Assembly: GCF_037975245.1 (NCBI RefSeq)
Contig: NC_092568.1
Location: 24,535,501 to 24,599,500, forward strand
DNA length: 64,000 nucleotides
Direction: 5' to 3'
DNA from: Apostichopus japonicus
Taxonomy: Eukaryota; Echinodermata; Holothuroidea; Aspidochirotida; Stichopodidae
Part shown: in pieces, positions 1-64,000 of the stretch
Numbering within the stretch: the stretch's first letter is position 1
Layout of the letters: every line of letters begins with the position of its first letter
Program-made: the position numbers and the translations under genes
The notes under the pieces: model-generated
The model's input: the letters and a program-made list of their open reading frames with translations, nothing else
Told to the model about the DNA's origin: nothing
The model's database searches: none

Positions 1-3000
1 CTGGGGTGCATGAACCCAAGTGGGTGCATGAGTCCATCCCAGGGGGTTCGTGAGACATTTCTGAAAGTCAAAACTAGAGTAGTTTTTGTTGAACTAAAAT
101 CTGATATATCATATAATTTAGTAATGTACAAAAGTCGTACCTATCGACAAACTCTGTTCGCATTCCATACGCATATATTGCCATAGTAGTACCGTACCGT
201 GCATGTGATAAATAACTGAATTATGAAACAGACACAGGCTGTAATGCATATCATAGTATAATAATGACTCAGATTGTGTCTCAAAAAATTGGGGAAATCC
301 ATGTAAAGATAACAAGTGTCTAGACACAAAAAGTGCAAAATAGTGTACTTTTTGACCGATCATCATTTAATTTGCGCTACTTAAATGCTCTAAGAAAATT
401 AACACATAGATCTTGGCAGCACGAGACAGGCTCTTAAAAGGTGATAGACATGCTCACAACTTTTGTAAATCCCTGTTGTAAGTTACCTTGCATACCTTCC
501 AATCCTACCATTGAATTTGTTTGAAAATAAATATATCATAACAATCAACCACAAGGTACAGGGTTAATAACACTCCATTTCCGAGATTTTCATGCTCAAA
601 ATAAACAATGATGCTTTTCCACAATTCCCATGATTTCATTGGCTAATAGTCCCTACCCATTGTCTGGAGACATTCTGGCATCTGTTGTGCTCAATGAACA
701 CAAAATATGTTGTTTAACATTAACAACAATTACTTGCAACTTACTTTCTCCTGTGTAGATATAACAAAGTTTGTGGTATAGGCTATCATACGTGTGCACT
801 CATATATCATAGTTAGGCCTTGTTGTCACATACAGTATGTACCTTTTGACAACAATCACTCCTGGTAGAAGATGCACTTGAATTGTTTCTGAGACTATCA
901 CCTAATATTTGAATCATTGTTTTGATCAGAAAATGTTATGAGTTGAGACAAGCTATGAAGTTTGTGGGAAGGTAACATCTATGATCATGCAAAGGATACT
1001 TGATCTCACAGTATGTTTCTTCTCTCCACATTGAGAGTTGTTGTGAAATGTGCATTCATACCATACCGCAGTATAGTTTCTGTTGCAAATGTTTTCATGG
1101 TCCCATTGACCGCATGCTTCAGTGTGTAAACTGCTACTTTGTGCATCATCAAAAGTAGCCATTGAAATTTGATTTTTTTTTTAATCGACATTGCGTACAG
1201 TAAAAACAATTCACATAGGCCTTCAGTAATTTTCATAGAGATGATTGCTTGCAAACACTGCAAAGAGCCCAGGGTAAAATGTTGGATCAGGTTTTGAGGA
1301 TTTGCGCATGTGTAGTTGAAACTATGAAGTTTGAACAGGCCTATGTACAGTACATGCAGTAGTGAACTGTGTGGAATTTATCGAGAGATATGCACACTGT
1401 AGGTACAGGGATTTTGAAGAGTTGGTACAGTAGTTGTAATCGCTGCAAGGTCAAAGCATGGAGCTAATATGGAGTTGGCGAGTAGGGAAGTACATGGGCA
1501 GATGACAGGGGGGGGACTGGGGTAAAACTTGGTTGCAAGGGCAGGGTGGGCAAAAAGAGGGGTGGGCCGGCCCCCCCCCTGTCAAACAGCGAAGCTAAGG
1601 CACTGGGCCATCTGCCCTATATATTGTGTATATATATATAACATTCTGAAAGTATAGGCAGTGATATGATTGCATCTTTACAAACTTTTTCAGAGGACGT
1701 TAACTTTTTTTTTGGGGGGGGGGGCTTGAGTCCCTGGGATGCAAACTTTTTTGCTATATAGTAACATTACTGTCTGTTCTGATCATCCCTTTGCTACTAA
1801 AGTATGTAAATGATATTATGCAATGTTGCATCAAAAATTGCTGCATTTGGTGATATATGAAGGATTATAACTCAAACTTTGTAAGGAAACATACAACTGA
1901 ACTGTCTGGTTCAAGGACTGCGAAGGTTTAGGGAAGTTTGCAACAAAAAAATTTCTGTGGTAGGATGCACATTTACTTAGCACTCTCAATGAGTCAATGC
2001 TGAGATAAAGCCTATATTGTTAGATAGAAATCACTTTCAATATCAGAGATGTAAGCTTCCGATAAAATATACGCATTGTCTCAATTCATAACATTCGTGA
2101 TCAAAACAATGATTCTAATATTATGTGATAGTCCAACCAACAATGCAATGGCGCCTTTGTATCATGAGACATGAACGCTTCATGCTGAAACTTGTGACAA
2201 CAAGGCCTACCATTATGTATTTGTGTGCACACATATGATATTATATACCAAATCACAGGACATATGGAAAAATGGAAATGTTGTTAGCTCTGTACTGAAG
2301 CATTACAACTTGTGGTGGACTGTTATTATTTCATTTGTTTCAAACAGTCATCTAGGATTGGAAGAAATTTTATATCTTTCAGAAAAAGAAAGATGTTCAT
2401 TTGTAATGTGTTTTGTTGTGTTTGGTGTAGGCCCAGTTGTGAGTGCCGTGAACCTGGGGATAGTTTCTTAAGAAAAAAAATTGCAAAAAATCAGACGCAA
2501 GCAGTATAACATTTTGCGTCCCTGATTGAAACAATGCGTCCTGGACGCAATCTTGAGTTCGTAACAATGCTGCTGAGTACACATTTCCATCAATATATGT
2601 GATATAGAAATGAGAACCCAGGCAAACCCCCTTCTCCAGGACAGCTTTTGTTCTAAACAAGTCTGGTTTCATTGTCATAATATCACTGGGAGAGTATTTG
2701 TAATGCTTTGAGGCCAATAACATGAAGTTTAGATGCATGTTTAGATGCAAGAAAAACTTGTCATCATACCACAAGACTGCCACTTTGAGACTAAAGGATC
2801 AACCTTGTATTTTGTAGCACATTCATGAAATATTTAACCCATTTACCTGAATTATGCAGCACATTTTAATGTATGTGCAAATTTAGTAACATTCTAATAA
2901 GGAATCTCAGTTTACAAATGCATACAAATCTATCTTATTGTGGCGTAATCTGATTTAACATAATAAAATTACTGAGTTCAAAGATAAACCTAATCCAGAA

Positions 3001-3568
3001 AGCAAAATCTGAGAGACTGACATAAAACCAGTATTTAAAAGGGCAAATTGTGCTCTTAGCATTGCAAAGTTTCTGTGCGACACCATACATGTAGGCAGCA
3101 AAATGTGAATTTGCTAGCAAATAAAAGTTTCCAGTTCCAAGTGTTGATAATGCCATAATAAACCCTAACGTTAAGGCTATGTTTTGGTCTATCAATTTAC
3201 ATAATTATGATTCATGTTTCTAAGGCCATGGCAATAATGTCCCATAGGCTCTTCTAACCAAGTATGCACATTTTGCTTAGCAAAGGTAACGTAAGGTCTA
3301 ACGTTACTCATTACTAAATACTATTACTAGGTCATTAACACAATTTGGGCAGCACTAGCAACAGTTCGCTCGAATTTGTTGATTTGGGAATCAACATATG
3401 GGCATGTTATGTTTCCATGTGAGGGTGAGTAGGCTCAGCACTTCCAAATGAAAAGTATCAATTACAACTGTACTGTACATGGTTTCCGTTTAACTTACTG
3501 TGAACCAGTGCTGTAATAACGAAATAGGGTATGTATGTAGGCTAACACTACGTTACACTGTTGCATAC
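1..3568 (-). other. Non-coding stretch, probable intron 1 of the striatin gene
   Basis: No exon could be recognised here. The next expected striatin exon (coiled-coil segment following the caveolin-binding helix) was looked for on the minus strand and not found, so it should lie beyond the left edge. The stretch holds G/C homopolymers near 1507-1580 and 1718, a short TA repeat near 1628, and a patch near 2500-2555 where a TGCGTCC-like word recurs on both strands. The longest open frame, minus strand 2397-2783, resembles no protein I know. Confidence 0.5.
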
Positions 3569-3784
3569 CTGAAACTCGGCTTTTTCAACTTCCCACTGGG
3601 CGCGTTCCATCTCGAAGCGAGCCCACTCATGTTGAATAAAATGTAAGATTCCAGGGATTGTATAATTTGGTCGAGAATGTCCTTCCTCTGACTTATTCTG
3701 CACACTATTAAAATTCGACGAATTGGCAGAATTTATCTGACCGATGTGGTTTTGGGCTGGTCCTCCGACGTTATCCATCATCAT
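3569..3784 (-). CDS. STRN3: Striatin family protein (STRN/STRN3-like), first coding exon, partial
   Basis: The exon encodes the first 72 residues, starting MMMDNVGG, and ends in phase 0 at a GT donor (complement of 3567-3568). Residues 41-72 contain YTIPGILHFIQHEWARFEME followed by RAQWEVEKAEFQ, which is the strongly conserved caveolin-binding and start of the coiled-coil region of striatins. Family knowledge: striatins are scaffold subunits (B''') of PP2A in the STRIPAK complex, with coiled coil, calmodulin-binding segment and C-terminal WD40 repeats; only the N terminus is visible here. The leader before the conserved block is short and Asn/Ser-rich, unlike the Gly/Pro-rich human leader. 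Invertebrates usually have one striatin, so the symbol STRN3 reflects the neighbour AP4S1 (recalled as next to STRN3 in human) rather than paralogue assignment. The gene is divergent from AP4S1. Confidence 0.92.
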
Positions 3785-3804
3785 CTTGATATCTTCGTCG
3801 CCAT
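3781..3804 (-). promoter_or_regulatory. Seven-codon upstream ORF overlapping the striatin start codon
   Basis: An upstream ATG at 3802-3804 has A at -3 and G at +4, a good initiation context. It opens a frame of seven codons (MATKISR) closed by TGA at 3781-3783, which overlaps the first striatin ATG as ATGA. Striatin itself begins with three consecutive ATG codons. Such an arrangement could allow termination-reinitiation or leaky scanning. The geometry is seen directly; the translational effect is inferred and depends on the true cap site lying upstream. Confidence 0.45.
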
Positions 3805-6184
3805 TTTCTGTACTCTCCTTGGCGAAATTCTAAATGAAGTTGCCAAGTTACGATTGAATACCATATATATTTTCTTTCTATGATAGTCAACTATATAATA
3901 GAATTTAAAGATAACTATCTATTTTAAAATTTATTTATATAGTGCAAGATATGAATTTTCTATGAATTAAGGCTAAGAAGGGTCTCTGTTTAATAATATT
4001 TTTACATAATTGTGGGAAAGGGAATTTGTACACTCTAGTGATTCAACTTTGACCTTTATACTTGAAAACGACTTCATCAAGTGTAATGTTTACAAACATT
4101 TTGTTGCATTTTCAATTCGTCGTACTGAAAAAAACTGTGTGTGTGTGACATTGTTTTTCCGAGGAAGTGCGAGAGTGACAGTTGCATGTAAATCTGAGTT
4201 CAGCTGTCGTAACGCTACAGAAAAGATGCTCCAACTGTCTAGCAGTGTAATGTGCCTCATATTCGACATCCAGTATGTATTATCTCCAAAACTAAAATTG
4301 TCACAACTGTCATTCTTTTGGCGGACAGATAGCGGCATAAGTCATGTATTCGTTTCTACCATTTCCAAATTGTGATAGCCTAAATCGCATGTTCCCACGT
4401 TGCTAGCCTGTGGGATAAATTAATGTTAGCAAAACCTAGCTTACAATACTAATACTATATGATCTGTAGCAGTATCTGAATCTGAATGGGTTAAGTTGGG
4501 AAAAATCCTACTACAGGACGTAAGCGTCAACCGAGCGCTACAAAGTATGAGTAAGAGTATAAGTTATTAAATAACAAAACAAGAGTTAGTAAGCTTGTCT
4601 TTGAAACATTCTAGACTATGTGCATGCGCAATGTCTGACCTAAGTTACAATACATAGCAATGTGCAACCACTTATCATATAACCTAGGCCAGAACAGTTA
4701 CTTAACAATTTGTTCAGCCTTATTAAAATAAAAGTAAATGTAGTACTTGCTAGACCTTCAACTTTATGTAGGCCTTAGTTCTGCTTTATAATTTGTGTGA
4801 ATGTATTGAGTGTTGCTAACTCCCATAAATGGTATTGCTGTTGTAAAATAATGTAGGGCCAGCCTACACTTAAGCGGTTATCAGTGTGTGTACTGTGTTG
4901 ATCCCCAAAACTTAAGACTTTAAACTGTTCAGCAATATATCCATGCAGGTTTGACACTCTAAATCATTTTTAGGCATTTAACATTTAAAATAATCTAATT
5001 AATTTTGCTGACACCAGAAAATAAGGTGAAGGTTGCAATAAAACACACAGTGAGAACATTATATATTTTGATCATTACTGTACTAATTAGTTATTACTTT
5101 AACATCAGAACGTGTTAAAAGACTTTTCTTCACTCAATGCCTTTAGGAAGTATTTCTGTAAATATTGGGACAATAGGGAATGAGTAAAGGAAGATCTTGA
5201 CTATACATTGATAACAGCAATTAATGGGAAATAGTTTTTCTTGAGACAGAATGATCTGGATATTTAAAGAACGGGAGTACATTAGTATTCATTGGTGTAT
5301 TGGCACAATTGCAGGATTGCAATTTAATGCCAATAATCACAAACAATCTTTGGGTTGTCAAACTGCCACAGTTTATGTGCATCTGGTTTAAAAAGTCTGT
5401 CAATCTTGATTAATAATAAACTATTAAAGTTATACTTTGGTGACAAAGGTAGACGTTTTAAAATTGTAAGCATCAATTATGAACAATATCTTGAGAATAC
5501 TCCAAAGATACAAACTTTCAGAGTATTGTATACATTTGAAAGTATGATGTCACTGTATTAACTACAAATTTATTTTAACACAAAGCAATTAATTACAGTA
5601 GGGTCAAATTTTCTTCGTTTTTTTATTTTCTTTACTTTCGTGTCCAAAGACACCCTAACAGTTAAGATATAATCTTCACTTCTTGGTAATATCCTGATTT
5701 AAAAATTTGTTTCCGAGGGCTGCCGTTTTGTTTGCCAAGTACTAAGATGAAATATTTTACTTTATGTTGATTTCAATGATTTCTCTGATGATGTTTTCAC
5801 GGTGAATGTAGAGCAGTTTTGAGATTGAAAACTAGTGCCATTGTTACTATAGTTCATATGTAGTTCATAGTTCTAATATTTTCTTATTTTAGAAAATATA
5901 TCTTGTGTGCTTGGAGCTGTACACTAGGCTTGTGGAAAGTGGCAAAGTGCATGATGCACGAATTTGAAAAAGCTCTCTCTAGTCTATGTAATTATTGTCA
6001 CAGTATGACTTTTTTTTATGCCAGATTTAAAACCATCTTGTATATAGTAACAGTTAGAAGACAGACAGTTTTGTATTAGTTTAATAGTAACAATCAAACA
6101 GTAAACACTAACCTACTTAAACATGAATTATTTTCTCTCTACAGCTTACCACTGACAAATGAATGAGCAAGAAAATTAGTCAAT
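3785..6184. promoter_or_regulatory. Divergent intergenic region between striatin and AP4S1, with AP4S1 5' leader
   Basis: About 2.4 kb separates the two start codons. A good 3' splice site (pyrimidine tract then CAG, ending at 6144) precedes the AP4S1 start, so the AP4S1 exon has 40 bases of leader at 6145-6184 and at least one untranslated exon should lie further left. No coding exon is recognised; the open frame at 4010-4375 plus and its minus-strand shadow have no similarity I can name. No clear TATA box was found. Confidence 0.4.
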
Positions 6185-9100
6185 ATGATCAAGTTTGTAT
6201 TGATGCTCACCAAACAAGGCCGCACCAGGTTTTCGCATTATTTTGAGGAGATAGAGCTTAAGGAATGTCCAACCCTCGAAGCTGATCTCTCAAGAAGAAT
6301 ACGACAGCGGTCTTCCGATCAGGTAAGTGACATTACCTATAATCTCTGAGATATTTCTGTGCAGACTTTATTCTGTGGATAACGAAAGTAATTGACAAAT
6401 ACCTGTATAACACATGTTTTGCATAACATCCCAGTTTTGAAATATTATCAAGTTCAATGAACCCAACATCCCAACAATTAATGCTGCCAAAGTCAACATC
6501 AAATGTGTTAAAAACTTTAAAGACTATTATATGAACTAATTTGTAATATCATCCTAAATTTGAGAAAGGAACATAATTGGCATAATAGCTGTTGTAAGTG
6601 TTCTAATGTGGTGAGGGGCAGGGGGGGGGGGAGGAGGGATATTCCAACAGTGAAAGTTAGAGAGACTTAAGAGGTTTGAGTACTTAAATATATTTCAGCT
6701 TTCTTGGGAAATAATACCTAATGAAACCTAATGTCCAATCAAGGACATGCTTTAAACACTTATGACTCATCAGTATGTAAGATCAGCCATTTCCCAGTAG
6801 GGCCAACTCCAGAGACACTGATTTATATATTATAATTACAGACACCTTACATGTTGATATATGTTTGCAACTTAAATTCCAAGTCTTTACTTAATATTGC
6901 AAGTAGAATGGAAAATAACCATCCCTTTCCATGTACAATATGAACTAAATGGAGTAGATGAAGAAGGGGGATGGGGTGGGGGAGTAGGGGACAGTGGTAC
7001 AAACAGCTATTTGCTTGAATTTACAAAATCTTTTAAATGATATCTAGTCACATTTATGCGTTTATATCTGACAGGTTTCGAAACCTGTCAGAAATAAACG
7101 CATGTGAGGTATATACAGAAAATGATCATTTTCTGTACCTCACATGTATCATAGATTGATAAAAAATAATAATTATTGGTAAATTATCACCCAGATGTAT
7201 TGTTGTTAAAGCATTTATTTATTTATCTATTTTGTTTTCTTGCTTTGTAGTGCTCATTCTTTGATTACCAAGATTTCAGAATTGTTTACAGACTGTTCCA
7301 TAACATTTACATTGTTGTCGCAACAGACACAGAAGAGGTATGTGAACACAAACTTGTAATTTAAGCAATGTGTTAGCCTATCCAATTGACAGCTGAGAAT
7401 TTCAACTGATTCTTGTGGAGGATGCATACTTTCTCAGGTAACATTTTATTCATTCAAAAGTGCAAATAAATTTCTGGCAAGAATCCAATTTGGACCGACT
7501 ACATTAGAAAATACAATTCCTGTGCTATACAAACTGAACTAACCAGCCTGAAGTTGTTGTGGTCCATTACTAGGGGGAGGGGGGTGGAGGGGGAGTGTGG
7601 GTTGGAGGGAAAGATGACGGACTGGTCCTAGCATACTGTGTAATTAATTGATGCTCACACCCAAACTGTATCATTCACTACAAAATCCCAGAACGAAACA
7701 GGTTAGGAACAATGAAAGTTGGACACAAAAGAGAATTGGATTTAATAACTTGCTGATTATCTGTATTATTAATAATCGGCATTGGAAGGGTATTTCATGA
7801 CAGTAAACAGCCACAACTTAATATGTGGAGTATCTGCCCCTCTGTTTATCCTCCAACACCTCCCATTGTTGCTTAGATACACCTCATAGCTCACTATTAT
7901 GATGATCATGATGATCATCATCATTGTCTTCTTCATGGCCGTCACCGTTGTCATCATGTATCATACCGGTTGTGTCCTCTATTGCGTCTTGGTTACAAAC
8001 CCCATTTTAACAACATTTTGTTACTGTAGGTATGAGAATCAAAACTGCACACATACATGTAGCAGCTCTTTTAAGATATGCAGAGAAATAGGTTGAATAT
8101 AATGAAAATAGCAGTAACTTGTACATTATTGTTGGCTTTTCTACCATTATACACATGTTACAAAGGAATTCATTTTTTTCTTCACGAGTCACCGTTTTCA
8201 TATCAAACTAGTGTAGTATTGAGTTCCATAACTCTTTCATGTTTTTTTTTTTTGGAAGTTCAGTTTAAAATATCTTCTTTGTCTATCATCCTGGCAGCAA
8301 CCTTGTCCAAAACTTTCTAGAATCCTGTTTTATGTTTTCTTTGGCCATCCTAACAAAATTACAATCAGATCAGTTGTGTGGCTCACAGACATCAATTTCC
8401 TGTTGAGCATTATTAGTTCTGATATTTGGAAGGTTATTTTTCCAGTAACCTCAAGACTTCATCAAGGGTTCTTTGTTTATTAACAGCACATTGATGTATT
8501 GTAATACTTCATTTTGGGCAATTTGTCACATAGTTAAAACATATAAATATCCTGAAAAGACTTAAAACAGATACCTGTGATATATCATGTATTTTAATTT
8601 CCTTGTGAGCGTGCAAATACTTCCCAAAATTGTTATATAACTGACAGAAATAACACAATATTATTATCATAAGTTTGCATTTTCTAAGAAAATCCATAAT
8701 TTTTGTTTTCCCTCCTACTGTATGGTAATCAAACTGTAATGATGTCATTAGTTTACTGCAATAGCCAAGTAGTTCAATTAGGTTTCATATCAGCAAATAC
8801 AATAACAGGTTTTTGGACTCCAGTGATCTAAATATTACTACATGAAAAGATTCAGCTGGTGCATACTGTATTTATAGTCGATTTACTGTTCTAAGTAGCT
8901 CCATTCATAAACCGAGCAACTATTGATTAATTACTTCATTTTCTATGGTAAACAGAATCTTTATCCTTGAATATTTCTCCTCAGAATCAAGTGGCCATCT
9001 TAGAGTTTATACAACTGTTCATGGAAACGCTGCACACATACTTTTCACCTGTTGTAAGTAATTTTATTTTGTTTGTTTATTCTTTGTGTGTTTGTATATT

Positions 9101-10504
9101 CGCCTCTGATAAACATCCTGCCAGGGAACGTCAGTGCTTCTGACATTCCTTTGCTTATATTATTCCATGTTATTTCATAATGATGACTCAATTTAGTTTG
9201 TGAACATAGTGACCTTATGACAATGCTATGAATGACTGGAAATTGAACTTTGAACCATGATGCTGTGTCTTATCGGTGCAATCATTATAAAGTAATATTA
9301 AGAGGAGCTAATGGGATTGTTAGCTTAATGTTTAGTGGAGAATAGATGAGTAAATTTTCAGCAACAAAAGAGCCTGTTTCTTCATTTTTATAAATTACTT
9401 TGGACAGATTTTTAAGCTGCATTTTGTGTTGTGTTGTAACTTTGAACCTATGCCAGATAAAATAGGCAAATAAAGGTTTGGTTCTGTGTTGGGCAGTGTT
9501 GGGAGGGATTGGGTGAGGGAGTAATCAGAATTCATGCTGAATGTTATTGTTTTTTAAGCAATCCAATTAATGCGGTAAACAATTTTCGTTAATTGCCTCT
9601 TTTTTCTTTCTTTTTCAGACTGAAATAGATGTATCCTTTTCAGAAAATGCAATTGATATATTGTTATGAAGAATTTATAAACAACTGAAATCAGTCCAGT
9701 CCTGATATCAGTTGTATATCTATGGCATATTGGGGGAGGGGAGGGAGTTGGATAGGCAAGTGGGACAGTGGACCATTCAATTTATGAGTAGTAAATTAGC
9801 TTACATGTAGTAACAAGTTAGCAACATAATAACTGGTACTTATAGTAGCAGCAAAACATTGTGTATTCATGCACCTCCTTTCCCCATTTCAACAAGCCTA
9901 CAAGTCCTAGTGAGCATAGCCCAAACCTGGGTGCCTGCCTGTGCCTGAACTTTACCCTCACAGTCATGAATTATGCTCTGGATCACTTGAAAAATGTTTA
10001 GTTGGAATACTTAGATTTTCTGTGCTCAATATTGTCATGACTAGAAAGTTTGATTTCTACAGTGAATTATTTGCACTATACCACAAGCATCTCTGAAAGA
10101 TGCTATAAATGGAAAGATCTTAGACTAATTACTTGAGAACAATGACAAACTTCAATTTCATTTTCTTCCTTACAAAAACTGGGTTAGAGTCAGATCATGT
10201 ATGCAAAGCGATTAGTGTTGGTATTGTTTGAAAAGTAACAGATTTTCCAAGGGTATGTACACATTCGTTGAGACACTTATACAACAAATTAAAGATATGT
10301 TTGGTGCTTGAGTATTTTGTTCAGCCGGAGTGATACGTCTGCCTCAACATCAAGTGATTAACCTTGACCATAATGTTTCAGATAATGTACAATTTGGATA
10401 AAGTTCACATGGTCCTAGAAGAGATCATCATCAGTGGGTGCATCGTTGAGACAACTGTCAGCAATATCTTAGAACCATTGAGACTTATGGATAGCAGAAA
10501 ATGA
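6185..10504 (+). CDS. AP4S1: AP-4 adaptor complex subunit sigma-1
   Basis: Five coding exons: 6185-6322, 7251-7337, 8985-9053, 9619-9630, 10382-10504, giving 142 aa (human about 144). The product starts MIKFVLMLTKQGRTRFSHYF and contains the family-diagnostic SFFDYQDFRIVYRLFHNIY block, NQVAILEFIQLFMETL, and IMYNLDKVHMVLEEIIISGC IVET near the C terminus, all aligning colinearly with human AP4S1 as I recall it. Sigma subunits are longin-fold small chains of the adaptor core; AP-4 sorts cargo such as ATG9A at the trans-Golgi network. Every junction is GT-AG and phase 0. The fourth exon is only 12 nt (TEID) yet is needed to align with the human SELD segment. The last codons (SRK, stop) fall in a minisatellite unit. 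It is divergent from striatin. Confidence 0.95.
7050..7146. repeat. Two adjacent palindromes sharing an arm, in AP4S1 intron 1
   Basis: The first palindrome is centred at 7079/7080, with perfect 10-bp inner arms (7070-7079 and 7080-7089) extended imperfectly to about 27 bp. The second is centred at 7125/7126 with arms 7101-7125 and 7126-7146, differing by a 4-bp TATA insertion in the left arm. The word CATGTG at 7101-7106 belongs to both. It could be a compact foldback or MITE relic; no target duplication was identified. Confidence 0.7.
9619..9630 (+). other. AP4S1: 12-nt microexon of AP4S1
   Basis: The acceptor is a long pyrimidine tract ending CAG at 9616-9618 and the donor is GTATCC at 9631. 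The exon reads ACT GAA ATA GAT (TEID). It joins ...YFSPV to IMYNLDKVH in frame, matching human ...YFSRV-SELD-IMFNLDKVH residue for residue in length. Skipping it would keep the frame but remove four residues from the conserved core. Confidence 0.85.
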
Positions 10505-10600
10505 TGAAACCTCTCCGACAGCAGAAAATGATGAAACCTCTCCCTACAGCAGAAAATGATGAAACTTCTGCCTGGCAGCAGAAAATGATGGAAGGCCTTA
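10493..10600 (+). repeat. Minisatellite of about 27-28 bp overlapping the AP4S1 stop codon
   Basis: Units beginning AGCAGAAAATGATG recur at about 10493, 10520, 10547 and 10576, roughly 3.5 copies, the last diverged. The first unit encodes the last three AP4S1 residues and the stop codon, so coding end and repeat overlap. Confidence 0.85.
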
Positions 10601-13362
10601 GAACAGAAAACAGTGAATGATAGCAGAAGAGACAATTGAATCCAATAGCAGAGTAATGGACCATTACTCTGATGTACCATTCTGATGACAGGGTTCAAAC
10701 TCAAAACTTGTCATAAACATGGCATGAAGTTTAATTCACTGCAATGGGAATCAAAAGATGGCTGAGCTATAGGGCCCAAAATGTTTCAAAGGCCTTTAGC
10801 AATTGTTTCAAATTCTATGACAATTAGAGTCTTTATTTCCTATAAAAGGATGCAAACCAGCAGTCGATTGAAGATACTGGAGTTTTGCATTGAACTGCAA
10901 ATTCTAGGTTGACAGTTTTCTAGGAAATAGTTAGGTTCTCATGGATGACATCTGTAAGGCAAAACATGCGCTCTGTGTCAGTCAAGTCATTGCATGACGG
11001 CGAAAATATAAAAAGGAAATGTTACTAATTGACAGTAAATATATAGGCAAACTTACTTCTGTGTGAAAGCAAAACTTGATTGAATTCTACAAATGCAGCA
11101 AGATGTCATTCTGATAAGATTATGAATAGCAGTGGTGTTGAAGGGTGCAGGGCAAGAACTCTGTTTATTTGGTCACATAGAGCAATTATATACTCTCTCC
11201 AGCAATATATATAATTGTTAGGTTTTGATATTTGCATGCCTTATTCATCTGAACTCCTTCCTTGATGCCCTCTTGAATTTTTTGGGGAATGCAACAAGAT
11301 TTGATCCTTGTTCAAATGGTGTATATAAATGGACAGCTTTAGAATAGCATCACTGCAAAGATGTGTCATGTGAAGCAGCCATAGGCTTCAACTAGGGCTG
11401 GGTACATCTTAAGAAAGTCACACAAGATAGAGCCTGCGTACACAAAATCAAGCAACATTATCCACTCTCAAGCCATAGTCCTGTTAACATCAACGCTGTG
11501 ACCCTGTGATTGTAACTGTGTTACATCAAGTGAAGTATCACAGAAAACCATTGTCATGGTAACTAGTGGGGATACTGTCGCTGGACCAGAAAACCATTGT
11601 CATGGTAACTAGTGGGGATACTGTTTCGGCTGGATTTTCTGATGCCGTTCAGAAACTAAACTTTATATTAATCTAATGATTTTTGGCAGATGCAATTCAG
11701 AAATGTTTTGACAATTCCATATACAAAATGAATTTTCATGCATCTTTTAGAAAATATATGAGACACCTTGAAAGAATACATGTTTATGGTAATCTCTTTC
11801 ATTTCTGTATATTGTATTATATGTAAATTGGTGAATAACATACTGAAAATAAGAACAGAAAAAAAAAGAGTTTCTTTTCATTTGCTCTGCAGATAATACT
11901 ATTTGTATTTAACATAGATACACTCTCTTTCATACAGAAATTACAAAATTCACAACAAACATTCCACAAACTTTAAGACTCATTTGTTTCCTTTGTAGCC
12001 CTTGCTGGTTAATATGATTGGTTGAAGTTTTGAGTTTTACTCTCTGGAAGTGAACACTGGAGTGACTCACAGAACACTACTGAGATAGAAAGCAGAGTTT
12101 GACTCAACTTCACAAGTACCACTAAGAAGCACACAGATGATATTAATGTCTATCAAACAGAAATGTTCTGTGATCTAATGACAGAAATTTTGCAAACTAT
12201 ATAAATTCAAAATGGAAGAAAACTCAAGACACAGTATTTTACTGTAATTTTCAAGTTTGTTTGGCCACTTAAATGCTCATAAAGTGCAATTACATATTCA
12301 TTTTGTGGCTAGAAATTGATCTTTCAAATAAAATGAAAGACAACGTTGATAATTTTTTTTTTATCGTATTCAATACTAAAATACCAAAACAATATGGTGC
12401 CTTAGCTTAGTGAGTGAAATAATGAAGATCCTATTATTTTTTCTACATTTCCAATTTGCTAATGTCATGGGATTAAAACTAATATGAAAAGTGTCTGGAT
12501 GATGAATTGTTGAAAATCAAACGACCAATCTATGTGTGTCTAGTTGATCAATAAGCAATCTTATTTGGAGTCATACTTATAACTATACTGTACATTTTTT
12601 GAATTACAAACATGGAAATGATATCTCTCCCATTCAAAGCTGTTATAAATAATTGCATAAATTGTACAAAAAGATATTATAAATGACTTTTTCATTAAAA
12701 AATTACGAATGCTTTATAGAGTGAGATGCAATATCTTACGGTCTGTTTCTCTGGACAAGTTATCAGCATATATAACTGATACAGAGCAACCTCACAATGT
12801 ACTTTTGTAGACCAGTTTTTGTTCATCGATTGAAGCCAGTGATGTCTACGGCTGAGGTTTGCCTTACAGCTGCCGGCATCAACTGGCACTCGGTCGTACT
12901 AACTAGCAAATATCTGATATTGATGCTCTTCCAAGAGAAAAGAATTCTAGATGCTTCAATAACATACTGACCCACATTAACCAGGAGCCCAGGACATTGA
13001 AAATATGCCACCAAGACTAAACTTGTCCTGGCTAAATCTACTTTCATTGTTATAAATTGCATGCAAGATTAAATAAATGTAGAGCCTGAAATACAACTTA
13101 ACATTGGAATAGGTCCTGATATAATATACTTCATTTTATCGGAGGGCATGGTGTTTGGATTGAAATAAAACTAAATATTCTTCTTCCAGTTACATTGAGC
13201 CATGCAAAAATGCCCAAGATGTGTACTACATACAGATGTACCACACGTACATATATATTCAACGTATACATGCAAGCAAAGATGGAAGAGCTTAGAGCCT
13301 TAGACCAATAACATTGAAACATCTCATATCAAATCTTAACAACATTAATAGATAGAAAAGCT
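10505..13362. other. Intergenic region between convergent AP4S1 and TBCE
   Basis: No coding exon was recognised. A perfect 38-bp direct duplication occurs at 11541-11578 and 11587-11624. The rest is AT-rich unique-looking sequence that should contain the AP4S1 3' untranslated region. Confidence 0.5.
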
Positions 13363-13368
13363 TTTATT
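13363..13368 (-). terminator. TBCE: Candidate TBCE polyadenylation signal
   Basis: AATAAA on the minus strand, 69 bases after the TBCE stop codon. Position fits a short 3' untranslated region; not confirmed by transcript data. Confidence 0.45.
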
Positions 13369-13436
13369 TTCATTCCAGATTAATCACGGCTAGCGGAGAG
13401 CGTAGTGTCACCTTCCTGATATTGTTTTCTGTTCTG

Positions 13437-16400
13437 TCAGTACTTTACTAGGATAGTGTCTCCAAATTCAATTCCAAAGAAACCAATCGGCCTTTGATCA
13501 TTATCCATCTCGATTTCATAACCATCTTTCTGCAAAATCAAAAACAAATAATATTGAAAAAGTTGATAACAAATTTGTTCACTTTCTCCCTGCAACAAAT
13601 TTTGGTTTTTCAACATGCAGGCAGAATCAAAACCAAATGATAATTTGGACAGTATTAACATTTTGTTTACTTTTCCCCTTCACCAAATTTTGGATTTTAG
13701 TAAAAATATAAATCAATCCTTAGCAAAATACATGCTTTCATTTGTGAAACATTTTGCTTATCCCTGTACATGTTATTGTAGCAGCATTGTTACTTTGTAT
13801 TCTGCTTTTCCAAACTTAATGCAATTCGAACAGGGTATGGGCTAAGAGAAGATGTCACAAACCTCCTTTCTTGTGTAGACAAGTTTCTGTTCACAAACAG
13901 CTATTTTATATATCTTCTGTACTAGACTCTTCAATTTTTGTAGCTCCATGGCAGCTGTGAATAAAGAATGATGACAAAGGATATATATATATATATGTAT
14001 AAACTGAATAATGGCCAACTGTAAGTATCCCTCCGAATTGAAAGTACAAATGTGGTTCCTCATACAGAATTAAAGTGCACTCCAATAGTGTAAACAATTA
14101 TGTTCTGTGCCAAAGTATTCAACTATTGCAATCACATAACACCGGAGAGATATGCAACTACTACAGATGCAAATAGATAACAGTTAAAAGATGACTTTAG
14201 GCAAAACGTTTTATGCTGATTGGTCATAGTCCATGACAAAGTTGATTACAGTTAATTTAAAATTTGAGTCTAAAATAATCCGTGAACACAAATTTGAAAT
14301 GATGATGATCATGTCAGCCCATGTGTCCAAGGCTAATTGCGAATGTTAATTCATTGGTTAACAAATTATAACTAAACTTTCCAGAAACTATCTTGTTGCC
14401 TCATATACACAAAAGATACCCAAAGAGGAATGACAACCCTATTTTGTCCTACAGAAATTCCTTGTGTGAATCGGTCAAAATCTTGTGAAACAGAAGCTGG
14501 TGAATAGCTTCATATTCAACTACTACTGCTTTGGTTTATTGCAAATGTTCCCTAAAAATTTCTGACATATTGTTAGAGAGTATCTCAAACCTTTACCTGG
14601 TAGCTTTTTCTTCAGTTGCTTCTTTGAGGGATCTTGAGGACAAGTGATGAATACTTCTATTAAGGTACTCTTTAGGTCCTTTGCCTCTACAACTGTTTCA
14701 CTTTCTTCTGGAGCACCATAAACTGTAAACGATCACAGAAAATATTGCTATGAAATCAGCCAAAATATTTGCCAGATTCCTATCTGATATTATAACTACC
14801 TTAAACACAAATCAAACATTAATAGAAATCAATTAAATTGAAACTTGTTGAAGTATGTGGATCAGTCTTCTTTTGGCTTTTGAAATAGGAGAGACATTAG
14901 GACAATCAGTTGCTTAAATTATAACTCAATGCAGGAAGTAGCTGGATGTGTTCCCGGTGTACCTGCTCTCATCTTTTAAACATGCTTGACCAGAAAGTGT
15001 ATTGATAGTTTCACTACCTTGATGTCCAAAAGATATGTTTAAATTTATTTACAAAGTCTTTAATTCTGCCAGGTAAATATCAACACACACTTAGTTCAAA
15101 ACTACCACTCTGTCATACAGGGTATACCTGATTCAACCTTCTGTGCATCTAAACAATTGAGCCAAATGTTGCCATGGTTGTTCTCTACTCCCCAGTTGAC
15201 TTACTTTACCTCCTTAATTATTAGGCTTAACAACTATGCTTTAATCAAGGACCTTCTCATTAAAGATCTTCCTCTGCACTACCATATCACCAAACTTCAC
15301 TTTCGCCCTATTCACCCACATTTTGTAATCCCTGAAAGATCCCCTCCTAGGGTTCAAACATGGGTACACACATAAAGAGGTAGTTTTTCATGGTTGTTCT
15401 CTAGACTTAATAGCCTTGTAACTGCACCCATTCTCAGTTAGAGAAATAAACTTCATCAGAGTTGTTCTACACTAGTATCGTGAGTTACTCTGTTGGTATG
15501 TGGAATATGGTTATGAAACACAAACAACTAGAACCTTTTACCTCTTTGATGTTTTCTGATACTAAATTTCGTTTACTAATGCATATGTCATGATCTATCA
15601 TATCTCTGTGACTAATGCTGTTTTAACTTTTATTGCATTCATTCTTCTTTTCTGAAGTTTTATTCCTAACATTCCTCATATATAAATTATATCAAATTTA
15701 TACAGAAATAAAGTGAACTTAACTGAAACTACTTTATGGGGTTACTTACTTTCCAATAATTTTTCATATGTAGGATGAGAAGTGACAAAAGCTTCACTTG
15801 GTTGACTATTATTGGCATCTCTGCTGCCTCCACTCTCAAGCCATTCTTTACAGTTCTGCTTTAAATAATCTATCTCCGCTCCTCTCCTTTCTCCTCTTAA
15901 CACCTGAGTCAAAAAAAACAAAAAGATCTCTTTAAAAGATCTTTTAAAACCAGGTTGGCAACCCTCCAAATTGCTATATATCATGTAAGTGCAATGGACC
16001 ATTTTAGTAACTTATAAGTATTGATGTAGTTTAGTAAAGTTCTAAGGTTTTGACCATGCTGGACATTTTAACAAGAAAGATTTTGAAATCTGACCTCTGC
16101 TGACCCTAAATGACTTCATAAAAATAAAATGGTATCTGTTTCTCACCAAAGTGAAGCCACATGGTCAATATAACAACTTTAATAGGCATTTCTCTTCTTC
16201 AATGTAATGTTCACAAAGTTTCCAGGTTTTTACCTCTGCTGAACTGAAATACCCCTTGACATCCACTAAAGCAATGTAAGCATTTTACCTACTGTAAGAG
16301 CTGCTTCAATGGACATGAAAACTTTGTTCAGCTTATGGTTCTTGTGATTCAGTGCTTAAAAGTTGGCCAATGTTTCAACTTTTGTGCCTCACTGATCTCA

Positions 16401-19400
16401 AACTGACCTTTGAACCTCACCACATACAATACGATTCTTTTACTACAGAAGAGCCCTTTCCAGAGATTGTGTGTTTCTAGGTAAGGCATTACACACACAG
16501 ACATACACATGCCGTTTACCATTGCACAAATTCTTTGTTGAATTTGACAGTTAATCCAATAAGATGTAGATACCTATAGAACCCTGTCCAATACCACATC
16601 ATAATACTCCCATAACAAACTTCATTCTTCATTATCTTCCCCCTTCCCTTTAGTACTAGAATTTGACCTACCATCGAGTTATTGAACTTCTTGAGCTTCC
16701 GTAACTTGGCAATCAATTTTCCACGGACGTCTGATTGTGGTACTTCTTTGGTAAGGGGATTGCATTTGAAGAACAATTCTTCAAGGTTTTCCAGCTTATT
16801 AAGTTCTGACATACTTGTCCACTACAACAAAGAAGATGAAACGAATTGGACTTACGATACTTGTTTTCATTTGGACAAAAGTTATAAATAGTGACAGTAG
16901 GAATGTGTGTGGGGAAATCAGGGGAAGTTCTTGTGGAAAGGATTGCATATAAATGCAAAGAAACAATTTACAAATGACAACTGGTTTATCATGCTTTTGA
17001 AAAGCTTACTCATATATTGAGCAAATGCCCTAGCAACTACCTTTCAACTTTTATCCTGTCAAAAACTGACAGATTACGCAAAGGACATCAGAAAAGGAGC
17101 ATGCAACTAACCTCCGTGATTTCATTGTGATTAAGAGAGATATATTTCAACTGTGGGAAGTATCGTGTTCGTTCACGAGGGCTTGCATCATCAAAACAGA
17201 TGTCTGGCAACTTGTTTGCATTCAGGATTAGGGTCTGTAATCTGAATTAGGAAAGGAAATAAAGAGATGATTCTATTTTTTAAATAATTGGCAAATCTTT
17301 CAATCCTTCCCTGAGTTGCTCTCATAGCTTTTTAACATACACACAGGTAACTGTAGCCTGTGCAGGTTATATGGACGGGTGGGAATTGATTAATGCTAAA
17401 CAGGAAAATAAATTCACATTAACATTGTACTTCACCAAACATGTTACCTTTAGATAACTGATCATGGAAAACAGTGCATGCTGTGAAATGGGAGTAGTGA
17501 TCAAAAAAATACTATATTTCTGTTCTCCAATAGCTACACATCCAGACAGCAAGCTGATACAAAAGTAAAATGCCCGTTCAAAGCTCAAATTTATGAATGA
17601 CAACTGCGAGGGTCTTTTGTAAGGAATGTTGGTTGTTTTCTTTAGTTATAATAGTACCACCATGGATGCAGTATAAATAATTAGATTGAGGAGTTAGTTG
17701 ATTGACAAATATAAATTCTACACCAGTTACCAGTTACAGTAGAGAGAGAGAGTAATTTGGAATAAGAGGAGACTAAATCCTTGACAAAAGCCAGCTAACT
17801 TTTTCAAGTGGCTTTAAAAGTTTTATTCTTAACGTTAAAGTACATTAGAATGACTCAGAGTGTTAATCCCTTAGATTAGTAGGTTATTTAGATCTGAAGC
17901 AATCAGAATATAAGCTTTTTAAATATTTTCTGTCTATGTTCAGGAAGGTGAACATTCGGTACCAACAAACTTACTTTGGAAGTCTACCAACAGTCAATAC
18001 TTCATCCCAGCTGCTGATATCGTTCCCTTCCAAGTTAAGAAGCTCGAGCTCTTGTAGGCATGTCTTCGGCTCCCTTAAAATTACAATGAATTAGAAACGT
18101 ACACTACAGAGTTGTGAAGGAAGACAACATTATGGGAATATTTGAAAGAACTCTCACTATACTGTCAAATTTGAAACACTTACAAGTCTGAAACAAACTG
18201 TTCCCCCCCCCCCCCCCACAAGCAACCTCAACCATTTGGTTACTCTATTGGTTGTGTCTACCTAATATATATTATGAGCAACAAGGGATGCTTCATAATT
18301 ATTCAGAAATCCTGATCATTAGGTAAATTTCCATCTCGTGAGTTGGGACATTGCCAATTCCTCTCCTAAAAAAAACCCCTAAAAAATCCTCAACATTGAG
18401 TTTTTTCAAGTTGTCTCTAATTTGTTTTCTAATAAATATTACATAAAACAGATTAAAAGGAATGATAAAAACAAGAAACAAACCTTTTCAGAGGGGAAAG
18501 ATGATTAAAGCAGACGACTAATTTCTTCAACAAAGGCCACATCACAGCACAGTCAAGAAGCTACAAGAAAAGGGTTAACAGCAAAAATAAAGTCATCGAT
18601 TACTGCCGGCACACAGAGAAAATTTACGGTTTTATGAAACAGTAGGAGTAAGAAATAAAACCCTTGATGGAGGAGTCCAAGAAAGGGAGTATGCTATATT
18701 CAGAGATATACTATTCCCTCCTCACAAAGAATTAAGAATGAAATACTTGAAGTACATCCCCCCCCCCTTCCCCCTTAAGTAGAGTCTTACAATACCCCAA
18801 GAAAATCATTCTTACATGTAAGCCCCATTAAGTCAAGGATAGTTAGGTAGACAACTTCATGGTCAATATGAGAGAACAAATGGAACACATTACTGAAGTA
18901 ATTAGCCCTTTCAAACTTGGGGTACTTAATTTACTACAAAAGGTTCTGACTGCACATCTTTTTTCTCTTCTAAGCTTTCCATCACCAAAATAAAACAAAT
19001 ACATACTTTAAAACAGGTTTACCTCTTCCCATGATATCGATACTCTGTTTAAGAGAAGCTCTTGAAGAGATGAGAAATGAGGTAGCAAAGTTGCTGGTTC
19101 TGAGGGAATGACCAATCTATTTTCACTATTAGAACAAGAAAATGGGGACATTATTAGCATCATAGAAATGATAAAAAAAAAAACAAGAGGAAGAAATTGA
19201 AACAAGAGAAGAAGTGACAAACATTACTTTATTTCCTGATGCAGACCTCTGTTTAAAATTGATTCCTGAATTTCCAGCTGGACAAATATAAAATTGATAC
19301 ATTGAACCATTTAAAGCAGCATTTTGCGTCCTTTTCTATGATTTTTCTCAACCTCACTGATTCCACTTTGCCATAACGACATACATAACTAGCTAATCTA

Positions 19401-22400
19401 TTTATATTTTACTTCAAATGGTGGCATAAAAGTCGAAAAATTTGCAACTTTCAACTTTGTTGTTCTCCAAGATATTTTCCGTTGGGAACCCAATAAACCT
19501 CGCCCATAATATGAATATTTAAACACTACGAACGTCATTGACAGATACGTAATATAACACCACGCTTGATTTGTGTACAGTCTATATGGCAGTTGTACCA
19601 GGGAGTTGCATAACAACTCCCTGGTACAACCAACGCGAAGTCTTGAATCTATTTTTAGCAACGGCTCATAACTAAACCTGCATCTCTGATTGGTTGAATT
19701 CAAACTAGTGGGTTTGGCGGAATTGTATGCGATTAATTTTAACTGTGAAATTTGTCGAGGACACTCTTCTCATTTATCGACATAAATCGTTAATTACTCG
19801 CTAATTAACGCTCTTGGCAGGGTGAAACTTGGATGGTATCTTAGATAGCTGTTTTATGATTGATACATGTAAAAAAATCGATGCACATGTTAAAAAAGTG
19901 GAAAAAAGCGACCCAACGCAAAATGCTGCTTTAATACTAGTGCCTTAGATCATGGCTAGCTACCGAGTACTGCGTCCGTCAATTGTACATCACCATTTGC
20001 ACAGGTTTTCATTGCTAAAGCTAGCTTTAAGATGCTCTCTCCATATCCTGTGTCTAATCTACATACTACTCTAATCTAAGGAACAACATAAATGGAAAAA
20101 GAAATTTGAATCCCGTTCTAGCCATAAATTACTTTGCTCTTTTCCATTGTTTAAAATTTTCTAGTCAGTTTTTCCATTGTTCAAATACATGATATAATAT
20201 AACATATTGCTTATCTACTTCAAAAAGCCTGTGTAGGTCATGGTGGTGATTCACATTAAGAAAGCTCACATAATGACTGGAAGCCTTACAACTTAGCATT
20301 TGGAGCAATTGTAGCCTTTATTAATATATTTTCATTTTGTATAACATTTAGAGGGATTAACCTTTTGATTTCACCAGAATCTTCTTCAGATGGGGAATCT
20401 AACTCATTAACACTCAGTATGTCTTCTCGGCCTCTGAAGCAGAGCTTTCTAGTGTCAGCACCTCAGGTCTTTTAAGCTGCATTAACTCACACAGACATTT
20501 TGAAGAAGGCAAACTGTCTCTTAATACTTCCTTCCCTCTTTGCTTCATTGTTTGACAAAAATCTGTACTTTGTTTAAGTTTTATAGGTATTTTAGTAATT
20601 AATATAAGCATGATTGCATATAACCACCCAACAGAGAAGCACCATAATATACTTCCATGAATAAAAAAACTATCAACCAACCTGATGTCTAGACGTTGAA
20701 GTTTCTTCAGCTGTCTCGTTATCTTTGAAAGTTCTTCCCAGGATGAGACAAGATTCTTTGATATATTCAAACCATTCACATCTGTCAAAATTTGTCATCA
20801 AGGTCCAAATATTAGACAGCATGTTGTATACAGTACAGTGTTAACAGAGACATTTGGTCCATCTTATAAATGAGACCATGGTAGGTATGAAAAGGAACCA
20901 TCATCTTTACAATTCCCAATGATATTTCCATGGTAACTGGGTAGTTGAAGAACATGGCACATCCATGCATTTGTGTCTGAAGTCGGGGAGAGTTGGAGAG
21001 GATTCACAGCACAGCTAGACACACAGAGACATTTAGTTGTTTTAATCATCATTTCTTAGTATAATCATTATTTATAAGCTTTTACAGGTTTTGTGATTCA
21101 AGCCATCATAATCTATTAATTTTGACTTGATTAGAACCAAATCAGACTCTTCTTTCCTCTTCCACCCCTATGTCTACTCCAGGATTCATCAAGTACCACA
21201 ACACTGAGCTACAATGAAGTTTACCTTAAATATTAACCAGAGGGAAACCCCTCCAGAGGTTGCTTGCATTTAAGTACATTACATATGCAGCACAAGAGTA
21301 GTTTGCAACCTAACCCTGGCTGAAGTTAATAGATGGAGAGCAGTATAAATCTAAACAGAGTCACTGCTTACATGGTTTGATGACAGGGACTCGTGTGACA
21401 TCATACCGAAACGATGAAAGAAAGACAGAGGGCCATTGTTTGTTGTTGGGAATATATTTTCTATGCTCACTCTAGTAACAAAGATCTTAATTTGCAGTTT
21501 TAATAGTAAACCTGATGAGACCCATTTGATAGTTTGACATCTGCTGACCCAAATGACCTTTGAAGTCCAACCAAAATAATAGGGTTCTTGTACTCACTAT
21601 ACGAAAGAAACATGCAATTTATTTAGCTACATAATGTAACCAATCTTGGGATACCATGTTTACAAGGTATGTGTGACTTTTGATGACCCCAAATGACCTT
21701 TGACCTCCTACAAAAACAAAAAGTTTCTTGTACTGATTATAAGGAAGCCACATGCAAAATATCATAGTAAATCAAGTTCCCTATCTGGAGATATCAAGTT
21801 TACAAGGATTTCAAGTTTTGATCCCTGGTGACCTCAAATGAACTCTGACCTACACCAAATTGCATAAAATCTTTACATTACATAAGGCAATCCTACCATG
21901 CATATATGACCTCCTTCGATGTTCATGTAATGAAATCAGGAAAAAAATTATTCGTCCCCTTACAAAACATCAGATTATCAAGTGGAAAGGATACTGGGAG
22001 CCTGAAGACTGGTTTCTCCTGCAATGCTGATTCTTTCATTTCTGAGGCTGACTTCTGTGAGATTATTGAATGAGCTGTAGTACATTAAAAGAAATTACAT
22101 TTAGTTAAGTCTTTACATAACAAGGAATTTGTAGACTTACTTTGCCAACAAACTACCAAAAAAGAAAACAAAAACATTGTCAAATTAAATGTATGGCTAT
22201 TCATATTTGATGTTCTACAAATAATGCTTACATCATGAAATCAACCCAGCCAGATCAATTAATTTATAATATGTCTTCCAAGTTGAAAATTAATTTTACG
22301 ATGAGGGCCGTAAAATTAATTTTGATACCATAGCCCAACAAAACAAGAAAATTAGTGTGCATATTAATGCTTTGTTTCTATTCTGATTTGCAAGATATTT

Positions 22401-25400
22401 ATCTTTAAAATATGTCAAAAAATCCAGAATTTCCAGACTGTCCCTTTCATATCAACTAGATGATAAACACCAGCTTCTCAATCCAGACTTACCTGTTATG
22501 ATATTAAAAAAACTGTTTGATCAGTTTTACAAATTGCTCTATGATTATATGAAACAAAACTCTTTTAAGTTTGTATTAACAACAGGACACCCAAAAAAAT
22601 ATTAGAGAAACTTGAGTGTTATTTGAGCTGATAAAACTTTTATGTTTTCCTATTTTACTTTGCATTGCTTCAGAGGAGCTGGCTTTATTAAATGAAGTGC
22701 TAACCTGAGAATTATCAGACTCTTTTCTTTGACCATCCTTCAATGTTTAAAATTTAATCCCATCAAAACTTAAGGCCATGCTGATACATAAACTGTCTTA
22801 AATATTCCATCGCATGTAAACATTAAGTTTGTGCTTATAGTCACTCTTTATAAAGGTATCAAACTGCTATTCTGATGGTCTTGATGCATTTTATATAATT
22901 CGTCTTGAATACTACTGTCAGATTAAAAGTTTATTAATTATTTCTGAAATCTACTACAAACTTCATATATTTATTGGCACTGATAACAGTTTCTCGGCTC
23001 ATACTTAAAAATTGAATTACAAATGAAAAATAAAAGTAAACTCAAAACCATCCATAGGAAGAGATACACATAATTTACAATAATTACAGCTCTTCCAAAG
23101 TTCATACCTTTGTCTGGTGGCGATTTTCTGTGCACCAACCATCTCGATGGTCCTGGATCCTAAAGACATTATTGTTTCATCAATGTCACCGGTTTCCATG
23201 TCATTGGGAATGTACTTCTCTTTGAAAGCACTGACAATGTCTCGACCGAAGTCCGCCTTGTTTGGCCGCAAAAATGAACCCCCACTTGGATGGCTGTTAA
23301 AAGAAATATGTGAATTGTTATAACTGGCCCATGGTAATAATTACTCCTGTATCTGATGTATAAAAGGTCAACATGTTATAATTTTAACCTGCTTGAAATG
23401 TTGACAATGTAGTGTACATTGTATATACTAACACAAAAATACTAAACCAGATTCCAAAAACTTTGTATTTGATGTTAGGTCAACATGCTACAACACTAGT
23501 CACTAGCTTTTAAGTGCAGAATTGGACACATATCACACATAATTGGGGAGTCATTCAATGTGTATTTGAGAAACTAGAAACTAAACACTGTTGATAATTA
23601 GAAGGACTTTAGTAATACCTTATTGTATACAAAATTTTAACCTGCTTGAAATGTTGACAATGTAGTGTACAGTTTACCCTAACACAAAAATACTGAACCA
23701 GTTTCCAAAAACTTTTGGTTGTTGATTTGTTAAAATGCTTTTAGAAATAGACAAACATCCTTTTAAGTCTACACTATAACTATAAGTTGTTTGTTCAAAT
23801 CTTGTTTATAATTTCCTAGTCCGTTTTCTGCGACTAATTGCTTACCTGTACCAATCTATTGTTATGAAATAGTGATACCATCTCTTTGATGTTACCGAAA
23901 CACTCCATCGAGACACCTTACAGGCCTCTTACGTATTTATCTAGGTCATGGATTCAGTTTTCCCACGAGAAGTTTTAACTATCTTATTGAATCTTGGTAC
24001 AGGGCCTTTTTCCCAAAATAGATTCCATTATGTCTGTGGAACATTCGAGAAGGTTCTCTCACGTGGTATGGAAGTTTCCATAGAAAGGGGATGGACTCCC
24101 AAACTCCCAACCAATCAGGGCAGATCAGTGCCAGCGCACTTATTTTTATATCGTTAAGTTAATACAGGATGGTCAGGTTATTGGCTGCCTACTGATTGTG
24201 CGCAGAGGGATTTTATGGAAGTAAGGTATAAAAGGGCATGGGGCCGAAAGTTTATCACTCCGTCAGAAATTTATCACTCCGTCATCAGTTCGTCGCTTCG
24301 TTAATTGACGGAGTCAAGTCAAATCATTGTAATTTAGTTTTATTTGTAAAGAGAATCGACAGAGAAGAAATTATACCGAATCACTAATCAAATCCTATCT
24401 CGTCAAATTGTTTTTCTGTGAACTCATTGTTTTCGCCCGTTCGAGACATCTCCTAAAGAAGCATAAATACGGCATCAAGATATCCCAGTACCTTTCTATC
24501 GCGAGTCCCGATATAGTATCACTATCGGAGGAGCCGGGCTCGTCACAATATTACACTATTTGGAAGGTAAAAAATAAATAATATGTAAGTTCTTCTTTAA
24601 AATAAAGAAAACACAAGCAGGCCATCGGCCTAGCTTTATTTCTAACCAATTACCTGCACTTAAAATACTGTATTCCATTTCTAGAGCCGTCATGTTTCCC
24701 TCGCTGTGGGTCGTCCCACTCTACTCCGAGCCAAATACCTGGTGAGAACAAACAGAACAGTTCTTATAAAGTTTGGTACAAAATAGGGCACATTTTAAGG
24801 ACCACACGAGACAACAAAACTAACAAAACATCCCAAAACCTTTAATATTATGTCTAAAGCAGTCTGATACCACTGAGTGTTTAACTACCCCATAAGTTAA
24901 TGGGCAAATTCATCATTGAATTCATTCAAAACACTGGACTGAGAAAAGAAATTCTTCTGAACATTTAATATGGCAGAGTAGGCGCTATTCACCTGATCAG
25001 AAGTTCAGTTGGGAGGGGCTCTTACAATTTTACTAGATGGTCAGTTCAACTTAGCGTTGCTCTGGTGCTTACTTAAACCATCATCGATTAAAGAAATGAT
25101 GCGCTGGTGGTCATTTACCAGATCGTTGGTGAAATAAGGGGTGCTCATTGATCTCCATGTTTAATGCTTATTAAACCGACCATTCGGAGATAACAAACCC
25201 TGCATCAGGCCCAGATCCAGGGGATGGTGTGTACATGTACACCCCCTCCCGCTTTCAACCCCCTCCCCAAAGCAAACCATTAAAGTAACCAGTTATTAGA
25301 CCAACCTTGCATGTATAAACCTAATTCATAGGCTTAGAATGCACCATTCCACATCCAAACTTTCATATTTGTTTCTTGGGAAGACCCCATTAGGCATTAC

Positions 25401-25684
25401 CACCTAAGCTGGGGTTGTCTTCAACGACCTTGCCATATCCTCAACTAATCACATGTCAGCCAATACTTGACCTAACTTAGGCCCCATAGTGAAACTGCAC
25501 ATTAGCTAGTAGGTTAGATCCCATTAGATGATTAATACCGTTTCTAAAATTTTATAGTAATGAATATAATCTTTAATTGTTTACCTGCTGCTGGAGCAAC
25601 TTCACCTACAAATTTTACTGTCCCAATATCATCGCCATTACAAATGCGCCTGTTCACGTTGTCCTGCAATTTAGAACCTTCCAT
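13437..25684 (-). CDS. TBCE: Tubulin-specific chaperone E (tubulin folding cofactor E)
   Basis: Fourteen coding exons, transcript order: 25585-25684, 24654-24738, 23108-23293, 21995-22074, 20682-20781, 19023-19125, 18484-18560, 17975-18073, 17112-17241, 16672-16821, 15750-15903, 14597-14722, 13863-13954, 13437-13529. Phases agree throughout and give 524 aa (human about 527). CAP-Gly domain at about residues 11-80, with [22 protein letters not shown] and GKHDG (47-51, the GKNDG groove motif with His); leucine-rich repeats at about 130-345 ([42 protein letters not shown]); C-terminal ubiquitin-like domain at about 430-524 ending [15 protein letters not shown] binds alpha-tubulin and with TBCD and TBCC assembles or dissociates the tubulin dimer in the cytosol. 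Start chosen as the first ATG giving a full CAP-Gly. The gene is head-to-head with the THAP-PPC gene. Introns hold a TTAA MITE and a solo LTR. Confidence 0.97.
16060..16440. repeat. Diverged dispersed repeat in TBCE intron 10
   Basis: The stretch holds recurring words such as GACCTCTGCTGA, CCAC with nearby AAGTGAAGCCACATGG, and TGACCTTTGAACCTCAC. The same words occur at 21520-21910, so both appear to be degraded members of one family with a unit of about 130 bp. Confidence 0.45.
19315..19930. mobile_element. Non-autonomous TTAA-flanked inverted-repeat element (piggyBac-like MITE)
   Basis: The element starts AGCAGCATTTTGCGT and ends with its inverted complement ACGCAAAATGCTGCT, flanked on both sides by TTAA (19311-19314 and 19931-19934). 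It is 616 bp, with no transposase frame. An internal perfect palindrome has 17-bp arms at 19592-19608 and 19614-19630 around a 5-base spacer. TTAA target duplication is the hallmark of piggyBac-type transposition, but family assignment is inferred from that alone. It lies in TBCE intron 5. Confidence 0.75.
21520..21910. repeat. Tandem diverged repeat of about 130 bp carrying TGACCTTTGACCT motifs, TBCE intron 4
   Basis: Three diverged units share the order: TGACC..AAATGACCTTTGA, ..GTTCTTGTACT, ..AAGCCACATGCAAAATAT, ..ATATCAAGTTTACAAGG. The middle unit contains TGACCTTTGACCT at 21694-21706, which is a perfect direct repeat with one-base spacing (DR1) of the nuclear-receptor half-site on the minus strand. 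Neighbouring copies at about 21552 and 21836 are degraded. Confidence 0.65.
23380..23729 (+). repeat. Direct duplication of about 90 bp in TBCE intron 2
   Basis: Segments 23380-23468 and 23633-23729 are near-identical (both contain AACCTGCTTGAAATGTTGAC and, later, ACACAAAAATACT). They are separated by about 165 bp of unrelated sequence. Confidence 0.7.
23860..24555 (+). mobile_element. Solo LTR of an LTR retrotransposon in TBCE intron 2
   Basis: A 696-bp segment begins TGTTATGAAATAG and ends CAATATTACA (TGT...ACA termini). It is flanked by a 4-bp direct duplication CTAT at 23856-23859 and 24556-24559. A TATA box with TATAAAAGG at 24227-24235 lies inside, followed by GC-rich sequence, as expected for a promoter in the U3 region on the plus strand. 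No internal coding region or second LTR is present, which indicates recombination to a solo LTR. Superfamily (probably Gypsy, from the 4-bp duplication) is inferred. Confidence 0.72.
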
Positions 25685-26165
25685 TTCGTTACTTTGTTCT
25701 GCTTGAACCGGCATAATACTTTCGAGTAGTTAGCACTTTATCATTTATGTGAGCACGAAGTTTTAGCTTCATATGTCTGTCAGTTAGAGCACTGAAACCA
25801 CATAAGAAACATACTTTGGACCGTTCTTATTGCGAGAGACTACTGTAACTACGGTACGCGTACGGTAGCCTAGATCTGCATTTAACTTAGCTAGATGAAT
25901 TCGTAACAGTGTTGACATGTTGACAGATGATGTCATTTTTGAAATGTGGTCCATTGTGCACAATTCGTTCGTTCATTTGTTCACTCCACATATTATGCGA
26001 TAATTTCAACCACTTTTGGACCATTCGACATATATTGTGTCTTTTAAAATATTTTCAGGCAAGAAAATGTTACAGTAGAAGGTATATTACGAGTAAAAAT
26101 GTTTTTTCGCTAAGTAAGTTGTACTAACGACTGCAACGAAACATTTCGCGTCTCCGAAGAGAAAA
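25685..26165. promoter_or_regulatory. Short divergent promoter region between TBCE and the THAP-PPC gene
   Basis: Only 481 bp separate the two start codons, with no sign of an upstream splice acceptor close to either ATG. This fits a shared bidirectional promoter. The segment has no clear TATA box and includes a CG-containing patch near 25855-25866 (CGGTACGCGTACGG). Confidence 0.55.
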
Positions 26166-29100
26166 ATGGCGACTTCCATAGCTGACGAAGTCCCGAAGGA
26201 AGTCACCACCGAAAGTGATGAAATTCCGTCGAAATCAGCAAGTAGTCCTCGTTCATCGACGAGAACTACTCGATCGAAGGTTTCGAGTGTGGCACAGTCT
26301 TGTTTCAGCCTAAATTGTGCAAATACAGCTTCACACAACCCTCGAATGCATTTCTTTAACTTTCCAAGGGACCCACAAAAGTACAGTACCTTACTCCTTA
26401 GGCTAGGCCTAATGTTCGGCTACAGCCATACTCGAATATTGTGTAAGCCTAATTAGTACTACAATAGTATAGGCTGTGATGAAGAGTATGGGTTCTCTGT
26501 TACCTTGCTACGAAGTATCAGAGCCAGAAGGAAGAACTGTTTCCAGGGGCAAAGGGCCACTAAACAATATTTCTTATATAACATATTATATGACGCATAA
26601 TTGTGTGCCATGTACACTCGGGTGTTCTACTGTTTTCTAAATTCTACTACTAGGCCTAGGGATTTACCTGCCAAGACTGGCAGTGTTGCATTGTACATGA
26701 ATGGCAATTTTATGATGTGTATTTACTTATGTGGTTTACTCTATCCTACTTGTTGTATGTTTGCACAAATGTTTTAACATTTGCAGTTGCTACTCACAAA
26801 ACAAGGACATGGGTTCATGGGAAAATTTAAGTGTTTAAGATTCCATAGCGGTAAATATGTATTGTTGAATTAAGGGTAAATCAATGATAATTTCTGCTCT
26901 ATTCTGCTCTTTTGTTTTTGTTACTATACATCTGAAACTATTTTATAAAATATATTAGTTGAAAACAAATTTCCTTGACCTTCAAACAATAGATCACCAA
27001 TGAATGACATGCCACATCATTTGTTCTTGACAATTCTTTTTAATGTTATGTACAGATGTTATTTGAGGCCACCAAGGTCTTAAACATTTTTCTATAGTAT
27101 CTGAAACCTAATTCATGTAGAATGTTTGCTTAGCAGTTATGATTCTCTGTATTCTTATAATTTCATCAAAATTTCTCCATTTTTGTAGTAATATTATGTT
27201 TCTCTGTGAATAAGTGTATTCAAAAGAATCTTTTTTAGCTGAATGCTGTGATGGCATCATTCACTCTGCTGTTGCCAAAGACCACCAAATTGATATCTTA
27301 ATAATGCAAAATGCTACAAGGATGTGGTTTTGTTCAAAAAAATGAAGAAAATTTCAAATGTTTTTATTGTGCAATCACCTATAGCCACCAGAATATCTCT
27401 TTGAACTGCTTGCTCTAAGGATAACATTTGTGACATATCTGCCACAAAATAAATTCACAAATGTATCTAAAACATGAACATCATGAATTTATGAGGTTTC
27501 TTTATGTGTATACCACATATGCTAAATATACATTTAATACCTTATGTACAGGTCTTGAAGTTCAGATTATATAAGTAGATCTGCAAACTTAAAAACTTGC
27601 TTGCCTTTTCCTGTCAGTACTCATAAGTGCTTTTTAAATATAAACTTAATCAAAATTTATGTATTTGCTTTAGGGAGACATGTCAAATGCTTAAGTTTAT
27701 TATTGAAACATTACTTTCATGTTCAGATGCATCAAACAGTTCTTTTAACATATAATTCAACCTTTTCATTATCTTTCCCTTTTATCCATCTAGATGTCAG
27801 AAGTGGGTACAAAATGTACAGAGACTAGAACTTAAGGGGAAAGGTCCAGAGGAAATTTCACAAAATTATGCTCTGTGTAGTGACCACTTTGAAGATGATA
27901 TGTTTGTCAATGCTAAGCAAAGACAGAGACTGACACTTGATGCAGTACCAACAATATTTGGAAATATTGAACTTCCTGTGGAACCAAAAGCCAGCACGAG
28001 GAGAAAACGAAAAAGTAAGTTCATTATGAAAAGTATTCAGGACTCCTTTGGTGTCAAAATTTGATATTTAATAGCATCAGCAACATTGACAGTATTTGTC
28101 AACTCAGACAAATAAGTGAAACATTGTGATACTTTTCTCTGAGATATCAATTAAGAACATATAGTACTTATTCAAGTGATTTTTTCCCTACAAATTAGCA
28201 AAAACTCAGATCCCACCAATAATACTTCAAGTTATTTAAAATATTGCATATGTAATTTCCTGGAAGATGAGAAATCAAGCCTCAACTCACACTGTGGCTA
28301 TACATACCAGAGAGCTAACATGATTGCTTCCCAGTGAATTAATGATGTCAGCAGTTAACATGCTATGGATTGAAGGGAACTGTGGAAAGGGGAGGTTAGT
28401 CACAGAAAACACAAACTTAACTTGTGCGACAATGCTAAGCATGGACTCTTATTATTGCTCTGGGTGGTATCATGTGTAGAACTGTCAACAGTAAACAGTC
28501 ATTGTTTATGGGTTTTCAGTAGGACCTTCCCATATTCTTATCATAATATGTAAGGACAAGAATCATTCCAAAAAAATGAACTAACTCAAGTCTCCTGTTT
28601 TTCCCACTTTAATGTAAAACTAGAGAAACAACCAACAGGCACAACAGAAAAGTCAGGTAGCCAGAAGATACCGGTATATAGATCCAGTTCTTTAGTTTGT
28701 CACGCCATAAGGGTTAAGTCTGGTGAAGACCTCAAATTTGCCTTGGAGTGTTACATCAACAGACACGACCTTCGTGGAGCCTTTATCATGTCTTGCGTTG
28801 GAAGTATACAAGAGGCATCATTACGAATGGCTGATTCAACTACGGTGAGTAAACAGTCGTAAAGAGTCATTTCTCTAATCACGTTTCTTAACATCTCAGC
28901 TTTTTGCCATTACAAGAGAAGTGTCAGATTTTCCACTGGTTACAAAACTGCCTCCATGATCTGTGAGCCTGTAATCCTTAATAGCTGACATAATAGCTGT
29001 GCTTGTTGATTTTGGTTATTATTCAATCAATACATAAAATATGTAATAGCTCTAAACATATTGATAGAAAGTTTTGTTTTGAAACTTTCTTTCTTACAAA

Positions 29101-30276
29101 CAATAGTGTGTTCATCTCATACCAAAGGGAAGTTTAATCTCATATAGGTCTTCTTTGTTTCCTAAGTAATGGGTAAGTAATGAGCAGAAAATTCTACTCT
29201 CTAATAAAATATTTTTATTTCAAATTACCATCCATGTTTCATCATTTTCTTTTCAGGTGGTTTATCTGTCTTCACCTCATGAAATCTTAGCTTTAAATGG
29301 AACCCTCTCTGATGGTGGACATCTACACATATGTCTATCTGATGTGGAGGGAAAGGTAACAGTCTCAGCAATCTGTGTGTGTGTTAAGAGTCAGTGTAAA
29401 ACTACGCTCACGTTTAAAACTGTCAGTACAGTACAGAGCAGACTCGGTAGTGAGTCTGTACTCTTATTCTAACATAGATGCCTGTAATCCTACTCACCAT
29501 CTTGGATTGTTATCTCATACTTGTACTCAGGCAGTTTGAAAATGTAATATAGATACTAATGTAAATACTTGTACTCTTGATTAGAGCATCATACTCATAC
29601 TGATGTGAAAATGGAATTCTACTAGCCCTCATGCAAATTTGGTAGATTGACTAGTGGCAGAATATGAGCAACATGGAAAAATTGCTAGCAAAATGTCACT
29701 CTGAAAATAAAGCTTGTCAGATGACATGATTTCAGTAAACCTGCTATTATCGTCATAAGACACTTCACACAATTGGAATGTTTCAAATACTTCAGCTGAA
29801 ATTAAATTGGGTAAGAGGAATTTTCTTCTGTTATAAGGCAAAAGTAAGAAAGCAGCAACATTACTCTCTGAAAGAGTAGTTTGTCTGTAGATAGGACTTA
29901 CTTGAAGATAATATCCCATTGACTTTGACCACATTTATTTACATAGGTAATTGGTGGTCATCTTAAGAGTGCTATCATCAACACAACAGCAGAGATAGTG
30001 ATTGGAGAGCTTCCAAGGTTAGAATTGACAAGGGTAATGGATGAGAACACAAGCTATAAAGAACTGGTGGTGGGAGAGAGGAAAGGAAATTCAGAAGCAG
30101 ACAGTTCTGGGGAGGATGAGGATATCCTGTCATCTTCTTCTGGGCCAAACAGTTCCAAGAGAGCCAAGAAGAGACGGACCCCGAAATCCACAGTCAAACT
30201 TATCGACAATACAAACGGAACACCAACAGTATTAGTGAACAACACTTTACTCAAGATAACTGATGTCAAGTTGTGA
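26166..30276 (+). CDS. THAP zinc-finger and PPC/DUF296 domain fusion protein
   Basis: Five exons: 26166-26380, 27794-28014, 28624-28844, 29257-29355, 29947-30276; frame and GT-AG boundaries agree, giving 361 aa. After a Ser/Thr-rich leader of about 45 residues comes a THAP finger: C46, C51, C100, H103 (C-x4-C-x48-C-x2-H), FNFP, W76 (KWV) and the closing AVPTIF motif. A basic linker (RRKRKK, about 141-147) leads to residues 170-285, which match the PPC/DUF296 fold: VKSGEDLKFAL, GAFIMSCVGSIQEASLRMAD, EILALNGTLSDGGHLHICLS, KVIGGHL, TTAEIVIGELP. H241, H243 and H257 are at the positions of the conserved histidines in prokaryotic PPC proteins. The tail is acidic/Ser-rich with a likely nuclear signal (KRAKKRR). 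THAP fingers bind DNA and PPC domains trimerise in plant AHL proteins, so a multimeric nuclear DNA-binding protein is inferred. Intron 2's acceptor has a weak pyrimidine tract. Confidence 0.9.
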
Positions 30277-32147
30277 AAAGGCTAAGGTATTCAGTGACAA
30301 TCCCAGCAGAACAAATGGAGGAGTGGGGAGAGGTTGGGGTTGTTGTGACATCACCACGACGGATCAGCAGTTAGGTGCAAACGTGCACCTTCCTTGCACT
30401 CCTTAGTTATCTGACAAAACAATTTGAGAATGAAAACTGAAATAATAAAAAAATGGAAAAGATCAAACTAAAATGTTTGGCCAGGACTTGCAGCTGGTTT
30501 GAAACCACCCAATGGACTCCAAACCTTTGACTAAAAGTAATCTGCCCTTAGGGTTTGGGGTATATCATAGCAATAACAGTAAGGATATTTCCTTCTTTTA
30601 TATGACATTAGAAGCCTACAAATATTAATTTTGACCACTTGAACAAGCTTTCTTAGGTTTGCTATCAATATCGATACCACAAACCATCACCAATGTCACT
30701 GAGCAGCTGAGGCATTATGTGGTTAACAGAAGTGACCAATTTTGAAGGATGACACCTAGATTGTTTTCTCAAAACATTTCAGGACTGACCACAGAAGTGT
30801 AGACATGATAATGTGTGCAAATTTTAATTTGCATGTTTTGTAAATACATGTATATATTGTTATAAAATGCAAGTCTTTACAGATTCAATCATTTCATTGG
30901 GTCAGAATGTGTATGCAAAGGGCAGTGCAGGCATCGTCATTGTCAAAAGAACTAGTAAAATGAAAAGGATTAGTATATTGCTAGTAACAACACATTCTTG
31001 TCTGGATTTTCCCACCCATACCTCTTTCATCGCATTCATATGTGACTGGCTCATCACAGGAAAATGTATGAGAAATGTTGCCCTGTTTCAGTAGTAATGT
31101 GCTAATCATTCACAGATAACACTATGATCTTCCTAGAAAGTGATTGTTTAGGCAAAAATGGATATGTTGCCATAAAAGCGACCATTCTCTCCCCCCCCCC
31201 CCTTACCCTCCTATCAGATACAAAACAAAACACTTCAAAAATGTGCACTTTTTCAAAGATTTATTGAAATACATGTAAGTTGATATTTCAAATATGAAAC
31301 ATGATAACATTTTAATAGTGATAAGAGTTCATTAATTATATACTTAGTTGTGCTGAAACATTCTCTAATAAGTTCAAGCTCATTTTCAAGCCAGAAGAGA
31401 GGTCAGGCCTGCATCCCTCATCCCAGACCTCCCCTTCCCATAGCAAACAGAAAGGAGTGAGTCATGTTAAAACTGATGTGCACATTCCCTTTTCTCTCAT
31501 TAAAATAGAAACGAAAGCTATTAATTGTAAAGCCAGCTGCACTCCTGACTAAGGTCACCATTGCTTGTAATATGTGTAAGGTGCCCATTATTACCAAGTG
31601 GGTCTTTACTCCTGAAGTATTGTAAGAAAACAGTTAACAAACTGAGTAAAGTGTCTGTTTGAATATTCACTAAAGTCAGCCTTTTGGACTTTCATTTGCC
31701 CTGACATACTTCAATAACAAGAGTGACCTGTACATAAGGGTCAGCAAAACAAATGGAAAAGGTCTTTCAGGATTCATGAAGATTCTGTTCATAAAAAGAG
31801 CTAATGATGACCAGAAAAATATGTCAGCTTCTTGTAGAATAGACCAAACTCCAGGAAATCTTTCATTCGCTGCTCTACACACAATGTCTATTTCTCCAAA
31901 GAGAGATGTTAACAAAACTTTCCCTTCGTAGCTAACAGCAAGGAGGAACAGGCATGAGTAAAACTTCTGTCTTTACATTCCTCTGATATCCATGAACACC
32001 GACCAAAGGAGTAACTTTCTATAGGAACGCACCCATCATCATCTTTTGCAGTTAATGCATCATCTTCCTCTGGATGAGACCCTTGGTATGATTCCACCAG
32101 CATACATCCTACCTTTAATAAATAAGTGCCAAGAATCCCGATCCATG
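30277..32147. other. Convergent 3' untranslated and intergenic region between the THAP-PPC gene and FCF1
   Basis: No coding exon is recognised. AATAAA on the plus strand at 30444-30449 is a candidate poly(A) signal for the THAP-PPC gene. AATAAA on the minus strand at 31260-31265 could end a long FCF1 3' untranslated region of about 880 bases. A C homopolymer sits at about 31189-31202. Minus-strand open frames at 31676-31915 and 31909-32103 look like chance frames in FCF1 3' sequence. Confidence 0.45.
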
Positions 32148-35100
32148 CTATACCTTGGGGGCACCAAAGGCATCTGGCATTCTCTCAATAGTGAACCTGC
32201 ATGATGAACAAATAATAAATAAGTTTATGGTATCTTTAGAGGAGCTACAAAACTGAGGTGGCAAATATGCAGAGTTGTCAACAAGTCCCTAGCTGCAAGT
32301 CTCAAGTCAAGTCTCAAGTCTTTACCAGCAAGTCTCAAGTCAAGTCTCAAGTCACCTTGAAAATTTTGAGCGAGTCTCAAGTCAAGTCTCAAGTCTTTGG
32401 AGGTCGAGTCTCGAGTCAAGTCTCAAGTCCCTATGAGCAAGTCCCAAGTCAAGTCTCAAGTCTTTGAAGTTTGAATACAATGATGCAGGCTACGAATAAT
32501 GTAACAGTGTTCCAGGAATTATGTGGTATAAATTAAACAGCCGAATAGCAAAACCGGGGCACACGCCACGGAACAAATTACCTCAAAATTTGCTAGCCAC
32601 TGTTTTATTGAAAAAGGCCAACTTTCAGCCAAACAGCAGCCCTGGATGGAATATTCAACCAAGCCAATGGTAGTTATGGTAACGCCTGTAGTCGTCGTTG
32701 GGCGCTTGTAATTCGAGCGTACACGCAGGGCCGTCTTAACGCATGGGCCCACTGGGCCCTGGCCCAGGGCCCCGCGATGTCAGGGGCCCCGCAATCACAG
32801 TAACCCCGTGTCTTAATCTTGGAGGAAAACTTATTAAATAGGCCATTATGCCTGATTGAATTCGATACTTGACAACTTGTGACGAGAGTTGGTGAAACAC
32901 TTGAGAGTTTGACATTAAATATTCAAATCTGAGTTGGCAACACTGGAATATACAATGCCCCGAAGGCTTACACAGAGAAACTGTTACTCCGTAACTATAA
33001 GAAAGAGGAAATTGCCTCAGCCACGAAAGGCATAAAATTTGAAAACCGTGAGCAATACCTCACTACCAAACCTAAACAAAAGTAACCACCACTTGTGTTC
33101 AAGCTCACCTTTACACCCCATATCAAAACCACGCATTTGAAAAAAACACTTTAGAACATTGGAACTTAAATCTCGCAACACGCAACAATTATCCAAACTG
33201 TTTCCAAAAGAACCGATTCTAGCCTACAATAGGGCCCAAAATCTCAAAGATTTACTTGTTAACTCAAGGTTTTGTACTAACGAAGAATCAGCTGACTCTC
33301 AAGGTTCACACGAAGCTCTTTTAGATGCTCTTATAGCTGCACCATGAGTCCATAAAAACTTGTGCACAGAAAATAGATGCATTTTGAGAATGAGACGCCC
33401 AGGCCGAATATAAAATATTCAAAGGCTACTACTGATGAAGCTCCTCCTATGAAGTTTGAAAGCAGAAACCGGTCTAGTTGGTCATAAGAACCTACGCTAG
33501 TCTCTCCTACTATTAACAGTACACTCAATTCACCTAATAGGTGCAATTATGTTTCACCATGAGGAGCATGCTATAAGTTCATGTTCCTCGGGCCCTCCCT
33601 TAAAAATACTTCATGTTCTTGGCGACTACGTTGCGTTAGATAGTGTAAAACCGCCTACACCTCCCTCTCAGTTGAAAGACTCAACACAAGGGTGTTACAA
33701 ATGGTAAGTCCAGTATTGTTAGGGAAGGGATGGAGGGCAACTGGAAGATTTCTCTTCTATAATGTATTTCATTTTTTAGATATATCACGTATGTTATTCA
33801 GCTAAAGTTTTATGCTTTATGCGCGACATAGGGAGGGGTGGTAAATGCAGGCATGTCTATGCTTGAGCGATTGTCAAGGATGTCAATTTTTCACGCAACT
33901 TTTTTCGAACTCACTTGATTGATGGGCCCCGCTCCATTGCCGGGCCCAGGGCCCGGTGATCACTTAAGACGGCCCTGCGTACACGAAACCATAATTATTT
34001 ATTATCGATATCAACTTATGAAGTTATTTAATGATTAGAAAATTGTGAAATACAAACAAGTCTCTAGTAGAAAAACCGAGTCTTTTGAAGGCAAGTCTCA
34101 AGTCAAGTCCCAAGTCTTTGCTAACTTTTTGGGCAAGTCTCAAGTCAAGTCCCAAGTCTCTGACAGCCGAGTCTCGAGTCGAGTCTCAAGTCCTAAAATT
34201 TGCGACTCGAGTCGGACTCGAGTCCGAGTCCCTGACTCGAGTCCCCAACTCTGCAAATATGTAATATATTTAATCTAAACCCACAATAACGACAGTAATG
34301 GGTAAAAAAGCACTGTCCACCTTCCTCCCCCCAAGGAAAAAGCTTGTATCAACACTTTTGTAAATGAAACAATAGTTTGAAATCAGAACCCTCTTCTGTG
34401 TGTCCTTTGTAAATGATTAACTTAAACTTATACTGGTCAGATAAACAAGGGAATTGTTCACCCATACATCTTTACACTCACCTGCGTTTGGTGATGAACA
34501 TTATAGGTACACCTGGGATTTTTCGAATTCGCCTCTTCAAATCTCTGTCACAGGTCCCTACAATGTAGCACTTGTGCTGTATGAAGGAAAATGTCAGAAC
34601 ACTTGCATGAATGTCTACAATACAATATACATGCTTTAAGGAGTATTCTGAAAAAAGTGCCAGAAATAGTGATGAGCAAAATATGACAATCCATGCAGGT
34701 ATGTTAACTATTAAAGTCAGTAAACTTGAGGATTTTTTTGATAAAGAACGATTGTTCTTTTTGACAAGATTTTTTTTTTTTTTTTGTATAACATGCCAAC
34801 ATTGTCCCTTGAACAAAGTAATCCATGCTTTGACTTCAAAATACATTAACTATTTAACAATGGCATATTTCTGTCAAGTTTCTGGTTTTCCAGACTGATT
34901 GGACCTCATCCATTACATTTTCTGTATCCCCAAAATGAGGCTTAAAAACTTACCTGGGTCACTCTATCTACTAAGCAGTCATCTGCATACGTGCCTTTAT
35001 GAATACACGGTAACCTTTCGATCCTTTCATCTTTCATGAGTCGAAGGGCAACATTAAACTTCCTTCCCAGCTTTTCTAATTCTCCCACCACGCAGTCTGT

Positions 35101-37278
35101 CACACACGGGACACCTTCAAAGTGATTAACAAAACAAAGTTATCATCACAAAGTCATGGTAGTGCAAATGAGTAAACTGTTATTTACAGATCAGAGGAGA
35201 AACAAACATTACGTTCCGCTCAGGAAGGATAAAATGATATCAAATTAGTACTTTTAAGTTTAAGTATGACACATTATCTATAATTTATGAGAAAAGGGAT
35301 TCAAGCCAGTGCCAAAACCGTAAAAAGTCGTAAATAGCAAATGAGAATACTTTGCATACATAGAAAAACAATTTAAAGTTCCTTTCATGTTTTTTTCCCT
35401 TCTGAATCTATAAAGGTACAGACTGTGGTGATAGGCTTTGTATTCAACAATAATATCCCAGTGCTGCTACACTAATGATCAAATATTTTGTAGCAGATCG
35501 TGTTGCTAGATCTCAAAAAGGGGGGGGGGGGGGTGGTTGGGTTTGGAAATGGACTTTGGTCCTGTGTCATAATTTACTAAAACAGACCATCAGAGTAAAG
35601 ATACTTACATTTGGCATAAAGGCAGTCCATAAGGCCTTGAAATATATCTATTTTGTTTTTTATGGAAAAGTTGATGAAATTTGTGTCCAAAAGTACATAG
35701 AAAGGAGGACCTAGCTGGGTGTTGTATTTAAAGAACAAGGCCGATGAATATTTTGGTACTTCATGCTTCTTTATTCTCTGATCTTCTTTAGGTTGAGCAG
35801 GCTTCTTTGCAGGCTTCCTGTTTTCTTTCTTGCTGCAAAGCAGAAAAAGGAAAAGCACGTTATGGTTACAAGATAGTAGGAAAAGGGAATAGCACATTAA
35901 AATTACAAGATAGTAGGAAAGCTTTAGAAACATTACAGCAAACTGAATGGGTTTACCTCATTCTTTGATAGTACTTTATCAGATGTATCATAACTCTTTC
36001 TCTGAAGGAGAAACATAGACACACCTTTTGATGTTGTAATAGAGATGATAATGATTAGCAACTCTTCTAAACAAGGATATATTTATATTTTTTATCACAC
36101 TTTTATTTATTATTTTTCAGTGGTAGAGGTATTATTTGTGAATTTTGCTTTAAAATATTACTGGTCAATTTTAATTATAAAGTATTTCAAATCTACCATA
36201 AAATATGAATTGGAAAAAATATGAGCAGAAGAACAATGCAAAGTAATAGAATTCACTTCCTGGATACAATATGACATCACAAATTTAACAGAATAGCAAC
36301 CCTCCTACTTTACTTTTTAAATTTGTAACATGTTATAAAGCAACCTTAACTTTTCTCTTTGGATTTTTATTTAATATTTGAAAAAAAGCATTGCAATGTT
36401 GTTCGACAAATCCTCAACCTTCAAATCACATAATTATTGAAACATTAAAATCCAGAATTTACAACTGAAACAACTTTCAGGAAAGTAAACTGTTACTGTA
36501 AGTGTTAGTGTTACTCAGGGAGAAGTGGTCCATAATATGAATTTAACCTTTGTCATTTGAATAGTAAACCCTACCCCCCCCCCCATCCCCAAATATTACT
36601 CTATACAGGAAGCAGGGAGTCAGTATAAGCAAAGATAAATGTTGTTTAGATATTGCTAATGTTAATAAGAGTGTTTTTTTCACAATTACAATAATCAGGT
36701 GCTTGTTATGCTCATGTTATATTGAGAACACTTCATTTACCTTAGTTACACTTCAAATACATGGACAAATCTGACAGTTTGAGATTGAACTTCATGCAGG
36801 CATATTACAATTAGAAGAACTATTGAAACCAACCCAGAGAAGTCCTAGTCCAGTGACAAGTTCTAGCACATAGGGTTGTTACCAATAAGCTTATGCCCTG
36901 GGACTGAGGTCATGCCTGGATGGAAGGAAGGAACGCACTGATTTGCCAGACTGTCTGCCTAATGACATACAGTACTAGCACATATGTAACTCTAAATTCT
37001 ATAGGATTTACATGCTGCACGAAATAGAAGAGAATAGTATAGGCCACATTAACCTACAGTAGCTAGGCCTAGGCCAGATTTCAATAGCCTAACGCAGACA
37101 GTGCTGGTGACTTACATTCTGGAGTCCCTCAAAGAAATCATTCTCTTCATCGTAGCATATTTCCGAGTTCGCTGATCTTTACCCTTTGAGAAACAAAAGA
37201 AAATAATTGAAATATATAAACAAAAAATTCGGACTGCAGTGAACCAAAGTGCAAGAAGGTCAAATGGAGACTTACCAT
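32148..37278 (-). CDS. FCF1: rRNA-processing protein FCF1 (UTP24 family PIN nuclease)
   Basis: Six coding exons in transcript order: 37276-37278 (ATG only), 37116-37183, 35609-35832, 34954-35114, 34482-34576, 32148-32196; 199 aa (human 198). The N terminus [20 protein letters not shown] is a near match to human. The PIN domain begins about residue 65, with the first acidic residue D73 in [12 protein letters not shown], then [14 protein letters not shown] (D105, E110), [10 protein letters not shown] (D143, D144) and [20 protein letters not shown] (D162, D164). The C terminus reads [12 protein letters not shown]. Family role: FCF1/Utp24 acts in the nucleolar SSU processome and cleaves pre-18S rRNA at sites A1 and A2. 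All PIN acidic positions are kept, so it should be active. It is head-to-head with AREL1. The last intron contains nested hAT elements. Confidence 0.97.
32270..34253. mobile_element. Outer hAT-type non-autonomous element with GACTTGAGTC-type subterminal array, FCF1 intron 5
   Basis: The termini are CAGAGTTG at 32270-32277 and its complement CAACTCTG ending at 34253. The element is flanked by a perfect 8-bp duplication CAAATATG (32262-32269 and 34254-34261), diagnostic of hAT-type insertion. Both ends carry arrays of CAAGTCTCAAGT-like words (32281-32465 and 34056-34235) that run in the same orientation. No transposase was found. Removing the inner element leaves about 0.73 kb of original element. 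Confidence 0.82.
32726..33977. mobile_element. Inner hAT-type element nested in the outer one
   Basis: The terminal inverted repeats CAGGGCCGTCTTAA and TTAAGACGGCCCTG are perfect over 14 bp and continue as GGGCCC-rich subterminal repeats. The element is flanked by a perfect 8-bp duplication CGTACACG (32718-32725 and 33978-33985). It is 1252 bp. An internal short frame at 33159-33344 resembles degenerate retroelement reverse-transcriptase tails ([19 protein letters not shown]), so captured or decayed coding sequence is possible; it is not functional. Being inserted within the outer element, it is younger. Confidence 0.85.
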
Positions 37279-38755
37279 GTTTAATTGTCGTTAGGCTTAC
37301 AATTGGTGCGGAAATGTGTACACAAATGAACATGTGTGAAATGTAACGTAACTGGTACTAGATACTTTTCTGAAAATTACGCAATGCAGTTGCTGAATGA
37401 AAGCGTGGCGCTATTTGCAATTACTCAGCGTTGATATAACGAACTTTTTAACGACACCTACCGTGAACATGTCCGTCTATGGTCGTTAAACAGCAAGACG
37501 CTACCAAATGACCTTGGTCGCAACGCTGTGGTTTCCTCACCTGGGAATTACCCTATTCTGTTAATAAAATCAACATACTGGGACTTATGGCCGAAGTGAA
37601 AGCAATAAGTTGATTTTAGATCTTGCGGCATGCTCAAAATAGTCTTATAACACGGTGTGAATATTTTTAAGGTGAGTTTGACAACGACGGTTACGGTTGG
37701 CTATTTATCCAAGTTCCCACAGATCATGTTACACTACAATGACTCGTTTCGAAGTTTGGCTTAGGTTGCTATACGTTTTCGTTGACCAAAAGAACGCAGG
37801 TATTTAGTCCTGAACTTGAAGTGATTCGTTAGTAAATGCTTCATGCTGAGTTAGGCTGACTACCTAGCCGAACAAACATGTTGAGCCTAATCTTAGGAGG
37901 AGTTGCCTAGGCTAGGCCTAATTGTATCCTACCCACACAGTATATGATGAGCCCTAGGATACAGGTGCCTGTTCTTTGCAAGCCCAGGAAACAGTGGTAT
38001 TCACCCTTTATTTGCTGTATAATTTACTACCATACAAGTATATTGACGAGAAATTATGTTTTTCTTAGCAGTTCAGTAAGCTGATGTATGAGTGTTATTG
38101 GCTAACCCCCTACCCCTCCTCCCACAAAGGAAAATTAAAGGACAACATTTGTTGTGTATTTCAGAAGGTGATTGTCATCATTTGATGACCATTTGTACTG
38201 GTTCCGAAAGGTGGGCTTCATTAACAAGTATGTCCATGTCGAGCTGAAGTCCGAGTTTATTTTAAGTTAGACTTGGACAATGCTTAATTTGTTTTCTATA
38301 CAGATCACACAAATTAAAAGGATCCAGGGGTTGAACTGCAAATTATAAGAGACCGAAAATCTAACACAATCTTGCTAATTTGAGAATTATAAGACACTAG
38401 GAAATGCTTTTGTATGTTGCTTGAAAATATTATTTTGTAAAGAAGCACAGCAAATATGTTGTAAACATCTAAGCGGAAAAGAAAATCTCCCATAACCCCA
38501 CCCTCTTCACTGCCCACCACTTCCTGCTGGAAGAAAAGGCCCATCGGCTACTCGTTCGAACCTCCTTTTATTGTGCAAAATGGCTGTAAAATTGTAAGCA
38601 ATAACAAAAGTTTTGTACATTAGTTTGGTGAAAACCATTACACTTTCTTATTTGATGTTCCTTACTGTTTCAGTTATCCATCATCCACCATCTTGCATAG
38701 TTTGGAAGGAAATTATTTTTGCCTTGGAGTTTAAGTGTTCAAAGACATTTTCAAT
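37279..38755. promoter_or_regulatory. Divergent region between FCF1 and AREL1
   Basis: The FCF1 and AREL1 start codons are 1.48 kb apart. A good donor (AAG then GTGAGT) ends at 37671 and a good acceptor (TTTCAG) ends at about 38673, which suggests a non-coding AREL1 first exon just upstream of 37671 spliced to the coding exon. The core promoter for both genes would then lie between about 37279 and 37670. This is inference from splice-site words only. Confidence 0.4.
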
Positions 38756-41700
38756 ATGTTGGATCAGACCAAGAAGAAGCTCTTAATATTTGGAGGGTTG
38801 TTATTTTTTGGTTGGTATGCTTCAAGAAGTTGGAGCTCCATGCAAGACTACAATATGTGGATGAGCCGTCTTGAACTCTATGAATTTAAAACACAGTTTG
38901 AGAAATCAAGTAAGTCTGCAAAGCTGTTTGTAAATGTTTATAGGGCTCCATCTTATATTAAATTTTTGAATTATCCTCAATTTTCCAGGTACCTGCTTCA
39001 GTTAGGGGATCTGAGTAGATTCCTTGAATAAAATCCCAGTGACTTTTCTGCTACCGAAAGTATAGCAGTTCATTTCATTTGCCTTCATATTTCAGGATGT
39101 TTCACGTTAGAAGAGTATTCGGTACTGGACGTAAAAAATAGAAAAGCTTTCCGTGATCTGCCTGATGCGAAGATATCAAAATTACAGAGGGCTCAAAAGC
39201 AACTTCAAGATGAATTACTTTTAAAGCAATGGCTGGAAGACTACATGTACTCACCACTACTCCAACAGTAAGATATAATACATCTTCAATTATCCACTTA
39301 TAAATGATTTTGAATGTTAAATAATGCAGTCCTATTACCTGGTGCATGATATAATAGATAAGATGAGTTTTCTGAACAATATCAATGTCTTAAACTTCTG
39401 ATTTAGTAAGCAATGGATCATTTTCAGAAAGAAGATATAATTATAGAGTTTGTGAGAAGTAGTTTACCTGCAGTGACATTTTTTAGATCATTATCAAGAT
39501 CCATCACAACTAATCAGTTTGCCAGTTGTCAACTGATACTGCAGCAAGCTTTTTTTTTCATTGTTGCCAGTACCAACTTAGAATATGTACACACATACAA
39601 AGAATAACCCAATTTCTTCTGCTGCGATTGTAAGTAAGAACTCATACATTTATATTACAACTTACTACTTAGGCATAGTAGGAAAAGTTATTCCCTTAGA
39701 AATAATATTTTCTATCCCCTTTTAAACCCCTTTTGCTTTTGCAAGTAACACTTTTAAGAGGGTTAGTTCAGAGGAAAAACAATTTTTGACTGAAAGAAGA
39801 ACTTGTATTCTTAGTATTCTGCAGAAATTTGCAAGCAATTCCAATATTTTATTTTCGTGACCCTGATAGTTGAAATTGCTACAGTTTTTTTGTTGTAATT
39901 AAAGTTGAAGCAATGTGTGATGTCATAGTTGCACAATGAGAGCAAACCCTTTTTTCTTTCTTTCTCTTGTTGTTTGTATCAATTTATTGTATTGAACTTG
40001 GATTGGACAAGGATAAGACTCATACATTAATGCATCCCAATTTTGAAGAAGAAATTATGGTGTTCAATTTAAAGAAAGCATAAGGCAAATTTGTGCATCT
40101 ATGACATCACACATGCTTGCTGAAAGTTCCCTTTTCAGTACAAATCATTGTCAACTTCAAATGTTGTTATCTGGTTAGGTTGTGTTTGTGTGATTAAATT
40201 TATCAACATTGGTACTTTGTGATAGTAATTTGTTACGTTGTATAGGGAACTTTGTGGAAATGTCACCAAATTGAAGATCCTCTGGCTGCCTTATCAGATA
40301 TATAAATGATTTTATTTACCATCATTATGTAATCTACAGTTTTGATGTAGAAAGATACTAGCATTTTGTAATATATTGAAAGAGGCATCTTTATTTTGCA
40401 GGCTCCACTCACTAGAGATTTGGACGCTTGATGACTTACAAACGAAGATCCACAACTCGAAGAAAATCAAGACTAAGCTCTCTCTGTCTGAGCAAGAGCT
40501 GTCAAGTTTACAAAAAAAAGTGAAAGCTTTTCAGGCCAGTGGTAAAACATACAAGGCTAACTTTTCCAACTCTAGGAAGATATGGAATTTCATCGTCTGG
40601 ATGTTAACTTCACAGGGTGAGTGTTAAAGGGGTAGACAGTGTTGCATGTGTAACAGAAGGGCCTAAGTATGTGCAAAGTTATGTTTTTATGCTTAGACTT
40701 TCCCAAATGGACTATTTTATTTCACAGATATAACTTTACATGTAGCTTATGCCCTCCTGTCACATGTATACACACATACACACACACATCCCTCTCCCTT
40801 CCTCAGACCTCTCCCAGTACTATTTCAGGTTCTACATATATACTACAGTAAAATAAAGTTCCTTTAAAAAGTGTTTTTTCCCTTTGAATGTGGTACTTTT
40901 AAAGAAAAAGTCGCCCAGGAAAGAACCTGGGCACGAAAAACCGAACGACTGATACGCTCTCAATCCCAGTCCCTTTGCATCGGGACTGTGACTGTGTGAT
41001 CATCGTCGGGTGTGCATCACCATTCCCCTCGAAAGGGAACAAATACTACACATGATCTTAGCCAAATGTGGTTGCCATGTTTCAATGTTTGAACATAACT
41101 CCATCATCATTTTTTCTCCTTGAGAGTTTGGCAATGCTGAGACAGTAGAAGACTTTTAATCGAGTGACCTACCTACACAAAATTCAGAGACTTATTAGAA
41201 CAAGTTGCTCCGTTTCTAAGAATCAAGGAAATAGTTTGTTCAAAAATTCATGTTTGAATGCAACCCATCATTAATAAGCAAACATGTGTTGTTGTAAATT
41301 GTTTTCACATTTTGTGCTAAGAATTGTCTCCAAAGAAACTCAACTGGCCACAAACGTTACTTGATTTTGTTGTTGTATGATTTCTATTTTCAGGAAAAGT
41401 ACTTGTTGCGATCATAGTTGGAGGTATATTCTTTTATTGGGTGAGAGGTAACAATGCTGCCGTTTCCAAATATCAGTCGGAGAAACCAGACTACCTGACG
41501 ATATTATCCGGTAGTGTCCTAGACACCAACAAGACAGAAGTGGAGTGGTGCATCAAAGAGATTGCGCACGTCGGTGGTAATCTCAAATTCATCATCAGGG
41601 TAAAACAGCTCTCTCTGATTTCTCACGGTTTATAGGCAGCATTTCATTTCTAAACACTGCACAAACAACGTTCCATTTCCAACCCTTATTCGTTAAACTT

Positions 41701-44700
41701 GAGTGATCCTTTCAGAAACATTAGGAAGAACTTTTGCTCCCTCAAAATGGTTCAAGAATATTGCTGAAATAGGGATAAATGTTGCCAGTGGGGACAATAA
41801 TTCCATCCCCCCCAATTTTTATATGCAAATTAGAGGAGGTATAAAATGAAAGTTTTCATATAAGAATGAAGAGTAGGTAAATTGAAAAGTGCTGCAAGTT
41901 TATGTTGTTCTCTAGTGTTGTTAGAGTTGGATTAGAAAAATAGCTGCACTATTAATCATCTTTTGTGATGTCACTGTAGCACCAAACGAACAACAATCTT
42001 TGTGATTGGATAAATTTTCATGCATTATCTTGCGACCATTGACCATATTCGGTCACTTTCATGAATGTTTATTAGTCATCGATTTCCTAGCTTTCTTCGC
42101 TTCATGAAAGCGGTTTTATCATCTGGACATTCTCTTTGACTGAAATACCTACACACTGTCAACATTCTGTAATTTATTGCTCTGTTTTATTGGATTATCT
42201 CTGCATTGCTATTTTTGTTGTTGTTTTTTTTATTTTTTTTTTTTTTATTGTCACGTTGTGTACTTTTGATACTGATTCAGTCTTTAGATCTATTTTGCTC
42301 TTCTAAATTAACTTGATGTTTTTAGTCAAACTATTTCCACCAAGTTTTAATAAATGTATAAATGTACCCTCTCATGATCTGTTAGAGCAGATTTGATGAT
42401 TAATCAACTCTTTCAGGACCTTTAAGACCTGTCTGACATCCAAATATTATAATTAATGCAGCATTAGTTAAATAATGCTTCTGTCGATTAGTGCAGAAAA
42501 TTGTACTCGTATGTTGTTTTAAGATTTCTTATAAAAGTTTGAGTCTAGTTAGACTTCACTCTTTTGAATTCTCCTTTAGAACTAGAAAGCATAAAAGATA
42601 GATAAAGTAAAATTAATAAAGAATTCACTCTTTATTTCATTTTAGTGCAGAAGCAATTTGTACTACCATAACCTTTGCATCACTTATCTTTCAAAGTATG
42701 AATGAAGTTAAACACTGCACATAATACTAGCATTAACAGTCAAAGTGAAACTGGAAACTGTGACTGAATAGTAATCTTTGGTATTAAAGATATAACACTT
42801 CAAAATGGGTCGAGGTTCTACGATGCAGTCTAAACAATAACTCTTTTATGATATGGAAGGATCAGTAGTCTACCTTTGACTAACAGTTCAAAGGTCGTGG
42901 GATTCTTTGTCTTGGTGGAAGGTTTATTTACAAATAGCGATAAACATATGGCAGTCTTACAGTGTTTACTTCTCTCCTGTCTGGTTGTTTACTTACCATT
43001 ACTATCTCCTTTTCAGTTTTACCAAAGGAATGGATTCAAATGTCCAGTGTCAAAGAAAGACAAGATTACAGTTGAAATCTTATCCCCACAAGGCCCCATA
43101 CCTCACTCCTTAGAATTCAGTCCCGAGCCTCAGAACAACGAGGTCACAGTTCACGCCTTCACCGTCAAGAGGGCAGGTATTTACAGTATTTCTGTCACAG
43201 TCATGCACGTTCATATCAAAGGCAGCCCTTTCAAGAAAAAGTTTTTAGCAGGTGAGTCTATTTTGTCACAGTTATAAACAGGTATCTTAGAGTGTCCCTG
43301 ATTTCCTGTGGTTGTATTCACATTTAATCCTGTTACCCACCCAACCTACATAGTACATACCTCCACCTCCCCCCCCCCCTCTCTCAGGTTGTTGACAGGT
43401 TACAATGAAATTCGATACAAAAGTTCCTGCTGCATGTGGTATGATTCATATATAGCAACATGGAATTATCAAAGCTCATTTTTGTTCTGGTGGTCTGAGA
43501 GAAAAATGGGTCAATTTTGTGTTAAAGGCAAGTTTGGGAAATGCTATTGTAGGACACCTTCAATATTAGGTGCAACAGATGAAGGGATCAATGTCTTTGC
43601 CTGTTTTGTGTTTATAAGTGTCCGGCCTACTATGCTTACAAAAGTAATGTCTCTGTTAAAGAACTGAATACATAATAGGATTCACAGAAGTTAACATGTT
43701 GCACATTTGATTGATAGTCTGTATTTTCAAGCAAAAAGCAAATCTTTGAGCAATTCTCTTAGTTGAAGTCATTTGCAGAACTGTTCTCTCCACACTCTCA
43801 TTTTGTTACCCAGTTAACTAACAATTGCATACAAATTTGGGTAACACCTGTGAAATTCTTACAATGTGGTAACTACTGTACCTGGATACACTATGAAACC
43901 AAACCTTCAGTCATACATGTATAGTTCATCTAAACTATAGTATGAAGTAAGAAGATCCTGCAAGGATCGAAACGTCAGGCCAACTTACTTTTACACATTC
44001 TCCTACACAGGCTCTCTAGTGGATAAGCAGTTTGCTAAAAGTTTTATTTTATTTTGATACTATATTATGAAATGAGACAAGAATAGTTGCTTTGATTTGT
44101 GACCTTAGCTTCGCTCGTGTAAATCCAAAGTGAATATTATAATTGAACATGATTTAATGTGTTGGCAGTATGTGTAGCACCTAAAGAGAAATGAATGTTC
44201 TTGTTTATTAATACATGTATGTATTGCCATTCTATATATATTTTTTTTTTTTCAGGAACACCTGACCCAAAGAAGACGGGTCTGGTTCACCACTCATCTG
44301 TGGCTGTCGTAACACAAAATGCAGATCAGTCCTTACAAGTGGAAGTCCGAGATATCTATGACAACGTCTGTTCTCTGGATTCTTTAAAGAGAAGTGGTGC
44401 TGCAACAGAATTTCAGTTTAAAGTTGCAAAGGTTCGTTAAGAGTGCTTGAAATGTGCTATTGAAGTCACATGACTATTTTCAGGGTACACTGACACTTTG
44501 TAATTCTTCTTTGAATTTTTAATACTTAAGCTACACTGTCTTTTTTTTGGGGTGGGGGGTTTTAGTTTCTTTTATATGTTGAATGTTTGGCCTGTTTTGA
44601 GAGCTTCCTGGTGTAAAGCATAGCTTGCAATTTTGTTAGTTTTTAGGCGATATTTTGATGTCATCATCTTTAGAAAACAGTTATTTTACATCCATAACAT

Positions 44701-47700
44701 TTAATGACTATGAAGTATTAAAGTTACATCCAAGAATCTCTCCTAGCAGTGATTTCCTTTTGGGCCTTTTGAGCTGTATTTTGTGTCTGGTTTTAACTTT
44801 AACAGAGCCATGTAGTAATTGCACATAATTTCATGATGATCAATCTAACTAAAAGATCAATGATATCACTAACGGTAGTAAAGAAGACTGTAGACGTTAT
44901 TCCAGTGAAAGATAAAAAAAAATTGTGTCCCACAAAATTTCACATGCTGTATTATTTTCATTTGTCAGATGTTTGAAATTAACCCTGGTGAGATTGTGAC
45001 AAGTTAAAGTAACATATTATGTAGTCAGGGAAACTGAACTCTTCCTAAATGGATGAATATGGCAACACCAGGTTGTGACACATTCAAGATACACTGTAAC
45101 TTTAAAGCAGCTTTTTGAGCTTTGTCAGAAATAATGTCTAAACATATGATTGTTTCTTAAAAATTGAAATTTTACCAATCTAAAGCATCTGTCTAGATTA
45201 TGTTCACCAATTATGAGCAATTTAAATGCATTTGATTCAGTCCTCAATCAACATTTCATAAGCCATGCACTTTTCATGGTGGTATACAGCACATGTAAAA
45301 TTAAAGTTTAAAATTTCAACTTTTGCTTCACTTGTTGGAATGAGCCATGACTAAACAAACTAATGAGTTAATTGGATATGGGATTCCTCTATGGACTAGT
45401 ATTGAACTATTTATCAGTTTCAACACTCAGAAAGCTGCTTTAAGGTACTGTATTTGGACTAGGTTTGATGTGACCATGTTCTTCTTTTTCTTCTCTCTAA
45501 TTACAGAATGATGGGCAATCCTCACCGAGTCTTTCATCTTGTGCAAAGTTTAAGCCGGCCATGAATAATAATTACATTACACTGACCATGAACGTTAAAC
45601 GGCCTGGATGCTACCAGGCATCAATCACCTACCAGGGAGAACCAATCAGAAATGGCAATTTTACTCTCTTGGTCCTAAGTGGCGAGTTCCTTACACATTT
45701 TGTAATCTTCTCGTATATATGATTTATTTGTTTGATTGTTAAAAGGATTCATGCGTTTTGTGTACTTAATACCTTTACAATGTTTTATCTTGCATTGATT
45801 CTTGTTGTATCAGAAAAGTATTGGGTGAAAAGGATTTTTAAACAGCTCCTTGCATTTATTTCCGGCAATCCCCCTCCCTCACCTCTCCTCCCCCCCCCAC
45901 CTGCCCCAATTCATGAAAACTTCGGACTTGATGATAAAAATATATCAAACTCTTAGCATAGAACTACAATACTATTGTAGCAGATGCACTCAGGCCTAAC
46001 CTAATTACAGTAACATTGGTACAGACTTTCTCTATTCACTTTAATAAGTGTGGGGATGACTGCCAACCTACTTGCAGTTTTAGAAATGGACAAGGTTTAT
46101 ATTCCGTTAAGCTCTCTGATGTTAACAGCAGTCATTGTTTCTTCTTGCCTTCACAGAACCTGATGCAGAAAAAGTAACAAAATGTATCGAAAAGAAAAAT
46201 GGAGATGCTCACTTCGAGTGTATGCTGCTCGCATGTAAACACGAGAAACTGCGCAAGCCCAAAAAGGTGGTCTGTTACATTTCACCTAAACAGCTCACAG
46301 TGAAAGAGTTCTACCTGAAGTTTATTCCGAAAAGGCTGTTCACCTTCAGAGTATGCCCTGCAACAAAGGTAACATCTTTTATAATCCCACTTTCAGCTGA
46401 CGTGACTGTGTGTATGTGTTTTCAGTGTTTTGTTTACAATATTGCCTTGATGCATTGTTCTGTATGTCGGTTATAAAATTCCAGGCCTCAACATTTGGGC
46501 ATATTTACTCGCAAACTGCCAGTGGATTTTTAACTGATTGCCAGTAGATCAAAAGGCGCTTTCATTTTTCCTGCTCGTAGACGTTCAATTTGAATAAGTC
46601 GTTTTCCTCTTTCGGTCTAAATATTCAACCTGCTGATTTTAATCACCATGTCAGATTACCACTACAGCCAAATGGAGGAACACAAATTGCATTATCTGTT
46701 TGTGATTTTCTAAAATAGTGTCACAACAAATATTTAGCACGTAAAAAACAGGTCTGTTTCTGTACCAAAGACTAAGCTGACAATGTTTTCAAAGCATATG
46801 TGTCTAGATATAGCTAATTTGCATATAATCTCTGGGATGAAGATATAATTTGCATTAAGACAATCAAGTCAGTTACCTGCAGGGTTGTGAGTGAGAAAAA
46901 AGACTTGATGCTTCATAGATAGGATCTATGCAGGAAACATACATTAGCATGCATTTGGTGGGAATTAAATACAGTACTCGATCCTTGATAGGTAGTATCT
47001 ATGCAGGAAACATACAATAGCATGGATTTGGTGGGAATTAAATACAGTACTCGATCCTTGATAGGTAGTGTTTATGGAGAAAACATACAAAAGCATGGAT
47101 TTGGTGGGAATTAAATACAGTACTTGATCCTTGATAGGTAGTGTGTATGGAGAAAACATACAATAGCATGGATTTGGTGGGAATTAAATACATTTACTCG
47201 ATCCTTGATAGGTAGTGTTTATGGAGAAAACATACAATAGCATGGATTTGGTGGAAATACAGTACTTGATACTTGATAGGTAGTATATATGCAGTAACAT
47301 ACAATAGCATATATACTTGGTGGGAACTATATACAGTACTTGATATTTCATAGGTAGTATCTATGCAGTAAACGTACACTAGCATGGATTTGGTGGGAAG
47401 TAAGTACAGTAGATTTTTGCACAATCATTTTATTTATCAAATGCAAATCATCTGCTCAAGAATCATCCTCACACACTGGAAGTATTTACCCTTCCGTAAT
47501 TCCTGATCTGACTACATACATGCTAGCAACAGAACATTTAACATGTGTTTGTGAATTCTGCGAATCAAGCTATCTATTGCATCTTTGTTGTTATCTCTTC
47601 TTTCATATTTTTGGAAATTAATGTTGAATATTTCTCTGACTTTGCATTTTCAGTTTCAGTTTCAAGGTCCTAATGCCAAGGACCCGGAATATTTTGATTT

Positions 47701-50700
47701 CTCCGTCGATGACGGGGGGCAGGAACCAATCACAATGGCTTCCAAGGATAGAGACTTACTAGCAGCTGCTTTCACTAAATTCCTTCTTTCAAATATCGGT
47801 GAGGACTGCCTGTTAATCTGCAAAAGTGTGTTTTGAAGCATGTCGAAAAGCTTGTCTGTAAAACCCTTCGAATAACCGGAACGAGCAACTCAGTAAATGT
47901 TCGGGTCGTAAGTCACTGAGTGTTGTTTGATGCTCATTTAATTTCACCTCACATTCCTCATTATTATATCACACCTCAGGTGATGACCTCATTTTACTTG
48001 TTGTTGATCTCCAGGTGGTTCAGAGATGTTTAAAGATAAACAAACATGTTTCTTTGAAGAAGTTGCCAATCTACATTCCAAGAAGAAGGGTTCCCAGTCA
48101 ATCTATGTGGAGAGGGGCATGATTATAGAAAGTGTGAGTCATTTATCAGTAATGCTGATCAATTTATTCCTCATATGGTGAATTTTTACCTCAGCAGAAT
48201 CTCCCTGTTATAACTATTATGACAGCGAATTGTATCGGTTTAATCCAACGTCATCCATCCGTTTACCATTCCTCTCTCCTCTTGACTGATAATTTTAAAA
48301 ACATAACTGGCAAATAAATTTGCCAAAGCTGAATGAAACACTATGTATTCTGTATTTAATACTTCTCATCCGTGACAAAAAATAACCTGGTGGCCCATTT
48401 GCTGTTATGTTGTGATATTATCAATGTTTTTCATTTTTGGGGCAAGACATTATGAACTTATTACAAACTCAGTCAGGGACTTTGACTTCATTAGCTACAC
48501 GAGGAATAGACATGGTACAACCCTGTGTGAGGTTCTAGTCCTTGTGACATCCTCTATCTTCTACTCAATGAACCATCTCCAGTGTAACGTAATTCTTGAG
48601 AGAAGAGGAGAGTGACATCACACAGTACTTTATTGAATGCTGCAACTTCTGGACAGGTGCAAATTAGATCAATTTCAAAGAGCATGTCAAGAAGTAAATG
48701 TTAGTGCATAAAGCATTGTGTCCTTCATCTCCATGAATTACTAATGCAAGCATCATTTTCAGTTTTGATTTGTTTCAGCTTTTTGCCTCTGTAAATATGT
48801 CTACTTTGCTTCTGTTTTGTTTTTTTTATCTACAGTCAATGAAAGCTACAAAGCATTTATCTACTAATGACTGGTGTAAGAGGTTTGAAGTCAACTTTGC
48901 TGGGGAAGAGGGTCAGTATTGCCTATGAAAAAATTGGTTCTTTTTTTGTTAACCTCAGAATTGTTGGCTTTTTTCTTTTGTCATTTGCTAAATGTTTGCA
49001 CTATTTGTGTGACATTGCAGTTATTGTTGAAGTAAGAAGAAAATGATATAAGAAGATACATGATGCAAGGGACTATAAAGTTTATGAATTAAGGGTTATT
49101 GACCAAAGTGATACTTGTGCAGATTAACAGAGATTGTGAGGGTTAATAGCATGTTTAGATAGTTGGACGTCATTTCTGTTAGAAATTCAATTCAGATTCG
49201 TATTCGTTGTACATGCTCACAAGTGAAGAAACTCCAACCAGGAAGAAAGTAAGAAGTATCGAAAGGAATTATTTCTCAAAGGTTTCCTTTAGTCCTTGAG
49301 AGAAGCAATTTTTATGTTTTCATCACCACATTCATTCAACCCTTGTGCACTTCTGACCAATTTCACCGATCATTTCTTCCTTTAAGTCTGGAATTGCTCC
49401 ATAAACACGTTTTGAAGCCCTTGATAGGGATAACATTTGCCTTGAGTCTTTGTATGCAATTCAGTGCTGTAACAGTAGTAGTACAGTAGGTTTCAAGCAT
49501 CATGCTGTATTTGTAGTCACTATCTAGCAAAGTAAACAGAACATCTGTCGTAACCACCGATATATCTGTTTGCTTAAGTCTGCGTGGCATGAGACGTTAT
49601 CTTACAAAGACATCTAACTGACATGGGGGCAAATAGAAGGGTTCCTCAAACAGTGGTATAAAGGATGATCCTGTGCCTTTAAGCAGACATTATATAATAA
49701 CACTACATTGTTTATTGCACTGATCAATCAATCCCTGCATTCATGTTGACAGGTCTTGATTGGGGTGGCTTGACGAGAGAATGGGTCGAAGTCCTATGTA
49801 CCGCCCTCTTTTCTCCAGAAGGACACTTTTTCAAGCGACTTCAAGCTGATGACCATCAAGGCCTGGTAATTTTTTTTTTAAAATATTTTCTTATATATAT
49901 ATTTTTATTTTTTATTTTTTGATATTTTTTATTTATTTATTTTTATAATTTTATAAATTTATTTATTATAAATTTATTTATTTATTTATTTTTTATATAT
50001 ATTTTTTATATATATATATTTTATATATTATTTTATATATATATATTTTTTATATATTTTCTCTCAGTTGAGTGCATATGGTAGAGACATATCCACACAT
50101 GTGCTTTTGTTTAATCTGTGTTTCATGATAAAAGACCTGAGATACAAGGCATGTTTGTCTTTCTAAATCAATTTTGTCCTTGCCCTGTGTGAAGTGAAGG
50201 AGATACATCTGATGACAAACATGTCTAAAGTATTAAGAAAGGGAAAGCTCCATTACCAGATGCCATGTAGTTACTCTTGTAAAAGGGTGGTTGCACTGAA
50301 GGGGGAGGGAGGGTAGCTGTTAATGTGATGTCATATGTGATGTCATACTGGCAGAAAAATGTGTGAAAACTACATAAGAAAGTTGTTGTATCTTAGTAGA
50401 AATTAGTAAGATAGTGTTAAAATCTTGCAGTCATTGCTTCAAGATTGCTCATTTGAAAGCTATACTATGTGTAAACATACTACTAACTGCTGTTACAAGT
50501 TTTGAATTCTTTATTGGCAGGTTCATCCAAATCCAGATCGCCCTGATGAATATTCAAAGATCAAGTTTTACGAGTTTGCCGGTAAACTGGTGGGAAAGTG
50601 TCTGTATGATTCCTCGCAGGGCAGCGGGACCAGACTCTACGTTAGAGCGACTTTTACCAGGTCGTTCCTTGCGCAGATCATCGGGTTACGTATAACTCAT

Positions 50701-53619
50701 CACGTGAGTCACAAAACGAAATCACATATCTGTCTTCGTGTTAAGGTAAATTGATGTTCTTTGCAGCGTCTTCCAGAACTACCCAACTTTTGTTTTGAGT
50801 GATAAGATGTCTAAAACTAGACCCTCAATTTATGAATATCATTATTTGGAAATGTAAAAATTGGGATTGCTTGTGGAGGTAGCTTATAGCTTGGGTTTTT
50901 GATCACTAGTTTGGTTTCAAATATGGGAACTATGCTAATTAAATGAAGGTCAATGTGGAAGAGCCCATGGATACTACATTTTTTGTTATTGCTTTGTTTC
51001 TAAGGGAACATTATGGAGTGGTGAGCTATATAGAAATGCTGAAAATATAAACACATTTAATGTTTCAAATATAACCATAATTTTGAATAAAGAATTCTCT
51101 GGTACAACTTGTAGTCCTTTTATGTTTTAATGGAAATAATTAAGATATTAAAATAAATATATCATTTTTTGACAGTTTTTTGAAACTGATGAGCCAGAAT
51201 ACTACAAGACCAAAGTTAAATACATTCTTGAAAACGACATCACGGATATGGAACTCTGCTTCGCCGAGGACCAATACGACAGCAACGGGAAATTCTTGAC
51301 CGTAAGTGAAAACCCACAAATAAAGACTTTGATGGTTCAGCAGTGGATATATGAGATGCATAAATACTCCAGATCACTTCAATTTACAACTATGCCTCTT
51401 ACACCCAAAAACCTCAGGCTTCTGAATATCCTGTTGCTTTACAGAAGATTTGTTTTGTGTTTGATGATAATGGGCTTTTAAGCTAATGTGGGATATTTCT
51501 GTCTCTACTTTTGAGTCTTTTTTCTTCTCACAATGATCTCCGTTTTCATCATGCATGTATGGTTGCAGTTTTAGTTTAATTTTGCTAGTGTGTAACCTCA
51601 GTGTCCCTCGACACAAACATCCTTCAGCTACATTACTAGTTATAATGTGGACTGACTTGTGTGAAGCCATACGTTATCCACTGGAGGGAAAAAGAATTTC
51701 ACGATATATATGATTCAAGATATTAGAGATTGTTTTAATGCTTGTATTATTGCAGATTATTGTAATCTTGTGTCACAAATGCAAGAACTGTTCAATCATA
51801 CTTGTCTCACTTTGACATTTTTTGTTTGTTTAATGATGGCATGGAACGTCTACAACCTAAATATGTTTCAATTTGTTAATACTTTGTAATTTTACAGACT
51901 GTGGAATTAATCCACAATGGTAAAGACACGAAGGTCACCAACCAAAACAAGATGCAATATTTAGACCTGCTGGCACAACACAGACTATCTAACTGTGTAC
52001 AAGAGGAAATTGAAGCATTCCTTAAAGGTAAAGAAGGAAAATTCGCCAGTGGGTGGTGTCTTGAATGATTTTATGAAGGCAAAAATGGCAAACAGGAAAC
52101 CTATTTTAGAGAAATTAAACGTAAAGCTAACTAGTATTGTCGAACTGATTGTCTGTTTCATTATTCAAACCTAATGGCCAAGTTGGTTATCTGTTAGGGA
52201 ATGATATCAAATTTGATTAATTTCTCAAACTTCTAGAACCTTCTAGGGTGTCCCTGTTTGGGGTCGTTTTCTTATTTTTTGTTGGACTGGGGATGGGAGT
52301 GGGAGGGGAGGGTTTAGACGGAGGAAACTTTGAAGAGAATGCTCAGGTCAAGCAACAAAGTATTTTTTCTGTCATGATTTATTGAACAATCCATAGAATC
52401 ACCTTCATAATTATACTATATTGGGGTTGTTGTTGTTTTGTTTTTGTTTTAGTAATAAAAGAAAGTTGTTTAAACTCTGAATACCCTGTAAGTAATTTTT
52501 TTAATGATTTTGTATTGATGGCAGGATTAAATGACCTGATTCCTGATCATCTTCTGAGCATCTTTGATGAGAATGAGCTTGAGATGCTGCTCTGTGGAGC
52601 CTGCACATTCTCCCTCGATGACCTTAAGGGGAACCATATCCTTGTTGGCAGTAATCCTAGGTTCCTTCAGGTGAGAGTCCACATGAGCAAACTATTCAAA
52701 GCAGTATTTTTGTTGTCAATCCAAAGATTTTTTTTTTAATTATTATGATAAATTGTAATGCAGTTTATTACCTCCTTATGTCTACTGTTGTTTTTAATAT
52801 TGAAGTCCCCAACATGAAACTTGAGCTTTATCACAATGATTCTTTCAGTTGACAGTTAACAACTGAAGACCAATATAGTAAAAGCATCAGTATGTTATGT
52901 CTATATGTTGACCAATCTCTGCTTTGTCTCCATATCAAACTAATATCTATTTTCCGATGCTCTCGCAGACGGTGCAGTGGTTTTGGGAGATCATTTCCAG
53001 TTTTACTCAAGAGGAACTCACCAGGCTATTACAGTTTACAACAGGATCCTCTCAATTACCGACAGAGGGATTTGCTCAACTGAAACCAACTTTCCAGATA
53101 ATGTCGGTGCCAGCTCATGCTAGCCTTCCTACAGCTCATACTTGGTATGTAACCTTAGTCTAGATAAATCCTACCTTATCCTTCGTACAGCCCATACTTG
53201 GTATGTAACTCAAGTTGATATGGTACCATCCTTAGTCCAATGCCAAAGCCAACGAATAATCGTCTCTCATTATGTGAACAGTTAAATTTTCTTCGGGTAT
53301 TCCTCAGTGAGGATGTGGAAAGTTTGGTGAAATCTACCCGGTGATATGAATCATTAATGACGTCCACAGCGGCTCCCACATGATGATATGAATATTCATG
53401 ATGTCTTGCAATCCTCTGATTGGTGATGTGAATGTTCAAGTCTCACATGGTTTTAATAATGGACAGTTACTCCACTGACACGTAAATTACACTTGTCCCT
53501 TTGTCTAACTCCACAGCTTCAACCAGCTCTGCCTGCCAACTTACGATAACCCTGAGCAGTTTCACAGAATGTTGAGCTTAGCTATCAGTGAAGGATCATC
53601 TGGATTTGGTTTCCTTTAG
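38756..53619 (+). CDS. AREL1: Apoptosis-resistant E3 ubiquitin ligase 1 (HECT domain, filamin-like repeats)
   Basis: Eighteen coding exons: 38756-38909, 39096-39267, 40402-40616, 41394-41599, 43017-43251, 44256-44431, 45507-45681, 46157-46368, 47654-47798, 48015-48133, 48836-48911, 49753-49865, 50521-50703, 51176-51301, 51898-52027, 52525-52670, 52969-53144, 53517-53619; 953 aa (human 823). Hydrophobic helices at about 9-22 and 183-197 flank a charged, coiled-coil-like stretch. Filamin-like Ig repeats lie at about 245-450 (AFTVKRAGIYSISVTV; VKRPGCYQASITYQGEPI). A conserved linker holds YISPKQLTVKEFYLKFIPKR. The HECT domain, from about 625, includes LDWGGLTREW, FYEFAGKLVGKCLYD, FDENELEMLLCG, LLQFTTGSSQLP and the active-site Cys920 in PTAHTCFNQLCLPTYD, ending SGFGFL. 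Human AREL1 ubiquitinates IAP antagonists (SMAC, HtrA2, ARTS) and limits apoptosis. Intron 7 appears to use a GC donor. Start is the first in-frame ATG of a long exon. Confidence 0.95.
40905..41066 (-). ncRNA. Candidate U2-snRNA-like structured RNA (or snRNA-derived repeat) in AREL1 intron 3
   Basis: Read on the minus strand, 41066-41037 matches the 5' part of U2 snRNA at 28 of 30 positions as I recall the human sequence, including TTTGGCTAAGATCA and GTGTAGTA, the segment that pairs with intron branch points. Downstream follow a small hairpin (about 41038-41022), a hairpin with 7-bp arms CAGTCCC/GGGACTG (40967-40988), a U-rich site GTTTTTCG (40935-40942) resembling an Sm site, a terminal hairpin GCCCAGG/CCTGGGC (40913-40932) and a T5 run (40905-40909). 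This order (functional 5' segment, hairpins, Sm-like site, 3' hairpin) is that of a spliceosomal snRNA. The first U2 bases (stem I) and the classical U2 Sm region are not recognisable. Alternatives: U2 pseudogene or snRNA-headed SINE. Confidence 0.4.
45106..45439. mobile_element. Short TTAA-flanked inverted-repeat element in AREL1 intron 6
   Basis: The termini AGCAGCTTTTTGAG and CTCAGAAAGCTGCT are inverted with one mismatch. TTAA flanks both sides (45102-45105 and 45440-45443). It is 334 bp with no coding capacity. The end AGCAGC is shared with the larger TTAA element in TBCE intron 5, which suggests related families. Confidence 0.65.
46915..47411 (+). repeat. Minisatellite, unit 73-74 bp, about seven copies, AREL1 intron 8
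   Basis: The word ATAGGTAGT recurs near 46988, 47061, 47134, 47208, 47276 and 47350, each followed by GGAAACATACAATAGCATGG-like and GGATTTGGTGGGAATTAAAT-like words. Spacing is 73, 73, 74, 68 and 74 bp. The first unit (from about 46915) and the last are diverged. Confidence 0.9.
49867..50061. repeat. A/T-only low-complexity tract in AREL1 intron 12
   Basis: About 195 bases contain almost only T and A (runs of TTTTTATATAT and TTTATTTATT), beginning directly after the exon 12 donor at 49866. Confidence 0.9.
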
Positions 53620-53907
53620 GGTTAAAGAGTCAGAAATTGCCTGCCTCAGTCTTGCTCCTCAGAGGATGGGATGTTCTAACCCAGCTAGATTACTCATTCA
53701 CATATGAAGTAACTCAAGTAAGATCTCAGCATAAAAGATTCTACTAAGTTTAAGATTAAATTTCTCTCAAAATTTTGATACATTCCAAATTATGTTTCAT
53801 TCCTGCTCAAAACCATTTTTTCTTTTATCATTTCTTTTTCTGTTTTTGTAATTTTTAATGGTTCATGTGAATATATAAATCATCATCTTGGGTTTTGCTG
53901 TGACTGT

Positions 53908-53913
53908 AATAAA
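53908..53913 (+). terminator. AREL1: Candidate AREL1 polyadenylation signal
   Basis: AATAAA lies 289 bases after the AREL1 stop codon. A second AATAAA at 54256-54261 could be an alternative. Neither is confirmed. Confidence 0.4.
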
Positions 53914-55331
53914 GAAAAACCAACAAAAAATCAAATACATTTAAAAATAAATAAATATGAAACCCCATTTAAAATGTTGTTTTAAGTTAGTGAACCCGTT
54001 TGTTTATTATGGTTTGTAAAACTGAAAAATGTAAATTAAAAATTTTGCTATGACGATGGAATTATAAGTTCCAAACTTTTTCTTGTTTGAAAGTTCCGAA
54101 TCTGTAGTGTTTTTCTTAGCCATTGGTTGTATTCCTTAAGATATCTTTGATGTCTCTTGTACAGTAATGTATATAAATTTCCTGCAGAAGGGCTGTGAAA
54201 GTTTGTACGCACCATATATAGCACACAGTTTAAACCTACAAAAAAATCTGAAAGTAATAAAGAATTAAAGAAAGGGAAAACTTGTAGCCCTTAAAAATGT
54301 ACTTTTTAATCCTTATAGAAGCTAGAGAAATTTTTTATCTTTTCAAAATCTCATAAAATTTTTCCAGAATATATTTGACTAATATGCAGTACTACTACTA
54401 CTAATAATAATAAATAGATGAGGTTTGATTGTATGGTCACCCAATATTTCAATGACTGATTACAAATTTTGTTTTGTTCATACAAAATATTTCTTGTTAT
54501 ATCATTTTTAAATGTGTTTTTTAGTGTGTGGGAGCATCATGTAACAAATAGCAATGGATTCTTAATCTGACACGTTCAGTAAGCTCTTTTTTCAATTTTG
54601 CAAATTTTAAGGCACTCAAAAAATTTTTTGTACTACAGCTCTATAAATTTTAACAACTTTACTTTAAGGACGTTGGACAGAAACTGTGTGGTAGATATTT
54701 ACAATTAACAGCATCAACAACAACAATTTTTTTTATAATGCATACTGACTTCTTTCATATTAAAATTATCTAGCTTAAAAGAAATATTTGCATATTTGCA
54801 TCTGTATGGGAAATTTAGCAGACCTGTTTACAATATAACTCAAAATAAGATTACAAGTGATACAACTAACAGTCCTTACTTGAATGCTTCATTACTAGAA
54901 ACATGAGTTAGTGAATTGTCTATGATTCCACTGGATTGTAAAACTGTCATGTGTGTACTGATCACATACAAACATAACTCTACAAAAGTAATTATGCTAG
55001 TTTGTCCAAAATTTCTCTTTTTTTAAATGTTGACTAAAAAAGCTATTGAACTTAATTGCATTGAGAGTTTTGTATCCATATTTGTCCAAAATCAAAGCAA
55101 CAATAACTTTATTATGTTATCAATCAGGGTTGATTGGTTGAACAACTGAAAGTGTTGGTTGTTCAAGAAGACTGTTGTGTGTGTAATGTTATAGAAGGTA
55201 CAAATCAGTTATATACATAACTATAAATAGATTGGTTGACCCCCTGGCCAACCCCACCCATAGAGATAGCTGTCTGACAAGAAAAGTTGTGGTCTTGGAA
55301 ATAGAGGACAGCCCTTTAACAGTCCTCCCTC

Positions 55332-55530
55332 TCAATGTAACACAGATATCAATGTAACACAGATATCAATGTAACACAGATATCAATATAACACATATAT
55401 CAATGTAACACAGATATCATTGTAACACAAATATCAATGTAACACAGATACAATGTAACACAGATATCAATGTTACACATATATTAATGTAACACAGATA
55501 CCAATGTAACACAGATACAATGTAACACAT
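55332..55530 (+). repeat. Minisatellite, unit about 17 bp (CAATGTAACACAGATAT)
   Basis: About 12 copies of a 17-bp unit with small deletions and substitutions run without interruption. Confidence 0.92.
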
Positions 55531-55898
55531 ACACTATGCATGATAAGTAAGAGTTGCACATATACTTTCATCAGGGTTTGTAACATGAAGAGAGATTTTA
55601 TACAAATGAACAAAGGTTTTGTAAATCATATGTAAGCATCTAGAAATATATGTAATTTTACCTAAAGTTCTTATTCCTTGAAATGTATGACAAAGAGTAA
55701 TATTAACTGCCCCATTGGTACTAATATTAATCTCTCTCCCACTCTCTCTGCTGATTTTTTTTTTAAAAAACAGAAAAACATTCATACAAACAAATTCTTC
55801 ATTTACCTGACCTAGCTGTTTACCTGATGAGGGTTACATGTTTGCAGTTGTTAGTAGCTTTGTGTTTCCATTACAATGTTTGTCTTATTCAATACTAA

Positions 55899-56075
55899 GG
55901 GGTTACTCAACGGTCTAGCGTGCGTTACTCACAGGATTAATGCACGATCAGGGGATAATGCAAGCGATGCACGAGGGCGGAGCGTAGCGGAGCCCGAGTG
56001 CATCCAGCGATAGCATTAACACCCGATCGTGCATTAATCATGTGAGTAACGCACACTAGACCGTTGATTAACCCC
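55899..56075. mobile_element. Foldback element with arms of about 50 bp
   Basis: The left arm (about 55899-55949) and right arm (about 56025-56075) are near-perfect inverted copies; both contain the word for CACTAGACCGTTGA / its complement and ATTAATGCACGATC / GATCGTGCATTAAT. The loop is GC-rich (GAGGGCGGAGCGTAGCGGAG). A partial relative containing CTCACAGGATTAA lies at about 56165-56210. Confidence 0.75.
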
Positions 56076-57714
56076 GTTCATTCATACACTACCATTTGTG
56101 TGGGGGAAAAATCATAAAACAAAACATTTTTGGTTACATATAACCAAAGATTTATTAAAGTGATGCCCCGTAATTTTACCATGCGTCACTCACAGGATTA
56201 ACCACGGTCAGCTGACCTGAATGGACCAATAGGATTTAGGAATCTTTACTAAGTATGAATGAATATTACTTTAAGAGTGAAATGTTCTTTGGTACTGAAG
56301 CTCTAGTGTACCATGAACACATGTGGGTTGGTATGGGTTTCTGTTTTGTAAGTCATGGATTTCATTGACATCAAGCGCATCTGAAATTTATGAACTTTTG
56401 TAGACCATTTGAGTTCAAATCTACTAGTCCTAGTGTGTTTTGAAGGAAACTTATTTCATGGCAAAGCCAATTTTAGAAATCTCTTAGTTTGGAGAGGATT
56501 AACAAAGTTAAATGAATCTCTAGCAGATTATTAGTTCTTTGTATATCTTCACTTTTTAAGCTGCTTCTTTTTTTTTTGGCTTTTCTTCATGCTGTTTATT
56601 AAAAATATAAAAAATATTCTGGTACCGTAAGTTAAAAAAATTCAGCGACCTCACTTGAAGTTGGAACATCCTGTGGACATCAGCTGAATCCATATATAGT
56701 CCTCATTTTAGGTCCCCTGTGTGTGTGACTTTGTAGGTAGTGTCCTAATGTGATCACCATATCTGTTATTATGTGTCTTTTGATGTGGTCCTTGTATGTG
56801 ATTCTCACATATACAGTAGTCATAGTATGTATGTTTTCATATGTGGTCCCTATGTCGTCCTCACAAGTACTTATGTAACTTACGTACTTATGTATGTACT
56901 TATGTTTAGTTCCCTATGTCAATACCACAATTCTTAACCTGTGGAACTCCACCAGAGTAAACCAGACCTAGGTGAAAACATAATGGAGGAAAAGCAAATC
57001 TGTAACATATCTGTCCTTGGTCCAGTAGGTGATGAGTTTATTACTTAAGTTAGCAGTATTTTTAGGCTGTTTTTGTTTTATATTTCCACTCCTTACTGCT
57101 TCTTTTACAGTCATATAAGCTGTTGATATTTTGACTGTCTGTACAAAATTTCTTTTTACGTATGATATGGTGTGAATATTCACGGTGGTCTTAAATATTC
57201 ATGAGAACAACACACAGAGTTGTACAAGTGAAGGGAATGGAACATGCATGTTGCAGTACCATTGTTTATGCCAACAGTTCTTTAATTTGTACATACAATA
57301 TTGAACCAAGTAACATGGTCAATAGTCATAGCTTATTGCATACTTGTACAAATCTGCCTTTAAATACTTTTAAAGGAATGAACATACATGGTATTGAAGT
57401 TTATAAGCATGGGCATACTTACTTGATTATGCATGAGGTGCGATGTATGGGGATTGCATATTCATATTTTGATATCTCGTCACGCCATATCACAGTTAGG
57501 CTTAATTGTAAGGTTTACAAAAAAAGCATTTCTATAAACAAATGTTTTCTTTTTTATGCATTTCCTTTGCATATTTCCGTCATGAATAAGCACATTTCCT
57601 TGGATGTTTGCGAGCAGGGATGCATATAATTATTGAATGCTCAGTTGTGATTGTCTGTTGTATTTATCTCCCTTTTCATTGAATTTTTCTGACCATTGGA
57701 TGTTATTACTGTAG

Positions 57715-58285
57715 TCATCATGTATTAGTGTGCATGTTATCCTGGTTTAAAGTAAGTCACCATGTTTAATTAATGCCATGTATTCAGTAGTCGTTATCCT
57801 GGTTGAAAGTAAGTCACCCTGTCTAATTAATGCCATGTGTTTGGTAGTCGTTATCCTGGTTTAAAGTAAGTCACCATGTTTAATTAATGCCATGTGTTCA
57901 GTAGTCGTTATCCTGGTTAAAAGTAAGTCACCCTGTTTAATTAATGCCATGTGTTCGGTAGTTGTTATCCTGGTTTAATGTAAGTCACCCTGTTTAATTA
58001 ATGCCATGTGTTCAGTAGTCGTTATCTTGGTTAAAAGTAAGTCACCCTGTTTAATTAATGCCATGTGTTCAGTAAAAGTAAGTCACCCTGTTTAATTAAT
58101 GCCATGTGTTCAGTAGTCGTTATCCTGGTTTAAAGTAAGTCGCCCTGTTTAATTAATGCCATGTATTTAGTAGTCGTTATCCTGGTTAAAGTAAGTTGCC
58201 CTGTTTAATTAATGCCATGTATTCAGTAGTCGTTATCCTGGTTAGAAGTAAGTGGCCGGTTTAATTAATGTCGTGTTCAGTAGTC
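57715..58285 (+). repeat. Minisatellite, unit 57 bp, about ten copies
   Basis: The words TAGTCGTTATCCTGG, AAAGTAAGTCACCCTG and TTTAATTAATGCCATGTG recur in order. TAGTCG or its variants occur near 57788, 57845, 57902, 57959, 58016, 58113, 58171 and 58227. One unit near 58074 is internally deleted. Confidence 0.93.
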
Positions 58286-58435
58286 AGAGTTAAATGTTGC
58301 TTGTTATAGTTCACATGTTTTGTATCATTTTAGTATATATAGTTGCTATTCACTCTTTACATAATATTACGAGCTAAAGATTAAGGGAATATGGCTTGAA
58401 TAATGTCTGCTTGTTTGCTAAAAAATATTGTCTCA

Positions 58436-58543
58436 AATAATGCTAGCTTCAACTTCTTTGTTATTAATGATGCTAGCTTCAACTTCTTTGTTATTAATGA
58501 TGCTAGCTTCAACTTCTTTGTTATTAATAATGTAGCTTCCTAT
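58436..58543 (+). repeat. Tandem repeat, unit 30 bp, three perfect copies
   Basis: A unit containing TGCTAGCTTCAACTTCTTTG starts at 58441, 58471 and 58501 without change, with a partial fourth copy. Identity of the copies suggests recent expansion. Confidence 0.95.
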
Positions 58544-59619
58544 CATGTCTCATGGGTGTAATTCTTTGCAGAGGTTATAGTCATATAGGCTTTGTGATAC
58601 ACATTGCAGTAGAATTTGAAAAACAGTTTTTTCTTTAAAATTACAAATAACCAATTGTAATCAATCTGAACATGCAAGAAAATATTGCAGTGGATGGTGG
58701 GGACGGGCGGGTTGTGGGGGATTGATTGAAAAAACAATAGCACCTTGTACATATCATTCTTCCAAATGAAACAACCATGGTGAATTTATAAACTGTGAAT
58801 AAATTAGCCTTGAGTCAAATGCCCTAACCCACTTGAATTGCTAATGACATTACTTCAATGAGTAATGTCAGCTAGATTCTGAAAATTTGTTTTGTTTGTT
58901 TTGATTTGTTTTTACTAAATCTTATAAAATACTTTTATAAAATCAAGCATTGTTGAAACAGATCCGCCATCAGACCTGCCAATTAGTATGTGTCCTGGCC
59001 CATTGCCATATTTTCACCCCGAACTACATTCTATTCTATTCTGAAATATATCCTTGGCGAACATTACCAAGCAAAAGTGTTTCGCAAAGGTTCAAACCAC
59101 TTTGTTAGCCTCCTATCCTTTATTTTTGTTTTGTTTAAAAATCATGCTTTGAAAGATTCTTCTTTTATCTATGTTTGTATCAGTAGTCGTTGCTTCATTA
59201 GTGCGTCAAAATGCTTGCAGCTTTGCACTTTTATTCGTGGCAAATTTAGGGTGCAATATTTTGAAAAAACCAAATTTTTATATGTTTCTATGAATTGTGT
59301 TCAATTATTATCCAATAATGTGGCTTTTGTGCTTTGTCTTGAATAAATATTATTTGAACAAACCAGATGCAAAGTTTGTGTGTAATGTTGTTGTTTACTT
59401 GTCTCTATCATTGCTTTGTTTTGCTTTTTGTTTTTACATCACAAAAGCTTTGGTTTCATCACGACAAAAAAAAAGTATATAAATCTCACCCACGGTGGAA
59501 AATGTAACCCACGGAGTGTCGGTTCTTATGATATTCTAATAAAAACCTGTTGGTATCTATATAAATTAACATATGCATCTTATATTCCATTTTTTTCATT
59601 GATGATAATTGCATATGTA

Positions 59620-60120
59620 ATTAAATGATCATGAATAAATAATTAGTTAACGAGTTAGTAGTTATTTGAGTACTTAATGCGTATTTAATATATAATAAAA
59701 AAAAATTAATAAGTAGACCAAGAATAGATAATTATATAAAGAATGAATAAATTGTATAACTATTGAGTAGTTCATAGTGCAACAATGAGTAATAAATAGA
59801 TCATAAATGAATAATTTGTGTATATCAAATACATGTATATAGTGACTGAGTAGCTGCTGGATTATGAATGGGTAATCAGTGGATCATGAATATTATGAAT
59901 GAGTAATTAGTACATAATTAATGAATAATTAATAGTTTATGAATGGGTATTTATCATGTAATGAATGTTTAGTTTATAGGCTATATCATGAATGAGTAGT
60001 GACTAGATCAAGAATGAGTACTTGTAGTAGCTAATGAGTAAGTAAGTAGTAAAGAGTACTGTAATTAGCATATCATGAATGGTGATGAGCAAAAAATGAA
60101 TAAATTATTAATATATAATG
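59620..60120. repeat. Degenerate short-word repeat tract (TGAATGAGTAATTAGTA type)
   Basis: About 500 AT-rich bases are built of drifting copies of AATGAATGAGTA, AATTAGT and ATCATGAAT words with no fixed period. Confidence 0.7.
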
Positions 60121-61259
60121 ATTAGGCAGGGATGTAGCCGGGGCAATTGCCCCCCCCCCCTCCTTGAGTACCCCGATTTTTTTTAAACTAAAAGCACTCA
60201 GGAAATGTGTAATAATGCTCCCTTCGTTGGAATTTAAAATTCTGCTTCTGAGTAACGAGTAGATAATGAATGAGAAAAGTAGATAACAAATTATCCTAAT
60301 TTGTCTGAGTAACTTAGTATCCCGAGTAATACGTTGTCCTGTCCCTGTATGTGCGTAACTAGAGAATACACTCCATCAAGAATGCTGTAGCCATCCATAT
60401 TCGACAGTTTGGCCAATAGTTACTGTTTACCACATTGAGGCTTGAATGTTCAAACAATGGGGTGATTTTTTTTAGTCTTGATTTTTGTTGTTGTAAGGAC
60501 AGCGTTAAAGAGGCACTAACGCCTCGCATCTGATTGGTCCACTGAGACATATCCCCTTCTCGTAAATTATATTTAATGCAAGAAACAAACATGGTATCTT
60601 TAACTTGCACCTCAAGTTGATCTTGAATTCGAGGAAAACATGTTTCTCATTATTTTTTTCTTAATTTCTGTCTACTTTCTTCACAAGTACTTAATACACA
60701 ACAAAATCAATTAATCAGTTGCTCTCTCGTATTACATATCGACTCCTTACATTAATATCCCCTACACGTTGTTTTCGACAGGATATAGTCAGTGTTTATC
60801 ATTGGTAAATCAAATACACGAGTTTTCATTGATACTTTGAATGGTTTTCTACGAATTTGATTTGACATGATTATATACCCACGATACTAGTATTGTACTG
60901 GACGCTCAACTGAATCTATAAGGGTGCGCTTTATGGGGGTGAAAGTGTAGTAGGAATATAAAGTTCATCTTTTGGTGCCGATAAATGAAATGAAATTAAA
61001 TAACACATCGCAAGTGACAGCGCGGATTACAGTACCGACATTGGGTTGGGGTGGAGGTGGGAGTATTAAGAGACTTTATCTTATCACCCCCCCCCCCTCC
61101 CAACTGACCGTTCGTTTTACCGCTCCGACAGAATACCACATACCAGGGTCTATACGTCACAATACCGCGCATTACCTCCAGGGGTGATCTTCACTCGTCC
61201 ATCTTATATATTCTTGATTTTAATTCGTTTGTTCACACACAGCTGAGAGCATGTCTTAC

Positions 61260-61442
61260 CTTTGCTTGATTTAGTAAAGCTATACCAACATTGATGATGG
61301 TCGCTTTCTTTCGAAGCCTTTCCCATATTGATTTAGTTATCATTACAAGAAACCATCCCAAACTAATTAAATAGACATAACCTGTTAGAACACTTGTAAT
61401 TGTACCAAAAGAGAAAGTTAAATACATACTGGCTCCACTTAG
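61260..61442 (-). CDS. Candidate single exon of a membrane protein, GPCR TM1-TM2-like
   Basis: A 61-codon open stretch lies between an acceptor-like TTCTAG (complement of 61443-61448) and a donor GTAAGA (61254-61259). It encodes a hydrophobic helix (LTGYVYLISLGWFLVMI), a basic loop (KSIWERLRKKAT) and a second helix start (IINVGIALLNQ). The layout resembles the TM1-loop-TM2 region of adhesion/secretin GPCRs (loop then NLCIALLL-type start). Both boundaries are phase 0 if entered in phase 0, and an ATG at 61425-61427 could alternatively start it. No partner exons were found, so it may be a pseudogene fragment or chance. Confidence 0.25.
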
Positions 61443-62506
61443 CTAGAAGGGTTCACTTCATAGTAACAGTTTACCTCTATACCAGAAAATGCGGCGGTGT
61501 CCTTGACAACAGGAGACAATCCAACCACAAAATACACGAGAACAATGTCAAGATATAATCCACTAAACTGGCTTTCAGAGAACGCTGTGGTTTCTCAATG
61601 TTGGCAGTTAAATATTTTGCAGTTCTATGCAGTTCCTTTCGATAGACCACAGCTAAAACAAGTTATACAGTTAGATACATTACACTGCCATCACCGGAAA
61701 ATTGGATCAAAGTTTTTCTTAAATAAACTGCATGTTCCGATTTATAGCAGGGATTAAGTTCTCGAGATAACCAACAACTTGAAACTTTCACTTCATAAAA
61801 TGATAAGGTACCGTACTCGTGTCTGATTTTAAACAGAATTCGTCCTTTTACTTAAATATTTGTAAGAATCTTTGTGAGTTTGGGAAAAATTTGTCTCAGA
61901 TGTTCAATAAGTTGGATTATCGTTCTATCGGATACTTGTGAAGAATTGCGGTATCGATTAAAGTAAAATGAGTTTCCATGTGCAAAATATCGTCATACGG
62001 TCATAGGGACATTTGCATTACAAATGTTCATGTTGCGTTATTGGTCACCCTTTTCGAGTAGGATACATTTCGTTTAACTTCTGCACTAGCTTTCTGATCA
62101 AATTTTTAAGGAAGAATTTTAATCTTTATTGTGGAGAAGAAAACAACGGTGTTTATGCACACAGTCAACGGTATAACCATAGTAAGTTACACCACAAGGA
62201 ATGGAATAAATCTACGCAAAGTTTATAACTGTTCAAATCATCGAGGGTTTTATTTTATCAAACTCTATGAAAAAGAAGGTTTTTAATACATTTCTCACTT
62301 TGTGGATGCGGAAAATGGTATACAAACTGTTCACAGAATTGGCCCAAAATGCTCTGTTTCAACTTCAAAGTAAGTTGCAAAATGTTTAATTATTGCTTGT
62401 CGGAGGTAGACTTATTTTGAGTCAACAAGACTAAAATTCCGCAGGTTGAATATTCTCAAAGAAACCAATAGACTTTAACGGACTCTTGTTTATTTAGTTA
62501 TATTAT

Positions 62507-63616
62507 ATGATGACGTCCATTATGAATATGCAAGCTCACAATTCATTTAACGGTGAGCTGACCTCGGACTCCGTCCAGTCCCTCAGTAGTCACACTCAGC
62601 TTCGGGCGTCTCGTAACAACACAGCAGCTAAGAAACTACTCCATCAAAATGTCTCCACCCTCAAGAGAATGGAATCAAAGGAGATAGTCGCTATTTCTTG
62701 TCAACAAAAACGCATCCTAAACGACATCAAGAAGGTTAAAAATAGATCACGTGACGTGGAAGACTGGTTACAAGAGAGTCGCCAAAGAACGGAAGCGAAA
62801 CGCACAATGGAATATGATCAAATCCAGCGCAGAATCTCACGCATGAAACAAGAAGCAGGTAACTGGAAACCACCGGGAGGCGCAAGCGCGGCGATGACGT
62901 CACATGGACACGACAATGACTTTAGTGGCTATGATAGGTTCGGACACTTTCAGCGAGTGACCGACACCAATGGTCAATTTGGTACGATGAATAATTATGG
63001 CATGGAAACTAAAACTCTGAAAGGAAACACAACACAAAACACAAGTCCTTCCCAGATGCCTAAATTACCCGTGATACATGAGATTAGCAACAACTCACTT
63101 TGGCGGGAAAGAAAGTCGACTGATGTCAGACGACATTCACAACAACGTAGGTCTTCAGAAGCGCCATCGGTGCAAGATGTGAGGCGAAGCTCTGTAACTT
63201 CCGATATCTCGGTGGACAAGATGAAACCAAAAAGAAGATTTTACTTGTTGGGATTAACTGTTGGAAAGCTTGCCTCTAAAACGTCGTTCCTTGGTGGTAA
63301 AAATGGAAGAAAGTTATCGCTGGAGACGAATAAGTCATCGTCCAATTCACGTAGGTCATCTATGGAGAAGCCGCGGCGAAAATCTACAGACAGCTCTCGA
63401 CGATCGTCTCTCGAAGTTATAAGGAATAAATTTGATAAAGGTACTCAAAGACGACGAAAACGGAGTCTACTTCCGTCGGATAGACGTGACATTAATCATA
63501 TGAGTACAAAAGGGTTTCGTTTATTCGACTATCGAGCACAGCTTCTGAACTTAGGAACACAAGGCGATGCTAGTTCTGATTCCGAGGACTCTCTCTCTAG
63601 CTATGAAGAGTTATGA
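62507..63616 (+). CDS. Uncharacterised basic, Ser/Arg-rich protein with predicted coiled coil
   Basis: A single open frame of 369 codons, far longer than any chance frame here, with two ATG codons at 62507 and 62510. I recognise no family. Residues about 40-118 are charged, heptad-like and probably helical (KKLLHQNVSTLKRMESKEIV, IKKVKNRSRDVEDWLQESRQ, QIQRRISRMKQE). Residues 120-195 are polar and low-complexity. Residues 205-320 hold a dense series of basophilic kinase consensus sites (RRHS, RRSS twice, GRKLS, SRRSS twice, RRKS, RKRS). The C terminus is acidic (SSDSEDSLSSYEEL), resembling a CK2 site cluster. No signal peptide; a cytoskeletal or signalling regulator is only a guess. There is no evident intron, and no AATAAA shortly downstream, so further exons or a retained 5' exon remain possible. 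Confidence 0.72.
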   Translation: MMTSIMNMQAHNSFNGELTSDSVQSLSSHTQLRASRNNTAAKKLLHQNVSTLKRMESKEIVAISCQQKRILNDIKKVKNRSRDVEDWLQESRQRTEAKRTMEYDQIQRRISRMKQEAGNWKPPGGASAAMTSHGHDNDFSGYDRFGHFQRVTDTNGQFGTMNNYGMETKTLKGNTTQNTSPSQMPKLPVIHEISNNSLWRERKSTDVRRHSQQRRSSEAPSVQDVRRSSVTSDISVDKMKPKRRFYLLGLTVGKLASKTSFLGGKNGRKLSLETNKSSSNSRRSSMEKPRRKSTDSSRRSSLEVIRNKFDKGTQRRRKRSLLPSDRRDINHMSTKGFRLFDYRAQLLNLGTQGDASSDSEDSLSSYEEL

Positions 63617-64000
63617 AGGAAATGGTAACCGAACTAACGATTGGTGTTGACCTATAGTTACCGTGTGTCGACGTAATTATTGGTATGCAGTTGTTTTTTG
63701 ACAGAATTTATTAGGTCACGTGTAGTTATTTACTTGACTAACGTGTATATATATGCTTCATATTCAAAACAAAGAAAAATTGTACCAAACGAAACAACTC
63801 AGATTATACAAACAGGTTCAGGAATGGATTTCAATCAAAACACAAAAATGTTGTGCTTTTGTTGCGAATCCTGTAAAAGGAATAACGACTGCCTATAAAA
63901 TCGTTGAAATTACTCTTTTGCGTGTGGGCAGTCATTGCTTTTTACGGTATAGTGTGAACAGGGAATCACAGTGGGGCAGGGAATCACACGTGCAACTATA
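63617..64000. other. Downstream of the 62507-63616 gene
   Basis: Probably 3' untranslated sequence. No canonical AATAAA is visible, and the 72-codon frame starting at 63680 has no recognisable similarity. Confidence 0.4.

Follow-up and report, generated by a model that had tools for sequence, protein, structure and literature searches.

The SINEU elements described by Kojima in 2015 are reportedly crocodilian SINEs with heads derived from the U1 or U2 snRNA, and they are said to be linked to a Tx1-type LINE. The U1 and U2 genes have their promoters outside the RNA, and therefore it is not evident how a SINE with an snRNA head comes to be transcribed. Among LINEs, Keno and Utopia share an insertion point in the U2 gene, so placed that the downstream U2 sequence starts at nt 39 (PMC4640811). 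The same paper cites Kojima's SINEU work for the distribution of Keno, and that work may already treat a connection of SINEU with Keno. The R2 SIDEs, in turn, derive from R2 by internal deletion and contain a ribozyme (PMC3414825).

In the sea cucumber Apostichopus japonicus we found an element of the SINEU type, short, non-coding, present in many dispersed copies as SINEs are, and with a head that comes from the U2 snRNA. Compared by description only, it shares with SINEU an snRNA-derived 5′ head and differs from it in its echinoderm host and in having copies inside U2 genes, under the U2 promoter and at the target site of a LINE. With Keno and Utopia (PMC4640811) it shares the insertion point, the U2 sequence resuming at nt 39. 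In contrast to the Keno/Utopia-type LINEs of the U2 array, it has no coding capacity, lies for the most part in dispersed copies and has just the last few bases in common with them. The nearest functional parallel are the R2 SIDEs (PMC3414825), which are likewise short non-autonomous elements that sit in a multicopy RNA gene and use a site-specific LINE; however, the body of the SINE matches no LINE piece tested, unlike an internal R2 deletion, and about 1,000 or more of its copies lie outside the host gene. The literature covered, by titles and the beginnings of abstracts and mostly from papers open without subscription, Kojima's 2015 article not among them, yielded no U2-resident SINE, no echinoderm SINE with an snRNA-derived head and no description of the life cycle discussed below. 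From the arrangement of the copies we consider it likely that this SINE acquires a U2 promoter through insertion into U2 genes, relies on a U2-targeting LINE for its copying and is scattered through the genome when a landing misses its target.

The window, that is, the whole stretch of 64,000 nucleotides that was analysed, contains one match to the family sequence (blastn, 93.3% over 180 columns), with 97.1% of the aligned bases identical and one gap. This 5′-truncated copy lies at 40894..41066 on the minus strand and corresponds to element positions 16-195. Its head (41037..41066, minus strand) is U2 nt 16-45 and is 96.7% identical over 30 nt, with one mismatch, to the genome's own U2, so that the 30-nt U2 match claimed for 41066-41037 by a previous model reading made from the letters alone (hereafter the sequence-only reading) is real; the differences from human U2 are two, as it had said. 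The same reading was right that the segment spans the branch-point-pairing bases (GTAGTA is present), that the sequence past U2 nt 45 is non-U2, that U2 stem I is absent (the copy begins at nt 16) and that a T5 run, seen by direct reading, stands near the 3′ end. The U2 insertion site, GTA/TCTGTTC, reads GTA/TTTGTTC in this head.

The hairpins announced for this copy were also recovered, the tight one being the tail hairpin GCCCAGG..CCTGGGC at 40913..40932 on the minus strand (fold and direct reading). It is followed by a terminal hairpin, ACTTTTTCTTTAAAAGT (ACTTTTTCTTAAAAAGT in the family), at 40895..40911 on the same strand and on the same grounds, before the last A. Both this last hairpin (ACTTTTT/AAAAGT) and the terminal GTA are part of the element, whose end, previously set at 40905, was therefore moved to about 40894. 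The copy measures 173 nt against 180 family positions, with one gap, the result of a 7-nt deletion within its 3′ half at 40936..40941 (minus strand), where the family has CGGTAGTTTGGTTTTCG and the window copy CGGTTTTTCG. Target-site duplications CCACATT, found by direct reading of the minus strand, occur on the 5′ side (41065..41071) and on the 3′ side (40887..40893); with the preceding A counted, the 5′ one reads ACCACATT, and it overlaps the first bases of the head. The feature is a dead, shortened retro-copy of a SINE with a U2-derived head and not a U2 gene, and it would be a promoterless copy produced by landing outside the U2 genes.

An AREL1 intron, with the copy antisense to the gene, had been proposed as its location. 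An AREL1-like gene does run on the plus strand, with one open stretch carrying a filamin repeat (42852..43274; Pfam PF00630, E 9.3e-07) and another carrying a HECT piece (52386..52736; Pfam PF00632, E 2.2e-06), for which the best solved structure is AREL1 itself (6jx5, E 7e-11). The filamin-repeat exon is about 1.8 kb downstream of the SINE copy, on the opposite strand. No exon was identified upstream of the copy, and the intron position is no more than likely. Beside the SINE, the palindrome-like stretch at 40638-40798 weakly matched microRNA precursors on either strand, with at most 29.3 bits where the cut-off is 95; it is perhaps a MITE.

Full copies of the family are about 195 nt long and are made up of U2 nt 1-45 followed by about 150 nt unrelated to U2, with hairpins, ending in AAAAAGTA; the fullest of them start with ATCGCTTCTCGG, the first bases of U2. 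A copy-number search of the same genome, run as pattern counts over the whole A. japonicus assembly with up to three mismatches, revealed at least 1,041 head-body junctions and 921 tails, spread over many contigs, with reversed controls giving zero in both cases. Among the options left by the sequence-only reading, the head of an snRNA-derived SINE is therefore the right one, given the many copies and the target duplications described below, even if the thousands of copies that it named as the mark of a SINE are unproven and the number stands at about 1,000 or more. Its chimeric pseudogene holds as regards the dead state of the window copy, but the chimera itself is a fixed and multiplied family; fresh U2 chimeras and a lone retropseudogene were both rejected on account of the fixed head-body junction.

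A DNA search with the window copy returned 47 matches, the best 40 of 2,183 first-look candidates having been scored, and 68 copies were aligned, namely the window copy, the 7 best matches of this search and 60 copies selected by their tails. By local alignment, which may err by a few bases, 16 of the 68 start at nt 1, 26 by nt 3 and 42 by nt 6, the others being shorter. Across these 68 copies, a sample biased to young ones, the median identity with the family sequence was 97.3%. The family sequence folds with z -4.30 (0/200 shuffles as good), and its stems include a hairpin at the head-body junction, GCCCAGG/CCTGGGC and the last hairpin ACTTTTT/AAAAAGT. The head of U2 nt 1-45 is exact in two of the U2-resident copies at L102 and has one change in that of L103, and full U2 heads are also present in dispersed copies. 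A full SINE thus shares nt 1-45 with the U2 snRNA gene (Rfam RF00004), after which the dispersed copies read diverge, U2 sequence past nt 45 being absent from them. Compared with the LINE pieces fetched, one family nearly complete and the others represented by their ends, the body gave no match (best E about 1), and a composition from the 5′ and 3′ ends of a LINE, as in R2 SIDEs, was not seen among these pieces; a deletion product of an unseen LINE part is a possible origin.

The published A. japonicus annotation gives 0.02% of SINEs (159,644 bp) and 996 'splicing' snRNAs (PMC10344927). As 1,041 copies of about 190 nt exceed that SINE length, the family was probably missed as a SINE in this annotation.

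Target duplications (score of at least 8) were detected in 42 of 60 tail-selected copies, against 3 of 60 when flanks were swapped. These 60 are the zero-mismatch tail matches among the first 100 listed of the 921, a sample that favours young copies and disfavours the resident subfamily, which has one different base in its tail. Six of them repeat the flanks of another copy and were kept in the 42/60 and dropped from the target-base counts, which leaves 54; L039 and L057, with nearly the same flank, both remain among the 54 and among the 33 used for position -1, so that the independent number is one lower. Inverted heads were found in L047 and L074 and, by eye, in L026. Head truncations and inversions are marks of target-primed reverse transcription, and the family has both, together with the target-site duplications.

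The bases at the insertion points are not random. With 20 positions tested, A at -1 was found in 27 of the 33 copies whose duplication is anchored at the tail end (p 5e-10), the other 21 of the 54 having no such duplication, while the full 54 gave T at +1 in 36 (p 3.5e-07), C at +2 in 23 (p 3.9e-05) and T at +3 in 28 (p 0.003). The A at -1 is either the target or the first base of the duplication, and the genomic base is A either way. U2 reads A/TCT at nt 38/39-41, and the target bases of dispersed copies resemble this core; further out, at -2 to -8 and +4 to +7, the likeness to U2 is lost.

A few copies showed peculiar surroundings. The sampled copies L039, L057, L060, L066, L071 and L076, on six contigs, have the same or nearly the same flanks and represent a SINE carried within another repeat family. 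At C5:11042410-11066021, eight exact SINE junctions follow one another in one orientation, 2.7-4.1 kb apart, in what is probably a tandem array that swallowed a SINE. By eye, L077 appears to be a truncated SINE that has TCTGC on each side and is embedded in a LINE-like reading frame. The unique stretch upstream of L035 was considered as a LINE 3′ end and rejected, a genome search matching itself alone.

Of 40,968 candidates for U2 in the genome, 46 were scored, and the matches so listed comprise 42 on C16, mostly 645 bp apart, and 4 on C15; some of the C16 units contain long inserts. The SINE tail followed by U2 from nt 39 onward occurs in eight places genome-wide and in none in the control. 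Seven of these are exact tail-U2 nt 38/39 junctions, six in the C16 U2 array and one on C20, the latter within a decayed U2; in the eighth, on C5, a SINE lies within the head of another SINE. The order in the residents is U2 promoter, U2 head, SINE body, tail AAAAAGTA and then U2 from nt 39. Upstream of the SINE, the bases are the same as in the intact neighbour U2 gene at 430/430 positions in the three SINE-bearing genes of L102, at 429/430 in L103 and at 366/368 in L107. A query made of the C16-type U2 upstream region and the SINE start matched end-to-end at three array places (95-96%) and at a fourth with 86%; with the C15-type promoter there was no contiguous match among the 40 candidates scored. 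Upstream of 28 full dispersed heads we found no homology to either of the two promoters (mean 5.8 and 5.1 of 20 bases, maximum 9).

One truncated resident is flanked on either side by the U2 bases TCTGTTCTTTTCAGC, its duplication being U2 sequence. L107 holds two SINEs in tandem in a single U2 gene, the first at nt 38/39 of the head of the second, and at L108 a short SINE lies in a U2 remnant behind a LINE. These truncated, tandem and LINE-associated cases and the one on C20 are distinct events; three resident copies differ from one another by 1-3 of 191 positions, and the 7 junctions may reflect fewer independent events, with array copies multiplied or homogenised. The SINE head carries the U2 target site, and landings of SINE in SINE were noted in one U2 gene (L107) and at one place elsewhere (L110); such landings would let the landing site itself spread.

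Where the relevant part is present, the C16-array residents read belong to one subfamily with a shorter hairpin. Of the commoner CCTTTCGAGG form, the one copy met within U2 was the decayed one on C20, and no intact promoter-bearing resident of that subfamily was found, so that such a source did not come to light for most dispersed copies. The dispersed copies L110 and L040 are identical to a resident at 190/191 and 189/191 positions, and differences of 1 and 2 in 191 imply recent exchange between the two pools.

Junctions of any element with U2 at nt 38/39 amount to 23 (up to one mismatch), 7 of them formed by the SINE, and three LINE families end at this same U2 base in the C16 array. The C16 insert of family A encodes a zinc-knuckle ORF1, an AP-type endonuclease (Exo_endo_phos, PF03372, E 3.5e-19), a reverse transcriptase (RVT_1, PF00078, E 2.4e-38) and an RT-linked zinc finger; it is preceded by U2 nt 1-50, and at its 3′ end AAAAGTA is joined directly to U2 nt 39 onward. 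Family A therefore combines an AP-type endonuclease, as in Keno and not restriction-like as in Utopia, with insertion before U2 nt 39. In the two further families, with the same 3′ base and an ORF2 end 37-46% identical to that of family A, the likeness to Keno consists of the junction and this ORF2 end. We take the array LINEs to be, probably, members of the Tx1 clade. The 3′ ends of the SINE and of the three families share ACTT...AAGTA and little beyond, and the AGTA of this ending also occurs in the U2 target; among 20 LINE 3′ stretches fetched, 4 of them at the U2 site, the SINE tail was absent from the relatives outside it, and no LINE partner with that tail emerged. The insertion site of the SINE and its target preference fit a U2-targeting LINE with an AP endonuclease.

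Other LINEs were met near U2 genes and elsewhere. In a U2 gene spacer at L079 (C16:31041050-31046450) there is a second kind of LINE, with open frames of 407 and 961 aa and a poly-A run, just upstream of a U2 gene; by eye, roughly the last dozen bases before U2 are kept. A dispersed relative of the U2-site LINEs (L082-L088 and L094), with an ORF2 end 36-40% identical to theirs and a poly-A end, mostly retains long open frames. ARAGORN found one tRNA gene beside it in L084, four in L087 and none in the other six, and by eye tandem repeats adjoin L085, L086 and L088; it is possibly another family that targets RNA genes.

Taken together, residents that keep the U2 promoter unchanged and occupy the target site of U2-specific LINEs suggest that a promoter can be borrowed by landing in a gene. 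A SINE copy in a U2 gene would be transcribed from the U2 promoter into an RNA with its first base at U2 +1 and the U2 head as its 5′ part; this RNA might either continue through U2 nt 39-193, for a total of about 346 nt, or end at AAAAAGUA. The endonuclease and reverse transcriptase of a U2-targeting LINE, Keno-like and probably of the Tx1 clade, would then copy this RNA, a landing in another U2 gene giving a new promoter-bearing copy and a landing elsewhere a promoterless one. A U2 head that starts at +1 with no promoter before it is what is expected of retro-copies of a U2-promoter transcript. The residents would be the sources, and the reverse flow, in which dispersed SINEs land in U2 genes through the preference of the enzyme, probably happens as well. 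If this is true, a site-specific LINE system has leaked about 1,000 or more inserts into the rest of the genome.

A stricter form of promoter borrowing, which by our reading of the copies has about an even chance of being right, would describe a promoterless SINE with two phases, in which the U2 array serves as a nursery and copies that land outside are dead on arrival. Each full insertion at nt 38/39 would then rebuild a complete gene, driven by the U2 promoter, from the U2 heads of the SINE and of its host.

It is also conceivable, but in our judgement unlikely, that we are dealing with an ordinary SINEU-type SINE, whose dispersed copies are transcribed on their own account, by internal Pol III signals or chance upstream promoters, with the U2 residents as sinks. 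The head-body junction, fixed in more than 1,000 copies, agrees with this, as does the lack of a promoter-bearing resident found for the commoner subfamily; an enzyme that prefers A/TCT anyway would make U2 genes natural landing sites, and the residents that differ by 1-3/191 may go back to a few events that were multiplied within the array. Nevertheless, TTTT and T5 runs are Pol III stop signals, and the element has an internal TTTT in the body and a T5 in the tail, both upstream of its true 3′ end. Pol III transcription of the dispersed copies thus seems disfavoured by the sequence. Moreover, U2 +1, the start of the U2 transcript, is also where the fullest dispersed copies begin.

Far less probable is that each copy arose as a fresh chimera, the reverse transcriptase of a LINE jumping from the RNA of the body to the U2 snRNA, so that head and body never shared a single RNA. 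Jumps to an snRNA are reported for R2 (PMC3414825), chimeras of LINE-1 with small RNAs have been attributed to template switching or RNA ligation (PMC13174262), and extra U2 pieces or directly joined SINEs do occur at some 5′ ends (L004, L056). Against it, one and the same junction recurs in 1,041 places, with variants specific to subfamilies, a pattern that fresh jumps should not produce.

The divergent U2 variant that the sequence-only reading had also envisaged, taken as a functional snRNA gene within the AREL1 intron, can practically be discarded, because its stable fold (z -4.34, better than 200/200 shuffles) and conserved branch-point-pairing bases are outweighed by a score of 17.7 bits with the Rfam U2 model against a gathering score of 46, by the loss of nt 1-15 with stem I and of all U2 past nt 45, by the lack of U2 sequence upstream, and by a truncated copy with a 7-nt deletion, a target duplication and more than 1,000 sisters. 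There were no gathering-level Rfam matches in the window, and in the list for 40600-41400 the SINE stretch drew U2 and one other sub-threshold match only. The full-length SINE copies L040, L061, L005, L102, L103 and L107 reach 47-54 bits with the same model through their heads. The Rfam U2 score alone does not discriminate between this SINE and a U2 gene, and as the full copies tested pass the cut-off, annotations based on Rfam may count SINEs as U2 genes. Finally, two minor observations concern the assembly. COX1 on C35 has TGA for Trp and AAA for Asn, the latter at conserved Asn positions in stretches such as GGFGNWL and VYNVVVTAHA, which is the usage of the echinoderm and flatworm code. Five further COX1 pieces occur on C29:14745-31219, perhaps as part of a second, rearranged mitochondrial sequence.
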